The translations under genes and the position numbers were made by a program. Below are positions 1 to 64,000 of a stretch of 64,000 bases of DNA, piece after piece. The stretch's first letter is position 1, and each line of letters begins with the position of its first letter. Source of the stretch: an uncultured bacterium (GTDB taxonomy: Bacteria; Cyanobacteriota; Vampirovibrionia; Gastranaerophilales; Gastranaerophilaceae); assembly GCA_949298985.1 (NCBI GenBank), contig CASFYV010000026.1, forward strand, positions 186,001-250,000. The letters are read 5' to 3'. The notes beneath the pieces are model-generated. The model searched no databases and was not told the origin of the DNA. It was given only the letters and a program-made list of their open reading frames with translations.

Positions 1-767
1 AAATATAACCATTGAATAGCTTCTTTAGCATTTTTAGCTGGTTGAGAAATGTCATAGCCATATGTTTGACCTAATTGTTTCATTTCTTCTAATGCTCTGA
101 TTTGTTCAGCAATTTCTTCTTTTAATTGAATTTTATCAGGAGTCATTTCACCATCTAAAGAAGCGTGTTGTTCTTTTTTATCTTCGATTAATCTGTCGAT
201 ACCATAAAGAGCAATTCTTCTGTAGTCACCAATAATACGTCCACGTCCATAAGCATCAGGAAGACCTGTTAAAATAGCTGCGTGACGAGCTTTTCTCATT
301 TCAGGAGTATAAACATCAAATACACCTTGGTTGTGAGTTTTTCTATATTTTGTAAAAATTTCAGTAACTTCAGGATCTACTTCATATCCATAAGATTTGC
401 AAGAAGTTTCTGCCATTCTTATACCACCAAATGGTTGTAAAGAACGTTTTAGAGGAGCATCTGTTTGTAAACCAACGATTTTTTCTAAAGCTTTATCAAT
501 ATATCCGGCACCGTGAGAAGTAATTGTTGATACAATCTTTGTATCCATATCAACAACACCACCATTTTCACGTTCTTTTTTGAATAAATCACAGCATTCT
601 TGCCATAATTTTGTAGTAGCTTCTGTAGGACCTGCTAAGAAGCTTGAATCACCATCATAAGGTGTGTAGTTTTTTTGGATAAAATCTCTTACATTGATTT
701 CTGTTTGCCATTTTCCGCCAACGAAATCGGTTGTAGAAGATTGTTTTTCTAATGTTAATTCTGACAT
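1..767 (-). CDS. pflB: Pyruvate formate-lyase, N-terminal part (runs off window start)
   Basis: Formate C-acetyltransferase converts pyruvate and CoA to acetyl-CoA and formate in the cytoplasm under anaerobic conditions. About 255 codons are present; the glycyl-radical and active-site cysteine regions lie outside the window. The visible N-terminus has family features, including [16 protein letters not shown] at about residues 26-41 and the stretch [20 protein letters not shown] near residue 180. The start at 767 is set by an AAGGAGA ribosome site a few bases upstream. The gene is transcribed away from the SprA-like gene at 981. Identification is strong from sequence similarity I recognise. 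The activating enzyme is not in view, although the glycyl-radical mechanism would need one. Confidence 0.93.
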
Positions 768-828
768 TTTTATCTCCTTTTTTTTCGTCATACTTTGTGA
801 CAATTTTAACACTTCTAATTTTAATAAT

Positions 829-871
829 ATTATACCGCGTAAATAAAATATTACACAGTTGTTTATACAAC
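829..871 (-). promoter_or_regulatory. Probable pflB promoter with inverted repeat
   Basis: On the minus strand a perfect TATAAT -10 lies at 834-829, about 60 bases before the pflB start. The -35 position is weak (TGTGTA, 857-852). Immediately upstream of it, 858-871 reads GTTGTTTATACAAC, 5-base arms around a 4-base spacer. An arm of this kind next to the promoter of an anaerobic gene could be an operator (Rex- or FNR-like), but it matches neither consensus exactly. Confidence 0.5.
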
Positions 872-917
872 ATTTATTAAATTTTTATTAAGATTTACAA
901 TTTTTACAAAAAAACTA

Positions 918-945
918 TTGCATATACTAAAAAAATCTGTATAAT
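918..945 (+). promoter_or_regulatory. Sigma-70-type promoter for the SprA-related gene
   Basis: TTGCAT at 918-923 and TATAAT at 940-945 are separated by 16 bases. They lie 35 bases before the ATG at 981. A GGAGG ribosome site follows at 966-970. Confidence 0.65.
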
Positions 946-980
946 AAATAATCTAAAGTGTTAATGGAGGTTATGTGTAT

Positions 981-1340
981 ATGAATTACATGAGCATTCC
1001 AAGTTTTAAAAACCAACTAATCAAAAGTAATTTTGAAAAAATTTATGCACACGAGAAAGCTCATAAAAACGCAGCTGGAGCATTAGCAGGAGCTATTGTC
1101 ATTGAAAAAAACGCACAAGGAATTCCTGTTGGCGGGCATGTTTCTATAAAAATGCCGACACTTAATCCTAAAAATCCAAAGCGTACAATTGAACAAGCTG
1201 ACACAGTAATAAATTCCGCAATGGCTCCTTCTGATCCCTCAAGTCAAGACTATAAAGTTGCTGCTCAAGCTAAAAGTATTAAATCTCAAGCTATTGATTT
1301 ACAAAACAAACAAAAAAAGAGGTTAGATTATTATGCTTAA
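981..1340 (+). CDS. SprA-related family protein with HEKAH motif
   Basis: A 119-residue protein that I recognise as resembling the SprA-related family of putative metallopeptidases. HEKAH (residues about 18-22) fits the HExxH zinc-peptidase pattern and is followed by AAGALAG and the family-like stretch IPVGGHVSIKMP. The C-terminal part has APSDPSSQDYKVAAQA, also family-like. Family members I know of are generally longer, so this looks like a stand-alone core. A GTG at 975 is an alternative start, but it sits only 4 bases from the GGAGG site, so the ATG at 981 is preferred. There is no signal peptide. The N-terminal IPSFKN (F9) matches a motif recurring in other lineage proteins of this window. 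Peptidase activity is inferred, not shown. Confidence 0.7.
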   Translation: MNYMSIPSFKNQLIKSNFEKIYAHEKAHKNAAGALAGAIVIEKNAQGIPVGGHVSIKMPTLNPKNPKRTIEQADTVINSAMAPSDPSSQDYKVAAQAKSIKSQAIDLQNKQKKRLDYYA

Positions 1341-1418
1341 AAACTTTTTGACTCTTATATATAGTTTATTAAATCCTCAATATAGTTATGTTTTTATAAA
1401 AGAAGAAAAATTTTAAAT

Positions 1419-1691
1419 CTAAAACAAATCACTATGACTTCCTGTTATAACTAAAGTCAATACAAGAATATTCTTTTCGATTTTATATATCAATAACCAA
1501 TCAGGTTCGATATGACATTCTCTGTATTTTGAATAGTTACCAGAAAGGCAATGATCTTTATGTTTTTGGGGTAATTCTTCTCCTGATGCTAAAATATTAA
1601 TAACATTTTGCAACTTTGCTAAATCTTTTCCTCGCTTTTTCATCAACTTAAGCGAATGTTTCATTTGTGTAGAATATACTATTGAATACAT
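1419..1691 (-). CDS. yafQ: YafQ-family mRNA interferase toxin
   Basis: A 90-residue RelE-superfamily toxin of the YafQ type, which cleaves mRNA on the ribosome. Typical features are visible in order: HCLSGNYSKYRECHIEPDW in the centre, LLIYKIEKN as the following strand, and a C-terminal TGSHSDLF ending, which carries the family's conserved histidine and final phenylalanine. It lies 3 bases downstream of the DinJ-like antitoxin in the same transcript, the usual antitoxin-first order. The module sits directly behind a C-terminally shortened uvrC. Length and motifs indicate an intact toxin. Confidence 0.92.
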   Translation of the reverse strand: MYSIVYSTQMKHSLKLMKKRGKDLAKLQNVINILASGEELPQKHKDHCLSGNYSKYRECHIEPDWLLIYKIEKNILVLTLVITGSHSDLF

Positions 1692-1694
1692 TAA

Positions 1695-1964
1695 TTAATC
1701 CTCTAGCATTGATTTCATAGCGTCTTCTACACTATTAAATTTCTTCGATAATCCAACCCCATTTTCTACATCTTCAATAGCTTTTATCGTTTCAGAATTA
1801 AGATTATTCATAGATATTTCAAAAGGAATTCTTTGCTCCCTTACAACAGTTCTTACAAACATATTTATAGCTGTAGACATTGTTAATCCAAACTCTTCAC
1901 ACAAACTATCAAATTTTTGTTTTAAATTATCGTCAATTCTAATACTAATATTTGATTGTGTCAT
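1695..1964 (-). CDS. dinJ: RelB/DinJ-family antitoxin
   Basis: An 89-residue antitoxin. The N-terminal ribbon-helix-helix (SNISIRIDDNLKQKFDSLC, then LTMSTAINMFVRTVV) binds operator DNA. The C-terminal half should wrap the toxin. It is the first gene of the module, and the start at 1964 is preceded by an AT-rich stretch with promoter-like elements between 1970 and 2010. Regulation by the toxin-antitoxin complex at its own promoter is expected from the family. The next gene upstream is uvrC on the same strand, 79 bases away. Confidence 0.93.
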   Translation of the reverse strand: MTQSNISIRIDDNLKQKFDSLCEEFGLTMSTAINMFVRTVVREQRIPFEISMNNLNSETIKAIEDVENGVGLSKKFNSVEDAMKSMLED

Positions 1965-2043
1965 ACAAAAAACCTATTCTGTTAATACATTGTATCAACA
2001 TTATAACATGTTTTCACCCTTTTTCAATAAAATGTAAAATAAA

Positions 2044-3720
2044 TTAATTCATTATATTTTCTTTCATTTTTTTACTTCTAAGCTCTCTATGATATGTTAT
2101 TGCAAATCTATGAGCTTCATCGCGGATTCTTTGTATTAAATACAGAGCATTCGAATCTCTTGGAAGTAAAATTGACTCGGATTGATTAGGAAGAAAAACT
2201 TCTTCTTCTCTTTTTGCTAATGAAACGAAATCAATTCCGCCTTCTCCTACCTTAATTCCCATTTCTTCAACGATTTGCATAACACTTGAAAGCTGTCCCT
2301 TTCCACCATCAATTATAATCAAATCGGGCTTCTCCCATTTCTTCTCCCCTAGACGAGATAATCGGCGTGATAAAACCTCTTTCATTGATAAAAAGTCATC
2401 CGGTTTACCTTCAGTTGATTTCACTTTAAACTTCCGATACGCAGTCTTTTTAGGAAGTCCGTTTTGAAACACAACCATTGATGCTACAGTATTTGTACCC
2501 TGAATATGCGAAATATCGTAACACTCGATTCTATTAGGAAAATTTGTAAGCTGTAATTTTTCAGCTAAATAAGAGCCAACCTCATTAAAATCATCTCTTA
2601 TTTGAGCCATTTTTTTGAGTCTTGCATTAACTAATAAATTATCCGCATTTTTATATGCTAATTCCGCCAATTCCTTATATTTACCCCTACCGTAATTAAT
2701 CGTAATTTTCTTTCCCGAAATTATCTTTAACCAATCCTCATATAAAGACTTATCCCCAATTTCTTCCAAATCTTTAGAAATTATTCTATCAGGAAACTCA
2801 AGCTTCAAATTCGTATAGTATTCTCTAAAAAAGGTCTCAAAATATTCGGTCTTATCAATATTATCTACAAAATAAGTGAAATCTTTTTTATCTATCAATC
2901 GTCCTTCTCTAATCATCATAATAACGATTGCTAAAATTCCATCCTCATAAATTACAGAAATAATATCTTCATTAAGCTTCGTATTTTCATAGACAACTTT
3001 TTGTCTTTCTAATGTCTTTTGTAAATCCAAGTAACTATCACGCATTTTTGCAGCTCTTTCAAACTGTTCAGCATCAGCATATTTTTGCATCTGTACTTGA
3101 ATTTGTTTTAATAATTCAGTTTGTTTACCACTTAAAAATAATTCAACTTGCTTAATTAATTCTTGATATTCTTCTGGAGTCACTTTTCCCTGACAAGGAG
3201 CAAGACATTTTCCGATATGATAATAAAGACAAGGTCTATTTGAAAATTTTGGAGTCTTACACTGCTTTAGCGGAAAAAGTTTTTTTAAAAAATCCAATGT
3301 TGCATACATTGCACCGACATCAGTATAAGGGCCATAAAACCTACCTTTATCTGGATTTAAATTCTTCTTCCTAACGACCTGAATTCTTGGAAAATCTTCA
3401 TCTGTAATCAAAAAATACGGATATTTTTTATCATCTTTTAATAAAATATTATATTTAGGCTTATGTTTTTTTATCAAATGCGATTCTAAAATTAAAGCCT
3501 CTACTTCAGAATCCGTAATTATATATTCTAATCTTTCAATTTGTGAAACTAAAACATTAGTTTTCACACTATCATGCTGTTTATGGAAATAACTATAAAC
3601 CCTGCGTTTTAAGTTTTTAGCTTTTCCTACATAAATAATCTCGCCATCCTTATTGTAGTAAAGATAGCACCCAGGCTGTTCCGGAACGAGCTTTATAGTA
3701 TCACGCAAAATATCATTCAT
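2044..3720 (-). CDS. uvrC: Excinuclease ABC subunit C, lacking the C-terminal HhH domain
   Basis: Makes the dual incisions of nucleotide excision repair. Visible in order: GIY-YIG nuclease (GCYLYYNKDGEIIYVGKAKN, about 10-90), cysteine-containing region (RPCLYYHIGKCLAPCQG), UVR motif (AEQFERAAKMRD, near 210), and the RNase H-like C-terminal nuclease (ECYDISHIQGTNTVASMVVF, DLIIIDGGKGQL, and RDEAHRFAITYHRELRSK). The protein stops about 8 residues after that last motif. UvrC proteins of the usual 600 residues continue into a helix-hairpin-helix DNA-binding domain, missing here. No in-frame or shifted remnant is visible before the DinJ/YafQ module. The ATG at 3720 is preferred over one at 3738; neither has a ribosome site, and TATAAT lies at 3732-3727, only 6 bases before the ATG. 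Confidence 0.95.
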   Translation of the reverse strand: MNDILRDTIKLVPEQPGCYLYYNKDGEIIYVGKAKNLKRRVYSYFHKQHDSVKTNVLVSQIERLEYIITDSEVEALILESHLIKKHKPKYNILLKDDKKYPYFLITDEDFPRIQVVRKKNLNPDKGRFYGPYTDVGAMYATLDFLKKLFPLKQCKTPKFSNRPCLYYHIGKCLAPCQGKVTPEEYQELIKQVELFLSGKQTELLKQIQVQMQKYADAEQFERAAKMRDSYLDLQKTLERQKVVYENTKLNEDIISVIYEDGILAIVIMMIREGRLIDKKDFTYFVDNIDKTEYFETFFREYYTNLKLEFPDRIISKDLEEIGDKSLYEDWLKIISGKKITINYGRGKYKELAELAYKNADNLLVNARLKKMAQIRDDFNEVGSYLAEKLQLTNFPNRIECYDISHIQGTNTVASMVVFQNGLPKKTAYRKFKVKSTEGKPDDFLSMKEVLSRRLSRLGEKKWEKPDLIIIDGGKGQLSSVMQIVEEMGIKVGEGGIDFVSLAKREEEVFLPNQSESILLPRDSNALYLIQRIRDEAHRFAITYHRELRSKKMKENIMN

Positions 3721-3751
3721 AAAGATATTATACAACATTTCAATATTGATA

Positions 3752-4057
3752 TTAATTAAAAATAGATATGTAATCTTTTTCTATTTCTTTTTGAAAACTA
3801 AATGGAATTTTATCAAACTCTAATATATCAACAATTATCGGAATATCACTATCATTAATAAGCTCTTTTAACTCAAAAAGACTTTTATTCACATCATTAA
3901 AAGATTTCACAACAAGATCTAAGTCACTTGCCTCATGTGCCTCTCCGTTAATCCGACTTCCATAAGCCCAAATTTCTGCATTAGGACAATAATTTTTAAA
4001 AACATCTAAAAGGATTTGTAAATATTGAGGTTTAATAAAGAGTCTATCCATTTTCAA
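3752..4057 (-). CDS. mntA: MNT-domain nucleotidyltransferase antitoxin (MntA-like)
   Basis: A 101-residue minimal nucleotidyltransferase. The catalytic signature is intact: GSR at 33-35 and the SDLDL aspartates D45 and D47, with a likely third acidic residue in VDILEFD near 77. In characterised HEPN/MNT modules this enzyme AMPylates a tyrosine of the HEPN RNase and thereby blocks it. Its start overlaps the end of the hepT-like gene by 14 bases, so the two are translationally coupled. It is in the same orientation as uvrC, and the uvrC promoter may lie at its 3' end. Confidence 0.87.
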   Translation of the reverse strand: MKMDRLFIKPQYLQILLDVFKNYCPNAEIWAYGSRINGEAHEASDLDLVVKSFNDVNKSLFELKELINDSDIPIIVDILEFDKIPFSFQKEIEKDYISIFN

Positions 4058-4457
4058 TCATAGCCTTTAAATTCTTGACATCCTTTAAAAAATCATCAAT
4101 CAAACATAGAGTCTCTTCTGCAAAAGCTCTGCCGTAATCATGAGCAGTATTATTTCTATTATCTCTATATTTCATCCAACGTTCAGCTTCTTCATTATTA
4201 ATCAATGAATATTTATAAGCGTGTCTGAATAAATCTTTAAAAGTTAATATATCTGCAGCTTTTTTACTTGAGAGATATGGTACAAGCCTTTTTCTTAAAA
4301 GCTTCCCACTTTGTTCCAATGTCATTTCAAAACCTTTTACAAGAGAATTTCTATACATTTCATAATCTATAGTCCCCTCTTTTGTTTGCTTGATTAGAGT
4401 ATATGCTTTTTCTAAAGTTTCAATACATCTTGATAAATATTCAGTATTAAGTTCCAT
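4044..4457 (-). CDS. hepT: HEPN-domain RNase toxin (HepT/HI0074-like)
   Basis: A 137-residue helical protein of the HI0074 nucleotidyltransferase-binding family. It carries RNNTAHDY at residues 101-108, which is exactly the RX4HXY motif of HepT toxins. R101 and H106 would be the RNase residues and Y108 the expected target of AMPylation by the partner. It precedes and overlaps the mntA-like gene. In studied systems HepT cleaves tRNA or other RNA; the target here is unknown. Confidence 0.87.
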   Translation of the reverse strand: MELNTEYLSRCIETLEKAYTLIKQTKEGTIDYEMYRNSLVKGFEMTLEQSGKLLRKRLVPYLSSKKAADILTFKDLFRHAYKYSLINNEEAERWMKYRDNRNNTAHDYGRAFAEETLCLIDDFLKDVKNLKAMIENG

Positions 4458-4502
4458 AAAAAATCCTTACTAAAGCTTATGATTTACATATTATTATAAC
4501 AT

Positions 4503-5108
4503 CTAAAGCTCATTTGTTTTATAAATAAAATAGCCTTCATAATTATAACTTGCATCAATACCTTTCATATAGACCTCACTATCGTCTATCTGACTAGTCA
4601 ATGCCTGTTTTAATAATTCTCTAATTTCAACATCCTTGATAGGACTTCGCTCCATTGCAAGCAAATAATCCTCTTTATCAACCATATTCCAATCAACGAC
4701 TTTACCTATTTCCTTCTTTAAAATCAAATCCAGCCAAATACGAGTACTTCTTCCATTCCCTTCTCTAAAAGGATGAGCAACATTCATTTCTACATATTTT
4801 GCTATTATTTCTTCATAAGTCGATTGAGGCATTTTTTCAATATGCTCTAAAGCTTGTTTCAAATACATTACAGGTGCAAAACGGAAATTACCTTTTGCAA
4901 TATTAACATCTCTAACTTCGCCTGCAAAATAATAAATTTCATCAAACAAATATTTATGAATTTTAGATAGCGTATCAAAAGTACCGGCTTCAAATAAATC
5001 AAGTAAACCTTTTTCAAACAATTCAAGAGCTTTTTTCTTACTTATCTTTTCTTCTTGACGAGCAAGTTCTGATGAATCATTAATACCAAGCTTATTTTCT
5101 AAAACCAT
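4503..5108 (-). CDS. fic: Fic-domain AMPylase with C-terminal inhibitory motif (class III-like)
   Basis: A 201-residue Fic protein that would transfer AMP (or another phosphate group) to a target protein hydroxyl. The active-site loop [12 protein letters not shown] occupies residues 112-123, with catalytic H112 and the metal-binding E116 present. The likely flap is [12 protein letters not shown] near 72-83. The last 15 residues hold SYNYEG (S187-G192), which fits the S/TxxxEG/N autoinhibition motif. In NmFic-type class III proteins this motif sits in a C-terminal helix of the same chain. The usual separate antitoxin is thus not needed. The gene lies downstream of a 55-residue coiled-coil ORF. 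Confidence 0.92.
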
Positions 5109-5158
5109 ATAATACCTTCCAACACTATTGTAACATATAAAGTAGGTTTATTGAAACC

Positions 5159-5326
5159 CTAGGCTTTATTTTCCTCTTTTTCTAATGAATCTTTTAGATA
5201 AATTAAGTTACTAATTACACTCACTTCGCTCATAATATCCGCAACACTTTCATGCAAATACTGCAAGCTTTCATGCAAGCCATCAATTCTTCTATCGATT
5301 TTTCTCTCTAATTTTTCTTTTAACAT
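5159..5326 (-). CDS. Small charged coiled-coil protein, unknown
   Basis: A 55-residue protein not recognised as any family. It is almost wholly helical by composition, with a basic start (KEKLERKIDRRIDG), a middle segment HESLQYLHESVADIM and an acidic tail. The ATG at 5326 is chosen because GGGAAGG lies 9 bases upstream; a TTG at 5347 would place that site inside the gene. It is 50 bases upstream of the fic gene on the same strand and divergent from two XRE regulators, so it may belong to the Fic operon. No function can be assigned. Confidence 0.5.
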   Translation of the reverse strand: MLKEKLERKIDRRIDGLHESLQYLHESVADIMSEVSVISNLIYLKDSLEKEENKA

Positions 5327-5382
5327 ATCGCATGCCCTTCCCGACAAATAGTTTACAGACTTTTTTACTAATTTAGTTCAAA

Positions 5383-5601
5383 ATGGATTATATGTCAAGA
5401 TTAAAACTTTTAGGAAAAAATATCAGACGATTTAGAGAACAAAGAGGTTTATCACAGTTCCAACTTGCAGAACGTGTTAAATTTTCTCGAGAATACATTG
5501 CTGATATAGAAAATGGACATAAAAGAATTAGCCTAAAGGGTTTATTTGCAATAGTTGATGCTTTAGAAATCAAATGCTCTGACATTATTGATTTTGAATA
5601 A
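5383..5601 (+). CDS. XRE-family HTH regulator (first of a pair)
   Basis: A 72-residue protein that is essentially one Cro/C1-type helix-turn-helix: LGKNIRRFREQRGLSQFQLA, then REYIADIENGHKRISL. There is no additional domain, so it probably acts as a small dimeric repressor. It is divergent from the coiled-coil/fic genes with only about 56 bases between the starts, the right position to control both directions. The second XRE gene follows 4 bases later. The exact start (5383 or 5392) is unclear because no ribosome site is visible. Confidence 0.85.
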   Translation: MDYMSRLKLLGKNIRRFREQRGLSQFQLAERVKFSREYIADIENGHKRISLKGLFAIVDALEIKCSDIIDFE

Positions 5602-5605
5602 TACT

Positions 5606-5827
5606 ATGGACGAACAAAAGATATTAGAGAATTTTGGATTACATTTCAAACTATACAGAACCAAATTAAAAATTACTCAAGATATGGTAGTTGATAAAAC
5701 TGGTTTCAGTAAAAGCTATATAAGCAATGTTGAATGTGCAAAACATAACCTTTCGCTTGTAAATGCTATCAAACTTGCAAACGTTGTCGGTAAGACCATA
5801 GAAGAGATGGTTACTGACTTAGATTAG
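5606..5827 (+). CDS. XRE-family HTH regulator (second of a pair)
   Basis: A 73-residue single-domain Cro/C1 HTH protein (ENFGLHFKLYRTKLKITQDM, then FSKSYISNVECAKHNLSL). The ATG at 5606 is preferred; the upstream TTG at 5588 would overlap the previous gene. It follows the first XRE gene by 4 bases, so translation is probably coupled. The two regulators are similar in layout but clearly diverged, so they may form a heteromer or recognise different operators. Their target is probably the adjacent fic operon, which is inference from position. Confidence 0.83.
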   Translation: MDEQKILENFGLHFKLYRTKLKITQDMVVDKTGFSKSYISNVECAKHNLSLVNAIKLANVVGKTIEEMVTDLD

Positions 5828-5888
5828 TTTTTACTTTACAAAATGTAAAAAATAAGCAATTTATAATTTTACCTGTTTTTATAGATGT

Positions 5889-6695
5889 ATGAAAATAGAT
5901 AATGATTATAAATTAAAGTATTATTCCCCAGTATTTACCTCTTGTGGCAGAGATGTTTACGGCACAGTAGGACAATTAATGCATAGAAATGATACAAGTC
6001 TTTTCCGCATGGATTTAGGTAATTGGGATAAATTTGCTGAATACATTGGTGAGAAATTTAAAAATGTACAAAAAGCTAACATATATAGCTTATCATCTTC
6101 CGCTGGCGATGAAGTTTATTCTCTTATAATGAAACTAATTGAAAAATATGGAGAAAATAATTCAAAAAAATTCTTTCCTATAATAGCTTCAGATTATGAT
6201 TCAAAAATCATTAAAATGGCAAAAGAAGGTTTCTTACCTATGTATGAAGGAGATGATACTTTAATAAACCGAAATACAAACGGAAAATTTAATGAATATT
6301 TTGAAGTCATAGATTATATCCCGGAATGTATAAAAGATATGGATATATTTTTCGATTTTATAGCCAAGGTAAAACCTATATTAAGAGATAAAGTTGTATT
6401 TAAAATAGCTGATGCGACAGAAGAATGTAAATTGGTAGAACCAAATAATTCCATCGTAATGGCAAGAAATTTTTGGCCATATTTAAAAGATGAGAACAAA
6501 AGAATACAACTAGCAAATGATTTATATAAAACTTTAGATAAAAATTCTGCTGTAGTAATTGGTAAATTTGATGACAACTCAGGGGCATTTACTTCTAAAA
6601 ACTTATACGATGCAGGTTTTAGATGTAATCCTGAAAATTATTATATTTACGAAAAAAGTGCAATTCCATTAACTGACATGTACTATTTTAAATAA
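5889..6695 (+). CDS. CheR-like SAM-dependent methyltransferase
   Basis: A 268-residue protein resembling the catalytic domain of CheR. The SAM-binding motif region YSLSSSAGDEVYSLIM (about 66-81) corresponds to the CheR WSAGCSTGEEPYSLAM-type motif. ASDYDSKIIKMAKEG (about 99) matches the second SAM strand and helix, and MARNFWPYL corresponds to the CheR FCRNVLIYF-type segment. The short basic N-terminal helical domain of classical CheR is not obvious. No chemoreceptor or other che gene is nearby, so its substrate may not be a chemoreceptor. It is likely a free-standing gene downstream of the XRE pair. Confidence 0.72.
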   Translation: MKIDNDYKLKYYSPVFTSCGRDVYGTVGQLMHRNDTSLFRMDLGNWDKFAEYIGEKFKNVQKANIYSLSSSAGDEVYSLIMKLIEKYGENNSKKFFPIIASDYDSKIIKMAKEGFLPMYEGDDTLINRNTNGKFNEYFEVIDYIPECIKDMDIFFDFIAKVKPILRDKVVFKIADATEECKLVEPNNSIVMARNFWPYLKDENKRIQLANDLYKTLDKNSAVVIGKFDDNSGAFTSKNLYDAGFRCNPENYYIYEKSAIPLTDMYYFK

Positions 6696-6704
6696 ATATT
6701 AGAA

Positions 6705-7022
6705 CTAATGCCCAATTTTTAATAGTGCAACTCCAAATAAAATTAAAATCACACCAAAAGCCCGCATTAAGCTAAATGTATCGTGAAAAACAATTACGCC
6801 AAGAGCAAATGTGCAAGCTGCTCCAATACCTGTCCAAACAGCATAAGCAGTCCCTACAGGAATTGTTTTTTGAGCAAAAAACAAAAATACTCCGCTTAAC
6901 GTCATTGCTATAATTGCAAAAATTATCCAAATAATTTTCGAATTTCCTAAAGAAGCCATCTTTAGACCAAAAGGCCAACCAACTTCAAATACAGCAGCGA
7001 CTAATAAATAAACCCAGCCCAT
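6705..7022 (-). CDS. SMR-family exporter, Gdx/SugE-like
   Basis: A 105-residue, four-helix small multidrug resistance protein. The membrane-embedded glutamate is E13 in VFEVGWPFGLK, and the second signature is GTAYAVWTGIGAACTFALG in the third helix. EVGW plus FGLK favours the guanidinium exporter branch (Gdx/SugE) over the EmrE/Qac branch. Members act as antiparallel dimers in the inner membrane and exchange substrate for protons. It lies 14 bases downstream of the large helicase gene on the same strand and probably shares its transcript. No guanidine riboswitch is visible, as there is no leader. Confidence 0.82.
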   Translation of the reverse strand: MGWVYLLVAAVFEVGWPFGLKMASLGNSKIIWIIFAIIAMTLSGVFLFFAQKTIPVGTAYAVWTGIGAACTFALGVIVFHDTFSLMRAFGVILILFGVALLKIGH

Positions 7023-7036
7023 TTATTCATCTCCTG

Positions 7037-10000
7037 CTAAACATTTGAATTAATTATTCTATCAATACAAGCCTTAGGAGAATATAACCATTCTCGTCTT
7101 GAAATTCTTGAAACTTTTAAACCTGAACGTTCAATTATTGCTTGCTTTTTCATATTTGAAACCTTAGCGGAAGTTTTATCTTCAACACCATCACATTCGA
7201 TTACAAACTTATTGTCCACAAGTAAATCTACGCTCAATCCTGCTATATCGACTCCACAAACAACATCATGTCCTAAATCTCTAAAAGCTTGAGCAACTTC
7301 TTTTTCAAAGAAATTTTTATAAACATTTTCATCAAAGTCATCAGAATTTCTTAATGCATACCTATTTTCATACTCTTCTACAAAACCTAAATAACTTCTT
7401 AAAATACCTTCCGGTAATTCTCTAGGATTTTTTGAGATAAAATTAATCATTTGATATCTTGCTCTTGTAATTGCAACGTTAAATAAATTAGGTTTTTGTA
7501 AGAATATTAAACTTTGAGGGAAACTATTATTTGCATAAGCCCAAGAAGCCAAAATAATATCTCTTTCATCACCCTGAAAAGTATGAGCTGTTCCAATTTC
7601 AATTTGATGTTTTTCCATCATATGTTCAGATAAAACTTTTGAAACAGAAATCTTAAGTTGCTCTACTTGAGCTCTAAACGGAGAAATTATACCGATAGAA
7701 ACAGGTTTTTCTGGATTCTTTCTTTCATCCTCAACAACTATTTCATGCAATCTTTTTACAAGAGCTTCAATTTCAGGAAGATTTCTTGTAGCATCAAAAT
7801 CAACTTTTCCATCAGGCACGACAACAGTTTCTAAAACTTTCTTAGTATTATCATTCCTTCTCATCACTCTTATTCTTCCACCATAGAATTCTTTATTAGA
7901 ATAATTAATAATAGGAGGTAAACTTCTAAAATGTTCATCCAATAAAACTGGATGCATAGAATAATAATTTGCTAAATCAAACATAGAGTTTGTTCTAAAT
8001 CTCCACATGAGCTGATATCTGTCATTGATACCATATTGAGAAAGAAACGATTGTTCTTTAGCTTTTTCCAAAAATGATAAATGAGGTAACTGTTTATCAT
8101 CTCCAACAACTACAGCTTTCTTTGCTCTGTATAAAATTGGAAAACAGCTTGCAATATCACATTGAGAAGCTTCATCTATAATTACAACATCAAAAAGCCC
8201 TGGTTTCATAGGAAGAGAACCTGAAACCGCATAAGTTGTAACACACCAACAAGGAAAAGCTTCTAATAAAGGTTTGAAGTCTTCTGTTTCAAGAAGCCTG
8301 TTTTGAAGATTTTTCTTTCTTTCTACTAAAGATTTTGAATGAACAAAGAGTCTTTGACGCTTAATAGGATCTTGCATAAGTCCTTTTAAAGCAGATCTTC
8401 TTTTTGTTTTCAAAATATCAATAGCAAGACGCTTTTGTTTCTTTTTCATATTTCTTATCTGTTCAGAAAAAACATGAATATTTCCAATTGTCTGAATTTC
8501 AGTTTCAATTTTTCTAGCCTTACAAATTAATTTTGCATATTCTAGTTCATTTTTTAATATTGCTAAATTTTCATTATTAACATCAAAACTATTTATTTTT
8601 AGAGCTTTTTTAAGATTTCCAATAGCAGAAATATTTTTTAATCCTGCAAAAAAGCCGGATTTTTCAAGATTACTACTCAATAATTTAATAGAATTCTCAA
8701 CTAAATTTATTTCATCTTCTTTTAAAACATTTTTAATAAATTTAGGATTCAGATGCATTGGCTCTTCTAACTTAATCTGTTCATTAACCCCAGTCCAACT
8801 TTCTTCTAATTTTATAATCTTTTCAGATTTTTTCTCTAAATCAGAAATAGCTTTTAAAAGCTCTTCCATATCAGAAACATCACAAAGAATAGAATTTTCT
8901 ACACCTTCATCCAAATCAACTTTATTAGCTAACAAATCCTGAAGCTGCATACTCAATTCTCTTTGATAATTTAACCTACCAGCTCTCAAAGCTAAAAACG
9001 GAGCACCTAAATCATTTAATCTTTCCGCAATAACATCAACCGCTTTATCCATTCTTGAAGCAACAAGTACCGTTTTACCATTTGCTATTAAATGTGCTGC
9101 AAGATTCACTATTGTTTGAGATTTTCCTGTTCCAGGAGGACCGAAAACTGATACTAATTTTGAATTTTCTACATTTTTTATAACATTCAACTGAGCATCT
9201 GATAAAGACAATGGAGTTACAGGAAAAAAGTCAGCCAAAGTCTTCTGTTGAGTATCTGTTGGTTTAGATTGAGTATACTCTTCATTAATCAAATTAAGAA
9301 CAGTTTCTCTATATACTCCGCTCGGTTTTTCTGCTATTTGAGTTAACTCATGTAAAACTCCTGCAGTTACAGAGGGGCGCTTTGTTAAAATAATTGCACA
9401 CTGATTAGTTAAACTGATTTTATCAAGTTTTATCTGTACCTTCTTAGCATTTTCCTCTTCTTCTATTATTTCATCTATATTTTCAGAAGTAATTTTATTA
9501 CCTTCACTATAAAAATCTTTTTCTATATTATCTTCTCTTACAATATTGTCTGCACTTAAAGAAACATCAATATCAGGCACAATAGATTTAAGGGTTGTTA
9601 AAAATATATCTAATTTTTCTTGCGTAATTGGAACAGTAGGAACAACATCAAGCAATCCTTCTAACAATTGTTCTGTTTCATCTTCATCATCACTTTTTTT
9701 CATTAAAGCAGTTAAAGCGCCAGTATTCAACGAAATAAATTCATCCGTTAACATGCAATTTATATTCACTCCGTTACGTTCTAAACGACAAGGAGAATAC
9801 AAAAGAGGAGTTAAAAATTCATTTTTTTTACCTGATTTATTTTTACCAACAAGGAAAATGTACCCATAAATCAAATACTTATCCTTTTGACTTGTCTCAG
9901 ATTGAATCATAAGTTCAGTAAGCTTAGGATCTGACCCTTCAAGACGTAAATATTCAAGCCCTTGAGTAAACAAAATATCTTCTTCATTTAGAAAAATCCA

Positions 10001-10144
10001 TTTATTATCCTTATCAGCCTTCAAATTTCTAAAAGTAGAACTTTTTACTTCCTCCCTTACACAATCGTGTAAATATTGACTTAATTTTTTTATAAAACTA
10101 TTGTTAAATGCTGAATTAATTGCTCTTGTTGCTTCTTGTAACAT
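7037..10144 (-). CDS. SF1 DNA/RNA helicase (Upf1/DNA2-like) with C-terminal nuclease-like domain
   Basis: A 1035-residue protein. The helicase core has Walker A GPPGTGKSQT near 331-340, ASRMDKAVDVIAERL after it, Walker B/motif II VVIIDEASQCDIAS near 656, motif III GDDKQLPH, and motif V/VI GTAHTFQGDERDIILASW and NVAITRARYQM. A long helical insertion separates motifs Ia and II. The C-terminal about 100 residues (FVIECDGVEDKT preceded by VDLLVDN, then RISRREWLYSP) look like the DUF559/Vsr-type PD-(D/E)xK endonuclease found at the end of many such helicases. Large fusions of this kind are often in defence islands, and the neighbours here support that. Its action is not established. Confidence 0.85.
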   Translation of the reverse strand: MLQEATRAINSAFNNSFIKKLSQYLHDCVREEVKSSTFRNLKADKDNKWIFLNEEDILFTQGLEYLRLEGSDPKLTELMIQSETSQKDKYLIYGYIFLVGKNKSGKKNEFLTPLLYSPCRLERNGVNINCMLTDEFISLNTGALTALMKKSDDEDETEQLLEGLLDVVPTVPITQEKLDIFLTTLKSIVPDIDVSLSADNIVREDNIEKDFYSEGNKITSENIDEIIEEEENAKKVQIKLDKISLTNQCAIILTKRPSVTAGVLHELTQIAEKPSGVYRETVLNLINEEYTQSKPTDTQQKTLADFFPVTPLSLSDAQLNVIKNVENSKLVSVFGPPGTGKSQTIVNLAAHLIANGKTVLVASRMDKAVDVIAERLNDLGAPFLALRAGRLNYQRELSMQLQDLLANKVDLDEGVENSILCDVSDMEELLKAISDLEKKSEKIIKLEESWTGVNEQIKLEEPMHLNPKFIKNVLKEDEINLVENSIKLLSSNLEKSGFFAGLKNISAIGNLKKALKINSFDVNNENLAILKNELEYAKLICKARKIETEIQTIGNIHVFSEQIRNMKKKQKRLAIDILKTKRRSALKGLMQDPIKRQRLFVHSKSLVERKKNLQNRLLETEDFKPLLEAFPCWCVTTYAVSGSLPMKPGLFDVVIIDEASQCDIASCFPILYRAKKAVVVGDDKQLPHLSFLEKAKEQSFLSQYGINDRYQLMWRFRTNSMFDLANYYSMHPVLLDEHFRSLPPIINYSNKEFYGGRIRVMRRNDNTKKVLETVVVPDGKVDFDATRNLPEIEALVKRLHEIVVEDERKNPEKPVSIGIISPFRAQVEQLKISVSKVLSEHMMEKHQIEIGTAHTFQGDERDIILASWAYANNSFPQSLIFLQKPNLFNVAITRARYQMINFISKNPRELPEGILRSYLGFVEEYENRYALRNSDDFDENVYKNFFEKEVAQAFRDLGHDVVCGVDIAGLSVDLLVDNKFVIECDGVEDKTSAKVSNMKKQAIIERSGLKVSRISRREWLYSPKACIDRIINSNV

Positions 10145-10174
10145 GATTTTCCCCTCTTACGCATATTTTTTTAA

Positions 10175-10183
10175 ATTATACCA
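10175..10183 (-). promoter_or_regulatory. Extended -10 promoter of the helicase-exporter operon
   Basis: On the minus strand, TGGTATAAT occupies 10183-10175, 31 bases before the start at 10144. The leader contains GAGGGG about 6 bases before the ATG. The -35 is weak, as is usual with an extended -10. Confidence 0.6.
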
Positions 10184-10206
10184 CACGTTTTTATAAATAA
10201 AAAATT

Positions 10207-11034
10207 TTATACATCCAAAGTTTCTTCCAAAAACTTTTTCAGATTTACAGGAAAATCTTTAGGAATATTATCCAAAGGATTTTTTATAATATTCAAATCT
10301 TCATCCAATGATTTTGTTGTTATTTTCGTCATAAATTCAGCAAAAATTTCTAATAAAGAAGATTGATTTACCGAATAAGTACCTAAAAAATTATTCAAAT
10401 AAAATTTATCACTTTTCGAAATATTACATTTATCTAATTCTTCTATTTTTTTCAAACCACAAGAACAAGGTTTATGATAAATTTGCTTCATTATTGGGCA
10501 ATTGCCTTCATAACCATATTTTTTATAAATTAAATCTAAATGAATAGAATGAAACCATTCATGCAAAGGAATAGCTAAAAAATGAGAAGAAGATAAAGAT
10601 TTTCTAAAATTCTCATACGTAGTAACTAAATCTTGAAAAATTACAGAATCAAAAAACATCTTTCTTAAAAAAATTGTTCCTGCGACAAAAGGTAACTCAT
10701 TTTTTAAAACCTTCTTAGTATCAACATTACAAAAACCAAATAAATTATTCTGAAATTTTTCAATCCCTTCTTCCTTTTTAAACACTCTTATCATTCTTGG
10801 CTGATAATCTAATGGTAAATGATATTTTCCTGAAATATCATTCAAAACATCACATATTATAGTGATTGAACCTGACAAAGATTTTGAATTTAAAAAATTT
10901 GCATTCGTTCCAAGTTTTCTAAAATCAGCTTCAATTTCAGATACATTTATTTTTTTAAAATCTTTTACTAAATTTCTTGTTAACCCAGATTTAAAAGTTA
11001 AAGAAGTAGATGATAATATTCTATCCATATTCAA
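10207..11034 (-). CDS. Putative zinc metallopeptidase with HEWFH motif, lineage family
   Basis: A 275-residue protein not recognised as a named family. PLHEWFHSIHLD places an HExxH pair at H158, E159 and H162. LLEIFAEF (E229 or E233) downstream could supply a third ligand, as in gluzincins. A cysteine cluster (KPCSCG, 189-193, plus C179 and C203) lies between them. There is no signal peptide. The N-terminal LTFKSG (F14) resembles the motif in several other lineage proteins of this window. It is a single gene on the minus strand between two AT-rich gaps. Peptidase activity is inferred only from the motif. Confidence 0.6.
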   Translation of the reverse strand: MNMDRILSSTSLTFKSGLTRNLVKDFKKINVSEIEADFRKLGTNANFLNSKSLSGSITIICDVLNDISGKYHLPLDYQPRMIRVFKKEEGIEKFQNNLFGFCNVDTKKVLKNELPFVAGTIFLRKMFFDSVIFQDLVTTYENFRKSLSSSHFLAIPLHEWFHSIHLDLIYKKYGYEGNCPIMKQIYHKPCSCGLKKIEELDKCNISKSDKFYLNNFLGTYSVNQSSLLEIFAEFMTKITTKSLDEDLNIIKNPLDNIPKDFPVNLKKFLEETLDV

Positions 11035-11125
11035 ATAAAAACCAAAAAATTTTTTTTTGTCAAAATCTTCTTGTATTTTTTATTTTTAGATGTAAAATAA
11101 TAAAAATTTTAAAAGAAAGGAGTTT

Positions 11126-11413
11126 ATGATGAAAATTCAAAAAATTGAAACTAAAAATCAACCGACAACAACAACTCAAAATTTTGGAGCTATTAAACTA
11201 AGAAAATCTAATTTAAGAATGCCAGAAGCATTAACAAAAGACACTTTAAATTTAAGCAAAAATTTACCCGATAATGCAAAATCAAAAGATCTAAAATATT
11301 TTGGAAATGCAGAAGTAGGTGGCTGCGGTGGAAACAATAATATGGATGATGGCGACGTAGCAAAAGCTTTTCTTATTTGGGGAGCTGCAATTGCCGCAGC
11401 TGCATTATTATAG
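11126..11413 (+). CDS. Small lineage protein with C-terminal hydrophobic tail
   Basis: A 95-residue protein of unknown function. After a basic, threonine-rich N-terminus comes QNFGAIKLRKSN (F20). A glycine- and asparagine-rich patch (VGGCGGNNNMDDGD) is followed by a C-terminal helix AFLIWGAAIAAAALL, long enough to insert in a membrane as a tail anchor. AGAAAGGAG at about 11114-11122 sets the start. It is monocistronic, ended by the hairpin at 11423-11460. Confidence 0.65.
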   Translation: MMKIQKIETKNQPTTTTQNFGAIKLRKSNLRMPEALTKDTLNLSKNLPDNAKSKDLKYFGNAEVGGCGGNNNMDDGDVAKAFLIWGAAIAAAALL

Positions 11414-11422
11414 AGATTTACT

Positions 11423-11460
11423 AAAAAAACGAAATCTTTTTACAAAGATTTCGTTTTTTT
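11423..11460 (+). terminator. Rho-independent terminator
   Basis: AACGAAATCTTT pairs with AAAGATTTCGTT across a TTAC loop, followed by seven T residues. It lies 10 bases after the stop of the 95-residue protein. Confidence 0.9.
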
Positions 11461-11530
11461 AATTCAATTGTAGGAGTTATAACTCAACTTAATATGATAT
11501 TCTTATGTATTATATAATTTGAGGTATAAT

Positions 11531-11932
11531 ATGAAAAAAGTATTATTAACATTTATCCTAGCGCTAAGTTCAATTACTTATGCTGCAGAAGTAACTCAAC
11601 AAAATGTACAACAACCCTTAACTGTACCACAAAACATTATTTTCGAAGATTGCACTAAATTATTTGCAACAAACAAAGAAAAATTATTTTATCTAACACT
11701 AGCATCATTATCAGCAAATAGATTTTTGATTGATGAAGTTCAAACAACTAACGGTTATGTAATCTTTACTGTTAATAAAAATCAATATATTGCAACAATT
11801 GCAGGTGTTGATAATGCAAATTCTATTTTAAAAATCACTCCTTGTAATAATGTATATAATTTCCCACCGGGAATTTTAGTAAACACTTTTAAATACATCG
11901 ACTTAAATATAAACACAGAACTAAAAAGCTAA
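11531..11932 (+). CDS. Small secreted protein, unknown function
   Basis: A 133-residue protein with a clear Sec signal peptide (MKKVLLTFILALSSITYA, cleavage likely before AE at about 18). The mature part has no recognised domain; it contains one cysteine in FEDCTKLF and another in ITPCNN. The middle (ANRFLIDEVQTTNGYVIFTVN) suggests a small beta-rich fold. The ATG at 11531 is chosen because GAGG lies 6 bases upstream at 11521-11524. The next secreted protein follows 8 bases later. Confidence 0.7.
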   Translation: MKKVLLTFILALSSITYAAEVTQQNVQQPLTVPQNIIFEDCTKLFATNKEKLFYLTLASLSANRFLIDEVQTTNGYVIFTVNKNQYIATIAGVDNANSILKITPCNNVYNFPPGILVNTFKYIDLNINTELKS

Positions 11933-11940
11933 AACCAACT

Positions 11941-12432
11941 ATGAAAAGAATATTAATTATATTTGGCATATTTTTGTTAGTGATTGGAAAAATTTTTGCA
12001 GAAGAATTCACACTACAAGCTGGGGTTTCAATTAATGACATTCCAAAAGCTTTTTTTGGAAGCTGGAGAGTTAATGCTAAATTAGAAGATACAAATAGCT
12101 ATACAACATTTAAACCTCAAAGTGTAGATATGTGGAATTTATCAAGAGTTGGAGATAAAGTAACATTATCAAACCCTTTTAGCGGAGCTAATGCCGAAAT
12201 ATCAGTAAAAACAATAGAAGGTAACTTAATTGTTTTTTCTAAAAAAGCACCATATGATAATAAAATTCTTATTGATACTGTGACAATAAGACTTAATGAA
12301 AACTCATTTAGCGGAATTAATGAATTAACATTAGAATCATATTCAATGGTTGATAATCATTTAATGAAAACAGAAAAAGCAAGATATAAAATCTCCGGAG
12401 AAAAAATTTCTGGAGAAAGTATTTTAAAATAA
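11941..12432 (+). CDS. Secreted beta-rich protein, unknown function
   Basis: A 163-residue protein beginning with a Sec signal peptide (MKRILIIFGIFLLVIGKIFA). The mature part starts EEFTLQAGVSINDIPKAFFG and contains GSWRVNAKLEDT, reminiscent of small lipocalin-like or beta-barrel domains that end a strand with SW or FW, but no family is assigned. It forms a two-gene unit with the previous secreted protein, with an 8-base gap. Confidence 0.68.
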   Translation: MKRILIIFGIFLLVIGKIFAEEFTLQAGVSINDIPKAFFGSWRVNAKLEDTNSYTTFKPQSVDMWNLSRVGDKVTLSNPFSGANAEISVKTIEGNLIVFSKKAPYDNKILIDTVTIRLNENSFSGINELTLESYSMVDNHLMKTEKARYKISGEKISGESILK

Positions 12433-12451
12433 AACACTTAAAACAAGCTTC

Positions 12452-12480
12452 TTTACAACTAATCGAAAAAATAGTACAAT
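12452..12480 (+). promoter_or_regulatory. Promoter of the symporter gene
   Basis: TTTACA at 12452-12457 and TACAAT at 12475-12480 are 17 bases apart. They lie 38 bases before the ATG at 12518. Confidence 0.6.
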
Positions 12481-12517
12481 AAACAGGTTAATATAAGTAT
12501 ATGAGAGGAATTGACAT

Positions 12518-13843
12518 ATGAAATTTTACATGCAAGTGTTGATAGCACTTGGACTAGGTTTAAAAAGAAATTGGCATATATTTGTCGGTTTAATTTTAGG
12601 TGTCATCGTAGGTATTTGGTTACATAACGAACCTAACCCTATTATTATGACAACATTGACTTTTATCGGACAATTATTCATAAGATTAATACAAATGATA
12701 GTCATACCATTGGTAATCTCAGCAATAGTTATTGGTATAACAAGTGTTGGAGACAGTAAACAAATCGGTAAACTTGGCACTAAAATGATTTTTTATTACA
12801 GTATAATAACTGTACTAGCAGTAACAATTGGAGCAAGCTTAGCTCTTTTATTTAAACCTGGATTAGGGGCTGCTCATTATATAAACCTAGATATTGCAAC
12901 TAATATCCAAGCTCAAGTAGCAGCAACAATTGAAGAACAACGCGGAAATCTTCTAAACATATTCTTAGGATTTGTCCCTAAAAACCCTCTATCTGCTATA
13001 GCAAGCGGAGATATGGTTCCAATAATAGTATTCGCTTTAATATTTTCTTTAGCTCTTGCTAAAGCCGGTGATATAAACAGACCTTTTGTAAGCTTTTTTG
13101 AATCAATATTTGCAGCAACAATGAAGATTACAGATTGGATTATGTGTTTTGCAGCACCCGGTGTTTTTGCGCTTACTGCTGTTGCAGTATCATCTTTCGG
13201 TGTTGACATATTTATGAGCATCTCTAAATATTTAGGAGTACTCGCACTAGGTTTTGCAATACAATTCTTTGTTGTATATCCTGTATTTTTAAAAATATTT
13301 TCAAAAGTTCCTGTTCTAATGTTATATGCAGCAATAGCAGAAGCTATGATGGTAGCTTTTGGAACAGCAAGCTCATCAGCTACACTACCTTTAACGATAG
13401 CTTGTTGCGAAAAAAGAGGAATTTCACACAAAGTATCTAGTTTTGTTCTTCCTTTAGGAGCAACACTTAATATGGATGGAACAGCTATGTTGCAAACTAT
13501 AGCAGTAATATTCTTAACTCAGGCTTACGGAGTTGAACTAACTCCATTCCTAGTAGTACAAATTGCGGTGTTAGCAATAGTCGCGTCAAGTACTTGTGCA
13601 GGAATTCCTGGAGCTGGTTTAATTACAATAGCATTAGTTCTTAACGGTATGGGACTAAGTCCTGAACAATTAGTTGCAGGATTTGCGTTCTTATTCACTA
13701 TTGAAAGAATAACTGATATGATGAGAACTTTATTGAATGTAACTTCTGACGCTGTTGTTGCAGCCGCAATTGCAGACAACGAAAACGAGATTAATTATGA
13801 TTTATTAAATAACCCAGAAGAATATGGAGATATAATAAACTAA
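12518..13843 (+). CDS. gltP: Dicarboxylate/amino acid:cation symporter (DAACS family)
   Basis: A 441-residue inner-membrane transporter that takes up glutamate, aspartate or C4-dicarboxylates with Na+ or H+. Family signatures in order: the serine-rich hairpin AFGTASSSATLPLT (about 286), LPLGATLNMDGTAML with the NMDGT ion-binding motif (near 314), and GIPGAGLITIALVL (near 367). The eight transmembrane helices and two re-entrant loops of the family fit the hydrophobic pattern. AGAGG upstream supports the ATG at 12518. Substrate cannot be fixed from sequence. The gene is monocistronic with its own promoter and terminator. Confidence 0.9.
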   Translation: MKFYMQVLIALGLGLKRNWHIFVGLILGVIVGIWLHNEPNPIIMTTLTFIGQLFIRLIQMIVIPLVISAIVIGITSVGDSKQIGKLGTKMIFYYSIITVLAVTIGASLALLFKPGLGAAHYINLDIATNIQAQVAATIEEQRGNLLNIFLGFVPKNPLSAIASGDMVPIIVFALIFSLALAKAGDINRPFVSFFESIFAATMKITDWIMCFAAPGVFALTAVAVSSFGVDIFMSISKYLGVLALGFAIQFFVVYPVFLKIFSKVPVLMLYAAIAEAMMVAFGTASSSATLPLTIACCEKRGISHKVSSFVLPLGATLNMDGTAMLQTIAVIFLTQAYGVELTPFLVVQIAVLAIVASSTCAGIPGAGLITIALVLNGMGLSPEQLVAGFAFLFTIERITDMMRTLLNVTSDAVVAAAIADNENEINYDLLNNPEEYGDIIN

Positions 13844-13870
13844 AATATAAATTAATAAACTGTAACAACA

Positions 13871-13900
13871 AAAAGAGGAATTTATAGTTCCTCTTTTTTT
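13871..13900 (+). terminator. Rho-independent terminator of the symporter gene
   Basis: AAAAGAGGAA pairs with TTCCTCTTTT around a 7-base loop, and a T-run follows to 13900. Confidence 0.9.
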
Positions 13901-13933
13901 ATTAGTTGTATAATAAAATTCGGAGGATAGCTT

Positions 13934-14959
13934 ATGAACAAAAATAACATTGATTGGAGTAACCTTGGTTTTGGTTATATAAAAACTGATTACAGATATA
14001 TAGCAAATTATAAAGATGGCAAATGGGACAGCGGAATATTATCCACTGACGAAAATATTGTAATGAATGAGTGTGCTTGTGTATTACAATATGCCCAAAC
14101 TTGTTTTGAAGGAATGAAAGCTTATCGTACAGAAAACGGAAAAGTTGTTTGCTTTAGACCGGATTTAAATGCAAAAAGAATGGCTGATACGTGTAAAAGA
14201 TTAGAAATGCCGGTATTTCCGGAAGACAGATTTGTAGAAGCAGTAGTTGAAACTGTAAAAAGAAATATTGATTATGTTCCACCATATGGATCTGGCGCAA
14301 CACTTTACATTAGACCTTATATGTTTGGAATAAACCCTGTAATGGGGGTTAAACCTGCTAGTGAATATCAATTCCGTGTCTTTACATCTCCGGTCGGACC
14401 TTATTTTAAAGGAGGGGCAAGACCAATAACATTAAGAGTTCCTGATTTTGATAGAGCAGCACCTTTAGGAACCGGACATGTTAAAGCCGGTTTAAATTAC
14501 GCAATGAGCCTTCATGCAATAGTAGATGCTCATAATCAAGGGTATAATGAAAACATGTATTTAGATTCTGCAACAAGAACAAAAGTTGAAGAAACAGGTG
14601 GTGCAAATATTATTTTTGTGACAAAAGATAATAAAGTTATTACACCTAAATCAAATACGATATTACCATCAATCACTAGAAGATCTCTTATGTACGTAGC
14701 AGAACATTATTTGGGTCTAAAAGCAGAAGAAAGAGAAATAAAATTTGAAGAAGTAAAGAATTTTGCAGAATGTGCCTTATGTGGAACTGCTGCAGTACTT
14801 TCTCCTGTAGGAAAGGTTGTAGACCACGGCAAAGAAATCTTATTCCCATCAGGAATGGAAAAAATGGGACCGATAACTCAAAAATTATATGATACTCTAA
14901 CAGGAATTCAAATGGGAAGAATTGAAGCTCCTAAAGGATGGATAAAAGAAATCTGTTAA
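13934..14959 (+). CDS. ilvE: Branched-chain amino acid aminotransferase (long type)
   Basis: A 341-residue fold type IV PLP enzyme that interconverts leucine, isoleucine and valine with their 2-oxoacids. The PLP lysine is in GTGHVKAGLNYA (about 189). The family segments YAQTCFEGMKAYR near 57, TLYIRPYMFG near 125 and KVEETGGANIIFV near 220 are present. CGGAGG at about 13920-13925 precedes the ATG. This is the 340-residue Gram-positive/cyanobacterial-like length class, distinct from the shorter enzyme at 15815. It stands alone between two terminators. Confidence 0.93.
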   Translation: MNKNNIDWSNLGFGYIKTDYRYIANYKDGKWDSGILSTDENIVMNECACVLQYAQTCFEGMKAYRTENGKVVCFRPDLNAKRMADTCKRLEMPVFPEDRFVEAVVETVKRNIDYVPPYGSGATLYIRPYMFGINPVMGVKPASEYQFRVFTSPVGPYFKGGARPITLRVPDFDRAAPLGTGHVKAGLNYAMSLHAIVDAHNQGYNENMYLDSATRTKVEETGGANIIFVTKDNKVITPKSNTILPSITRRSLMYVAEHYLGLKAEEREIKFEEVKNFAECALCGTAAVLSPVGKVVDHGKEILFPSGMEKMGPITQKLYDTLTGIQMGRIEAPKGWIKEIC

Positions 14960-14970
14960 ATAAAAACTAT

Positions 14971-14999
14971 AAAAAGCGGTATTTAAAATACCGCTTTTT
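14971..14999. terminator. Bidirectional terminator
   Basis: AAAAAGCGGTATTT pairs perfectly with AAATACCGCTTTTT. The A- and T-runs on the two sides let it serve both ilvE (plus) and the EF-hand gene (minus). Confidence 0.9.
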
Positions 15000-15001
15000 A
15001 T

Positions 15002-15679
15002 TTATGCATTAGGATTAAAATCTTTTTTAGCTTCACCTAAATTATATGTATTATAAATATTAGAATACAATTTAGCAGCTGCTTCAGCATTACTTCTTTG
15101 TGTATATTTTAATAAAGCATCAAAACCTTTTTTGTTAATAGTACCATCAACATTATTTATATCCGGAGAATCTGATTTACTTAACATATCAGCAGCAATT
15201 ATACTTGAACCATATTCAGCAATATCAATTTTACCATCCTTATTAATATCCAAAGCTTCTGATGTAAAAGTTTCATCCGGAGCGAATTTATTATCTAAAT
15301 CTTTTACACTAAGCTCTTCAACTTGCCCTAATTCTTCATAAGCAGCACCTAAAATGGCTTGCTTATCTATTTGTCCTTTTTGCATCTGTGGCATATAACG
15401 ATATTCAAACTGCAAAGGAGGGAGAGCTCTTAAATATTCATCATTCTCTTTTAAAAATTTATCTAGCTTATCAGCATTATTTTCAGCAGCATTCTGCGAT
15501 AAACTAAAATCCAAAATAGGTGCAGAATTCATATTATCAGCAACAATAGGCTTCTCTAGATATGAAAAATAATTTTCGACTGCATTTCTTCCATACCTAA
15601 CAGACGGATTTGTTACCTTGTTATCATATTTACCTTTACTACCGTCAATATTTGCTACACCATTATTAACTTCAAACAT
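15002..15679 (-). CDS. EF-hand calcium-binding protein, lineage family
   Basis: A 225-residue protein of unknown role with one canonical EF-hand loop, DINKDGKIDIAE at residues 144-155, where D, N, D and E stand in the calcium-coordinating positions. A degenerate second loop (DINNVDGTINKK) starts at about 173. There is no signal peptide or membrane helix. The ATG at 15679 is used because GGAGG lies 7 bases upstream; the ATG at 15700 would put that site inside the coding region. The N-terminal half has no recognised domain. The EF-hand pair resembles dockerin or calerythrin-like domains, but no cohesin is known here. Confidence 0.7.
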   Translation of the reverse strand: MFEVNNGVANIDGSKGKYDNKVTNPSVRYGRNAVENYFSYLEKPIVADNMNSAPILDFSLSQNAAENNADKLDKFLKENDEYLRALPPLQFEYRYMPQMQKGQIDKQAILGAAYEELGQVEELSVKDLDNKFAPDETFTSEALDINKDGKIDIAEYGSSIIAADMLSKSDSPDINNVDGTINKKGFDALLKYTQRSNAEAAAKLYSNIYNTYNLGEAKKDFNPNA

Positions 15680-15814
15680 ATAGAACTTACCTCCACACAT
15701 TTATATAAAAACATTTGAGCTTTAAAAATTGCTTTTTTGTAAAAAAATATTTACAAAATCAATTTTAAAGAATAATTTTGTTATAAAATAAATCTGATGA
15801 GGAGTAATTTTTAA

Positions 15815-16729
15815 ATGACCGAATTTCTATTTATTAATGGAGAATATGTTGACGCAAAAACAGCAACAATTCCAGTTAGAACTCATGCATTTTTATATGG
15901 AACCTCTGTTTTTGAGGGTATTAGAGCGTACTATAATAAAGAAGAAAACCAACTTTATGCATTTAGAGTAAAAGAGCATTATGAGAGACTCTTAAGGAGT
16001 GCCAAAGTTATGTGGATGCAAAGTCCATACTCTTTGGAAGAATATTGTAAAATAACAAAAGAATTGCTAAGAAAAAATAAATACAAAACAGATGTATATA
16101 TAAGACCAACACTTTACAAATCCTCACAAAAAGTTGGTCCAACTCTTACAGATAACGAAGACTCTTTTTTAATATTTACAACACCTTTTGGAGACTATTT
16201 TGATGCAGATAAAGGCTTAAAATTATGTGTTTCTAATTGGAGAAGGACTTCTGATAATGCCATTCCACCAAGAGCTAAAATCAGCGGAGCTTACGCTAAT
16301 TCTGCCCTAATTAAAACAGATGCTCACGAAGCAGGATTTGATGATGCTGTTGTATTATCAGAATCCGGTCAAGTTACAGAAGGCTCTGCAATGAATATCT
16401 TTTTAGTAATAAATGGAGTTTTAACAACTTCAAATACAACTGATGACATACTCGTAGGAGTAACCAGAAATACAGTTCTAGAATTAGCAAAAGAATTAAA
16501 TATACCTATTAAAGAAAGAGCCATTGACAGAACTGAATTATATCTAGCTGATGAAGTATTCTGTTGTGGTACAGGAGCACAAATAGTACCTGTAGAAAGC
16601 ATTGATCACAGAATCATAGGTAATGGTAAAATCGGAAAAATCACCAAGCAAATTTCGGACTTATATTTTGAAGTTGTTAGAGGTAATGTAGAAAAATTTA
16701 AGGATTGGTGTACGCCTATTTATGATTAA
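15815..16729 (+). CDS. ilvE: Branched-chain amino acid aminotransferase (short type)
   Basis: A second, 304-residue class IV aminotransferase. The PLP lysine is in PRAKISGAYANSALIKTDA (about 155), and the substrate-loop segments HAFLYGTSVFEGIRAYY and SESGQVTEGSAMNIFLV are present. It is closer to the E. coli IlvE length class than the enzyme at 13934. The stop overlaps the following mlaE-like start by 8 bases, so the two are in one operon. A D-amino acid transaminase or ADC lyase is excluded mainly by the motif pattern, which favours IlvE. Confidence 0.9.
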   Translation: MTEFLFINGEYVDAKTATIPVRTHAFLYGTSVFEGIRAYYNKEENQLYAFRVKEHYERLLRSAKVMWMQSPYSLEEYCKITKELLRKNKYKTDVYIRPTLYKSSQKVGPTLTDNEDSFLIFTTPFGDYFDADKGLKLCVSNWRRTSDNAIPPRAKISGAYANSALIKTDAHEAGFDDAVVLSESGQVTEGSAMNIFLVINGVLTTSNTTDDILVGVTRNTVLELAKELNIPIKERAIDRTELYLADEVFCCGTGAQIVPVESIDHRIIGNGKIGKITKQISDLYFEVVRGNVEKFKDWCTPIYD

Positions 16730-17453
16730 TTTTTTCGGAAAATGTGTAAAAAACCTTTATAGAAGTATCTGTTATTTAATAACAGGTCGATCAAGACTTA
16801 CTCATATAATAAACCAAGCAGCAGCTATAAGTTACGATTCTTTACTAATATCATTAGTAATTGCTTTTGTATCTGCCGCAGTCATCGCAATACAAGTATC
16901 CAAACAATTTTTAATGTCTGGGGCGGAGGCGTATGTCGGAGGCTCTATTGCAATCGTTATGATAAGAGAAATCGCTCCAGGATTTGTCGCTTTAGCAATT
17001 GGAGCCAGAGCCGGAACTGCAATTTCAGCAGAAATTGCAAATATGCAAGTAACTTCACAAGTCGATGCTATTAAAACATTAAAAGTAGACCCTGTAGGAT
17101 ACTATTTTGCACCAAGGCTATTGGCAGCAGCAACTACGGTCCCAATGGTTGTTATATTGGCAGAATTAGTTGGAATTTCCGGAGGGCTTTTTGTTTCAAA
17201 AGCTACAATAAATCTTCATCCTTCAAGATATATAAACTCTGTCTGGCTATGGCTAAATGCTAGAGATATTTATATTAGTATATTTAAAGGCTTTATTTTT
17301 GGAACATTAATAGCACTTGTTTGTGCTACACAAGGATATGAAACAAAAGGTGGTGCAAAAGATGTAGGAGAATCTACAACAAAAGCTGCCGTTTTATCTA
17401 CTGTATATATGTTAATTGCAGATTTTTTAATAAATTTAGTTTTTTATCTATAA
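16722..17453 (+). CDS. mlaE: MlaE-family lipid ABC transporter permease
   Basis: A 243-residue inner-membrane permease of the MlaE/YrbE family, which moves phospholipid between the membranes of diderm bacteria. Signature segments are EAYVGGSIAIVMIREIAPGF (about 66-85), GARAGTAISAEIANMQVTSQ and VCATQGYETKGGAKDVGEST near the end. Five to six helices are visible. It overlaps the upstream aminotransferase by 8 bases. The MlaF ATPase and MlaD lipid-binding genes are not adjacent, so the complex must be completed from elsewhere. Confidence 0.92.
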   Translation: MINFFGKCVKNLYRSICYLITGRSRLTHIINQAAAISYDSLLISLVIAFVSAAVIAIQVSKQFLMSGAEAYVGGSIAIVMIREIAPGFVALAIGARAGTAISAEIANMQVTSQVDAIKTLKVDPVGYYFAPRLLAAATTVPMVVILAELVGISGGLFVSKATINLHPSRYINSVWLWLNARDIYISIFKGFIFGTLIALVCATQGYETKGGAKDVGESTTKAAVLSTVYMLIADFLINLVFYL

Positions 17454-17475
17454 TTACAAGGAAAGGATATATAAA

Positions 17476-17907
17476 ATGAAAATTCTATCAATCAACAACA
17501 TGACATTTAATTCAAAAATTAATTACAATAAAACCATAAAAGCAGGCTTTGATTTAGCCCAGAAAAGTACCAATTCTCCAAGAAAAAAAGATTTAGATTT
17601 TGCTAAAAACTTCGCTGATAATATCAGAACTATTTTAGAAAACAAAAATAAAGATACAATAATTATTAATGAAGAAAAAAAAATTTTAAATGACTATATC
17701 CCGAATGAAGGTTATAAATGTTCTGTTGAAATCAACCAAATTGCATCTAATACTGATAAAAAAACAACAAATAAATATATAGATACACTAAAATCCCAAT
17801 TAGAAGAAACAATGGCTCTTGTTGAAGAATTAAAAGAAAAATATAGTAAAGCTCTAATAGAAGAATTAGATAACTTAGAAAATCAGATTAAGAAATCTAA
17901 TATCTAA
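17476..17907 (+). CDS. Small lysine-rich lineage protein, unknown function
   Basis: A 143-residue hydrophilic protein. The N-terminus carries NNMTFNSKINYNKT (F11), similar in placement to the phenylalanine motif of other lineage proteins here. The C-terminal 40 residues form a predicted coiled coil (LEETMALVEELKEKYSKAL, then ELDNLENQIKK). AAGGA at about 17461-17465 supports the ATG. It follows mlaE by 22 bases on the same strand and may be its last operon member. Confidence 0.62.
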   Translation: MKILSINNMTFNSKINYNKTIKAGFDLAQKSTNSPRKKDLDFAKNFADNIRTILENKNKDTIIINEEKKILNDYIPNEGYKCSVEINQIASNTDKKTTNKYIDTLKSQLEETMALVEELKEKYSKALIEELDNLENQIKKSNI

Positions 17908-17962
17908 TTTGATAATACTTTTTTCTCGTGATATTATTATTAAATACTAGAGTGGAGCTAAA

Positions 17963-18757
17963 ATGGTATTAAATAATAATGAACAAAAAACGTATGAACT
18001 TGTTTCTAAATGGTTAGAAGAATACCATTTAGAAACAGATAAGTACAAAAAAACAAAGATCAAAGCTCTTATAGTTACTCAAATGTTTCCGATAATAAAA
18101 CGTATTGCAAAAACAATAGCAAGACGTTCTTATGACCCAATTGAAGATATGGTTCAAGCAGGGGCAATTGGTCTTTTGAAAGCAATTGACAGTTATTCTA
18201 AAAATATTAATAATAACTTCAAAATTTATGCAGGTTACTTAATTATTGGAGAAATGAAACATTTCCTTAGAGATAAACTTAATACGATTAGAGTTCCCAG
18301 ACACATACAAGAATTATCATATCGTATTAACACCTTTACTAGAGATTTAACTATCAATGAATTAAACGAATTAACAAATGACAACGTAGCTGCAGCTCTA
18401 AATGTAACAGCAAAAGAAGTAGACTTTGCAAAACAAGCTGATAGAAGAAAAAACACTTTATCTTTAGATGAAATTTATATGTCAGATTCCGGACACTCCA
18501 ACTACGAAGAAATGATTACCGGAATAAATTATAAAGAAGCTCTTGAACTTGAAGATTCTAAAATCATTCTAAAAGAAGTTATAGAAAAACTTCCGGAAGA
18601 ATATAAAAAACTCGTTAATTTATATTATTACAATGATTTTTCACAAAAAGAAATTAGTGAAAAACTCAATATGACACAAATGCAAGTTTCAAGAAAACTA
18701 AAAAAAGCTTTTAGCATACTTTATAAAATGATAGCAGATAATATAGAAGAGGTCTAA
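17963..18757 (+). CDS. sigF: RNA polymerase sigma factor, SigB/SigF/FliA-like
   Basis: A 264-residue group 3 sigma factor. Region 2 has YDPIEDMVQAGAIGLLKAID (about 54-73) and KHFLRDKLNTIRVPRHIQ. Region 3 is a helical middle, and region 4 ends EKLPEEYKKLVNLYYYNDF and KEISEKLNMTQMQVSRKLK. The resemblance is to cyanobacterial SigF and Gram-positive SigB/F/G. In cyanobacteria SigF controls pilus and motility genes, and here the next gene is a prepilin peptidase one base further on. No anti-sigma factor is adjacent, but two STAS-like ORFs are elsewhere in the window. The symbol is approximate. Confidence 0.88.
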   Translation: MVLNNNEQKTYELVSKWLEEYHLETDKYKKTKIKALIVTQMFPIIKRIAKTIARRSYDPIEDMVQAGAIGLLKAIDSYSKNINNNFKIYAGYLIIGEMKHFLRDKLNTIRVPRHIQELSYRINTFTRDLTINELNELTNDNVAAALNVTAKEVDFAKQADRRKNTLSLDEIYMSDSGHSNYEEMITGINYKEALELEDSKIILKEVIEKLPEEYKKLVNLYYYNDFSQKEISEKLNMTQMQVSRKLKKAFSILYKMIADNIEEV

Positions 18758-18758
18758 A

Positions 18759-19667
18759 GTGGATTTATATACCTATGGTCTTTTTTGGATATGTATAATA
18801 GGTCTTTGTATGGGGAGTTTCTTCAATGTTGTAATACTTCGTTCTTTAGCAGATGAAAGTATAGTTTTCCCACCTTCTAAATGTCCTAAATGCGGGAATA
18901 GACTCAAATGGTGGCATAATATTCCTGTTCTATCATACGTTTTACTTAAAGGGAAATGTTATTTTTGTAAAGAAAAAATTAGTATACAATACCCCATTAT
19001 AGAAGTAATAACAATGTTATCTTTTGCTATAACGTACATTAAATTCGGTTTTAGCCTAAAAACTTTATTTATAATTATATGGTTATCCGGCTTCATTATA
19101 ATGTCTACAACTGATATAAAAGAAAAAATAGTTGATTGCAATATCGCAATATTTATTAGTATAACAGGTCTTTTGTACAATTTCTTAATATCCGGTTCTA
19201 ATGGACTTTTAAATTCTTTTTTAGGACTTTTATTAGGAGCTTTAATATTAGAAATTATCGCACGAAGTGGATATCTTGTTGCAAAAACACGTGCAATGGG
19301 CGAAGCTGATACATATGTTGCGGGAGCTTTAGGAGCAATTTTTGGCTACCAAAACATTTTATTAGTTCTCTTATATAGTTTAGTTACAGCTATGATTTTT
19401 ATTATTCCAATGTTTTTATATAATCAATTTAAATCAGGCAATAAAAAAACTTGTATATTATCAATATTATTTATCTTATCTATATTAGTATTTACAACCC
19501 TTGTTCAAAATTACTACTCAATGTTTTTTGTAATTATAAGCGGAATTTTATTATCAATTTCAATACTTAGCTCTTTAAAAACAGAACAAAACAGAAACTA
19601 TCTTCCATTTGTTCCACCACTTATTATTGGAGCTTTATATTTTATTTTTTTTAATGTAAACTTCTAA
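18759..19667 (+). CDS. pilD: Prepilin peptidase / methyltransferase (A24 family)
   Basis: A 302-residue inner-membrane bifunctional enzyme that cleaves and N-methylates type IV prepilins. The N-terminal methylase zinc site appears as KCPKCGNRLKWWHN plus GKCYFCKEKI (four cysteines). Peptidase aspartates are in STTDIKEKIVD and MGEADTYVAG; the second normally reads GxGD, so GEAD is a mild variation. Eight hydrophobic segments follow the family pattern. Translation starts at a GTG one base after the sigma-factor stop, implying coupling. It implies type IV pili or a pseudopilus system. Confidence 0.9.
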   Translation: MDLYTYGLFWICIIGLCMGSFFNVVILRSLADESIVFPPSKCPKCGNRLKWWHNIPVLSYVLLKGKCYFCKEKISIQYPIIEVITMLSFAITYIKFGFSLKTLFIIIWLSGFIIMSTTDIKEKIVDCNIAIFISITGLLYNFLISGSNGLLNSFLGLLLGALILEIIARSGYLVAKTRAMGEADTYVAGALGAIFGYQNILLVLLYSLVTAMIFIIPMFLYNQFKSGNKKTCILSILFILSILVFTTLVQNYYSMFFVIISGILLSISILSSLKTEQNRNYLPFVPPLIIGALYFIFFNVNF

Positions 19668-19669
19668 CT

Positions 19670-20059
19670 ATGAGTGTATCATATCCAAATCAATATAGAA
19701 ATTATTGTATATTCGACATAAAAGAACAAAAAACTCTTCCAGAGATAAAAGCCTCTCTTGAAAATCCTAAATCAGAGGAAGAAGTTTTAGAAAATTTATA
19801 CACATTAAATTTAATACTTGATAAAGAAGGGATAAATGAAAATGTATTATCTATGTATCCCGTATTATCAAAATACAACGATACAACCTCCCCAAATATC
19901 CAAACTTTTTTAGCAGGAATTTATAGAAAGACTAAAATACCAGATGCTTTTGGTCCTCTTTGTGCAATGCTTATAAGAAACTCAATAACTCCTCCAAAAG
20001 ATTGTAATTTTGATCCTAACGAAGAAATCGGAGGAGCTATCCTAAACTACTTAGCTTAA
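19670..20059 (+). CDS. Small conserved lineage protein, unknown function
   Basis: A 129-residue soluble protein, beginning 2 bases after the pilD stop and so probably in the same operon. Its helix-loop pattern (SEEEVLENLYTLNLILDKEG and TQTFLAG-like segments) suggests a HEAT- or ARM-like alpha-alpha structure, but I recognise no family. No signal peptide, membrane segment or metal motif is visible. Confidence 0.6.
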   Translation: MSVSYPNQYRNYCIFDIKEQKTLPEIKASLENPKSEEEVLENLYTLNLILDKEGINENVLSMYPVLSKYNDTTSPNIQTFLAGIYRKTKIPDAFGPLCAMLIRNSITPPKDCNFDPNEEIGGAILNYLA

Positions 20060-20065
20060 AGCTTT

Positions 20066-20605
20066 TTAAACTAAACAAACATCTTCTATAGCCCTTAAAG
20101 CTTTCAGATTTAGAGGAATCAGCTCTTTTTTCTTTTCACCTAAAACTTTTTCTACAGCTCTTTCTAAAAATTCTTTTGAAACAATCTCAGAAGCTGATGC
20201 TAACACGCCTAAAGAAACTATATTGGTAACTTTTGAAGAACCTAATTTATTTGCAATCTCTGTCATTGGAGCAAAAACATAATTAATATCACTTCTAGGA
20301 CGCGAATCCGAAACAAGAGTTGAATTAGAAACAATTGTTCCACCTGGTTTAACTCTATTAACAAATCTATCAAACGATTGTTGATTTAAAACCAAAGCAA
20401 TATCTGTATCCTGTTTATGTACAGAACTAACTTCCTCATCAGAAACAACAATCTCACAATTTACTGTTCCACCACGCATTTCAGCACCATAACAAGGATA
20501 CCAAGTAACATTTTTACCTTCTAGCATAAACGCATTTGCTAAAACCGTACCGGCAAGCAAAATACCCTGACCGCCAAAACCTGCAAGTATAAAATTAGTT
20601 TCCAT
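20066..20605 (-). CDS. vorC: 2-oxoacid:ferredoxin oxidoreductase, gamma subunit
   Basis: A 179-residue subunit of a four-subunit 2-oxoacid oxidoreductase, here best matched to the branched-chain (3-methyl-2-oxobutanoate) type. The start NFILAGFGGQGILLAGTVLA is the standard gamma-subunit glycine-rich segment, and WYPCYGAEMRGGTVNCEIVV follows. AAGGAGG lies 9 bases upstream of the ATG. It is the last gene of the operon (order ferredoxin-alpha-beta-gamma) and overlaps the beta gene by 11 bases. Confidence 0.9.
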   Translation of the reverse strand: METNFILAGFGGQGILLAGTVLANAFMLEGKNVTWYPCYGAEMRGGTVNCEIVVSDEEVSSVHKQDTDIALVLNQQSFDRFVNRVKPGGTIVSNSTLVSDSRPRSDINYVFAPMTEIANKLGSSKVTNIVSLGVLASASEIVSKEFLERAVEKVLGEKKKELIPLNLKALRAIEDVCLV

Positions 20606-21347
20606 CTTTGCTTACCTCCTTAAATACACCCAAAGGAAAAACAGGAATCATTTCTTCTCGTACACGTTTATGAGCATCTTCCGGAGTCATATGCCAATTT
20701 GTAGGACAAGAAGACAAAATTTCCACAAATCCAAACCCCAAACCATCCAATTGAACCTGAAAAGCTTTTTTAATAGCTTGTTTAGCTTGATTAATATGTG
20801 GAATCGTATCCAAAGCAACTCTGGCAGAATAAGCTGTACCGTCACATAAAGCAATGTGTTCTGCAATTTTTATAGGATAACCATAATAATCAACATTTCT
20901 ACCTGTAGGAGAAGTTGTTGTTTTTTGCCCCAATAAAGTTGTTGGTCCTAATTGTCCTCCTGTCATACCATAAGTTGTATTATTTATACAAATACTTGAA
21001 ATACATTCTCCTCTTAAAGCCGTATGCATAGATTCTGCTAAACCAATAGAAGCGAAATCTCCATCTCCAGAATATGTAAAAACAAATTTATCAGGTCTTG
21101 CTCTTTTAACCCCTGTTGCTGAAGCCAAAGCTCTACCATGAGGCGCTTCTACGCAATCTATATCAAGAAAATCATATAAAAATACAGAGCATCCTACTGA
21201 AGTTGAAGAAATTATATCTTCTCTTATACCCAGTTCATCAATAACTTCTGCCACAAGTCTGATTGCAATACCATGATCGCAACCCGGGCAAAAAGTATAC
21301 TTAAAATCTTTTTTCATTGATTTTGGAATACTAAACACTTGCTGCAT
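20595..21347 (-). CDS. vorA: 2-oxoacid:ferredoxin oxidoreductase, beta (thiamine diphosphate) subunit
   Basis: A 250-residue TPP-binding subunit. The TPP motif is FTYSGDGDFASIGLAESMH with the GDGD start and the following NNTTYGMTGGQ. FCPGCDHGIAIRLVAEVI near the start provides the CxxC that helps bind a cluster or zinc. The ATG at 21347 is preferred because AAGGGAG lies 8 bases upstream; an ATG at 21365 has no such site. It overlaps the alpha gene by 17 bases. Together with the alpha subunit it decarboxylates the 2-oxoacid and passes electrons to ferredoxin. Confidence 0.9.
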   Translation of the reverse strand: MQQVFSIPKSMKKDFKYTFCPGCDHGIAIRLVAEVIDELGIREDIISSTSVGCSVFLYDFLDIDCVEAPHGRALASATGVKRARPDKFVFTYSGDGDFASIGLAESMHTALRGECISSICINNTTYGMTGGQLGPTTLLGQKTTTSPTGRNVDYYGYPIKIAEHIALCDGTAYSARVALDTIPHINQAKQAIKKAFQVQLDGLGFGFVEILSSCPTNWHMTPEDAHKRVREEMIPVFPLGVFKEVSKDGN

Positions 21348-22413
21348 ATTGTTTTCTCCCTTCAACTATTTTTTCAACAGAAGAAACAATTTCTTCCACA
21401 CTCAACCATTCACCACAAGGCCTGTTTACTAAATCAACATTTACCTTACCTTCTACAGCAAATTTAACATCCTTAAACATTTGCCCCATATTCATCTCTA
21501 CAACAATAAAATCTTTACCCCTAGAAGCCAATTCATTAATTCTCTTATGAGGGAAAGGAGAAAGAGTTATCGGTCTAAATACTCCAACTTTTAAACCTTT
21601 TTTTCTCAAAACATTCATTGCGGCCTTTATATTTCTTGTCATTGATCCAAATACTGTTAATATAATGTCAGCATCTTCTATATTGAATTCTTCAAAAGTT
21701 GTTTCATTTTGAGTTATAACATCAAATTTCTTATGTAAATCATAAATATGCTGAATTTGCTTTTTCTCTTCTCTTGCAACAGAATAAATACTTCTAGCAT
21801 CTCTATTTTTTGCCCCAGTTAAAGCCCACGAAGAAACATCAACTTCAGGATATGGATACTCCCCAAATGAAGCTGGTTCCATCATTTGTCCCAATAAACC
21901 ATCTGCTAATAGAATAACAGGATTTCTATATTTTTGAGCCAAATAAAAAGCTCTATATGTCAAATCAATACATTCCTGTACTGTAGAAGGTGCTAAAACA
22001 ATAATTTTATAATCACCGTTTCCACCACCATAAACAGCTTGATTATAATCACCTTGAGCAGGATAAATATAGCCTAAACCTGGGCCTGTTCTCATAACAT
22101 TAACTAAAACAACAGGTAATTCGTCAGAAGCTGCATATGATAAAGCTTCTTGCATTAAAGCTACTGCACAAGAAGAAGATGAAGTCATAGCCTTAACACC
22201 GGTAGAAACAGCACCCATTACCATATTTATTGCTGCTAACTCACTTTCGGCACAAACATAACCTCTACCTAATTCCTGCATCTTTCCACTTAAATATTCT
22301 CCGATTTCTGTTTGCGGAGTTATTGGATATCCAAAATAGCACTGACAACCGGCATTTACTGCTGCTTGTGCTATTGCATAATTACCTTTTATTAATACTT
22401 TTTCATTAACCAT
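21331..22413 (-). CDS. vorB: 3-methyl-2-oxobutanoate:ferredoxin oxidoreductase, alpha subunit
   Basis: A 360-residue alpha subunit whose start (KVLIKGNYAIAQAAVNAGC and YFGYPITPQTEIGEYLS) and middle (MTSSSSCAVALMQEALSYA, RTGPGLGYIYPAQGDYNQA) closely resemble VorB. VOR oxidises branched-chain 2-oxoacids to acyl-CoA, producing reduced ferredoxin. The 2-oxoglutarate enzyme (OorDABC/KorDABC) shares this gene order and cannot be excluded; the residue pattern and two branched-chain aminotransferases in the window favour VOR. It overlaps the ferredoxin gene by one base (TAATG). Confidence 0.9.
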   Translation of the reverse strand: MVNEKVLIKGNYAIAQAAVNAGCQCYFGYPITPQTEIGEYLSGKMQELGRGYVCAESELAAINMVMGAVSTGVKAMTSSSSCAVALMQEALSYAASDELPVVLVNVMRTGPGLGYIYPAQGDYNQAVYGGGNGDYKIIVLAPSTVQECIDLTYRAFYLAQKYRNPVILLADGLLGQMMEPASFGEYPYPEVDVSSWALTGAKNRDARSIYSVAREEKKQIQHIYDLHKKFDVITQNETTFEEFNIEDADIILTVFGSMTRNIKAAMNVLRKKGLKVGVFRPITLSPFPHKRINELASRGKDFIVVEMNMGQMFKDVKFAVEGKVNVDLVNRPCGEWLSVEEIVSSVEKIVEGRKQYAASV

Positions 22414-22619
22414 TACTTATAAACCTCTATTGCTAAATCTGGACAACGTTTTGCACACATTGCACAAGCTATACATTCCCCTTTTTCATCATTAAACTCA
22501 ACCATATAATCACCTAAACGATTAGTTTTAGAACTTTTTTTAATCAACCCTTTAGGACAAGTCATTGTACAAATATAACAAGATTTACAACGACTATCAT
22601 CAATAACTATCTTTCCCAT
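22413..22619 (-). CDS. vorD: 2[4Fe-4S] ferredoxin-type delta subunit of VOR
   Basis: A 68-residue subunit carrying two classical cysteine sets: CKSCYICTMTCPKG near the N-terminus and CIACAMCAKRCPDLA near the C-terminus. It is the first gene of the four-gene operon and donates electrons onward from the alpha/beta core. The overlap with the alpha start (TAATG) implies coupled translation. The start at 22619 is preceded by AGGAGA. Confidence 0.92.
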   Translation of the reverse strand: MGKIVIDDSRCKSCYICTMTCPKGLIKKSSKTNRLGDYMVEFNDEKGECIACAMCAKRCPDLAIEVYK

Positions 22620-22727
22620 TTCATCTCCTATTCAAATAAAAGTATAGCACTAACGAATATTTCAGACCTCTTTTGTTACGAATTGTAAAAAATACAACTT
22701 ACAAACGTTATCAAAATTTCAAGATGT

Positions 22728-22798
22728 GGAATTAGGTCAGTAAGAAGACAAATGCAAGGACGCATTCGTAGGATGTGATCGCCAGAAAGGAGTAAAGA
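22728..22798 (+). promoter_or_regulatory. Flagellin leader with GGA hairpin, CsrA-like target
   Basis: The 5' leader of the flagellin gene holds AATGC-AAGGAC-GCATT (22751-22766): a perfect 5-bp stem displaying AAGGA in the loop, the shape of CsrA sites. A second GGA site is GTAGGATGTG (22768-22777). A third overlaps the ribosome site AAAGGAG at 22786-22792. GTGGA at 22726-22730 is a possible fourth. This is the arrangement known for flagellin leaders under CsrA/FliW control. A weak sigma-28-like pattern (TAAA then about 14 bases, AACGTTAT) precedes it near 22686-22711. Confidence 0.55.
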
Positions 22799-23653
22799 AT
22801 GGCACTAACAATTAACACAAACATCTCATCTCTGATTGTTCAATCAAACTTGAGCAAAGCAACAAATTCTCTAAACCAAGCAATTGAGAGAATGACAACC
22901 GGTTACAAAATTAACCACGCATCAGACAACGCAGCCGGTTATTCAATTGCCAGAAACTGGGAAACTCAATTAGGATCTTTAGATGTTGCAGCTGATAATG
23001 CTGCTACAGGAGCTGACATGTTAACAACACTAGAAGACACATACGCTCTTGTTTCATCTCACCTTCAACGTGTAAGAGACTTAACAGAACAAGCCGCAAA
23101 CGGAACTTACGGTTCAGATTCATTAAAAGCTATTCAATCTGAAATTACTGCAAGACTTGAAGAAGTTGACCGTATCGCTGCTAACTGCGAATTTAACGGA
23201 CTAAAAATGATGGACGGCTCTATGCAAGATATCACACTACAAGTCGGTCTATATAGTTCTGCTGATAGCCAGATTGTACTTGATGCAAGTTTATTTGAAG
23301 CTGGCGATGTTAATACTCTATTTGGAGAAGATATATCAACTATTGCAGAAAAATGTGCTGGACTTGCTAAAGGTACAGATGCTTCCAGTATGTTAGATGA
23401 AATAGATAAAGTTATCAATACTATTTCAGGACGTTCAACAACTTTAGGTTCTGCTCAAAACAGAATTGAATCTGCTATAGAATCTATTGATGTTCAATCC
23501 GAAAATATTATGTCATCTTTATCAACTCTTAGAGACGCTGATATTGCTGAAGAATCTTCAAATTACATAAAAGCTCAAATTCTACAACAAGCTTCTGCGA
23601 CATTACTTGCTACCGCAAACCAAACACCAAGTATTGCATTGAACTTGTTATAA
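22799..23653 (+). CDS. fliC: Flagellin, short D0/D1-only type
   Basis: A 284-residue flagellin. The N-terminal D0/D1 helix regions are recognisable (SSLIVQSNLSKATNSLNQAI, ERMTTGYKINHASDNAAG, then LEEVDRIAANCEFNGLKMMD). The C-terminal D1/D0 matches too (LGSAQNRIESAIESI, LRDADIAEESSNYIKAQ, ending TPSIALNLL). The variable central domains D2/D3 are nearly absent, so this is a minimal filament protein. AAAGGAG lies 6 bases before the ATG. It is monocistronic with its own terminator. Its presence implies flagella, though no motor or chaperone gene is nearby. Confidence 0.96.
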   Translation: MALTINTNISSLIVQSNLSKATNSLNQAIERMTTGYKINHASDNAAGYSIARNWETQLGSLDVAADNAATGADMLTTLEDTYALVSSHLQRVRDLTEQAANGTYGSDSLKAIQSEITARLEEVDRIAANCEFNGLKMMDGSMQDITLQVGLYSSADSQIVLDASLFEAGDVNTLFGEDISTIAEKCAGLAKGTDASSMLDEIDKVINTISGRSTTLGSAQNRIESAIESIDVQSENIMSSLSTLRDADIAEESSNYIKAQILQQASATLLATANQTPSIALNLL

Positions 23654-23682
23654 TAAGAATTAGCGGGTACATTGCCCTAATA

Positions 23683-23713
23683 AAAAGCAAGGACTTTTTA
23701 TGTCCTTGCTTTT
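23683..23713 (+). terminator. Rho-independent terminator of flagellin gene
   Basis: GCAAGGAC (23687-23694) pairs with GTCCTTGC (23702-23709), flanked by A- and T-runs. It follows the flagellin stop by about 30 bases. Confidence 0.9.
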
Positions 23714-23771
23714 GTGTGTCAAATCTATGTTATAATTATATTGTAAATAGCATAAAAGAGGTCTTTATTAT

Positions 23772-26066
23772 ATGTACGAATTTCCTTTTGAATTAGATGA
23801 ATTTCAAAAACAAGCTTGTAATTTTATTACTGAAGGAAAAAGTGTCGTTGTTTGTGCTCCAACAGGAGCCGGGAAAACTGTTATCGCTCAACACGCTATT
23901 CATTGTGCATTACAAAATAACAAACGAGTTTTTTATACAACACCTCTTAAAGCTCTTTCTAATCAAAAATTCAATGATTTCTCTGAAAAATATGGTTCTG
24001 ACAAAGTTGGACTTTTGACAGGCGACAGTTCTTTTAATAGAAATGCTCAAATTGTAGTTATGACAACAGAAGTTTTTAGAAATATGTTGTACGGAACTAA
24101 TTTTGGTTCTGTTACTGATAATTTAAAAGACGTTAAATATGTTATTCTAGATGAAGTTCATTATATGAATGATGAACAAAGAGGTACTGTTTGGGAAGAA
24201 AGCATTATCTACTGTCCTACTAATGTTCAATTAGTTGCACTCTCGGCTACTGTTGCTAATGCTGACAAACTTACGGAATGGATTAATACTGTTCATTCAA
24301 AAACAGAATTAATTAATACAGATTTTAGACCTGTACCTCTTAGATTTTTTTACTTTGATTCTTCTCAGCCCAATACATTGTTACCACTACTAACTCCTAA
24401 TGGAACATTAAATAAAAAAATAAAACCAGAGAAAAAAGAATTTAAACGTGGAAAAGCGGTTCAGAAAAGAAATACTGTTAAAGATGTTGTTAGAAATTTA
24501 CACGAAAAAGATATGCTTCCTGCAATATACTTTACCTTCTCCAGAAAAAAATGCGACGAACAAATGGAAAAATGTGCTTCTTTATGTTTAGTTACAAAAC
24601 AAGAACAAGAAGAAATAAAAAAAATTATAGACGAATATATCGCAGAAAATCCATATCTATATAAAAATAAACACATTGAATATCTACTGCTTGGCGTAGC
24701 TTCACATCATGCTGGACTATTACCTGCGTGGAAAGTTCTTGTTGAAAAATTATTCCAAAAAGGTTTAATAAAAGTTGTTTTTGCAACCGAAACTCTCGCG
24801 GCAGGGATTAACATGCCAGCTCGTTCTACAGTTATTAGTTCTATTTCAAAAAGAACTGATACCGGACATCGAACTCTAACTCCAAGTGAATTTCTACAAA
24901 TGTCAGGTAGAGCAGGACGCAGAGGTATGGACGAAATAGGATATGTTACAATTGTCGGAACTCCTTTCCAAACTCCTGAAGAAGTAGCAGAACTTGTGCT
25001 TAGTGACGCTAACCCTCTTGAAAGTAAATTCTCTCCTAGTTATTCTATGGTTTTAAATTTACTCCAACGCTTTTCTTTAGAAGAAGCTAAAGAATTAGTT
25101 TTAAAAAGCTTTGGATACTTTTCTTCTAATTCTAGAATAGAGCCTTTACTTAAAATTAAAGAAATTAACCAAGAAAAAATTGATGAATGCAATAATTTCA
25201 CCTGCTTCTGTAAAAGAACTAATGATGACTTACTTGAATATAATAAAATTCGTGAAATATATGTACAAAACAGAAGAACCTTTAAAACAATTCAAAAACA
25301 AGAAAAGAAAAAAAATCGACCTCTTTCTAATGAAGCAAAAGCTTTTGGAGAACAAACAAAAAAATTACTTAGTATGATGCATTCATATGAATGTGATACT
25401 TGTAAACTTTTTAAAAAACATATGAAAATCATTGATGTTCTAAACAGATATAATGCAAAACAAAAAATATTAGACAAAGAAATAGAAAAACAAAAAGATA
25501 TTTTTTGGAATAAATTCTTATCTCATAGAGCCGTCCTAGAAGAATATGGTTATCTTAAAGATGATTATCCTACTGAAAAAGGAATCACAATCTCACAAAT
25601 TCGTTCGGAAAATGAACTTTTCCTAGCCCAAATTATCTTCTCTAACGTATTAAGCGACCTAACACCTGCAGAACTAGCAAGTGTTATTTGTGCTATTACT
25701 ACTGAGGATATGAGAGCTGATTTATATTCTCAACTACCGCTTTCTCCAAATGTAAGAAAAAGGCTCAATAAAATTAAAGATATTAGAAGAGATTTAGACA
25801 AAAAACAAAAATCTTACGAAATTAGTGACCCAATGTACATAAATGCTTATTATTCTCCACTTATAGAATTATGGGCAACCGGTTCTGAATGGGACGATAT
25901 AATTGATCAAATCGATATGGGCGAAGGTGATATCGTAAGATGTTTTAAACGTGTAATAGATGTACTAAGGCAATTTTGTACAATTTCTAATATACCAGAA
26001 GATCTTGTCTTTACGGCAAGAGAAGCTATAGAATTAATTCAAAGATCTCCTATTGATATTGACTAA
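23772..26066 (+). CDS. Ski2-like DEVH-box RNA helicase
   Basis: A 764-residue helicase of the Ski2/Mtr4-like superfamily 2 branch found in cyanobacteria, actinobacteria and their relatives. Motif I CAPTGAGKTVIAQHA (near 29), TTPLKALSNQKF, motif II YVILDEVHYMND (near 128), motif III LSATVANAD, and RecA2 motifs VVFATETLAAGINMPAR and QMSGRAGRRGMDE are all intact. The C-terminal helical region carries cysteines (ECDTCKLFKKH). It probably unwinds structured RNA for decay. A stop-proximal hairpin terminates it. Confidence 0.9.
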   Translation: MYEFPFELDEFQKQACNFITEGKSVVVCAPTGAGKTVIAQHAIHCALQNNKRVFYTTPLKALSNQKFNDFSEKYGSDKVGLLTGDSSFNRNAQIVVMTTEVFRNMLYGTNFGSVTDNLKDVKYVILDEVHYMNDEQRGTVWEESIIYCPTNVQLVALSATVANADKLTEWINTVHSKTELINTDFRPVPLRFFYFDSSQPNTLLPLLTPNGTLNKKIKPEKKEFKRGKAVQKRNTVKDVVRNLHEKDMLPAIYFTFSRKKCDEQMEKCASLCLVTKQEQEEIKKIIDEYIAENPYLYKNKHIEYLLLGVASHHAGLLPAWKVLVEKLFQKGLIKVVFATETLAAGINMPARSTVISSISKRTDTGHRTLTPSEFLQMSGRAGRRGMDEIGYVTIVGTPFQTPEEVAELVLSDANPLESKFSPSYSMVLNLLQRFSLEEAKELVLKSFGYFSSNSRIEPLLKIKEINQEKIDECNNFTCFCKRTNDDLLEYNKIREIYVQNRRTFKTIQKQEKKKNRPLSNEAKAFGEQTKKLLSMMHSYECDTCKLFKKHMKIIDVLNRYNAKQKILDKEIEKQKDIFWNKFLSHRAVLEEYGYLKDDYPTEKGITISQIRSENELFLAQIIFSNVLSDLTPAELASVICAITTEDMRADLYSQLPLSPNVRKRLNKIKDIRRDLDKKQKSYEISDPMYINAYYSPLIELWATGSEWDDIIDQIDMGEGDIVRCFKRVIDVLRQFCTISNIPEDLVFTAREAIELIQRSPIDID

Positions 26067-26076
26067 TATTTATAAT

Positions 26077-26117
26077 AAAAGGCGGGGATTTTGAAAAAAT
26101 CAAAATCCCCGCCTTTT
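26077..26117. terminator. Strong bidirectional terminator
   Basis: AAAAGGCGGGGATTTTG pairs exactly with CAAAATCCCCGCCTTTT around a 7-base loop. It lies between the helicase stop and the convergent RWYD-repeat gene, so it serves both strands. Confidence 0.93.
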
Positions 26118-26126
26118 CCTAATCTT

Positions 26127-26519
26127 TTATTCTTCTGGAACCTCTATTTCAACATCATCTACATCTTCTTCTTTTTTTATAGTCTCAATAACATTCTTAG
26201 CCATTTCCTTAGCTATAACTCCTCTTGTTGATTCCGGACAATTTTGAAGAAGACTTATTGCTGTTCTTAAAGTTCCATCCAAATCATACCAACGTCCATG
26301 CTTAGATTCATCCATTACATCTTCTGTCGCGGACACTATATCTTCTACTGATTCATATTCCGAATTTGATATATGATGTTCTGTTATTATTTTAATCAAA
26401 TTTAAAGCAACTTTAATTTGCGTTTCATCATCAGATTCTTCTAAGGTTTTCATTGCAGAAGATAAAACCGGATCCTTATCATACCAACGTCTTGTATTTG
26501 TTGTAAACTCTTCTTTCAT
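26127..26519 (-). CDS. Duplicated RWYD-repeat protein, unknown function
   Basis: A 130-residue protein with an internal duplication: TRRWYDKDPVLSSAMKTLE (from residue 9) and GRWYDLDGTLRTAISLLQ (from about 79). Each copy has RWYDxDxxLxxAxxxL and is followed by a run of helix. The last 20 residues are strongly acidic (KEEDVDDVEIEVPEE). No known domain matches. AGGAGG lies 5-6 bases upstream of the ATG. It is probably a small repeat scaffold or adaptor, but function is unknown. Confidence 0.65.
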   Translation of the reverse strand: MKEEFTTNTRRWYDKDPVLSSAMKTLEESDDETQIKVALNLIKIITEHHISNSEYESVEDIVSATEDVMDESKHGRWYDLDGTLRTAISLLQNCPESTRGVIAKEMAKNVIETIKKEEDVDDVEIEVPEE

Positions 26520-26580
26520 ATAAACCTCCTAAATCTGTAACAGCTCTATTATACAATATTATTTATTTTTTGTAAAATAT

Positions 26581-27468
26581 TTAAACATTTACTTTTAATG
26601 ATAAATTGTACAATACACGCTTTCTTATTGAGATAGGAAGTATCTTAAATTTTATATATTCATCTAATATATCTTCTGATTTATCAACTCTACTATTTGA
26701 ACAAACAATACTACTGTCCTGTTGCATCAATTGTGAAATTACTAAATCTAAGTCTTCTTCTTTTGCAAACGGTTTTTTCATCATAAAATTATCCACATAA
26801 TTTATATTTACTTCTTTATAATCATTTTCTTCTGTAACAATTCTTGTATTTTGGTACTTTCCATTTTTAAAATTATTGGTTACTAAAATTTCTTTACATA
26901 AACTATTGATTATTTTATAAGACAACAACTTTCCTTCCATTAAACTTTCTACTAATATATGCTGATTGCTATCTATATATTCAACCAAATTATTTAAAAT
27001 ATCATACCGATATTCTTGAAAAAATTTTTCATTGAAATCTACATAAAACTTTCTTGATATAATTCTTCCGATTTCATCATATTCATACTTTACAGAAAAT
27101 TCTCTATCTTTAATTATTTTAGCAATACTAAAAATTCTATTATACTTATCATAAGTATATTTTATTTGATAAATACAATTTCCGTTTTTATCATACCTTT
27201 TAGAAGATATATTTAAGCCTCCTACATAATCTTCTAACTTTACTACCTTATTATTTTTATAATATCTAATTTTAAAAATTTCAGAATTTTCATACAAAAT
27301 TTGTTTTTCTATATCACCTTCCTCTGAATAATAATTAACAGAAATAACTTCTCCAAAATCATTTCTATTAATATCTACAAAAGGTGTATAAACATCATGA
27401 ATAGAATTTTCTAAACAATTAGAAGAACTCTGTTTTAATAAATTATCGCTAAACGTTTCTTTATTCAA
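26581..27468 (-). CDS. YD-repeat-like protein, unknown function
   Basis: A 295-residue protein with a run of short beta-hairpin units of the YD-repeat type: KRYDKNGNCIYQIKYTYDKY, KYEYDEIGRIISRKFY, and EYRYDILNNLVEYID (about residues 90-170). YD repeats form shells in RHS proteins and teneurins, but here there is no signal peptide, toxin or large shell, so only a fragment-like repeat block is present. The N- and C-termini are unrecognised. It stands alone on the minus strand and is not a remnant of a longer RHS gene as far as the flanks show. Confidence 0.6.
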   Translation of the reverse strand: MNKETFSDNLLKQSSSNCLENSIHDVYTPFVDINRNDFGEVISVNYYSEEGDIEKQILYENSEIFKIRYYKNNKVVKLEDYVGGLNISSKRYDKNGNCIYQIKYTYDKYNRIFSIAKIIKDREFSVKYEYDEIGRIISRKFYVDFNEKFFQEYRYDILNNLVEYIDSNQHILVESLMEGKLLSYKIINSLCKEILVTNNFKNGKYQNTRIVTEENDYKEVNINYVDNFMMKKPFAKEEDLDLVISQLMQQDSSIVCSNSRVDKSEDILDEYIKFKILPISIRKRVLYNLSLKVNV

Positions 27469-27563
27469 TGAATAAACTCCTATATTATTAATACTGTTCC
27501 TCTATATATATTAAGTATACAATTTTTCTATAATTGCTATTATATTTTTAATTCTTTACAAAA

Positions 27564-28259
27564 CTACACATTTAATTTATAACCACCACCATAAATAGTT
27601 TCTATATATTTTTTACCATCTGATATTTTATCAATTTTGCTTCTTAAATGCCTAATATGAACTCTTATAGTTTCTACATTATCATCAGGTTCATACCCCC
27701 AAATTTCTTTTAACAATCTAGCTCCTGAAACCATATTACCGTGGTTTTGAAACAAAAGATTAAATATATCAAATTCAATAGGCGTAAGTTTTTGAATTTT
27801 ATCATTAATTTGTACACTATATGTTTCCGGTAAAAGAGTTATTTCTTTATAAGTTAATAACTCTCGAACAGCAGAAGACTTAGGAATTTGCTTTGTTCTT
27901 TTTAAAACAGCTCTCACTCGAACAATCAATTCATCAATCTCAAAAGGTTTAGTTAAATAATCATCAACTCCAATATTAAACCCATTTACTTTATCATTCA
28001 ATTGAGAAAGTGCTGTAAGCATAATAATAGGAGTATCAGCAATTTCTGAAGCTTGTCGAATTCTTTGAGCAACAGTATATCCATCAACTTCAGGCATCAT
28101 AACGTCTAATATTATTAAAGCCGGCATTTCTTGTTTAGCTAACGCAAAACCTTCAATACCATTATATGCCTGTACAACTTGATACCCATTTAATTCTAAA
28201 TTAACTTTTATCAATTCATTTATTGCAACATCATCGTCTACCACAAGAATTTTAGTCAT
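27564..28259 (-). CDS. OmpR/PhoB-family response regulator
   Basis: A 231-residue two-component regulator. The receiver domain has KILVVDDDVAINEL at the start, the phospho-accepting aspartate in IILDVMMPEVDGY (about 53), and TALSQLNDKVNGF and KPFEIDEL. The C-terminal winged helix ends VETIRVHIRHLRSKIDK. The ATG at 28259 is chosen for AAGGAG 9 bases upstream. No histidine kinase is adjacent, as is common for cyanobacterial RpaA/RpaB-type regulators. It overlaps the end of rmuC by 8 bases. Confidence 0.92.
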   Translation of the reverse strand: MTKILVVDDDVAINELIKVNLELNGYQVVQAYNGIEGFALAKQEMPALIILDVMMPEVDGYTVAQRIRQASEIADTPIIMLTALSQLNDKVNGFNIGVDDYLTKPFEIDELIVRVRAVLKRTKQIPKSSAVRELLTYKEITLLPETYSVQINDKIQKLTPIEFDIFNLLFQNHGNMVSGARLLKEIWGYEPDDNVETIRVHIRHLRSKIDKISDGKKYIETIYGGGYKLNV

Positions 28260-29448
28260 TAGCCAAAACTCCTTCCAATTCATCTATATTATCATCCACT
28301 TCTAATAAAGTATCCGGAATCTCTTTAGAAGAAGTAATTCCTAACTGTTTTAATTCTTTAACTTGTTCAAACAAACCTAGTCTATTTTTATTTTTTCTTT
28401 TAAATCTATTAATAGTTGTGCCAAATTTTTTATTAATCTCATCAAATCGTTTTTGTAAATCAACTAAATCTTCACAAAATTGAACAAAAGTTTCATATAA
28501 ATTAGTTCCTGCTGTAACTATATTATTAACACTTTCACATTGTTTTTGCTGAGCAAATAACTGATCTACAAGTTTTATTGTTGTTAATAAAGAAGCAGTT
28601 CCAACTATAATAATTTTAGATTTATAAGCACTATTTATTAATTCATAATCTTCATAAATTAAATTTAAAGAAGCCTCAATTGGAATATACATTAAAACAA
28701 AATCAGGTTGCCACAAGTTTTCAGCATTTTGATAATTTTTATTTGCTAAATCTACAATTCTTTTTTTAACTTCGGCCTTAAAATCTTTAACTTTAGATTC
28801 ATCTTCAATACAATCTAAATAACTTGTTAAAGTAACCTTAGAATCAATAATAATATGCCTGTCTTTAGGTAAATTTATAACTATATCAGGTCTAATCGTA
28901 TGAATTTCACCATCTTTTAAATTAGAAGAAGTCGTTACAAATTGTTTAGAATAATGAATACCTTCCTGCATACCACAAGATTCAAGAATCGTATCCAAAA
29001 TATTTTCACCATAAGCACCTTTTATATTTTGATTTTTTGTCAAAGCTTCGGTTAAATTTTTTGCTTCTTGTGCAATTATTTTATTATTTTTTTCAAGATT
29101 TAAAATTTGTTGTTCAATTTTTGCAGCATTTTCAACACCTGATAAATTAAATTTTTCAACTTTATTTTTAAATTCTCCCAGCTCATTTTTAAGAGGTGCA
29201 ATCTTTTCTTCCAAAACCTCCCTATTTTGTTTTCTTAAATCTTCCTGTTCATTTTTAATAGTTTCTTGAGCTAATTGCACAAAATCTCGTTTAATAATAT
29301 CTTGTAAACTTTGAGTTAACTCTGCTTTAGTTTTTAATTGAGAAAAATCTTCCTTTAAAGTCATCTCTCTTTTTACAAAATAGACATACATAACAAGAGC
29401 CGCAACTACAGCACCTATAACAAAAGAAATTCCCCCAACTAAAAACAT
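28252..29448 (-). CDS. rmuC: DNA recombination protein RmuC
   Basis: A 398-residue protein with an N-terminal membrane anchor (GGISFVIGAVVAALVMYVYF), a coiled coil over about 30-125, and the RmuC nuclease-like domain (GAYGENILDTILESCGM near 144, DIVINLPKDRHIIIDSKVTL near 190). RmuC limits DNA inversion and rearrangement between inverted repeats. AAGGAGGG precedes the start. It is the first gene of an operon with the response regulator, whose start it overlaps. Confidence 0.92.
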   Translation of the reverse strand: MFLVGGISFVIGAVVAALVMYVYFVKREMTLKEDFSQLKTKAELTQSLQDIIKRDFVQLAQETIKNEQEDLRKQNREVLEEKIAPLKNELGEFKNKVEKFNLSGVENAAKIEQQILNLEKNNKIIAQEAKNLTEALTKNQNIKGAYGENILDTILESCGMQEGIHYSKQFVTTSSNLKDGEIHTIRPDIVINLPKDRHIIIDSKVTLTSYLDCIEDESKVKDFKAEVKKRIVDLANKNYQNAENLWQPDFVLMYIPIEASLNLIYEDYELINSAYKSKIIIVGTASLLTTIKLVDQLFAQQKQCESVNNIVTAGTNLYETFVQFCEDLVDLQKRFDEINKKFGTTINRFKRKNKNRLGLFEQVKELKQLGITSSKEIPDTLLEVDDNIDELEGVLAND

Positions 29449-29465
29449 TTAACCCTCCTTAAAAA

Positions 29466-29496
29466 TCAAGCTTCTTTTATTATAAAAGAAGCTTGA
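29466..29496 (-). terminator. Terminator after the BI-1 family gene
   Basis: TCAAGCTTCTTTTA pairs with TAAAAGAAGCTTGA, with five T residues following on the minus strand. It separates the BI-1 gene from the rmuC ribosome site. Confidence 0.85.
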
Positions 29497-29504
29497 AAAA
29501 AAAT

Positions 29505-30230
29505 CTATCTGCGGTCACTTAATTTTGCCAGTAATTTTAAAATCTCTAAATATAACCAAACAATTGTTACCATAAGTCCAAAAGCACCATACCATTCCAT
29601 ATCTTTAGGTAACATCATCTGAGAACCTTTTTCTATAAAATCAAAGTCAATAATCAAGTTTAAAGCCGCAACTAGACAAACAATTAAACTAATACCAATT
29701 CCAAGTGGAGATGCTGAATTCAAAGCCGGCACTTGCAGATTGAAAAAACTACCTATAAAATTAATCAAATAAACAGCCGCTATAGATAATGTTGCAATAA
29801 ATATTACACTTCTAAATTTATCTGTACATTTAATTACATTAGCTCTATATAAAATTAACATTGAAAACAACGCCGCAAAAGTTCCTGCCACTGCTTGAGT
29901 CACAATTCCCGGATAATAAGCTTCAAATTGAGCAGATATTCCACCTAAAAACAAACCTTCACAAACAGCATAAACAGGAATCAAAAATTTTAATCTTGTA
30001 AAACAAACTATCAACGCTAAAACAAACCCAACAATAGCACCACCTGTGGTTAACATCAATGCTAAATCAGTATAACCTAGGCTAAATCTTGTCCAAACAA
30101 AAGCAGCTGCTGCAACTAAAAGTACTCCTAAAAAAGCTGTTACTTGAATAGTTCCATTAACTGTCATAGGTTCGCCTTGTAAGACTTGTTCTTGATTAAC
30201 AAACTTTTCATTTAATATAGGGTTTGACAT
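29505..30230 (-). CDS. Bax inhibitor-1/YccA-family membrane protein
   Basis: A 241-residue inner-membrane protein with seven hydrophobic segments. The family-typical EGLFLGGISAQFEAYYPGI and the C-terminal DFDFIEKGSQ and WYGAFGLMVTIVWLYLEIL motifs are visible, including the acidic residues that sense pH in the calcium-leak members. The N-terminus up to GEPMTVNG is hydrophilic. It is monocistronic, with AGGAGG upstream. Function in bacteria is poorly defined. Confidence 0.85.
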   Translation of the reverse strand: MSNPILNEKFVNQEQVLQGEPMTVNGTIQVTAFLGVLLVAAAAFVWTRFSLGYTDLALMLTTGGAIVGFVLALIVCFTRLKFLIPVYAVCEGLFLGGISAQFEAYYPGIVTQAVAGTFAALFSMLILYRANVIKCTDKFRSVIFIATLSIAAVYLINFIGSFFNLQVPALNSASPLGIGISLIVCLVAALNLIIDFDFIEKGSQMMLPKDMEWYGAFGLMVTIVWLYLEILKLLAKLSDRR

Positions 30231-30319
30231 AAATCCTCCTTCTTACTTTGTATAAAGTATAACATATTTTTTTTATTTTTTTCATGAAATTAATTTTTTT
30301 TTAATGTAGTATATTCTAT

Positions 30320-32047
30320 ATGTTAAAAACTTGCCTTTTAAAATATTTTAAATATTTAAAAAGTAATAAACAAAAATTTTATCTTTACAACATTCTATCA
30401 TTTTTTGTAGGTTTACTTGAATTATCAGGAGTTGCACTTGTTTATCCTTTTGTTCTACAAATTTTATCAAAAAATAAACTAGATAAAACTTCCATTTTAA
30501 TTGGAATAGCTATCACTCTTCTATTCCTTACAAAAAATTTATTTATGATTTTTTACTTCCATCTTCAAGCAAAATTTACTAAAACTCTTGAAGCTGATTT
30601 AAACTTAAAATTTATGGAATATTTTTTACAAACATCATTCCAAAACAGTTCACAAATTCCTATTGCTAAAAAATCAAATATTTTATTTTTTCTCATACCA
30701 AATTTTATAAACAACTTTGTACTAAGAATAATGAATTTAAGTATAAATATCATTATCTTAAGCTTCATAACTATATTTTTAGTTATAAAGTTCCCTCAAG
30801 CAACCCTAGTTACTATAATATTCGCAGCATTAATTTTAATTATACAAACTAGTTTATTCAATAAAAAACTAAAAAAAGTCTCAGAAGAACTTAATAAATC
30901 TTCATTAAATTGTACGAATGCAACAAACGAAATTATCTTAAATTTAAAAAACATAAAAATTTCCAAAAACGAAATATACTTTTTCTCAAAATATAAAAAT
31001 TCATTATATGCCTTTTTTTCCGGCATCACAAAATCACAATTTTATAACTCTATACCACCTTACATAACAGAACCTTGTATAATATTTTTACTATTCATCT
31101 TACTTTCAATAATTTCTATACAAAATCTAAATAACACCTCTAATCTAATAGCATCATTTGCACTAATTACAGCATCAATTTTCAGATTAGCACCTACAAT
31201 TTCAAGAATTCAAACAAACATAAACGGAATAAGAACATCACTAAATATTGTAAATGAATTATTAACAACCTATGAAACTCTAAATATAAACTCAACTCCA
31301 CCATTGATAGAAACTCAATATACAAAATTTGAAAACAAAATAGAATTTAAAAACATCTTTTTTGAATACAATAAAGATAAACCAATTCTTCAAAATATAA
31401 ATTTTGAAATAAGCAAAAATGAATTTATTGGAATCATTGGATTATCAGGAGCTGGAAAAACAACATTAATAGATCTCTTATGTGGATTACTAAAACCAAC
31501 AAAAGGAAAAATTCTAATTGATAATTCTACTCTTGGAAATAAATCATTAAAAATAAGCTATATTCCACAAGAATTTAGAAATCTAAACGTTTCCATCAGA
31601 GAAAATGTAGCCTTTGGTTTTGATAATATAGATGATACAAAAATTATTGAATCACTAAAAAAAGCTCAACTATACGACTTTATAAAAAACAATTTCAAAA
31701 ACGAAATATATGAAAATCCATTTATTGACAATGTTGGTCTGTCACAAGGACAAAAACAAAGACTTGCAATAGCAAGAGCTTTATACACAAACCCTGATAT
31801 CCTAATATTAGACGAAGCAACTTCTGCTCTAGACTTAAAAACAGAAGAAGAATTTTGTTCCGTTTTAGAAGAATTAAGAAAAAACATAACAATCATAGCC
31901 GTTGCACATAAACTAACTACAATAAAAAATGCAGACAAAATAATATTCCTAAAAGATTCTAAAATAAACGACATTGGAACTTTTAATTACCTAAAAGAAA
32001 ATAATAAAGAGTTTGCCAATTTTGCAAACTCTTCTAAATCTAAATAA
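30320..32047 (+). CDS. ABC exporter (MsbA/PglK-like, fused permease-ATPase)
   Basis: A 575-residue half-transporter with about six N-terminal helices (1-300) and a C-terminal ATPase. The ATPase has Walker A GLSGAGKTTLI (near 373), signature LSQGQKQRLAIARAL (near 475) and Walker B ILILDEATSALDL (near 495). The start FFVGLLELSGVALVYPFVL resembles the lipid-linked oligosaccharide flippase PglK group. No glycosyltransferases are adjacent, so the substrate cannot be fixed. Its 3' end overlaps the stop of a short minus-strand gene. Confidence 0.88.
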   Translation: MLKTCLLKYFKYLKSNKQKFYLYNILSFFVGLLELSGVALVYPFVLQILSKNKLDKTSILIGIAITLLFLTKNLFMIFYFHLQAKFTKTLEADLNLKFMEYFLQTSFQNSSQIPIAKKSNILFFLIPNFINNFVLRIMNLSINIIILSFITIFLVIKFPQATLVTIIFAALILIIQTSLFNKKLKKVSEELNKSSLNCTNATNEIILNLKNIKISKNEIYFFSKYKNSLYAFFSGITKSQFYNSIPPYITEPCIIFLLFILLSIISIQNLNNTSNLIASFALITASIFRLAPTISRIQTNINGIRTSLNIVNELLTTYETLNINSTPPLIETQYTKFENKIEFKNIFFEYNKDKPILQNINFEISKNEFIGIIGLSGAGKTTLIDLLCGLLKPTKGKILIDNSTLGNKSLKISYIPQEFRNLNVSIRENVAFGFDNIDDTKIIESLKKAQLYDFIKNNFKNEIYENPFIDNVGLSQGQKQRLAIARALYTNPDILILDEATSALDLKTEEEFCSVLEELRKNITIIAVAHKLTTIKNADKIIFLKDSKINDIGTFNYLKENNKEFANFANSSKSK

Positions 32048-32192
32048 CTCTTACTTGATCCATTAATTTAGAAATTTTTTCCTTTAATTCTACATCAATT
32101 GGACTTACTACGTATCCATTAATTTTTGAATTCATCTCTTTTTCTTCCAAAGTTTTTTCTAACAACGCCAATTTTCTAATTGCAATATTCAT
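32040..32192 (-). CDS. Small 50-residue ORF with strong ribosome site
   Basis: A short gene encoding a charged helical peptide (NIAIRKLALLEKTLEEKEM, then SPIDVELKEKISKLMDQVRVI). AGGAGG is placed 5 bases before the ATG at 32192, and an adjacent ATG at 32195 is an alternative. The stop at 32040-32042 lies inside the end of the ABC transporter gene. No homology is recognised. The excellent ribosome site and about 50 bases of leader argue that it is real. Confidence 0.5.
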   Translation of the reverse strand: MNIAIRKLALLEKTLEEKEMNSKINGYVVSPIDVELKEKISKLMDQVRVI

Positions 32193-32302
32193 CATAACCT
32201 CCTAGATACCCCTTGTTTGGTTGATACCTATTACTTAACTTACATATATATAAAGTCACTTTTTTTTAATAAATTGACTAAAATATTAAGAAATATTACA
32301 AA

Positions 32303-32686
32303 TTACCAAACAACTTTCTCAATTAGTTCAATTTCATATCCGTCCGGGTCTTGAATAAAAGCAATTTTAGAACCTTTACCATTTAAATCAAAAGGCTCAT
32401 AAAGATATTGATAACCTAATTTATTAATTTTTGTTGTGAAAACATCAAGCGAATCTACTTGAAAAGCAAAATGACCAAAACCAGAACCAATATTATAACC
32501 ATTTTCAGGAATTTCATCATTATATGTAAGCTCAATTTGACAAGTTTTTTCTTTATCTTCTAAAAAATACAACCAGCAATCTTCTAAACGTCTTTTTTCT
32601 ACAACATTCATATCTAAAACTTTTTCATAAAATTCTAAAGATTTTTGAATATCTCTTACTCTAATCATTGTATGTAAAAATTTCAT
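32303..32686 (-). CDS. gloA: Lactoylglutathione lyase (glyoxalase I)
   Basis: A 127-residue VOC-fold enzyme. Metal and active-site residues can be followed: H5 in MKFLHTMIRV, E in CQIELTYN, H in GFGHFAFQV and the final E in DPDGYEIELIE. The length matches bacterial GloA. It detoxifies methylglyoxal through the glutathione adduct. Whether this organism makes glutathione is unknown, so another thiol cofactor is possible. It is transcribed divergently from the thioesterase gene with 44 bases between starts. Confidence 0.88.
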   Translation of the reverse strand: MKFLHTMIRVRDIQKSLEFYEKVLDMNVVEKRRLEDCWLYFLEDKEKTCQIELTYNDEIPENGYNIGSGFGHFAFQVDSLDVFTTKINKLGYQYLYEPFDLNGKGSKIAFIQDPDGYEIELIEKVVW

Positions 32687-32730
32687 AACTCCTCCTTACT
32701 TTTATTATTATATCATGTTAGAATGAGTTT

Positions 32731-33147
32731 ATGAAACATACATTCGAACAAAAAGTTTATTATTCAGACACAGATGCATACGGTGTTGTATGGCACGGTT
32801 CATATTTAAGATGGCTTGAAATGGGTAGAGTTGAGCTATGTGAAATGTTAGGACATAACTTACTTGAATTAGAAGCAAATGATATCGTTATGCCGGTTAC
32901 TAATATGAATATTCGCTACAAAGCTTCTGGGAAATTAAATGATGTCGTAATAGTAGAAACTTGGATAAAAAAATTAACACCGGTTACAGTTGTTTTTGAA
33001 CAGACTATAAAAAACAAAGAGAGCGGTAAATTGTTTATTCAAGCAGAATTTGAAGTTGTAGCTATCCATAATGACGGAAAAATGTACAGACGCCTGCCTG
33101 ATATTTTAAAAAATTCTTTTGAGAAAGTATTATCATGCCAAGACTAA
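32731..33147 (+). CDS. ybgC: YbgC/4-hydroxybenzoyl-CoA thioesterase-family acyl-CoA thioesterase
   Basis: A 138-residue hot-dog fold thioesterase. YYSDTDAYGVVWHGSYLRWLE (about 9-29) holds the catalytic aspartate region and the family HxxY-like segment. The C-terminal half is IRYKASGKLNDVVIVETW. YbgC hydrolyses short-chain acyl-CoA and often lies in envelope operons (tol-pal). Here it overlaps the rluB start by 13 bases. Substrate not assignable. Confidence 0.87.
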   Translation: MKHTFEQKVYYSDTDAYGVVWHGSYLRWLEMGRVELCEMLGHNLLELEANDIVMPVTNMNIRYKASGKLNDVVIVETWIKKLTPVTVVFEQTIKNKESGKLFIQAEFEVVAIHNDGKMYRRLPDILKNSFEKVLSCQD

Positions 33148-33896
33148 ACAAATACATTGCATCTACTGGAATTTGTTCTAGAAGAAAAGCTGATGAAATC
33201 ATTTTATCAGGTAGAGTTCGCGTGAATGAAAAACTTGTAAACGAGCTTGGATATCATGTCAGAGAAAAAGATAAAGTTTATATAGATAACAAATTAATAA
33301 GGCCAAAAGAGCACGTTTATTATAAATTTTATAAACCAGCAGGTTATATTACAACATCTGACGATGAAAAAGGCAGAAAAACGATTTACGATGTAATACC
33401 ACCAGAACTTAAAAATTTAAAACCTGTAGGAAGATTAGATAAAGATTCTACCGGACTTCTTATTCTTACAAATGATGGTGATTTCATTAATGAAATGACA
33501 CATCCCTCCATTAAATTACCAAAAGTTTACCTGGTTACTATAAATGGTAAATTTACAATCGAAAATGGAGAAAAAATGTTCAATGGAATCACTATTGAAA
33601 CAGATAGCGGAGAGAAAAAAACAGCTTATGCGGAAACTCTTCCTATTGAACTTACAAATAAATCTTCATTAATTCAAGTTACTCTTTATCAGGGGATTAA
33701 TAGACAAATAAGAAAAATGTTTGCAAAACTTGGATATGAAGTTATTAGTTTAAAAAGAATTCAACACGGAACCATTACTATTGAAGGTTTAAAAAAAGGA
33801 CAAGTCAAACAAATTAAGCCTAAACAAATTAAAGAAGTAAAAAATTATATCGAAAAATTAAAGAGAGAATATGCTAAAAATAGCGATAACGGGTAA
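33135..33896 (+). CDS. rluB: RsuA/RluB/RluF-family pseudouridine synthase
   Basis: A 253-residue rRNA pseudouridine synthase. The S4 domain (LNKYIASTGICSRRKADEII) is at the start, the catalytic aspartate is in GRLDKDSTGLLILTNDGDF near 98, and INRQIRKMFAKLGYEV near 185 is the conserved helix. RluB modifies U2605 of 23S rRNA in E. coli; RsuA modifies 16S. The length and RLDKDSTGL favour RluB-like. It overlaps neighbours on both sides (13 and 26 bases). Confidence 0.9.
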   Translation: MPRLNKYIASTGICSRRKADEIILSGRVRVNEKLVNELGYHVREKDKVYIDNKLIRPKEHVYYKFYKPAGYITTSDDEKGRKTIYDVIPPELKNLKPVGRLDKDSTGLLILTNDGDFINEMTHPSIKLPKVYLVTINGKFTIENGEKMFNGITIETDSGEKKTAYAETLPIELTNKSSLIQVTLYQGINRQIRKMFAKLGYEVISLKRIQHGTITIEGLKKGQVKQIKPKQIKEVKNYIEKLKREYAKNSDNG

Positions 33897-34446
33897 TATT
33901 GCATCTGGGAAATCTCAAGTAGAAAAGATTTTATCAAAACAATTTAAAGTTTTTGATACTGATAAAATTGCTCATAAAAAACTCAATAATTTAAAAGAAT
34001 TTTACGGATATGACGTTTTTACAAACGGAATAATTGATAGAGAGAAACTTGGTAAACTTGTTTTTAACAACCCTGTTTTAAAAACAAAACTTGAAAATAT
34101 AATTCATCCGCTTATAAAAGAAGAAATATTAAAAATATTTGCAGAAAACAAAGATGAAAATATAATATTCATTTCTGTTCCGCTATTATTTGAAACAGAT
34201 TTTTATAAACTCTTCGATAAAATTTTATTTATATCTGCGGATGAAAATTTAAGGCTTGAAAGGCTACAAAAAAGAAATAATTTATCAAAAGAGGATGCTT
34301 TATTAAGAATAAACGCTCAGATAAGCCAAGAAGAAAAAATAAAAAAATCTGATTATGTGATTGAAAATAATACAACAATTGATAATTTGGAAAAAGAAGT
34401 TTTAATATTTATTAGAAAGCTTCATAGCCTTATACATCTCAAATAA
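33871..34446 (+). CDS. coaE: Dephospho-CoA kinase
   Basis: A 191-residue P-loop kinase catalysing the last step of coenzyme A synthesis. The P-loop is ITGNIASGKSQ (about 5-15), followed by DTDKIAHK and HPLIKEEIL; the lid region has RLERLQKRN. It overlaps rluB by 26 bases. Its 3' end overlaps the convergent MFS gene's 3' end by 45 bases, so the last 15 codons of each are read on opposite strands. Confidence 0.93.
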   Translation: MLKIAITGNIASGKSQVEKILSKQFKVFDTDKIAHKKLNNLKEFYGYDVFTNGIIDREKLGKLVFNNPVLKTKLENIIHPLIKEEILKIFAENKDENIIFISVPLLFETDFYKLFDKILFISADENLRLERLQKRNNLSKEDALLRINAQISQEEKIKKSDYVIENNTTIDNLEKEVLIFIRKLHSLIHLK

Positions 34447-35637
34447 ACTTAATAATAAAAACACACCAAAAACTGCTAAATAAGATTTTTCAGAATAAAC
34501 TAGAACATTACCAACATGCTCTGGTTTAAAAAGATTTAATAAAAATCCTGTAGCTGTACCTAAAAAACCTACCATCATAAAGAAACAAAAATTCATTATA
34601 CTAACAGCTGTTCCTGAAAACATCTTTCTGTTAGTAAGATGTAAAACCGGAACCAAAATAGATGTAAGACTAGCATTACCAGCAAGCACACAAAATATTA
34701 ATGCAATAAATGATGTTCTTATATTAAAAAATAAACATACGCATATAATTAATAAACTAAAAAATGTAACAAAAGATGCATTTTTTAAATATCTAACTCT
34801 ATGATTATGACAAATTTTACACAAAGAAGCATTTATTATATTAAATACAGCTGCTATTACAGCCATAATTGATAAAACCATCGCAGATTTAGAAGTCGTC
34901 ATAAAACAGAAATCTTCTAAAAATTTTTTCCCAATAATTGTTTGTATTGTATAAGATATCCCAAAATTACAACAAGCGAAACTAAATAAATTTCTATTAT
35001 GTTTCTTATGTAAAACTAGACGAAATGGAAGAGAACGCATTTTGACATTTTTATTAATATCAGGAAGACTTATTTTTCTTACTATAAAATAAAAAACTAA
35101 AACCGCAATCAAAGTAACAGCTGCAACTATTAAAATAATTTCTCTCCAATTCATATAATTCAAAGCAAACACAAACGGAGCATTAGCGGCAATTCCTCCA
35201 GCATATCCTACAAATAACATTACAGAAATTGCAATTCCAAAATTTTTATCAGATACACACTCTCTAATTTCTCTTATAAGACTTAAATAAAACATACTTC
35301 CACCAAGTCCTAACAAAGATCTTGCAAAATACATAATAAATATATTTGAAGTCAATGGAAATAAAAGAGTTCCTAAAGCTAAAATAATCCCCCCTGTTAA
35401 CATAACTCTCATACCACCAAATTTATCAACCATTACACCAATAATCAATTGATTAAAAGCATAAATATACATAAACATTGCACCAAAAGCAGTTATATAA
35501 GGGGCTGAGAGTTTTAATTCTTGTTGTAATACATCAAAAATAGCACCTGGGATTGCAATTCTATGAAAATTTGCTAAAAAATAAAAAAATGCTCCTATAA
35601 AAATTAATAAAATTTGTAATTTCAAATTCTTTTTCAT
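34402..35637 (-). CDS. MFS transporter
   Basis: A 411-residue transporter with twelve hydrophobic segments. Family hints are MVDKFGGMRVMLTGG near 69-83 (the DRxGRR-like loop 2-3) and SLLGLGGSMFYLSLI. The substrate is unknown. There is no partner gene. The end of the gene overlaps coaE by 45 bases on the opposite strand. Confidence 0.85.
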   Translation of the reverse strand: MKKNLKLQILLIFIGAFFYFLANFHRIAIPGAIFDVLQQELKLSAPYITAFGAMFMYIYAFNQLIIGVMVDKFGGMRVMLTGGIILALGTLLFPLTSNIFIMYFARSLLGLGGSMFYLSLIREIRECVSDKNFGIAISVMLFVGYAGGIAANAPFVFALNYMNWREIILIVAAVTLIAVLVFYFIVRKISLPDINKNVKMRSLPFRLVLHKKHNRNLFSFACCNFGISYTIQTIIGKKFLEDFCFMTTSKSAMVLSIMAVIAAVFNIINASLCKICHNHRVRYLKNASFVTFFSLLIICVCLFFNIRTSFIALIFCVLAGNASLTSILVPVLHLTNRKMFSGTAVSIMNFCFFMMVGFLGTATGFLLNLFKPEHVGNVLVYSEKSYLAVFGVFLLLSLFEMYKAMKLSNKY

Positions 35638-35683
35638 ACAAAAAATAATCTACCGCTAAAAAAAATGTTAGTCAATCAACACA

Positions 35684-35722
35684 CAAAAAAAAAAAAAAGG
35701 AATTCTACTCTTTAGAATTCCT
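35684..35722 (-). terminator. Terminator after the RHH gene (minus strand)
   Basis: AGGAATTCTA (35698-35707) pairs with TAGAATTCCT (35713-35722). On the minus strand the hairpin is followed by 14 T residues (35697-35684). It sits about 107 bases after the RHH stop, and the space between shows no ORF. Confidence 0.85.
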
Positions 35723-35828
35723 ATGGTTGTTTTCTTTTTAAATTTCTCTTTCTTTTCCTAATATTTCTCTCATGTTTTTATCCAAAAATCCCCTCGCCAA
35801 AATTCAGCTTAGTCTAAACTTGACTTCA

Positions 35829-36017
35829 CTAATCTAGTAGTGCCTCTAAAATCCTAGCATTCTTATCCGCTAAAGTATTGTTTCTAACTTGAGATCTTGT
35901 AATATAGCTTCTTAAAGCTTCTCTAATTAATTCAGAACGAGATCTGCTTTCATTTTCAGCTACTTCATCAATTTTACCTAAAAAACTTTCAGGCATTGAA
36001 ATTAAAACTCTTGCCAT
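35829..36017 (-). CDS. Ribbon-helix-helix (CopG/Arc-type) protein
   Basis: A 62-residue DNA-binding protein: RVLISMPESFLGKIDEVAE then SRSRSELIREALRSYIT, the classic beta strand and two helices of a ribbon-helix-helix. The C-terminal tail (ADKNARILEALLD) is short, too little for a toxin-binding arm, and no toxin is adjacent, so it may be a free regulator. AGGAG lies 6 bases before the start. The leader upstream contains ACTTTATATATATACAAG (36079-36062). Confidence 0.85.
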   Translation of the reverse strand: MARVLISMPESFLGKIDEVAENESRSRSELIREALRSYITRSQVRNNTLADKNARILEALLD

Positions 36018-36118
36018 AAAATACTCCTTTTTACTTTATACTCTGTAAGACTTTTTTATCACTTGTATATATATAAAGTATTTGTATTTTATAAAATTGC
36101 TTTTTTAATTGCAAAATA

Positions 36119-37360
36119 TTAAGAAATATTAAGTTTACAAATATCTTTTCTGAAATATTTACCTTTAAAATTAATATTTTCAGCTTCACTATATAATTTC
36201 TTAACAGCAGAAGTAACAGAAGACGCAGAAGTTGAAATAAAAAGCACTTCTCCATTTATTGCTTCATATTCCAAATATTTATTCTTTCTTATATTTGGAC
36301 TATAAGCCCAAAATGTATCTTCTTCTAATAAATCAATTCCATCAATAATATTTTCTTTATTTTCCTTATTATTACAATGTAAAACTAAAGTAGAATAGAA
36401 TTTATCTTTTAAATTAATATTATCAACCTCATCACTGAAAATACCAATAATACAAGATTCAAAAAGATTATACAAATCATCTTGAACCATTTCTAATATA
36501 GAATATGCATCCAAATTTTGAACAAACGGATAATAACCTAAAACCACAATATTACCACTACTATCGATAATACAATTTAACCCTAATATTCCTAAATAAG
36601 GATTCCCCTCAATTTCTAAAAAATCAAGAGTCGGATAAATCACATTATTCATCAAAAACTCTTCTTGCTCAAAAGAAAGCTTATAATTAGGAGAACAAGC
36701 CCCCATACCTGAAGTTAATTGTCCACCATCACCTTCTAATTTATGCTTATAATTTAAAGAAGATCCAATCGGTATAGCTTTATACCCATCTGTAATTACA
36801 TAAAAAGAAAAAGGCGTTCCATAAACATAATCTTCTATAATAACCTTTTTATTCTTATCTATATAATTAAAATCAACATAAATTTTGGCTTGATTATAGG
36901 AATTAAAAACTATTGAGCTATTTGAATCGCTAGATTTAATAACAAACGGATTTTTCAAATTTTTAATATAATCAAGAACCATATTTTGTTTTTCAAAAAT
37001 ACCAAATCTAGGTGTTGGAATTCTTAATTTATATAAAACTTTTTTAGCATAAGCTTTATCCAAAGCTAATTTTGCAGCATTAAAATTAGGGGCAAAAATA
37101 TTAAGATTATTTCTAACAAAAATTTCAACAATATCAGTTTTTAGCGTCAATTCTGAGACAGGAATAGTCATGTCAATACCTGTTTCAAGAACAAATTCTA
37201 AAATTTCAGATATATTATCTTCTCTAATATCTAAACACGTAGCAAATTCTTTCAAAAAATCGGAAGCAGGAGTTATAAAAACTTCATGCTTATTTGCTAA
37301 TAATTTTGCTAAACAAATTGCATTAATATCATTTCCAATAATTAAAATCTTCTTCTGCAT
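36119..37360 (-). CDS. PurD-like ATP-grasp protein, divergent
   Basis: A 413-residue ATP-grasp protein of the PurD (phosphoribosylamine-glycine ligase) type. PurD signatures can be followed: KILIIGNDINAI, a conserved FAPNFNAAKLALDKAYAKKV, IPTPRFGIF, NYKHKLEGDGGQ and SGMGACSP. However, the metal-binding end normally EXNXRFGDPE reads GYYPFVQNLDA here, and the first ATP loop reads SSDSNSSI instead of the glycine-rich ADGLAAGKG pattern. It may be a functional variant or have lost glycine ligase activity. The ATG at 37360 is chosen because the extended start overlaps the aldolase terminator hairpin. Confidence 0.75.
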   Translation of the reverse strand: MQKKILIIGNDINAICLAKLLANKHEVFITPASDFLKEFATCLDIREDNISEILEFVLETGIDMTIPVSELTLKTDIVEIFVRNNLNIFAPNFNAAKLALDKAYAKKVLYKLRIPTPRFGIFEKQNMVLDYIKNLKNPFVIKSSDSNSSIVFNSYNQAKIYVDFNYIDKNKKVIIEDYVYGTPFSFYVITDGYKAIPIGSSLNYKHKLEGDGGQLTSGMGACSPNYKLSFEQEEFLMNNVIYPTLDFLEIEGNPYLGILGLNCIIDSSGNIVVLGYYPFVQNLDAYSILEMVQDDLYNLFESCIIGIFSDEVDNINLKDKFYSTLVLHCNNKENKENIIDGIDLLEEDTFWAYSPNIRKNKYLEYEAINGEVLFISTSASSVTSAVKKLYSEAENINFKGKYFRKDICKLNIS

Positions 37361-37366
37361 AAAAAA

Positions 37367-37375
37367 ATTATACCA
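37367..37375 (-). promoter_or_regulatory. Extended -10 directly before the PurD-like ATG
   Basis: TGGTATAAT occupies 37375-37367 on the minus strand. The ATG begins 7 bases later at 37360, so transcription would start at or beside the start codon: a leaderless message with no ribosome site. The -35 (AGTTCA) is weak. Confidence 0.55.
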
Positions 37376-37378
37376 TAT

Positions 37379-37421
37379 AAAAGAAGGTTTGAACTTATTT
37401 TGTTTATTCAAACCTTCTTTT
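37379..37421 (-). terminator. Terminator between aldolase and PurD-like gene
   Basis: AAAAGAAGGTTTGAA pairs perfectly with TTCAAACCTTCTTTT around a 13-base loop, the stem's own T-run forming the exit. It lies 116 bases after the aldolase stop. It covers the region where an upstream PurD start would lie, supporting the later start. Confidence 0.85.
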
Positions 37422-37536
37422 ATACATTATATCGGTCAGAACCATTTGATAGTATTATCATTGAGGCGACCTTGTAGTTGCTTTATCATAGTTTAGGTAT
37501 TATTCAGAAGCCGACCCAATATCTACGTGTGTAGCA

Positions 37537-38496
37537 CTAGTCATCAGCGTGACCAGCTGTTCCTAATACATCTCTCATTTTGTGCATAACCATTTCTTTA
37601 ACAGCAGTTCTACCTGGTCCCATATATTCACGTGGGTCAAATTTTTCAGGATGTTCAATAAAGAATTCTCTAATAGTAGATGTCATAGCCAATCTTAAAT
37701 CTGTATCGATATTAATTTTAGCTACACCGTGTTTAGAAGCATAGTTAAGCATTTCTTCAGGAACACCTTGAGCATCAGGTAACTTACCACCAAATTGATT
37801 ACATTTAGCAACAAATTCTTTAGGAACAGAAGATGAACCGTGAAGAACGATAGGGAAGTCATAACCAACAACTTCATTTACAGCTTTTTTAATTTCAGCT
37901 AATCTTTCAAAGTCTAATTTAGCTTCACCTTTGAATTTATAAGCACCGTGAGAAGTTCCGATAGCAATAGCTAAAGAATCGCAACCAGTTTCTTTTACAA
38001 ATCTAGCAGCTTCTTCTGGATCAGTATAAGTAGCGTGTTTTGCATCAACTTTAACATCATCTTCAACACCAGCTAATTTACCTAACTCAGCTTCAACAGA
38101 AACTCCTCTTGCGTGAGCATAATCAACAACTTGTTTAGTTAATTTAATATTTTCTTCAAGTGGGAATCTAGAACCGTCAATCATAACAGAAGAGAAACCA
38201 CCATCGATACAAGCTTTACAAATTTCAAAATCAGCACCGTGATCTAAGTGTAAAGCGATAGGTACTGTAGTAGTAGCTAAAGCAGCTTCAACCAACTTAA
38301 TTAAATAAGTTTGGTTAGCATATTTTCTTGCACCAGCAGAAACTTGAAGAATAATAGGTGATCTAGTCTCTTCAGCAGCTTCAGCAATAGCTTGCAAAAT
38401 TTCCATGTTGTTAACATTGTAAGCACCAATAGCATAACCGCCAGCTAATGCTTTTTTGAACATTTCATTTGTTCCGACTAATTTTCTTTCACTCAT
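37537..38496 (-). CDS. fba: Fructose-bisphosphate aldolase, class II
   Basis: A 319-residue zinc-dependent aldolase of glycolysis and gluconeogenesis. The zinc and substrate segments are visible: ALHLDHGADFEICKACIDGG (about 78-97), MIDGSRFPLEENI, HGSSSVPKEFV near 217 and the NIDTDLRLA segment near 268. AAGGAGAC lies 6 bases before the start. A 116-base 3' untranslated region separates the stop from the terminator. In this organism it would serve fermentation of sugars with pflB. Confidence 0.95.
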   Translation of the reverse strand: MSERKLVGTNEMFKKALAGGYAIGAYNVNNMEILQAIAEAAEETRSPIILQVSAGARKYANQTYLIKLVEAALATTTVPIALHLDHGADFEICKACIDGGFSSVMIDGSRFPLEENIKLTKQVVDYAHARGVSVEAELGKLAGVEDDVKVDAKHATYTDPEEAARFVKETGCDSLAIAIGTSHGAYKFKGEAKLDFERLAEIKKAVNEVVGYDFPIVLHGSSSVPKEFVAKCNQFGGKLPDAQGVPEEMLNYASKHGVAKINIDTDLRLAMTSTIREFFIEHPEKFDPREYMGPGRTAVKEMVMHKMRDVLGTAGHADD

Positions 38497-38809
38497 GTGA
38501 GTCTCCTTTTCTATACCGAGAGCTGATTTAAGAACAAATCATCAAGCCCTCTTTTCCTATAAAATAATATATCTATATCCATATGATTACTACAAAAGGG
38601 GGGAAATGTAAATAGGGTTTTATTTTATCTTCAATTAACTATTAAAATTTGTAAAAAAAGAAAAAAATAGGCTGGAAAAAGTTAAAAAAAGTGTTAATAT
38701 ATGAATTGAAGGGATAATTAAAATTGTTAAGCAAATGTAAATATTTTTTATAATTTATCAAATATTTATATTGAGTTGTTTTATATTTTCTATAGTGTAA
38801 AGGTGTAGC
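38497..38809. other. Intergenic region between fba and the GGDEF/HD-GYP gene
   Basis: A 313-base divergent intergenic stretch, very AT-rich, with no ORF of note. It must carry both promoters. Candidate fba -10 elements (TATATT, about 38563-38568 on minus) and a G-run (GGGGGG near 38597-38602) are the only marked features. A short repeat GATTT/AAATC (38526-38540) could form a weak hairpin in the fba leader. No strong operator is apparent. Confidence 0.5.
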
Positions 38810-40648
38810 GTGAATAAAGAAAAAAATTTAACCAACAAAATATATGATTTATCCAAAAAAAGCCCCATAACATCTCCGCTTTCACAGGAAAAATTGGTAT
38901 CAAAAGTTAATTCATTAACTTTTAATAATTGTGCAAACTCTCTTAGCAATCCTAAGAACAAAGTTTTTAACAACGAAAAAAGTTTAACACTAAACTACAG
39001 AGTTGTAACAGATGAACTTATAGAAATTTCAAATATTTCTTCTATTTACGAATTTTATTCAAAAATATATTCATTAATTACACAAAATATAGATTCAGCG
39101 TTTTTTGCAGTAGGTATTTATAAAGAAAAATCTAATTGTCTAAATATACGTTTAAAAGATAAATTAGGGAATTCATATACATCAAAAATCTTTTTAAAGG
39201 ATGAAGAAAATCCAATAATACAAGCGTTTAAAAATGAAGAAATTATATTTAAAGATGATGTTGACTTTTTAAAACTGTCTTATTTCAAAAATAATTCTGT
39301 AGTGATATTACCTTTAATATCAGTAAACAAATGTATTGGAGTAATGCTAATAGAAGACAACTATGCACGACAAAATATATCACTATACAAGTTAATTGCA
39401 AATGTAACAGCCTTATATACTCACAATTATGATTTACTTGAGAGAAGTGAAGGTTATGTAAACACTGATAATTTAACATTATTATATAACCACAGAGGTT
39501 TCCAAGAAATTCTAACAAATGAAATTCAAAGAGCAGAAACCAACAAACAAAATTTATCAATAGTAATGATGGATATCTGTAGTATTACTAAAATCAATAG
39601 GGAACTTGGACACGCAAAAGGTGATGAAGTAATAAAATTAGTAGCAGAGAAAGTTAGGCAAAATATTCGAGAAGGGGATATCGCCGGACGCTATGGCGGA
39701 GATGAAATTGCAATAATCCTTCCAAACACTTCTTGCGATCAAGCAAAATATATTGCAGAATATTTAACATATTCACTATCTTGCTGTTTTATAGACGAAT
39801 TAGGACCAGTAAAAGTTTCAGTAGGAATTTCGTCATATCCGACTTGTGCAAATGATAAAGAAAAATTATTAATATTAGCCGAACAAGCGATGTATATTTC
39901 TCAGGCAAAAGGATACAAAGACGGAATGTCTGCTATTATAAGTTCTGCGGACTTTAACTTCTGGGATGATATTGCATTAAAATCATATGCAGAAGTTGTC
40001 GGGAAACGTCATGCTCAATTAGGGATAAATTTCGAAGAAGAATTAATCTCAAAATTTAATGCTGACCATGCAATTTCAGGAAACAGAATTTCAGAGATAG
40101 CAACATCACTTGCTGGTGCAATTGATGCAAAAGATCCATACACAAAAGGTCATTCAACTTCAGTTTCAAGATATTCAGAAGCTCTGGCAAGAGCAATAAA
40201 TCTTCCTGAAAAAGAAGTTGAAAGAATTAAACTTGGAGCATTGCTTCACGATGTTGGAAAAATTGGTATCCCAGAAACAGTACTAAAAAAAGAAGGTCCT
40301 CTTTCTGACGAAGAATGGACCATAATGAAGCAACACCCTACAATTGGTGCAGAAAAAGTTCTTACTCCAAACCCATCATTAAGAGATTTAATTCCGATAG
40401 TAAAATATCACCACGAAAGAATTGATGGAAAAGGCTACCCTGAAGGATTAAGAAATGGTAACATACCACTTGCAGCAAAAATAGTCGCAATAGCCGATAC
40501 CTATCACGCACTCGTAAGTGATAGACCATACAGACGAGGTATGAACATAGAAAAAGCTATTTCAATCCTAAAAGAAGGTGCAGGAACTCAATGGGATGCT
40601 GATCTAGTAAGAACATTTATAAAAATAGCTCCGTCTTTAGGAATTTAG
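38810..40648 (+). CDS. GAF-GGDEF-HD-GYP protein for cyclic di-GMP
   Basis: A 612-residue protein likely to make and break c-di-GMP. A GAF-like sensor region covers about 65-210. The GGDEF domain follows with its signature GGDEI at 296-300 and an RxxD I-site at 287-290, exactly five residues upstream, indicating product inhibition. The HD-GYP phosphodiesterase has H480-D481, and HHERIDGKGYP at 534-544. Both active sites look intact, so it is potentially bifunctional. It starts with GTG preceded by AAAGGTG. With flagellin in the window, it may control motility or surface growth. Confidence 0.93.
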   Translation: MNKEKNLTNKIYDLSKKSPITSPLSQEKLVSKVNSLTFNNCANSLSNPKNKVFNNEKSLTLNYRVVTDELIEISNISSIYEFYSKIYSLITQNIDSAFFAVGIYKEKSNCLNIRLKDKLGNSYTSKIFLKDEENPIIQAFKNEEIIFKDDVDFLKLSYFKNNSVVILPLISVNKCIGVMLIEDNYARQNISLYKLIANVTALYTHNYDLLERSEGYVNTDNLTLLYNHRGFQEILTNEIQRAETNKQNLSIVMMDICSITKINRELGHAKGDEVIKLVAEKVRQNIREGDIAGRYGGDEIAIILPNTSCDQAKYIAEYLTYSLSCCFIDELGPVKVSVGISSYPTCANDKEKLLILAEQAMYISQAKGYKDGMSAIISSADFNFWDDIALKSYAEVVGKRHAQLGINFEEELISKFNADHAISGNRISEIATSLAGAIDAKDPYTKGHSTSVSRYSEALARAINLPEKEVERIKLGALLHDVGKIGIPETVLKKEGPLSDEEWTIMKQHPTIGAEKVLTPNPSLRDLIPIVKYHHERIDGKGYPEGLRNGNIPLAAKIVAIADTYHALVSDRPYRRGMNIEKAISILKEGAGTQWDADLVRTFIKIAPSLGI

Positions 40649-40860
40649 AAAAACTGTCACAAAAAACAATTCAAGTAAAAAACTAATTACTCTATAACTT
40701 TTATAAGTATATCCTAGATTTTCTTTAGCCTAATTAATTTAAAAGACTAAATAACTTTTCGCATTTTAGTTTCAAAAATAAAACAATATGTAAAGTTTTG
40801 TAACAATATATCGTGTATTGTGAAATTATTTATCAAAGAAATACTTTATATATATGTAAG

Positions 40861-40987
40861 CGTTAAGCAAACATTAAAAAGACACATAACACAAACCTTT
40901 CATACAACCTACACACTAACCTTCTACACATGAGGAATTAAGTAAAACAAAATTCCAAACCTTTCTAAAAAAGAAAGGTTTTTTTTT
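40861..40987 (+). ncRNA. Possible small RNA or leader-like transcript
   Basis: TACTTTATATATATGTAAG (40842-40860) resembles an AT-type -10, and the same 18 bases precede another transcribed unit. About 100 bases later come GGAATT-11 bases-AATTCC (hairpin) and the terminator at 40957-40987. A transcript of about 120 bases without ORF would result. It could also be the 3' end of the upstream gene's mRNA. Confidence 0.35.
40957..40987 (+). terminator. Rho-independent terminator
   Basis: AAACCTTTCT (40957-40966) pairs with AGAAAGGTTT (40972-40981), then a run of T to 40987. Nearly 310 bases beyond the HD-GYP stop. Confidence 0.88.
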
Positions 40988-41008
40988 GCATAAAAAGATA
41001 AAAAAACA

Positions 41009-41037
41009 TTTACCAATAAATATATTTATGCTACTAT
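41009..41037 (+). promoter_or_regulatory. Promoter of the nfnA-like gene
   Basis: TTTACC at 41009-41014 and TACTAT at 41032-41037 with 17 bases between, 28 bases before the ATG at 41066. GAGGAG follows at 41051-41056. Confidence 0.55.
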
Positions 41038-41065
41038 ATAAAGAGTTAAAGAGGAGCATAGTAAA

Positions 41066-41902
41066 ATGGGTTACAAAATACTATCAAAAAAAGAACTTTG
41101 TCCAAATCAATACGAAATTACTATTGATGCACCTTATGTTGTAAGAAATGCACAAGCAGGACAATTTATTATATTCAGAGCAGAGGAAAACGGAGAAAGA
41201 GTTCCTCTAACTATTGCAGACGTAGATAAATCAACAGGAGCTTTAACACTTGTATTTATGGCAGTTGGATATTCTACAAAAAAATTAGCAGAACTTAATG
41301 TTGGCGACGAATTAGTAGACATAGTAGGGCCTCTTGGTAAACCAACAGAAATAAAAAAATATGGAACTGTTGTTTGTTTAGCGGGGGGTTACGGAGCAGC
41401 ACCTTGTTATTTAATAGCAAAAGCGTTCAAAGAAGCTGGTAATAAAGTTTACATGATTATGGGTGCGAGGACAAAAGAATTAATTTTCTGGGAAGACAAG
41501 ATGAAGAATGCTTGTTCAGAATTATTCATAACAACAGACGACGGAACTCTTGGAGAAAAAGGTTTTGTAACAGGAGTTCTTGACCGATTAATGAATTCTG
41601 AAAAAATAGATTATGCAATTGCAGTTGGTCCAATGCCAATGATGCGGGCTGTAGCAGAAATGACAAGAGGTAAAAATATTTACACAGAAGCAAGCATGAA
41701 TCCGATTATGGTTGATGGGACCGGCATGTGTGGGGCTTGTCGAGTTACTGTTGGTGGAGAAACTAAGTTTGCTTGTGTAGATGGTCCTGATTTCAATGCT
41801 CACGAAATAGATTTTGATGAAGTCATTAATCGTACAAAAATATATAAAGATCAAGAACGTAGACGTAGCGAAAATTGTAACTTATTAAAGATGGCAAAAT
41901 AA
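41066..41902 (+). CDS. NfnA-like FAD/NAD-binding flavoprotein (sulfide/dihydroorotate dehydrogenase-like)
   Basis: A 278-residue FNR-fold protein. The FAD site begins QAGQFIIFRAEENGERVPLT (about 31-50), the NAD-binding segment is VVCLAGGYGAAPCYLIAKA near 110, and a C-terminal [2Fe-2S] site is MCGACRVTVGGETKFAC. It matches the alpha subunit of the electron-bifurcating transhydrogenase Nfn or the similar sulfide dehydrogenase. The partner NfnB flavoprotein is not adjacent; the next genes are a small Cys protein and purA. It may work with a distant partner or alone. Confidence 0.85.
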   Translation: MGYKILSKKELCPNQYEITIDAPYVVRNAQAGQFIIFRAEENGERVPLTIADVDKSTGALTLVFMAVGYSTKKLAELNVGDELVDIVGPLGKPTEIKKYGTVVCLAGGYGAAPCYLIAKAFKEAGNKVYMIMGARTKELIFWEDKMKNACSELFITTDDGTLGEKGFVTGVLDRLMNSEKIDYAIAVGPMPMMRAVAEMTRGKNIYTEASMNPIMVDGTGMCGACRVTVGGETKFACVDGPDFNAHEIDFDEVINRTKIYKDQERRRSENCNLLKMAK

Positions 41903-41921
41903 CTAATATAGGAGAAATATA

Positions 41922-42128
41922 ATGACACCTCGTGATCAAGAAAAATCTATACCTTTATGTCCGTTAATGAGTGTAGGATCTCAAGTAGAAATTGTATGCA
42001 TGCAAGAAAATTGTGCTTGGTACTTAAAAAATTACAAAATATGTTCGGTATATATGATGGCACATAATTCAATGCTTGAAGTTCAAGCAAAACAACAAGC
42101 TAAAGCTAAACAACAGCAAGCTCAATAA
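41922..42128 (+). CDS. Small cysteine-containing lineage protein
   Basis: A 68-residue protein of unknown function. Four cysteines are spaced as CPLMS-VGSQVEIVCMQENCAW-KICSVY, consistent with a metal or disulfide site. The tail is glutamine- and lysine-rich (KQQAKAKQQQAQ). GGAG lies upstream of the ATG. It follows nfnA by 19 bases and precedes the terminator at 42141, so it is probably the second gene of that operon. Confidence 0.6.
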   Translation: MTPRDQEKSIPLCPLMSVGSQVEIVCMQENCAWYLKNYKICSVYMMAHNSMLEVQAKQQAKAKQQQAQ

Positions 42129-42140
42129 AAGTAAAATAAT

Positions 42141-42166
42141 AAAGCCGGTATAAAAACCGGCTTTTT
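42141..42166 (+). terminator. Rho-independent terminator
   Basis: AAAGCCGGT pairs with ACCGGCTTT around a 6-base loop, then a short T-run to 42166. Only 20 bases lie between it and the purA start. Confidence 0.85.
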
Positions 42167-42186
42167 AAATCTTAATGGAGAAAAAA

Positions 42187-43470
42187 ATGAAAAACACGGT
42201 AGTAATAGGTGCACAATGGGGCGATGAAGGCAAAGCTAAAATAACAGACTTACTTTCAGAAAAAGCAGACTTAATTATACGATACCAAGGTGGTTGTAAC
42301 GCAGGACATACAGTTGTCACAAATGGTAAAACATACAAGTTCCACATAATTCCATCTGGTATACTATATGATAAAAAAATATGTTATATAGGAGCTGGAA
42401 CAGTTATTCACCCTGAATCATTTGAAAAAGAATTGAATGAATTAAAGTCTGAAGGTGTGAATTTCGAAAACCTAAAAATATCACCTTTAGCATCAATCAC
42501 TCTTCCTTACCATATAGAAATAGATGGATATAGTGAAGCCAATTCAGGGAAAGGCAAAATTGGTACAACAAAAAAAGGTATTGGTCCTACTTACACTGAT
42601 AAAATGGCAAGAATAGGACTAAAAATACAAGATTTATATTCTTATGAAGCACTTAACGAAAAACTTGATAATATTCTTCCAATAAAAAACAAAACATTAA
42701 AAAATGTATATAAACTAGAAGAATACTCAAAAGACTGTATAATTTCATTATGCGAAAAATATGCAGAACTATTTAAACCTTATGTTTGTTTTGAATGGCA
42801 AGATTTGCTAAATAGATATAAAGACAAAACAATTTTATTTGAAGGTGCTCAAGGTGTAATGCTTGATATTGATTATGGAACCTATCCATTTGTAACCAGC
42901 TCAAATCCAATTGGAGGCGGTGCTGCTGTAGGTAGCGGCTATGGTCCAACAATGATTCAAGAAGTCGTTGGAGTTTCAAAAGCCTATGTTACAAGGGTGG
43001 GAGAAGGACCTTTTGTAACTGAATTAACAGACGAAATCGGTAAAAAAATACAAGATATAGGTCACGAATATGGTGTTACTACTGGTCGTCCTAGACGTTG
43101 CGGATGGTTTGATTCTGTAATTATGAAATATGCAGTCCTTGTAGGCGGAATTACAAAGGTTGCTCTTACAAAACTTGATGTTTTTGATACTTTTGACGAA
43201 ATAAAAATCTGTACTGCGTACAAAGACTGCAGAAATGACAAAGTTTATACAACATATCCAACAGATGTATTTATACACAAATACCTTGAACCTATTTATG
43301 AAACTGTTCCAGGTTGGAAAACATCATTAAGCAATATAAAAAGTTATGAAGAACTACCTGAAAATACTAAAAAATTCATTTCTAAAATAGAAGACTTAAT
43401 CGGTGCTCCTATTGGAATAATTAGTGTTGGACCGGATAGAGAACAAACAATATTTTTAGAATCAATCTAA
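42187..43470 (+). CDS. purA: Adenylosuccinate synthase
   Basis: A 427-residue enzyme making adenylosuccinate from IMP and aspartate with GTP. Signatures are VVIGAQWGDEGKAKITDLLS at the start, NAGHTVVTNGKTYKFHIIPSG, KGIGPTYTDKMAR and TGRPRRCGWFD. The ATG at 42187 is used since TGGAG lies 6-8 bases upstream; the earlier ATG at 42175 would be within this site. The terminator of the previous operon is 20 bases away, so transcription of purA must start very close to the ATG or by read-through. Confidence 0.96.
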   Translation: MKNTVVIGAQWGDEGKAKITDLLSEKADLIIRYQGGCNAGHTVVTNGKTYKFHIIPSGILYDKKICYIGAGTVIHPESFEKELNELKSEGVNFENLKISPLASITLPYHIEIDGYSEANSGKGKIGTTKKGIGPTYTDKMARIGLKIQDLYSYEALNEKLDNILPIKNKTLKNVYKLEEYSKDCIISLCEKYAELFKPYVCFEWQDLLNRYKDKTILFEGAQGVMLDIDYGTYPFVTSSNPIGGGAAVGSGYGPTMIQEVVGVSKAYVTRVGEGPFVTELTDEIGKKIQDIGHEYGVTTGRPRRCGWFDSVIMKYAVLVGGITKVALTKLDVFDTFDEIKICTAYKDCRNDKVYTTYPTDVFIHKYLEPIYETVPGWKTSLSNIKSYEELPENTKKFISKIEDLIGAPIGIISVGPDREQTIFLESI

Positions 43471-43534
43471 AGTTGTATGTTTTTCATAATTTTTGGTAAT
43501 TATAAATTTCCATACTGTTAGTTAAACTAATAGT

Positions 43535-43867
43535 ATGGAAATTGAAATTTTTAACAATACTTGCATAATTACCCCACTTTCTCCATTATTAGATGAAAGA
43601 GAAGTTAAAAGACTTAATTTAGAAATCAATGAATACCAAAACTTTAAAATTGGACTTGATTTAAGTTTCGTAGAAAATTGTAACATTGATTTTATAAAAA
43701 GTATTAATAACAAAAAAAATATTAATTTATTTAATATTCCTATAAACATTTTTTCTCTAATCAACTTAATGAATTTGGATAAAAAAATTGGCTTATATAG
43801 TTCAGAACTTGATTTTATAGAAAATAAACGCCAGCTCCTAAATAGAAAATTTCATTTAATAAAATAA
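43535..43867 (+). CDS. STAS-like small protein
   Basis: A 110-residue protein whose beta-alpha pattern (MEIEIFNNTCIITPLSPLL, then FKIGLDLSFVENCNIDFIKS) resembles the STAS fold of anti-sigma factor antagonists. The usual phosphoserine motif (DSSG) is replaced by NCNID, so regulation by serine phosphorylation is unlikely. Together with the SigF-like sigma factor at 17963 it could form a partner-switching link, but it is not adjacent to it. No clear ribosome site; the start at 43535 is the first ATG. Confidence 0.5.
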   Translation: MEIEIFNNTCIITPLSPLLDEREVKRLNLEINEYQNFKIGLDLSFVENCNIDFIKSINNKKNINLFNIPINIFSLINLMNLDKKIGLYSSELDFIENKRQLLNRKFHLIK

Positions 43868-43939
43868 CCTAATAAGGCTATTTTAAAGAGATTTCAAGGC
43901 AAAGGGTTGAAATTTTAATTTGTTTATAATAGAATGCTA

Positions 43940-43968
43940 TTGACATACATTCTGTATAGTTATTTATC
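43940..43968 (+). promoter_or_regulatory. Promoter of lytic transglycosylase transcript
   Basis: A perfect TTGACA at 43940-43945 and TTTATC at 43963-43968 with 17 bases between. The predicted start near 43975 gives a leader of about 175 bases. Confidence 0.6.
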
Positions 43969-44150
43969 CAAACCGGAGTGATGGGAATAACAGGAATAGT
44001 CGCCTAACAAGTTTATTGATAGACAGTTGGTATTTAATAAATTTAGGAAAGAGGTCCTGTCAGGAACGGAACGAGAACATAGCGAAACCGTAGGGAGGAT
44101 TTTTACAGTAACATACAGAATCCAATTTACAATAATATAAGAGGATTTCA
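43967..44150 (+). promoter_or_regulatory. Structured 5' leader RNA, riboswitch-like, class not identified
   Basis: The leader before the lytic transglycosylase has nested complementarity: ATCC (43967-43970) with GGAT (44097-44100) as a possible closing helix; ACAGGA (43990-43995) with TCCTGT (44055-44060); a long inner stem, CCTAACAAGTTTATT (44003-44017) with AATAAATTTAGG (44036-44047); and CGG(44067-44069)AACG...CGAAACCG. The G-rich tail GTAGGGAGGAT follows. Such a layout is typical of metabolite-binding leaders. Peptidoglycan hydrolase genes are often under c-di-AMP (ydaO) riboswitches, but I cannot match the conserved ydaO bases, nor TPP, cobalamin, FMN, lysine or guanidine classes. Confidence 0.55.
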
Positions 44151-44765
44151 ATGATTAGAAAAACAGTCTTAACAACTATTGCATTGCTAGCTTTGTTATG
44201 CGTTAGGGTTCAAGCTGCACCAACACCGGAAAATGTAATCAAAGAAACTATTGTTAAACATTCTTTAGAAATGAATGTGGATCCAGCATTAGCCTTAAGT
44301 ATTGCAAAGAAAGAATCAGGCTTTAGACACGAGTTAAGAAGCCCTTATGGTGCTGTAGGAGTATTCCAACTGTTACCTTCAACAGCAAACCGATTAGGAT
44401 TTAATCCGTATTACTTAAGCGAAAATATCAAAGCAGGGCTTACATATTATAAAATGATGTATAAAATGTTTGGCTCAACAGAATTAGCACTTGCAGCTTA
44501 CAATGCAGGTCCTGGAAATGTAAAAAAATTCGGAGGCACAATTCCTCCTTATGGAGAAACTAAAAGATTTGTTAATCAAATCATGTCTGAATACAACAGA
44601 CAAAAAACGAACCCAGATCCTGCTATTGCAAAAGTTAAACAAGCAAAAGCTCCAATGCCGGAAAAAGAAACTAATATTAACAACGCTCAAAAACAAATTG
44701 AGCTTCCTAACTTAAAAGAAATTCCGGAAGTAAAAATTTCAGATCCTGTGATGGAGATTTTATAA
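44151..44765 (+). CDS. Lytic transglycosylase (SLT family), exported
   Basis: A 204-residue peptidoglycan hydrolase. A Sec signal peptide (KTVLTTIALLALLCVRVQAA) ends near residue 23. The SLT domain follows with the catalytic glutamate E55 in SIAKKESGF, SPYGAVGVFQLLPSTANRLG, and the substrate loop LALAAYNAGPGNVKKFGG. It cleaves glycan strands to anhydromuropeptides. The C-terminal 45 residues are an unstructured linker or tail. AGAGGA lies 6 bases before the ATG. The structured leader upstream suggests ligand control. Confidence 0.93.
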   Translation: MIRKTVLTTIALLALLCVRVQAAPTPENVIKETIVKHSLEMNVDPALALSIAKKESGFRHELRSPYGAVGVFQLLPSTANRLGFNPYYLSENIKAGLTYYKMMYKMFGSTELALAAYNAGPGNVKKFGGTIPPYGETKRFVNQIMSEYNRQKTNPDPAIAKVKQAKAPMPEKETNINNAQKQIELPNLKEIPEVKISDPVMEIL

Positions 44766-44771
44766 TAAAAT

Positions 44772-44798
44772 AGCTGTCAGTTACCTGACAGCTTTTTT
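44772..44798 (+). terminator. Rho-independent terminator
   Basis: AGCTGTCAG pairs with CTGACAGCT around TTAC, followed by TTTTTT. It separates the transglycosylase from the convergent pcrA stop. Confidence 0.9.
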
Positions 44799-44803
44799 AT
44801 TTC

Positions 44804-47353
44804 TTACACTTTTTTCAAATGAGCATAAGCTGCATCCATTGCTTTTTTACCCATTTTCCCAAAATCAATTGTATACATTGTACTATCACCAATTTGAATA
44901 ACATCGGCAATATGACCAATACCTAATTTTTCATGAAAAACTCTTTCTCCAACGTTAAAGAAATATTGAGTTACTGTATTTTTTGCATCCTCTTCTAATT
45001 TCTTTTCCTCTGCTATTTTAGCTTCTTCACGTTTTCTTTCTTCAAGTTTTCGTTTCATTATATTATCTTCAAAAAAAGCTTTTATTTTAGCATCTTCTTT
45101 TTCTTTATTGATAGGATTTTTATTAATAATAACTCTACTAGGAGTTCTTTTTACTACATTTGTTGTCTTATTAAAACTTGGTGCAACAAAATTTTTCCCG
45201 AAGGAATTTGTTGTAGTTGTAGTATTTTTTGAATTTGGAGCAACAAAATTTGCACCAAAACCGGAAGTAGGTTTTACATATCCGTCTGAATTAAAAGAAG
45301 CTTTTGAGCTTGAGCCATACCCACCTTCATTTTTAACTTTCTTAACAGCATTTGCAAAAGTTCCTCTGCTACTTGAAGATGAGAATTCTGAAAATGCCGA
45401 TTCTTCTTGATCAATTAATTTAGATGGAATTTCTTCTAAAAAGCGACTTGGGGAATAATATTTGTATTCACCCCACATTTGACGTCTTTTTGCAGTTGTT
45501 AAATATAATTTAGTTTCTGCTCGAGTTACTCCAACATACATCAACCGTCTTTCTTCTTCTAATTCAGATAAGCTATTAGAACATCTTGCAGAAGGAAAAA
45601 TTCCTTCATCACAACCTGCCAAAAATACAATAGGAAATTCTAAGCCTTTTGAAGCGTGTAATGTCATCAATGTAACATTATTAGCAATTTCATCCATTCC
45701 GTCTATATCTGAAACCAATGAAACTTGTGATAGAAATTCTCCTAATGTATTATCAATTTCTTCAGGCTCAAATTCGTTTGCAACGTTTACAAGTTCTTGT
45801 AAGTTTTCTATTCTTGTTTCGTCTTCATCAGTACCTGAAGTTTGTAATTCTCTTAAATAACCTGTTTTTTCTAAAACAAGGCTCAAAAATTCCGGAAGAG
45901 AATATCTGTTTTGAGCTTCTTTTAATTTTGCAAGTAGTGTTGCAAAATCTTTTAACTTTGTAGCTGTACCCGATTTTATAGTTTCGATGTTATCAACATC
46001 TAAAATTGCTGAAAACAAACTCATATCATTATTATCTGCATATTCTTGCAGATGTTTTAAAGTTGTTTCTCCAATTGCTCTTTTCGGCACATTAATTATT
46101 CTTCTCAAAGATTGAGAATCATCATTATTATAAATAAGTTTCAAATATGCAATAGCGTCTTTAATTTCTTTTCTATCATAGAATTTTAAACCACCATAAA
46201 TTCTATAAGGAATTCCAGCCGCAATAAGAGCTTCTTCTAAAGCACGCGATTGAGCATTTGTTCTATATAAAACCGCAAATTGGTTATAATTATCTGAAGT
46301 ATCTTTTATTGATTTTACAATATAATTTGCTTCATCTGCTTCATCTTGAGCTTCGTATAAAGAAATTTTTTCTCCATCCCCTTTTTGAGAATAAAGAACT
46401 TTATCTACACGCTCTTCATTATTTTCAATAATCGCATTCGCAGCATTCAAAATATTTGCCGTTGAACGATAATTTTGTTCAAGTTTTACCAATTTAGCAT
46501 TAGGAAAATCATTTTGGAAATTCATAATAATTCTAAAATCCGCACCACGCCAACTGTAAATAGATTGATCAACATCACCAACAACACAAAGAGAACGAGT
46601 TTCAGGAATATATGACTCCAAATTTGTGTACAAAGCTTTTACCAACTGATATTGAGCTTGGTTTGTATCTTGATACTCATCTACTAAAATATGTTGAAAT
46701 TTATCATAGTATTTTTTTCTTACTTCAGGATTTTGCTCCAACAATTTAACACAAAGCATCAACATATCATCGAAATCAATTGCATTATTGTTATTAAGCG
46801 TATTTTCATATAATTCAAAAACTTGAGCAATTTTTTGAGATTTGAAATCTCGTGCAAATGTCGCAAAAGTATAAGCATCTTGCATTTTATTCTTTGCATT
46901 TGAAATAACCGCTTTAATAAGCTTAGGCTGATAAATTTTATCATCTAAGTTCAATTTCTTAACAGCTTGTTTAATAACCGCCAACGCATCAGTTTCATCA
47001 TATATTGTAAAATTCTTATCAAGCTTTTTCCCTGATTGAAAAGAATAATTCTTAATGTCTTGTCTTAAAATTCGACCGCAAATACTGTGAAAAGTACCTA
47101 CCCACATATATTTAACAATATTTTCACCAAGAATAGAAGAAAGCCTTTCTTTCATCTCCTTAGCGGCCTTATTAGTAAACGTTACTGCCAAAATCTTTCC
47201 GGCAATTGCCCCATTTTTAATCATATAAGCAATTCTTGATGTTAAAACTTTTGTCTTACCGCTTCCCGCTCCGGCAAGTATTAATAAAGCACCCTCTGTT
47301 GTTTTAGCAGCTTCTAACTGTTCTTTATTAAGGTTTTCTAAAATATTTTCCAT
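44804..47353 (-). CDS. pcrA: UvrD/PcrA-type ATP-dependent DNA helicase
   Basis: An 849-residue SF1A helicase of repair and replication restart. Walker A LILAGAGSGKTKVL (near 26), TFTNKAAKEMKER, motif II LVDEYQDTNQAQ, VVGDVDQSIYSWRGADF, LEQNYRST and TLMTLHASKGLEFPIVFL (near 565) are all intact. The long glycine/asparagine-rich linker and charged segment EEDAKIKAFFEDN lead to a C-terminal Tudor-like fold (GERVFHEKLGIGHIADVIQI). Divergent from the DprA-like gene. Confidence 0.95.
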   Translation of the reverse strand: MENILENLNKEQLEAAKTTEGALLILAGAGSGKTKVLTSRIAYMIKNGAIAGKILAVTFTNKAAKEMKERLSSILGENIVKYMWVGTFHSICGRILRQDIKNYSFQSGKKLDKNFTIYDETDALAVIKQAVKKLNLDDKIYQPKLIKAVISNAKNKMQDAYTFATFARDFKSQKIAQVFELYENTLNNNNAIDFDDMLMLCVKLLEQNPEVRKKYYDKFQHILVDEYQDTNQAQYQLVKALYTNLESYIPETRSLCVVGDVDQSIYSWRGADFRIIMNFQNDFPNAKLVKLEQNYRSTANILNAANAIIENNEERVDKVLYSQKGDGEKISLYEAQDEADEANYIVKSIKDTSDNYNQFAVLYRTNAQSRALEEALIAAGIPYRIYGGLKFYDRKEIKDAIAYLKLIYNNDDSQSLRRIINVPKRAIGETTLKHLQEYADNNDMSLFSAILDVDNIETIKSGTATKLKDFATLLAKLKEAQNRYSLPEFLSLVLEKTGYLRELQTSGTDEDETRIENLQELVNVANEFEPEEIDNTLGEFLSQVSLVSDIDGMDEIANNVTLMTLHASKGLEFPIVFLAGCDEGIFPSARCSNSLSELEEERRLMYVGVTRAETKLYLTTAKRRQMWGEYKYYSPSRFLEEIPSKLIDQEESAFSEFSSSSSRGTFANAVKKVKNEGGYGSSSKASFNSDGYVKPTSGFGANFVAPNSKNTTTTTNSFGKNFVAPSFNKTTNVVKRTPSRVIINKNPINKEKEDAKIKAFFEDNIMKRKLEERKREEAKIAEEKKLEEDAKNTVTQYFFNVGERVFHEKLGIGHIADVIQIGDSTMYTIDFGKMGKKAMDAAYAHLKKV

Positions 47354-47481
47354 TCCCCTATTCCCAAATTCCCCTTTTTGTGATATTATGTTTCAGCATA
47401 CTAAGAAAAAAATATTTTTTCAATTCAAAAGAAAATAGATTTTATAATCAGCGTAATACAGAGATAAATAAAGGTGGTAAA

Positions 47482-48054
47482 ATGAGTGACGTTTTAAATT
47501 CTATTGAAGATGAAAAACAACCTTCAATTATGGTTCCAATAGGAGATATGGATACAGCAGACAGTACTCCTGATACAGTTGATGAATTAGCAATGGAATT
47601 AGCTACTATAAAACAACCCGCCAAAAGAATTGCAATAATCGGTTCCCGAAATCTTGCTATTACGCACCAACAGATGATTGAAACTCTTACAACTGCACTT
47701 GTTAGACAAGGAAATACTATTATCACTTCAGGTGGTTCTTGTGGTACTAATGCTGCTGCGATTAGAGGTGCAATGAAATCTAATCCTGATAAATTAAAAG
47801 TTATTTTACCTCAAACAATTGGTCAACAACCTTCTGACGTTCAAGACCAATTAATTGGTGTTCCAAATATTGTTGAGCACTCTGATAGAGCAATGATGAC
47901 TCTTGCAGATGCTTCAAGAGTTTGTAACAGAGAAATTATAGATGATTGCAACCAATTAATCTGTTTTCTTTCTCACACTAGTAAAACTCTTCATACTGCA
48001 GTAGAATACGCAGAAGAAAATCATAAAGTCGTAACTGTATTTTATTTGGATTAA
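47482..48054 (+). CDS. DprA-like (LOG/SLOG Rossmann) protein
   Basis: A 190-residue protein whose core resembles the DNA-binding Rossmann domain of DprA: RIAIIGSRNLA then TITSGGSCGTNAAAIRGAMK, and the nucleotide-binding DCNQLICFLSHTSK. It is shorter than DprA and lacks its winged domain. Cyanobacteria have a similar short family annotated as recombination mediator protein A. AAAGGTGG at 47470-47477 fixes the ATG at 47482. The next gene follows 5 bases later. Confidence 0.75.
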   Translation: MSDVLNSIEDEKQPSIMVPIGDMDTADSTPDTVDELAMELATIKQPAKRIAIIGSRNLAITHQQMIETLTTALVRQGNTIITSGGSCGTNAAAIRGAMKSNPDKLKVILPQTIGQQPSDVQDQLIGVPNIVEHSDRAMMTLADASRVCNREIIDDCNQLICFLSHTSKTLHTAVEYAEENHKVVTVFYLD

Positions 48055-48059
48055 TAATT

Positions 48060-49235
48060 ATGGATTTAATAAAAAAACTCACGGGTAAAAACCCAAGTGA
48101 GTATGAACCTGTAGCAAAATCTTTAGTTGATAATGCTGATATAGATTTGTTTTCAAAACTTGTTAAGCAAGATGATTTTTTATTCGATTTTATAAAAGAT
48201 AACGTATCAAGAAGAATAAAATCAGCTTGCAATGCTGATAACTATCAAAATTTATTAGCATTTTTAAATTGTTACTCAAGCTCATATGAAAACGTCATTG
48301 CAGAATGTCTTTACGAATATGGCAAAGAAGATTTAATACCACTAATGAAAGAACTTTTTTTAGACGAATCTGAATCTAAAAAAGCTTATATTGCTAAATA
48401 TTTCTCATTCATTCCTCCAAAATTTATTCAAGAAATGATTCCGATATTTAGACAAACTGCAAACTCTAATTTTGAACCGCTTAGTGTCAATTCTATAGAA
48501 CTTCTTTCAAAACTAAATGACGAAGTATCTAAACAAGAAGCTTTAGAAAGATTAAATTCTAAAGACGAATTTGAGCAATATAATGCGATTAAATTTCTTG
48601 TTACCTACCAAGCAAAAGATTCTTTAAACCAAATTATAGAAGTAATGAAACAATCTTCTCTTTCTGAAAATATAGCATCAGAAATACCTTATTTAATAGA
48701 TTTAAATGATCTTTTTGAAACAAATTTTGATAATACAATTCTTGTCCTTTGTAATATCGTTAATGCAATACCGGAAATTATTCCAGCTTCAGCAGTATTA
48801 GAATATAATTTATACAATATATTTAAAGAACTTTATCTAAAAAAACTAACCGGTAGTTCTGCTTTATTATTAAGAATCGCCAAAGATAAATTTGAAGAAC
48901 TTACTTCAAACGAAGAATACTTATTTGATTGTGATAAAAACACAAAAGAAGAAGTTCTTGCTATTAATGATTTATTAAAAGGAATTAATACACAAAAACT
49001 AACAAGCTTCTTATATGAAGAACTTTATGAAGAAAGTGATTTTGTGCTTTTTGCAATTGACTATGTAAATGAAATCGAAGAATTAGAAGTTTTACTAGAT
49101 AGCAAAAATCCAACATTAAAACTTAAAGTGTTAAATAAACTTAAAGAAAAAGGGCTTTTAACAAATAAACACAAAGAAACTGCATTACAAAATCTTAATT
49201 GTAATGATGTAAAAGCAGCCATTGAAGTCCTATAA
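48060..49235 (+). CDS. HEAT-like repeat protein
   Basis: A 391-residue helical protein built of tandem two-helix units (for example DLIPLMKELFLDESESKKAY, ALERLNSKDEFEQYNAIKFL, LEVLLDSKNPTLKLKVLNKL). No enzymatic motif, signal peptide or membrane helix. It is only 5 bases behind the DprA-like gene, so the two are likely co-translated and may work together. Its final 6 bases overlap the convergent gene's stop region. Confidence 0.72.
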   Translation: MDLIKKLTGKNPSEYEPVAKSLVDNADIDLFSKLVKQDDFLFDFIKDNVSRRIKSACNADNYQNLLAFLNCYSSSYENVIAECLYEYGKEDLIPLMKELFLDESESKKAYIAKYFSFIPPKFIQEMIPIFRQTANSNFEPLSVNSIELLSKLNDEVSKQEALERLNSKDEFEQYNAIKFLVTYQAKDSLNQIIEVMKQSSLSENIASEIPYLIDLNDLFETNFDNTILVLCNIVNAIPEIIPASAVLEYNLYNIFKELYLKKLTGSSALLLRIAKDKFEELTSNEEYLFDCDKNTKEEVLAINDLLKGINTQKLTSFLYEELYEESDFVLFAIDYVNEIEELEVLLDSKNPTLKLKVLNKLKEKGLLTNKHKETALQNLNCNDVKAAIEVL

Positions 49236-49514
49236 TATATAATTACAATTACCTAAATCTAAATCTTTATTAAACTCTTTTATTAAATTAGACGAAATTA
49301 TCCAATTTATTTTTCCATTAGGATACTTTATATAATGCTTTGTTGCACACATTGTAGAAACATGACAAGCATCTAAAATATTCATAAATGAAATATCAAC
49401 ACTCATATTTTCACATTGATATCTTTCAATATATCCTGAAATAAACTCAATCGCATCAGCAGGATTACTAGTATTTGGGATTAATGTATCATTCTTGGGT
49501 AATAGTTGTAACAT
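49230..49514 (-). CDS. Small conserved lineage protein, possibly STAS-like
   Basis: A 94-residue protein of unknown function. The core MSVDISFMNILDACHVSTM and KINWIISSNLIKEFNK has the beta-alpha rhythm of STAS-fold antagonists, but the serine motif is absent. It has three cysteines (C35, C50, C56 by rough count). It is convergent with the HEAT gene and divergent from kdsC. A shared fold with the ORF at 43535 is suggested, not shown. Confidence 0.5.
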   Translation of the reverse strand: MLQLLPKNDTLIPNTSNPADAIEFISGYIERYQCENMSVDISFMNILDACHVSTMCATKHYIKYPNGKINWIISSNLIKEFNKDLDLGNCNYIL

Positions 49515-49623
49515 GTATATTTCCTTGACACTAAGTTAGACGGATATATTTCAAATTTCTTAACAAACAAACAAAAAAATCCTCCATTTGAAGTATAATT
49601 AATATAAATAAAGGAGAGATTAT

Positions 49624-50163
49624 ATGCAAAAAGAATCGGCAGAAATTGCTGCAAAGAAAATAAAAATGCTTGTTTTCGATGTAGATGGAGTAATGACAGA
49701 TGGTAGTATTACTTATGACGAAAATGGAGTCGAATATAAAACATTTAACGCCAAAGATGGTCATGGCGTAGTTAGAATGAATAAATCAGGTTTTATTACA
49801 GCGATAATAACAGCCCGAAATAACGGAACTGTTCAACACAGAGCTAAAAACCTTAATTTTACAGAGTTATATCAAGGAAGAAAATTTAAATTACCTGCAT
49901 TAGAAGAATTAATGAAAAAATATAATTTAGACTATGAAAATGTTTCATATATGGGTGACGATTTACCAGATATTTGTATCCTTGAAAAAGTTGGTCTTGC
50001 TTGTTGTCCGGCTGACGCCGTTAAAGAAGTGCAAGAAATTTGCAATTTCAAATCTCAATATGGAGGAGGTAAGGGTGCAGTAAGAGAACTTTGTGATTTT
50101 ATATTAGATTCACAAGGAATAGAAAAAGAATATATAGTTTGTGAAGGTCCAGAAAAGAAATAA
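49624..50163 (+). CDS. kdsC: KdsC-family HAD phosphatase
   Basis: A 179-residue HAD phosphatase similar to 3-deoxy-D-manno-octulosonate-8-phosphate phosphatase, which makes Kdo for lipopolysaccharide. The nucleophile motif is LVFDVDGVMTDGSI with D19 and D21. NAKDGHGVVRM, IITARNN, and SYMGDDLPDICIL are the remaining family segments. The end FILDSQGIEKE is longer than the shortest KdsC. A sugar phosphatase for another nonulosonate is possible. GGAGA lies upstream of the ATG. The gene is followed by a 54-bp repeat array. Confidence 0.85.
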   Translation: MQKESAEIAAKKIKMLVFDVDGVMTDGSITYDENGVEYKTFNAKDGHGVVRMNKSGFITAIITARNNGTVQHRAKNLNFTELYQGRKFKLPALEELMKKYNLDYENVSYMGDDLPDICILEKVGLACCPADAVKEVQEICNFKSQYGGGKGAVRELCDFILDSQGIEKEYIVCEGPEKK

Positions 50164-50192
50164 AGGGGTAAAAGGGTAAAGGGGTAAATATT

Positions 50193-50462
50193 ATTATCGT
50201 CAAACTAGTAGTATTTATAAACTCAATAATATTTACCCTCCCCTTTGTTATCGCTAAACTAGTAGTCCGACCTACAAGCTCAATACATTTACCCCCCTTT
50301 GTTATCGCTAAACTAGTAGTCCGACCTACAAGCTCAATACATTTACCCCCCTTTGTTATCGCCAAGCTAGTAGTCCGACCTACAAGCTCAATACATTTAC
50401 CCCCCTTTGTTATCGCCAAGCTAGTAGTATCACCTACAAGCTCAATACATTTACCCCCCCCT
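50193..50462. repeat. 54-bp tandem repeat (minisatellite), 5 copies
   Basis: Five units of exactly 54 bp begin at 50193, 50247, 50301, 50355 and 50409. Units 2 and 3 are identical; unit 4 differs by a few bases, unit 5 by a few more, and the first is degenerate. Each unit has a C-run (ACCCCCC) and CTAGTAG-TCCGAC-CTACAAG, a 7-base hairpin with one mismatch. Just before the array, GGGGTAAA occurs at 50165 and again near 50180, complementary to the ATTTACCCC ends. The array occupies most of the 400 bases between kdsC and the next gene. Polymorphism in copy number is expected. Confidence 0.93.
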
Positions 50463-50566
50463 ATTGTAAATTTTTCTTAAAATCGTATATACTCGCTATT
50501 GTATCGATTAAATAACACTTTTATAATAGTGTTTAAGTTACACTAAGTCGAAAATGAGGTGTTGTG

Positions 50567-52438
50567 TTGAAAATAGCTGCTATCAATGCTCAAAGAGCAA
50601 CAAGGAAAAGTGCAAAACAAACAAAACAAGACAATCAAAAAAATGTCAATTTTAAATCAGGAGCAATGTTAGCAGGTGTCGGAACTCTTATGCAAGGAAT
50701 TGAAAATAAGGGTTATTTCTTGTCGTTCTTAATTCAAGATGGTTTGGGTATGACACTTCCTAGAACTGTAACCGGTTTTAACAGAGATAAAGAAATTACC
50801 GGTCACTTGAATATGCAAGAAGGGACAGAAGTATTTTTAAGAGAAGGTTTAACAGGGCCTTATATCATAGGTGTTGCTCCTTTTGTTTTATGGATCACAA
50901 GAAAATTTTGTAAATCAACAAATACAAATACTCGTTTAATTAAACGTTTTGGTGATGATTTAAAAAATATGGTAAAAGAATCTTCTTTTAACAAAGAAAT
51001 TCAAAAAGATGCTAAAAAATTTAAAGAAGAATTTTATAAATATAGCGTAGAAAAAATTTATAAAAATACCATTCAAAATGATAAAAATTCAGAAAACACT
51101 ATAAAAGAAATCTTATCAGAATTAGAAAAATTGGAATCAAGCAATAAAGATACAAAAAAAGCTGCGAAAGCTAAAATTGTAGAAATATTTAATGAAAAAT
51201 TACTAGAAAATTCTTCAGAACTTTATAACATAAATAAGGTTTCTGTTGGAGAAGAAGGAACGAAAAAATATTTTCATACAGCAGAAGCTTTTGAAGCTTT
51301 AAGTGATTACGCTCATGATGCTATTATTAATAATGAAAAAAGAAATATGATAGATGCAAATGCTGCAGAAAATATAAAAAATAATTTTGCAACAAAGCGT
51401 TTACTAACCAATATTTCTAATATCGTTTTAACATTAGGTGGTTTATCAGTACTTCCAAAACTTTATGCAAGAAGTGATGTTTCTCCAGGAGCAGCAGCCT
51501 TACAACATGCAAAAAACAAAAAAGCTCAAGAAAATGCTCAAAAAGAACAAAATCCAACATTTAAAGGTAAAAACATTAATGGTAGTAATGGATTTTCGGG
51601 ATTCGGAAAATTTCTTACTAAAAAAGTACCTGAAAAAATACAAGAACTTTTTGAATATGCAGGATATAATTTCACTAAATCAACTTTTGCTTGTTTATCA
51701 TTGTTTGGACTTCTTTTACCAAGAGGTAAAAGAGCTTGGGATAGAGCTCCTAAAGATGAAAACGGCAAACGTGATATGACAGAAATAAATGAAATTTTAT
51801 TAAGAGATACTATATCTTCTTTATCAGTAGTATTTGCGGTTCCGCTTTTAACAAAATTAATGGTAAGCACTTATGAAAACAAAGTTGGATTTATACTTAC
51901 AAATAGAGCTTCTGATGGCAAAAACTTCTTCAAAAAAACTTTAGATGTAATGAATCCATACAGTAATTTGGATGTTTTATCGATTGCTGATTTAGATGCT
52001 ATTTACGGAAATATCAATTCTAAAGATAAATTAATGAATTTCGCAAATTTTGTTAATAATAAAGGTGGAGATTTAGAAAAAATTATTTCTCAATCTGATA
52101 ATCACAATTTAATATTTAATGACAAAACTTTCACTTTAGATTCTATAAAAAATCTTTCTAAAAAAGAAAAAAATCAAAAAATTTTAGATGTATTTAAAAA
52201 TCTTGATATAAAAGATTCAAAAGCTAAGAACGAAATAATATCTAAAGTTATGCAAGGATCCGGAAATATTAAAAACAATAAGATTGCACAATTTGCAAGA
52301 GGTCTAAATTCAATTCCTGGAGCAGTTTCAACATTCTTAATATCTCCAATTCTCCTTGGTATATTTATTCCTATGTTAACGTACCATAATACTAGAAAAG
52401 CTCATGAAAAAGCTTTAAATGGGACAACTAACAAATAG
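50567..52438 (+). CDS. Large lineage-specific membrane protein
   Basis: A protein of about 623 residues with no recognised function. The N-terminus is basic (RATRKSAKQTKQDNQK) and then VNFKSGAMLAG (F29). Hydrophobic segments include GPYIIGVAPFVLWITRKF near 96, LTNISNIVLTLGGLSVLPKL near 281, SLFGLLLPRGK near 385 and PILLGIFIPMLTYH at the C-terminus. LNSIPGAVSTFLISPI near the end is followed by a charged tail. GAGG 7 bases before the TTG at 50567 supports that start, with a GTG at 50564 as alternative. The NPTFKGKN internal segment repeats the short motif. Confidence 0.65.
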   Translation: MKIAAINAQRATRKSAKQTKQDNQKNVNFKSGAMLAGVGTLMQGIENKGYFLSFLIQDGLGMTLPRTVTGFNRDKEITGHLNMQEGTEVFLREGLTGPYIIGVAPFVLWITRKFCKSTNTNTRLIKRFGDDLKNMVKESSFNKEIQKDAKKFKEEFYKYSVEKIYKNTIQNDKNSENTIKEILSELEKLESSNKDTKKAAKAKIVEIFNEKLLENSSELYNINKVSVGEEGTKKYFHTAEAFEALSDYAHDAIINNEKRNMIDANAAENIKNNFATKRLLTNISNIVLTLGGLSVLPKLYARSDVSPGAAALQHAKNKKAQENAQKEQNPTFKGKNINGSNGFSGFGKFLTKKVPEKIQELFEYAGYNFTKSTFACLSLFGLLLPRGKRAWDRAPKDENGKRDMTEINEILLRDTISSLSVVFAVPLLTKLMVSTYENKVGFILTNRASDGKNFFKKTLDVMNPYSNLDVLSIADLDAIYGNINSKDKLMNFANFVNNKGGDLEKIISQSDNHNLIFNDKTFTLDSIKNLSKKEKNQKILDVFKNLDIKDSKAKNEIISKVMQGSGNIKNNKIAQFARGLNSIPGAVSTFLISPILLGIFIPMLTYHNTRKAHEKALNGTTNK

Positions 52439-52501
52439 ACAATAAGTTTTCTTTGTTATAAAATTTATGTAACTTATAAAGTTTTTAAGGAGCTATTATT
52501 T

Positions 52502-53859
<1,358 letters not shown>

Positions 53860-53875
<16 letters not shown>

Positions 53876-55494
53876 AAACCTTTATTTTAATATTACTGTC
53901 TTTAATTATAATAAATAGCAATAATATTAAAGTTTTCGCCGGAGAGATAATAAGAGTTGGTATTACAGATAATAAATTTCAAAACGTATTAAAACAAGAA
54001 ATAACTGTTTTCGGAACTGCAGAATGTCAAGTTTGTGACAAAGAAACAAGAAAACCTATATTCAATATTCCTGCGAATATGGAACTTATTGTTCGTAATA
54101 ATGTCTCAGGATTAGAACTAACATTTAATAACAAATCTTGGATTATAAGAGATTTCGTAATAGTTTGCCCTCAAGGTGTATTAGGGGTGAAAGATTTAAA
54201 AAGAAAGGGCCAACAAGCTCAGTATCATGGTGCCTTTGAATTTGTTCAAAAACAAGATAGGACTGGTTTTTATTTAGTTAATTTAGTAGAAATTCAAGAA
54301 TATTTAAAAGGCGTAGTTCCAAATGAAATGCCTGTAAGATTTGGGTTAGAAGCATTAAAAGCACAAGCCGTTGCAGCAAGAAACTATGTATTAACTCCAA
54401 GAACACAAGCATACAAAGAATTTCAAGTAGTAGATAGTGTCGCAAGTCAAGTTTATTATGGAGTTAATACAGAAACTGATTTATCAACTCAAGCAGTTAT
54501 GGAAACAGATGGCATTGTAGCCTTATATGATAATGAACCTATTTTAGCTTTATATAGTTCAACTGCTGGAGGCTATACTGAAAGCTATGCTTATGCATTT
54601 TCTGACCCTACGACAAAAATGTTTCCATCTATAAATAAACCTTATTTAGTAGCAGTTCCTGACAAATCAGATTTTGAAAGCTTAGAGGAAGAAGAAAAAG
54701 CTGCATCTTTTTATAAAAGTAAAGTACCTTCTTTTGACATTGAATCACCTTATTACAGATGGGAAAAGACTTGGTCAACGAAAGAATTAGAAGAAATTTT
54801 AAAGAAAACTCTTGTTGCTCAATCAAAAACAGGTTTTGTGCATCCTGCTTTTAAACAAGGCGATGAACTTGGAAATATTAAAGACATTAAAGTTATGAAA
54901 AGAGGTGCTTCAGGAAAAGTCATTGAACTTGAATTAATGACAACAAAAGGCTGCTACAGAATAGCAAAAGAATTAGTCATTAGACGAGTTTTCCAAAAAG
55001 ACGGAATATCTTTACCGAGTGCAAATATAATTATCGAAAATTCATTAGATAACTACGGAAATATAAATGAAATAAAATTTTATGGCGGAGGTTTTGGTCA
55101 TGGAGTTGGAATGAGCCAATACGGTGCAGGGTACATGGCTACAAAACTTAAACAACCATATTACAATATTTTAAGACACTATTACTCAGGAATTAATTTA
55201 GGCACAATGCCTATTACAATATGTGGAGAGGAAATAAAACAAACATTTTGGGCTCCGGTTGGACGAGCACAGTTAGTGATTACAAATTCTAATGCTGCCA
55301 AAATATTAGTAAATATTAACGGCAAACAAATGGAATTTCCTGTAACAAAAACAATTTTCCAAAAAGATTATAAAATCGATATCTCAAGATATATTGAAGA
55401 TGGAGCAAACACTATTGTTTTTTACCCTCCAACATTAGGAAGATCAGTAACTTTATATGTTGAATTGGTAGAAAAATATGGAACAGAAAATTAA
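53860..55494 (+). CDS. SpoIID/LytB-domain protein, exported
   Basis: A 544-residue protein with an N-terminal membrane/signal segment (KTFILILLSLIIINSNNIKVFA), then the SpoIID/LytB domain: QEYLKGVVPNEMPVRFGLEA (catalytic glutamate region near 150-165), ALKAQAVAARNYVL, YSSTAGGYTESYAYAF, and HGVGMSQYGAGYM near 414. SpoIID-domain proteins are lytic transglycosylases acting on denuded glycan. Here it is not tied to sporulation. It starts at a TTG with GGAAGG 6 bases upstream, overlapping cysS by 16 bases. Confidence 0.9.
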
Positions 55495-57058
55495 TAAAGA
55501 TGAAACACCTAGCGTTTTAAAAGCAGCTTGGTTAATAGCACTTGTAACCATCGCAAGTAAATTTATGGGATTTGTTAGAGATATGGTTGTAGCTAATTTT
55601 TACGGTGCAACAATGATTTCAGATGCTTACTTTTATGCACTACAAATACCTTCTCTTGCAATTATAATACTTGGTGGGGTAGGAGGCCCTTTTCATAGTG
55701 CAACAGTTGCGGTGTTCTCGAAACTTATTCCCGATTTTGATTCTAAACCGGATGAAGTTGTTAATAGATTATATAATACTTTTTTAACAGTATCATTTTT
55801 ATTCTTTGGACTTTGTTCAATTTTAGGTTTTCTATTTGCGGATAAAATAATGGGATTGATTATTTCTGCAGGAACGCCTGAATTAGTTGCTTTAGCGGCG
55901 GCTCATTTCAAAATAATGTCACCAATAATACTAATTGGAGGTATTATAGGTATCTATTATGGACTTTTAATTTGTCATAAGCAATACATACTTCCAAATC
56001 TTTCTCCTATGATATTAAGTATTGTTGTTGTATTAATTATTTCAATATTCCATAATGATAATAAAGGTACAATTTTGGCTTTAGCAACAACAATTGGTGC
56101 TGTGTGTCAGCTAATAGTACAATTCCCTAAAATAAGACAACTTGGTTATCGAATTAAACCTAATTTGGACATTAAAAATAATGAATATTTTAAAAATATA
56201 TCAGAATTACTCTTCCCTGCAATTTTAAGTTCTACAATAGGTCAAATAAGTATTTATATTGATATGTTTTTTGCTTCAACCCTAAAAGAAGGAGCTTGGA
56301 CTTCTGTTGTTTTTGCTAACAGAATATTTCAATTTCCTGTTGGAATTCTTGTAACAGCTTTTTTAGTTCCACTATTTCCAATTTTTTCAAAACTTGCAGG
56401 GGAAAAAAATTATGATTCTATAAAAACTTATTTTAATAAGGGAGTTGGGGTTTTATTTTTCGCAGCAGTCCCAATGATTATATTAATTCTTCTCTTGGCT
56501 AAAGATGGAATTTCCCTAATCTTTGAAAGAGGAGCTTTTAATGAAAATGCTGTTATTATGGTTTCAGAAGCTCTTTGTTATCTATCTTTCTCAATACTAC
56601 CTTATGTATTCAGAGATTCTATAACAAGAGTATATTATGCATTTAATGATTCTAAAACCCCTTTTATTATTGCAATGTCATCAATTGCACTTAAAGCTGT
56701 TTTAAATTGGCTTTTAATTTTAAAACTCGATATGGGAATTGCAGGAATTACTCTTTCTACATCCTTTGTAACATTATTCAATGCAACATTTTTAGGCTTA
56801 TTTATACATAAAAAGATTAAACTTGATTATATTAATTTATTCAGAAATTTTACAAAAATGGTTTTTGCAGGATTAACAACTTTTATTATTTGTTGGTTTA
56901 TATGTTTAGAAATGAACAACATTCCTCTTCCTAAATATTTATTTGAAATAGTAAAAATTATTTTAATAATGATTTTAACACTAGGTATTTATGCAAGTCT
57001 TAATTTAATATTAAAAATGGATTACGCAAAAGACCTACTTGCAAGAATAAAAAAATAA
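55478..57058 (+). CDS. murJ: Lipid II flippase MurJ (MviN family)
   Basis: A 526-residue polytopic membrane protein that flips lipid II for peptidoglycan synthesis. Typical MurJ segments are LVTIASKFMGFVRDMVVANF at the start, SAGTPE near 130, IFQFPVGILVTAFLVPLFPI near 285 and RGAFNENAVIMVSEAL near 351. About fourteen helices. Its start overlaps the SpoIID-like stop by 17 bases. A bidirectional terminator follows. Confidence 0.94.
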   Translation: MEQKINKDETPSVLKAAWLIALVTIASKFMGFVRDMVVANFYGATMISDAYFYALQIPSLAIIILGGVGGPFHSATVAVFSKLIPDFDSKPDEVVNRLYNTFLTVSFLFFGLCSILGFLFADKIMGLIISAGTPELVALAAAHFKIMSPIILIGGIIGIYYGLLICHKQYILPNLSPMILSIVVVLIISIFHNDNKGTILALATTIGAVCQLIVQFPKIRQLGYRIKPNLDIKNNEYFKNISELLFPAILSSTIGQISIYIDMFFASTLKEGAWTSVVFANRIFQFPVGILVTAFLVPLFPIFSKLAGEKNYDSIKTYFNKGVGVLFFAAVPMIILILLLAKDGISLIFERGAFNENAVIMVSEALCYLSFSILPYVFRDSITRVYYAFNDSKTPFIIAMSSIALKAVLNWLLILKLDMGIAGITLSTSFVTLFNATFLGLFIHKKIKLDYINLFRNFTKMVFAGLTTFIICWFICLEMNNIPLPKYLFEIVKIILIMILTLGIYASLNLILKMDYAKDLLARIKK

Positions 57059-57074
57059 TATTTCATAAATAAGT

Positions 57075-57106
57075 AAAAAAGCGACTTTCTTGAAGTCGCT
57101 TTTTTT
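57075..57106. terminator. Bidirectional terminator
   Basis: AAAAAAGCGACTT pairs with AAGTCGCTTTTTT around a 5-6-base loop. It lies between the convergent murJ and TpsB-like genes. Confidence 0.92.
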
Positions 57107-57123
57107 ATTATATATTTTCTAAA

Positions 57124-58881
57124 CTATAATTTTTGAGGATTTCTTAAAGGTATTAATCTGTCTAAATCAGAGTTTACACTAAAGTAGAATCTTGCGGTAT
57201 TTTCATCATATGAACGACCTAGAGGGAAACCAACACCGATTTGTCCTGTTAACCATTCAGTAAAGTTAATATAAGTACCAAAACCTACAGAATGTAAGAA
57301 TGTTTGAGGATAATTATAAATATTACCGTTTTCACCTAACCAGCCCCAATCATAGAACACTGCTAATCTTAATCTTTCATCAATCTTAGGTAAAATTCTA
57401 TCAAGGAATGGAATAGGGAATCTATATTCAACGGTACCTGTAACACCATAATCACCGATTAATTCAGCCGGTTGGTAACCTCTTAAAGTATAAGGACCGC
57501 CCATTTGCATTTGTTCAGCTGCAAATAATTTGTTAGGAGAATATTGTCCACCAACTCTTACTATACCGGTCCCTCTACCAAATAATCTTTGAACACGAGT
57601 TGCTCCTGCAGTAACTTTAAAGAATGTAGTATCTTGAATAGCCCCATGGCCATCACCACCCATACCAAAGTCAACGCCTAAATTTCCAATCCAACGACCG
57701 TAATTATCATCAGTCATACCATATAAACCTGAACGCCATACATTCAAGTTATAATTAGATAATCTTAACGGGTTACCTGCTATTGTAGCTGAAGTATTAG
57801 CATTTACATAGTCATAACCTGTATAAAATATTAAATCAGTCTTAGCATTTTGAATAATAGGCTGAGTTAATTTAAAGAAATAACTCTGAGCATTACCTTT
57901 AACATTCAAAGATTTATATGGACCACCTAAACGAACGTGTGAATCTGAAAAATCAAATGATAATCTTGTACCATAAGAAGAAACAGGTAATGAATATCCA
58001 GCCATCCAACCGGTAGAACCTGATGAAAGAATAGTTCCACCATAGATTTTATCACCTAAACCTGTTAAGTTATCCATTCCTACTAAGAATGAAACTCTTT
58101 GAGCACCAGTGTAAGAACGGCCATAATCATCATAACCAAAATTCAAATTAACAGGGAATCTATCTCTTACATTCAAAGTAATTGCAGTATTTTCATCACC
58201 TTCCGGCTGACGTTCTACTTCTGTCTGAATTTGAACATAATCCTCTCTATTAATTTCTTTCATAGCTCTTTGAAGGTTCTTAGCATTAAACACATCACCT
58301 TCTCTAAGCCCGGCTTTACCCATTATAATGTGTCTTAAATACCATTCACGAGTCCACTTTTCGCCTTCAATATTTAATTCACCAACTTTACTTTCAATAA
58401 TCTTAATAGTTGCAACACCATCAACAATTCTTTGAGGAGGAACTGTTGCGTATGAAGTTAAATAACCTTTTGAACGATAATAATTAGTTACTTTTGAACA
58501 AACTTCCAACAATTCATCAAAGAAAATATCTTCACCAATTACTTCTAAACCCAATTTTTCCAACTCTTCAGTAGGAATTTTGGTATTACCCTCAAAGTTA
58601 ATTTTTTCTAATAAAAAGTGAGGATTATAAAGCATACCCTCTCTAGCTTCATTTTCTTCTATTGAAGCATCATAAATCTGCTCATCTTTTGTAACTGTAT
58701 CAAAAGACTGAATATAACTTTTATCAATCTCATAATGATTAATATTCTGCAATTCAGTAGTATTATATGCACCAGGGTTATATCCACCCATTTCAGCTTG
58801 CATTGGAAATACATCAGCATATGCCTTTGTCATTGACAATAAACAAAACAATGCGAGCAAGTAACTTAAGTTTTTTTTCAT
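57124..58881 (-). CDS. TpsB/ShlB-family outer-membrane transporter
   Basis: A 585-residue outer-membrane protein with a Sec signal peptide (SYLLALFCLLSMTKAYA). Two POTRA-like domains follow (FLLEKINFEGNTKIPTEELE near 90 and ATIKIIESKVGELNIEGEKW near 173), then a beta-barrel ending with aromatic RFYFSVNSDL. The MGGPYTLRGYQPAEL segment carries the LRGY motif of the family's loop 6. Such proteins secrete a TpsA partner (hemolysin or adhesin); none is adjacent. The ATG at 58881 precedes the signal peptide; a TTG nine bases earlier is less likely. Confidence 0.88.
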   Translation of the reverse strand: MKKNLSYLLALFCLLSMTKAYADVFPMQAEMGGYNPGAYNTTELQNINHYEIDKSYIQSFDTVTKDEQIYDASIEENEAREGMLYNPHFLLEKINFEGNTKIPTEELEKLGLEVIGEDIFFDELLEVCSKVTNYYRSKGYLTSYATVPPQRIVDGVATIKIIESKVGELNIEGEKWTREWYLRHIIMGKAGLREGDVFNAKNLQRAMKEINREDYVQIQTEVERQPEGDENTAITLNVRDRFPVNLNFGYDDYGRSYTGAQRVSFLVGMDNLTGLGDKIYGGTILSSGSTGWMAGYSLPVSSYGTRLSFDFSDSHVRLGGPYKSLNVKGNAQSYFFKLTQPIIQNAKTDLIFYTGYDYVNANTSATIAGNPLRLSNYNLNVWRSGLYGMTDDNYGRWIGNLGVDFGMGGDGHGAIQDTTFFKVTAGATRVQRLFGRGTGIVRVGGQYSPNKLFAAEQMQMGGPYTLRGYQPAELIGDYGVTGTVEYRFPIPFLDRILPKIDERLRLAVFYDWGWLGENGNIYNYPQTFLHSVGFGTYINFTEWLTGQIGVGFPLGRSYDENTARFYFSVNSDLDRLIPLRNPQKL

Positions 58882-59111
58882 TTTATCCAAATTCCTAATT
58901 CTTTTGTATTATTGGGTTATTATACGACTTTATATTATATATTATATTTTATTCAAAACCCTAGAACAAATTTATTTGCTAATTTGTAACAAAATATTAA
59001 TTCTATTATTCCATTTTAACTCATCTGTTAATTTTTGTAAAGATATATACAAATTATTGTTAACTTAAAATTAATGTGTGGAAGATATTAAATAAGAAAG
59101 GAGTTATTCTA

Positions 59112-59417
59112 TTGATACAGGCTATTGGAGGAGCAAGTAATTTTAATGATTACGAATATATGCAAATATTAAATGAATTACGCCAATTGGGAATCACTCC
59201 CAGTGGGAACAAATCTGCTGATAAATCCAAACTTGAAAAAGCAAAACTTGAACTCGTTCAAAAAATTAACGAAAAACAGGAAGAAGATACAAAACAACAA
59301 CTACAAATACAGCCTGTAAAATCAACAGACGATGTTCAAAGAACTCAAATAGAAAATGAAAGAATTGGTGCAATGACAGTTGCAGAACTAAATAAAATTT
59401 ATTTTGGATTATTATAA
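59112..59417 (+). CDS. Small helical lineage protein, unknown function
   Basis: A 101-residue hydrophilic protein. A TTG start at 59112 is chosen because AAAGGAG lies 8 bases upstream; an earlier GTG at 59076 would place the ribosome site inside the gene. The chain is charged and helix-rich (KSADKSKLEKAKLELVQKI) with a short conserved-looking end AMTVAELNKIYFGLL. The region SNFNDYEYMQ near the N-terminus may be a variant of the phenylalanine motif. Ends in a bidirectional terminator. Confidence 0.6.
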   Translation: MIQAIGGASNFNDYEYMQILNELRQLGITPSGNKSADKSKLEKAKLELVQKINEKQEEDTKQQLQIQPVKSTDDVQRTQIENERIGAMTVAELNKIYFGLL

Positions 59418-59447
59418 AAAAGAAGCGGTTTTAAAACCGCTTCTTTT
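59416..59447. terminator. Bidirectional terminator
   Basis: AAAAAGAAGCGGTTTT pairs with AAAACCGCTTCTTTTT without mismatch. It serves the plus-strand small gene and the minus-strand hydrogenase-like operon, touching the stop codons of both. Confidence 0.92.
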
Positions 59448-60187
59448 TATTTTTTAGAAATAAAATCTAAAACTCCATTAATAAATGTCAATGGATGAAC
59501 AGGACATCCTGGGATATATAAGTCAATCGGATATTTTTCTAAAAATTCTCTATTAAGTTTAGAAGAATTTTGAAAAACACCACCAGAAATTGCACAAGCT
59601 CCAGCTAAAATTACAATTTTAGGATCAGGAGTATGCTTATAGCAATCTTCTAAGGCCCAAGCCATATTTTCTGAAATTGGTCCGGTTATTACAATACCAT
59701 CTGCGTGACGAGGTGATGCAACAAAATCTATACCAAATCTGCCCATATCAAAGTTACAATTTGAACAAGCATTTAATTCCATTTCGCAACCATTGCATCC
59801 AGCAGCAGATACTTGTCTTAATTTTAAAGACTTAGAAAAAACTCTATGAATTTCTTTTCTAGCTTCTATCGCAACTTTTTCAAACTCATCCGGTGTCATA
59901 TTTTCTGTTACAATTAACTTATTTCTATCAGTAGAAGATAATTTATAATAATTACTAAATTTTATAGCTTCACACTGACATTCACCGCATAAAGTACATT
60001 TTCCCATATCTATAGATAAAGGATTTGATTTTAAAGCTCCTGTTGGACAAATTGATTCATCAATCTTACAACCGTCACAAGATTTTAAAATTGGAAAACC
60101 TCTAAACTGACTACGCATAGGAGCGTTTGGAATATCCGGAATATATTGTTTCCCTTGAAAATATTTTAATTTTAACGTATCAAACAT
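59447..60187 (-). CDS. Ferredoxin-fused NuoB-like small subunit (HyfH-HyfI fusion)
   Basis: A 246-residue protein joining a ferredoxin-like region to a NuoB/hydrogenase small-subunit domain. The latter has the four ligands of the proximal [4Fe-4S] cluster: C130 and C133 in AAGCNGCEME, C197 in AGACAISGGVF and C227 in PGCPVHPL. The N-terminal cysteine sets are atypical: C37xxC40xxD43xxxC47P, where the third cysteine is aspartate, and C64xxC67xxC70xC72, which lacks the usual spacing. E. coli Hyd-4 encodes these parts as separate HyfH and HyfI. Last gene of the operon as seen here. Confidence 0.87.
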   Translation of the reverse strand: MFDTLKLKYFQGKQYIPDIPNAPMRSQFRGFPILKSCDGCKIDESICPTGALKSNPLSIDMGKCTLCGECQCEAIKFSNYYKLSSTDRNKLIVTENMTPDEFEKVAIEARKEIHRVFSKSLKLRQVSAAGCNGCEMELNACSNCNFDMGRFGIDFVASPRHADGIVITGPISENMAWALEDCYKHTPDPKIVILAGACAISGGVFQNSSKLNREFLEKYPIDLYIPGCPVHPLTFINGVLDFISKK

Positions 60188-60244
60188 AGTAAATTTCCTT
60201 ATTCTTAATAACTTCTTTAAAAAGACATCTCTATAAAAAATATC

Positions 60245-61708
60245 CTATAAATCATTTCCACAATATGACAAATTAAAACTCTTGTTACATAATGGAAAGT
60301 CTGAAACTCCATTATTTCTAACCGCCATTGCAAGCATATACCAGTTATTAAAAGATGGATCTTTCATTTTATAACGCAAAAGTTCTCCATTAGCTCCTGT
60401 TAAAGCTATATGAACAACTTCACCTCTCCAAGCTTCTGTCATTGATATTACCATAGAATTAGAAGCCAATACATCATTAGGAGTTACTTTTATAGGTTCA
60501 GCTTTATACTCTTTAAGCTTAGCTAATAATTTTCTTACAATTTGCATTGATTGCTTAATCTCTTTATATCTTAATCTAAATCTTGAATGCACATCACCTG
60601 TTGCTTTAAATGGAGATCTAACATCTAAAGCTGCATACCATTTATCATTGAAATCAAATCTGGTATCAATATCAACGCCAGAAGAACGAGCTGCCATACC
60701 AACTGCACCCAGCGATTTAGCAGTTTCGGTGCTTACAACACCGGTTCTTTCCATTCTTGAAATACAAGAAGGTTTACTTAACATAACTTTAGAAGTTCTA
60801 TCAACAGTTTTTTCAACTCCTTCTAACATATTTAAAATCTTTTCGGCCATTTTTTCATCAATATCAAAGTTAACTCCTCCAACATTGATTAAACCTCTTC
60901 CGAAACGACTACCAGAGATTTCAAGCATTGTATTAATTACAAGAGTTCTTGTAATTCCAAAAATAGACGCCCCCATCAAATATGCTATATCACCTGAAAT
61001 AGCACCTAAATCACCAATATGAATGGCAATTCTTTCCATTTCTAAAGCAATTCTTCTTATAATTTGAGCTTTTGAAGAAACCGCAGAATTTGATAATTCT
61101 TCCATAGCTTGAGAATAAGCTAAATTATAAGCAATAACAGAATCGCCACAAACGGATTCAGCTAATCTATTATTATATCTTTTGCTATTTAAAAATAATT
61201 CTTCAACACCTCTATGTTGATAACCCAACATTATTTCTAAATCATAAACTTTTTCACCTTGGCACATAAACCTAAAATGACCAGGTTCAATAACTCCAGC
61301 GTGAATAGGACCAACTGCAACTTGGTGAACATCCTCTCCTTTCATCTCAAAGAAAGGATATTTATCCTGATTATTTCTTACAGGTTTTAACCAAGGATGA
61401 TTTAATGGCTCTATACCAAATTCTTCATAAAATTCACGTTCGAAAATATGAAAAGCAGGAAATTTTTGAGTAAAAGATTCATAAGATTTCATATTTTGGT
61501 AAAATAAAGTTGATGTTACATATAATTTTCCAACTTTATCATCAGCCATAACAATATACAATCTTATGTTATCAAATTCTTTTTTACCAAAAAATCCAAC
61601 AACACGCATTTTCATTTTTTCAAGATCAGCTTTAATATCTTCAATTGAAATTGTTGGAATATCTAAAGCGTTAATCTTTTTATTATTTTCTGTAATTATC
61701 CAATTCAT
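60245..61708 (-). CDS. Hydrogenase-4-like large subunit without NiFe ligands (30/49 kDa fusion)
   Basis: A 487-residue protein joining a NuoC-like N-terminal domain (1-120) to a NuoD/HycE-like large subunit. In active NiFe enzymes the L1 motif is CGxC and the L2 motif DPCxxC. Here L1 is SVCGDSVIAY (only C187 remains; the second cysteine is S190), and the C-terminus is SFNLSYCGNDL, where both L2 cysteines are replaced (S481 and G484 by alignment). So no NiFe site can form. HPWLKPVRNN and LGYQHRGVEEL are conserved. It fits the Ehr type (hydrogenase-related) complexes. Confidence 0.88.
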   Translation of the reverse strand: MNWIITENNKKINALDIPTISIEDIKADLEKMKMRVVGFFGKKEFDNIRLYIVMADDKVGKLYVTSTLFYQNMKSYESFTQKFPAFHIFEREFYEEFGIEPLNHPWLKPVRNNQDKYPFFEMKGEDVHQVAVGPIHAGVIEPGHFRFMCQGEKVYDLEIMLGYQHRGVEELFLNSKRYNNRLAESVCGDSVIAYNLAYSQAMEELSNSAVSSKAQIIRRIALEMERIAIHIGDLGAISGDIAYLMGASIFGITRTLVINTMLEISGSRFGRGLINVGGVNFDIDEKMAEKILNMLEGVEKTVDRTSKVMLSKPSCISRMERTGVVSTETAKSLGAVGMAARSSGVDIDTRFDFNDKWYAALDVRSPFKATGDVHSRFRLRYKEIKQSMQIVRKLLAKLKEYKAEPIKVTPNDVLASNSMVISMTEAWRGEVVHIALTGANGELLRYKMKDPSFNNWYMLAMAVRNNGVSDFPLCNKSFNLSYCGNDL

Positions 61709-61737
61709 AATTAACTTTTAACCTCTTAATTTTAAAA

Positions 61738-63171
61738 CTAAAAACCAGCAACTGCCGCTAAAATTGAAATAACAATATCTTTTGGCATATAAATACCAAT
61801 AACAAAAGCTATAATAAGCATCGTAATTTGTGGTAAATACATTGTCCAACTAAGTTTTTCAACTTTTTCAACATCATCTTTATTATCTGTGAATGACATT
61901 TTAATAACAGCTTTTCCTAAACCATATAACACAATTGTTAAAAGTAACAAGAAAACTACGCACATTAAGAAATGTCCTTTTAAAAACATCGTCTTAACCA
62001 TTAAAAATTCACTAATAAATAGAACAGAAGGCGGAAATGCAACAATTCCTAGAAAAGAAGCAATCCATAACCAACCGGTCATTCTATCTTTCTTTAATAA
62101 ACCTGTTACAGATTTAATTTTTTTAGTACCATACAATTCTAGCACATTTCCTGATGTTAAGAAGAATGAAGCTTTTATTAAAGAATGACCAATCAAATGT
62201 ATCATCGCAGCCAACATACCAATACCACCTAAGGCAGTGCCAATTGCTAAAATACCCATATTTTCAATAGAAGAATAAGCAAGCATTCTTTTATAATTAT
62301 TAATATGATAAACAAAAACGGCTGTTATAAATAGAGATAAAAATCCCATTGTAAATAACATAATTCTTGCATAACTATCACAACCGGATAAAACCATAAC
62401 TCTAAACATATTTAAGATAACTAAAAATGCTGAATTTAAAAGAGTAGCTGAAAGCAATGCAGATATAGGAGAAGGAGCTTCTGCGTGTGCATCCGGCAAC
62501 CAGAAATGAACAGGAGCTAACCCCATTTTTGTACCTATTCCGAATAAAATGAACACAAAAGATAATTTTAACCAGAATGGATTAAATAAAACAGCATTAT
62601 TATATAAATCAATATAGAATAAAGAATTCAAATTACCTGTTGCAACCGTTAATAAAATTATTCCAACAAAAGCTAAAGCAATACCGATGGAACAAATAAA
62701 TACATATTTCCAAGCAGCTTCAATAGAATGTTTTGTTTTATGGAAATAAATTAAATACGCGCTTGCTAAAGTAGTACCTTCAATGAATACCCAAGAAACA
62801 CCTAAATTTGTACTTAAAATAGCACCAGTCATAGAAAAAACAAAGAACAATAACATATAAGTATAATGTCTTAATTTTCTCGTAAGCGAACTGTCATTTC
62901 TTAAATATCCGTTATTATAAATTGCAACTGCTAAAAATACCATTGACATAACCATCAAAAATATTTTATTAGTAGCATCTACTGCAAAAAATTTACTAGC
63001 AGTCCACAGAGGAAGAAAATCTATATTTAAACATAAAGCTAAAGAAACAACGAAATGAACAATTGCGTATAAATTTACCATCCAATTATTTAAAGCTCTA
63101 TTTTTAAATATAAATAATATCAAACACGCTAAAAGCGGAAATAATAAAATTAAATTAATCATTGTATTCAT
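61738..63171 (-). CDS. HyfF/NuoN-like proton-conducting membrane subunit
   Basis: A 477-residue antiporter-like subunit with about fourteen hydrophobic segments. The signature is GLAPVHFWLPDAHAEAPSPI followed by SALLSATLLN near 230-250. It is related to NuoL/M/N and HyfF/MrpD. It probably carries the ion pumping of the complex. It overlaps the HyfE-like gene by 17 bases and is followed by the large subunit gene 29 bases on. Confidence 0.93.
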   Translation of the reverse strand: MNTMINLILLFPLLACLILFIFKNRALNNWMVNLYAIVHFVVSLALCLNIDFLPLWTASKFFAVDATNKIFLMVMSMVFLAVAIYNNGYLRNDSSLTRKLRHYTYMLLFFVFSMTGAILSTNLGVSWVFIEGTTLASAYLIYFHKTKHSIEAAWKYVFICSIGIALAFVGIILLTVATGNLNSLFYIDLYNNAVLFNPFWLKLSFVFILFGIGTKMGLAPVHFWLPDAHAEAPSPISALLSATLLNSAFLVILNMFRVMVLSGCDSYARIMLFTMGFLSLFITAVFVYHINNYKRMLAYSSIENMGILAIGTALGGIGMLAAMIHLIGHSLIKASFFLTSGNVLELYGTKKIKSVTGLLKKDRMTGWLWIASFLGIVAFPPSVLFISEFLMVKTMFLKGHFLMCVVFLLLLTIVLYGLGKAVIKMSFTDNKDDVEKVEKLSWTMYLPQITMLIIAFVIGIYMPKDIVISILAAVAGF

Positions 63172-63862
63172 AGTCCTTTAAATCTGATAATTGTGAAACT
63201 TCTAAATCTTCAAACTCATTATTAATTTCTTTAACCAACATTCCTAAAATGAATACTGCGATAAAGATATCTAATAAAACTCCCATATTTACAATAATAG
63301 GCATTTCTTTTGCAACTGATAAAGACAATAGAAATATACCATTTTCCATTGTTATAAAACTTATAACATTGGATAAAACAGTATGTTTAATTGTAATAAG
63401 CCATAAGCTAGTAATAATAACAGCAATAGAAACACCAAAGTACATAGGAGAAACCAATCTAAATTCCGTAGCATGAATATTAGCAAGCATAAAACCAGCA
63501 AACAAAATCATACTAGAAATAAATAATGAATAAAAATGCGGAATATTAGCATCTGTATCTCTATGAGCGTGAGTTTTTCTCAAAACCTTCTTTAAAAATA
63601 TAGGAATTACAACTGCCTTAACAATTAAAGTCTCAACTATTACAAACAAAAAACCAATAATATGAGGCATATTTGCGATAATAGCATCCGGAGTTGATAT
63701 CATTCCAATATTAAACCAAGGTTCTTTTGCAAATCCAGTAAGACATACAAAGAACAATAACCAACCTTGAGCAACTAACATATTAACATGAGCTAACAAA
63801 CGACTGGTTGCAGCAATGTATATCATAGATAAGCCTAATAAAATTATAAATATGTTTTCCAT
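63155..63862 (-). CDS. HyfE-like membrane subunit
   Basis: A 235-residue hydrophobic protein with about seven helices, matching hydrogenase-4 subunit E, whose C-terminal part is NuoK-like (VISFITMENGIFLLSLSVA, then MGVLLDIFIAVFILGML). The conserved glutamate in TMENG is retained. It overlaps the antiporter-like subunit gene by 17 bases. The order E-F-G-HI agrees with the hyf operon. Confidence 0.88.
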   Translation of the reverse strand: MENIFIILLGLSMIYIAATSRLLAHVNMLVAQGWLLFFVCLTGFAKEPWFNIGMISTPDAIIANMPHIIGFLFVIVETLIVKAVVIPIFLKKVLRKTHAHRDTDANIPHFYSLFISSMILFAGFMLANIHATEFRLVSPMYFGVSIAVIITSLWLITIKHTVLSNVISFITMENGIFLLSLSVAKEMPIIVNMGVLLDIFIAVFILGMLVKEINNEFEDLEVSQLSDLKDYEYND

Positions 63863-63914
63863 AATATCTATATTTACCTCTTATTTTACCTTTTTACATT
63901 ACTTTACTACTATA

Positions 63915-64000
63915 CTATCCCCCATAAACCCTATACGTAACTAACGCAAGAATTAAGAGAGCAGTAAGAGTCATAACAAATATGAATTCAAAAACGTGTG
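63915..64000 (-). CDS. C-terminal end of a membrane subunit (probably HyfC/NuoH-like), partial
   Basis: The last 27 codons of a minus-strand gene that begins outside the window: the visible residues start HVFEFIFVMTLTALL, form one hydrophobic helix and end TYRVYGG before a TAG at 63917-63915. Its place just upstream of hyfE suggests HyfC/NuoH, since that is the neighbour in hydrogenase-4 operons; an antiporter-like HyfB is the alternative. The identity rests on position only. Confidence 0.5.
   Translation of the reverse strand, partial: HVFEFIFVMTLTALLILALVTYRVYGG

What the first reader, a model, noticed from the sequence alone, without database searches (positions are those of the whole stretch)
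59447..64000. Hydrogenase-4-like operon whose large subunit has lost the NiFe site
The large subunit keeps the fold and conserved segments, but L1 reads CGDS (C187, S190) and the L2 region reads NLSYCGND, so three of four Ni-binding cysteines are gone. The accompanying small subunit keeps all proximal-cluster cysteines. This is not a hydrogenase; the complex resembles the Ehr (energy-converting hydrogenase-related) family with unknown electron acceptor. A strict anaerobe with VOR and NfnA could use it as a ferredoxin-driven ion pump.
Basis: partly seen in the sequence, partly recalled or inferred. Interest (0 to 1): 0.75.

Follow-up and report, generated by a model that had tools for sequence, protein, structure and literature searches.

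The report
Ehr complex: hydrogenase relative without nickel site
The window ends in a six-gene membrane complex of a gut cyanobacterial relative (Gastranaerophilales) that looks like a hydrogen-making enzyme but has lost its nickel-iron site; this is the already described 'Ehr' complex, probably an electron-driven ion pump, so the finding is real but not new.

Summary
The large subunit (60245-61708, minus) aligns residue by residue with E. coli HycE. Of the four NiFe cysteines only C187 remains; C244, C531 and C534 of HycE become S190, S481 and G484. Among 50 orthologues even C187 is replaced in 5. HypD is absent from the genome. The small subunit keeps the proximal-cluster cysteines, so this is not a [NiFe] hydrogenase.

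The operon runs beyond the window: hyfB-hyfC-hyfE-hyfF-large-small. The host is a Gastranaerophilales (gut Melainabacteria) species.

[quoted passage not shown] Matheus Carnevali 2019 report Ehr in Melainabacteria.

Added here: the small subunit carries a fused ferredoxin domain reduced to one cluster (N6b type); no molybdopterin oxidoreductase, FeFe hydrogenase, Rnf or clear MenD was found; antiporter residues are intact; the operon is split in some relatives. Best model: reduced ferredoxin drives ion pumping through two remaining clusters, acceptor unknown. A sister family shows the mirror image: four NiFe-type cysteines kept, proximal-cluster ligands lost, no HypD.

The parts
59447..60187 (-). 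Small subunit (HyfI/NuoB-like, 246 aa) with fused N-terminal ferredoxin domain
   Evidence: Pfam PF01058 E=3e-28 at residues 131-240; weak NuoI matches at residues 24-110
59942..60100 (-). Ferredoxin domain (about residues 30-82): only C47(P), C64, C67, C70 invariant = one [4Fe-4S], N6b type; C37/C40 lost in most orthologues
   Evidence: conservation in 52 orthologues; full two-cluster version in relatives L101, L103, L105, L120
59504..59797 (-). Proximal-cluster ligands C131, C134, C198, C228
   Evidence: invariant in 52 orthologues; aligned with MbhJ, HycG, Nqo6
60245..61708 (-). Large subunit (HyfG/NuoCD-like, 487 aa), no C-terminal extension
   Evidence: PF00346 and PF00329; best PDB sequence matches MbhL 6cfw and HycE 7z0s; best fold match HycE 7z0s
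61139..61159 (-). L1 motif ESVCGDS (residues 184-190): second ligand lost
60248..60283 (-). L2 motif KSFNLSYCGNDL (residues 476-487): both ligands lost
61738..63171 (-). HyfF-like antiporter subunit (477 aa)
   Evidence: PF00361 E=3e-47; NCBIfam hydrogenase 4 subunit F best match, below cut-off; key charged residues kept
63155..63862 (-). HyfE-like membrane subunit (235 aa)
   Evidence: NCBIfam hydrogenase 4 membrane subunit E=8e-16, below cut-off
63915..64000 (-). 3' end of the HyfC/NuoH-like subunit (305 aa); rest of hyfC and hyfB (660 aa) lie beyond the window at C26:249915-252824
59417..59448 (+). Terminator-like palindrome (14 pairs) at the 3' end of the operon; a second, minus-strand one lies beyond the window between flgC-like gene and hyfB
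   Evidence: consensus match only

Best explanation
This is an Ehr (energy-converting hydrogenase-related) complex of the complex I superfamily, not a hydrogenase. Shown from sequence: six subunits in order B-C-E-F-large-small; no NiFe ligand set; proximal [4Fe-4S] ligands intact; a fused ferredoxin domain reduced to one cluster with the ligand set of complex I cluster N6b; antiporter residues intact. Inferred: reduced ferredoxin, made by the single 2-oxoacid:ferredoxin oxidoreductase found, gives electrons to the N6b-type cluster, then to the N2-type proximal cluster, then to a small acceptor in the vacated NiFe pocket; this drives H+ or Na+ pumping by HyfB and HyfF. The acceptor is unknown, and the reverse direction (ion gradient used to reduce ferredoxin, as Di Rienzi 2013 suggested) is possible. 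Identity as a non-hydrogenase Ehr complex is about 0.95 likely; the ferredoxin-linked ion-pump mechanism about 0.55.
For: Ligand mapping to HycE and 50-orthologue conservation; no HypD in own genome or in 16 other same-family genomes tested; antiporter Glu/Lys/His of HyfB, HyfF and HyfC invariant and shared with E. coli Hyf and Nuo; strong purifying selection; N6b-type ligands invariant, N6a-type lost; no molybdopterin oxidoreductase, no FeFe hydrogenase, no Rnf, one OFOR, NfnA; tree puts all Ehr rows together at 100/98, apart from Hyf/Hyc; published Ehr descriptions.
Against: No biochemistry exists for this clade. The acceptor pocket lacks known quinone ligands of complex I (T. thermophilus H38 aligns with I140) and no clear MenD was found (best hit far below cut-off), so no acceptor can be named. 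Related complexes lost the proximal cluster (L122; L106-L112), so a redox role is not universal in the wider clade. The family is patchy among Gastranaerophilaceae. The genome is 94% complete in 31 contigs, so absences are not absolute.
Confidence: 0.6

Rival explanations
1. A true but divergent [NiFe] hydrogenase that binds its metal site with other residues.
For: C187, E141 (HycE E193) and R428 (HycE R478) are kept.
Against: Three of four ligands lost, C187 lost in 5 of 50 orthologues; no HypD; canopy D529 of HycE, called strictly conserved in PMC9474812, is N479 here.
Confidence: 0.02
2. An FDH-Ehr supercomplex oxidising formate, as proposed for Riflemargulisbacteria and Saganbacteria (PMC6349859) and hinted by Geobacter proteomics (PMC7894505).
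For: Published proposal.
Against: No molybdopterin oxidoreductase in the genome (the same search rings in 11 of 14 controls); no such gene beside the operon.
Confidence: 0.04
3. A quinone reductase: reduced ferredoxin to menaquinone with proton pumping, like an extra NDH-1.
For: Pocket is where complex I binds quinone; one MenA-like prenyltransferase, below cut-off, exists; an 11-subunit Nuo also present.
Against: MenD best hit 52.9 bits against a cut-off of 244; Di Rienzi report no quinone carriers in Melainabacteria; complex I quinone ligands not conserved. The futalosine pathway was not tested.
Confidence: 0.15
4. A mostly non-redox ion transporter or antiporter whose hydrophilic arm is a structural or regulatory relic.
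For: Some clade members lost the proximal cluster (L122, L106-L112); one Fd cluster is already lost here.
Against: All proximal ligands and the N6b-type ligands are invariant in 52 Gastranaerophilales sequences.
Confidence: 0.15

Closest known systems
Ehr complexes reported in Melainabacteria and other bacteria (Di Rienzi 2013 PMC3787301; Matheus Carnevali 2019 PMC6349859; CPR Ehr PMC7304191; Geobacter EhrABCDLS PMC7894505)
   Same: Six subunits, Hyf-like membrane arm, large subunit without NiFe ligands; same bacterial group for the first two papers
   Different: Ferredoxin domain fused to the small subunit and cut down to one cluster; not described in the passages read
E. coli hydrogenase 4 / formate hydrogenlyase (HyfBCEFGI, HycE 7z0s)
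   Same: Gene order and subunit folds; best fold match
   Different: No HyfA, HyfD, HyfH or HyfJ beside the operon; no NiFe ligands; no C-terminal extension
Pyrococcus MBH (6cfw)
   Same: Best PDB sequence match for both subunits
   Different: MBH has the NiFe site and Mrp-like subunits
Pyrococcus MBS sulfane reductase (6u8y)
   Same: Complex I relative without hydrogenase activity
   Different: Weaker sequence match (2.9e-14 against 3.8e-43 for MbhL)
Complex I NuoD/NuoB of the same genome
   Same: Same superfamily; separate 11-gene operon at C16
   Different: Paralogue; NuoB has tandem CC, the Ehr small subunit has CxxC

Membership tests
Ehr complex | Homologous to group 4 [NiFe] hydrogenase large and small subunits | tested here: met
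Ehr complex | Lacks residues that coordinate Ni and Fe | tested here: met
Ehr complex | Mrp antiporter-like membrane subunits | tested here: met
   PF00361 in HyfB and HyfF, conserved charged residues
Ehr complex | Groups with published Ehr large subunits in a tree | tested here: inconclusive
   All ligand-less rows form one group at 100/98, but no published reference Ehr such as Geobacter EhrL was available for the tree
Ehr complex | Couples a cytoplasmic redox reaction to ion translocation | not testable with these tools
   needs vesicle assays
Group 4 [NiFe] hydrogenase | L1 CxxC and L2 CxxC ligands | tested here: not met
   C-G-D-S and S-Y-C-G
Group 4 [NiFe] hydrogenase | Hyp maturation machinery in the genome | tested here: not met
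   HypD absent; the other Hyp proteins were not searched
Complex I | NuoD quinone-site residues and tandem CC in NuoB | tested here: not met
MBS/MBX | Phylogenetic grouping with MbsL/MbxL | not tested
   only pairwise scores were compared

The most novel reading that the evidence does not exclude
Within one clade of Hyf-like complexes the two halves of the redox site are lost in opposite ways: Gastranaerophilales lose the NiFe ligands and keep the proximal cluster, a sister family keeps four NiFe-type cysteines without HypD and loses proximal-cluster ligands, and a Meiothermus plasmid complex loses both. If so, the conserved function of the clade is ion transport or sensing rather than one redox reaction, and the four-cysteine site of the sister family binds something other than NiFe(CN)2CO.
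Probability: 0.15. Interest if true: 0.6.

Novelty: already known. Interest (0 to 1): 0.25.

Why it matters
Ehr complexes are widespread and no member's reaction is known. Gastranaerophilales offer a reduced case: one OFOR found, no formate dehydrogenase, Rnf or FeFe hydrogenase found, and a two-cluster electron path. That narrows the donor to ferredoxin (or a like carrier) and removes the formate hypothesis for this lineage. The mirror-image sister family would make a useful natural control.

Tried and rejected
Hydrogenase reading: rejected by ligands and missing HypD. Formate dehydrogenase partner: rejected for this genome. Pseudogene decay: rejected by low dN/dS. Flanking genes (flagellar flgB/C/F/G-like, ShlB-like) as functional partners: not pursued; terminator-like sites lie on both sides of the operon. 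AlphaFold model of the large subunit (pLDDT 78, pTM 0.84): the pocket segments 111-161, 185-187 and 464-487 have pLDDT under 50, so it says nothing about the acceptor site.

Full report
What is there. The stated genes are present at the stated coordinates. The window is G000:C26:186001-250000, and the contig continues; the operon upstream adds hyfC and hyfB, giving hyfB(660)-hyfC(305)-hyfE(235)-hyfF(477)-large(487)-small(246). Domain searches agree. Terminator-like sites stand at both ends, and flagellar basal-body-type genes precede it (named by eye, not by a family search).

Host. A search of 84,980 species genomes returned 54 loci at 61-98% identity. Where the record names the group it is nearly always Gastranaerophilales or Melainabacteria; the rest are titled only as uncultured bacterium, bacterium isolate or, in one case, cyanobacterium.

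The NiFe site. A multiple alignment with E. coli HycE and HyfG, the host's own NuoD and related complexes gives HycE C241->C187, C244->S190, C531->S481, C534->G484; E193->E141 and R478->R428 are kept; D529 becomes N479. The protein ends at NDL, with no maturation tail. Among 50 orthologues no ligand position keeps cysteine throughout. HypD is absent from the genome. Only HypD was searched, not the other Hyp proteins.

The small subunit. Proximal ligands C131, C134, C198, C228 are invariant in 52 sequences. The N-terminal ferredoxin domain keeps only C47(P), C64, C67 and C70. From general knowledge of complex I (NuoI), that is the N6b ligand set; the N6a set is lost or degenerate in most. Relatives in other families of the phylum (L101, L103, L105) and a Variovorax plasmid complex (L120) keep both sets, so the loss looks derived in Gastranaerophilales. 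Proteobacterial relatives L121, L123 and L124 have no ferredoxin domain on the small subunit.

The membrane arm. Charged residues of the antiporter-like subunits (for example HyfB E139, K220, K251, H344, E403; HyfF E131, K215, K294, E388) are at least 97% conserved and shared with E. coli Hyf or Nuo subunits. dN/dS against L007 is about 0.02-0.06 for five of six subunits (NG86, one pair).

Operon in relatives. Order is conserved in most loci, but L011, L012, L016 and L018 carry large and small subunit genes alone, with a HyfE gene elsewhere in each genome; L040 has an insertion between hyfF and the large subunit gene. In 386 genomes of the phylum, matches at E<=1e-30 occur in 72; these include weaker matches (about 110-162 bits) that are NuoD or other group 4 proteins, so 72 is an upper count. 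Several close relatives lack it.

Metabolic setting. One OFOR gamma subunit in the genome, inside the window's VorB-like operon; NfnA-like at 41066-41902; an 11-gene Nuo without NuoEFG. No FeFe hydrogenase, RnfD/NqrB or molybdopterin oxidoreductase. MenD-like best hit 52.9 bits, cut-off 244; one MenA-like prenyltransferase below cut-off.

Tree. Rooted on NuoD, the ligand-less rows form one group at 100/98, sister to a four-cysteine group L106-L112 at 100/100, apart from HyfG/HycE. Long branches were flagged, so deep placement is tentative. The ligand columns were left out of the tree.

Prior art. Di Rienzi et al. [quoted passage not shown] Matheus Carnevali et al. 2019 report Ehr in four Melainabacteria genomes (PMC6349859). 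The finding is therefore known; the single-cluster ferredoxin domain and the missing formate partner are added detail.

How it probably works. Shown: parts list, ligands, selection. Inferred: ferredoxin to N6b-type cluster to proximal cluster to an unknown acceptor, with ion pumping. The pocket was not modelled with confidence; the overall fold matches HycE best.

Side finding. Family f4 of the same class (L106-L112) has L1 CGMC and L2 CYAC/CYSC but small subunits with CNAE (or SNAE), GDGAC and PG[ND]P in place of CNGC, GAC and PGCP, and HypD is absent in 11 of 11 f4 genomes searched. The Meiothermus plasmid complex L122 has neither set. I could not find a description of this in the searches made, which is not evidence that none exists.

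Noticed in passing
L106-L112 (family f4 of the same class): Same six-gene order but mirror-image degeneration: large subunit keeps all four NiFe-type cysteines, small subunit lost proximal-cluster ligands, and HypD is absent in 11 of 11 f4 genomes.
   Followed up: partly
L122 (Allomeiothermus silvanus plasmid pMESIL01), 9031-11180: Ehr-like complex that lost both NiFe ligands and proximal-cluster cysteines, keeping a one-cluster-like ferredoxin motif.
   Followed up: partly
L011, L012, L016, L018: Large and small subunit genes stand apart from the membrane-arm genes, HyfE being on another contig in each genome.
   Followed up: partly
L040 5267-6899: About 1.6 kb with unrelated ORFs inserted between hyfF and the large subunit gene.
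   Followed up: no
L120 (Variovorax plasmid): Two adjacent Hyf-like operons; the first is the nearest non-phylum relative of the window's complex at 40% identity.
   Followed up: no
L004 4125-13520: The host also carries an 11-gene complex I lacking NuoEFG.
   Followed up: no
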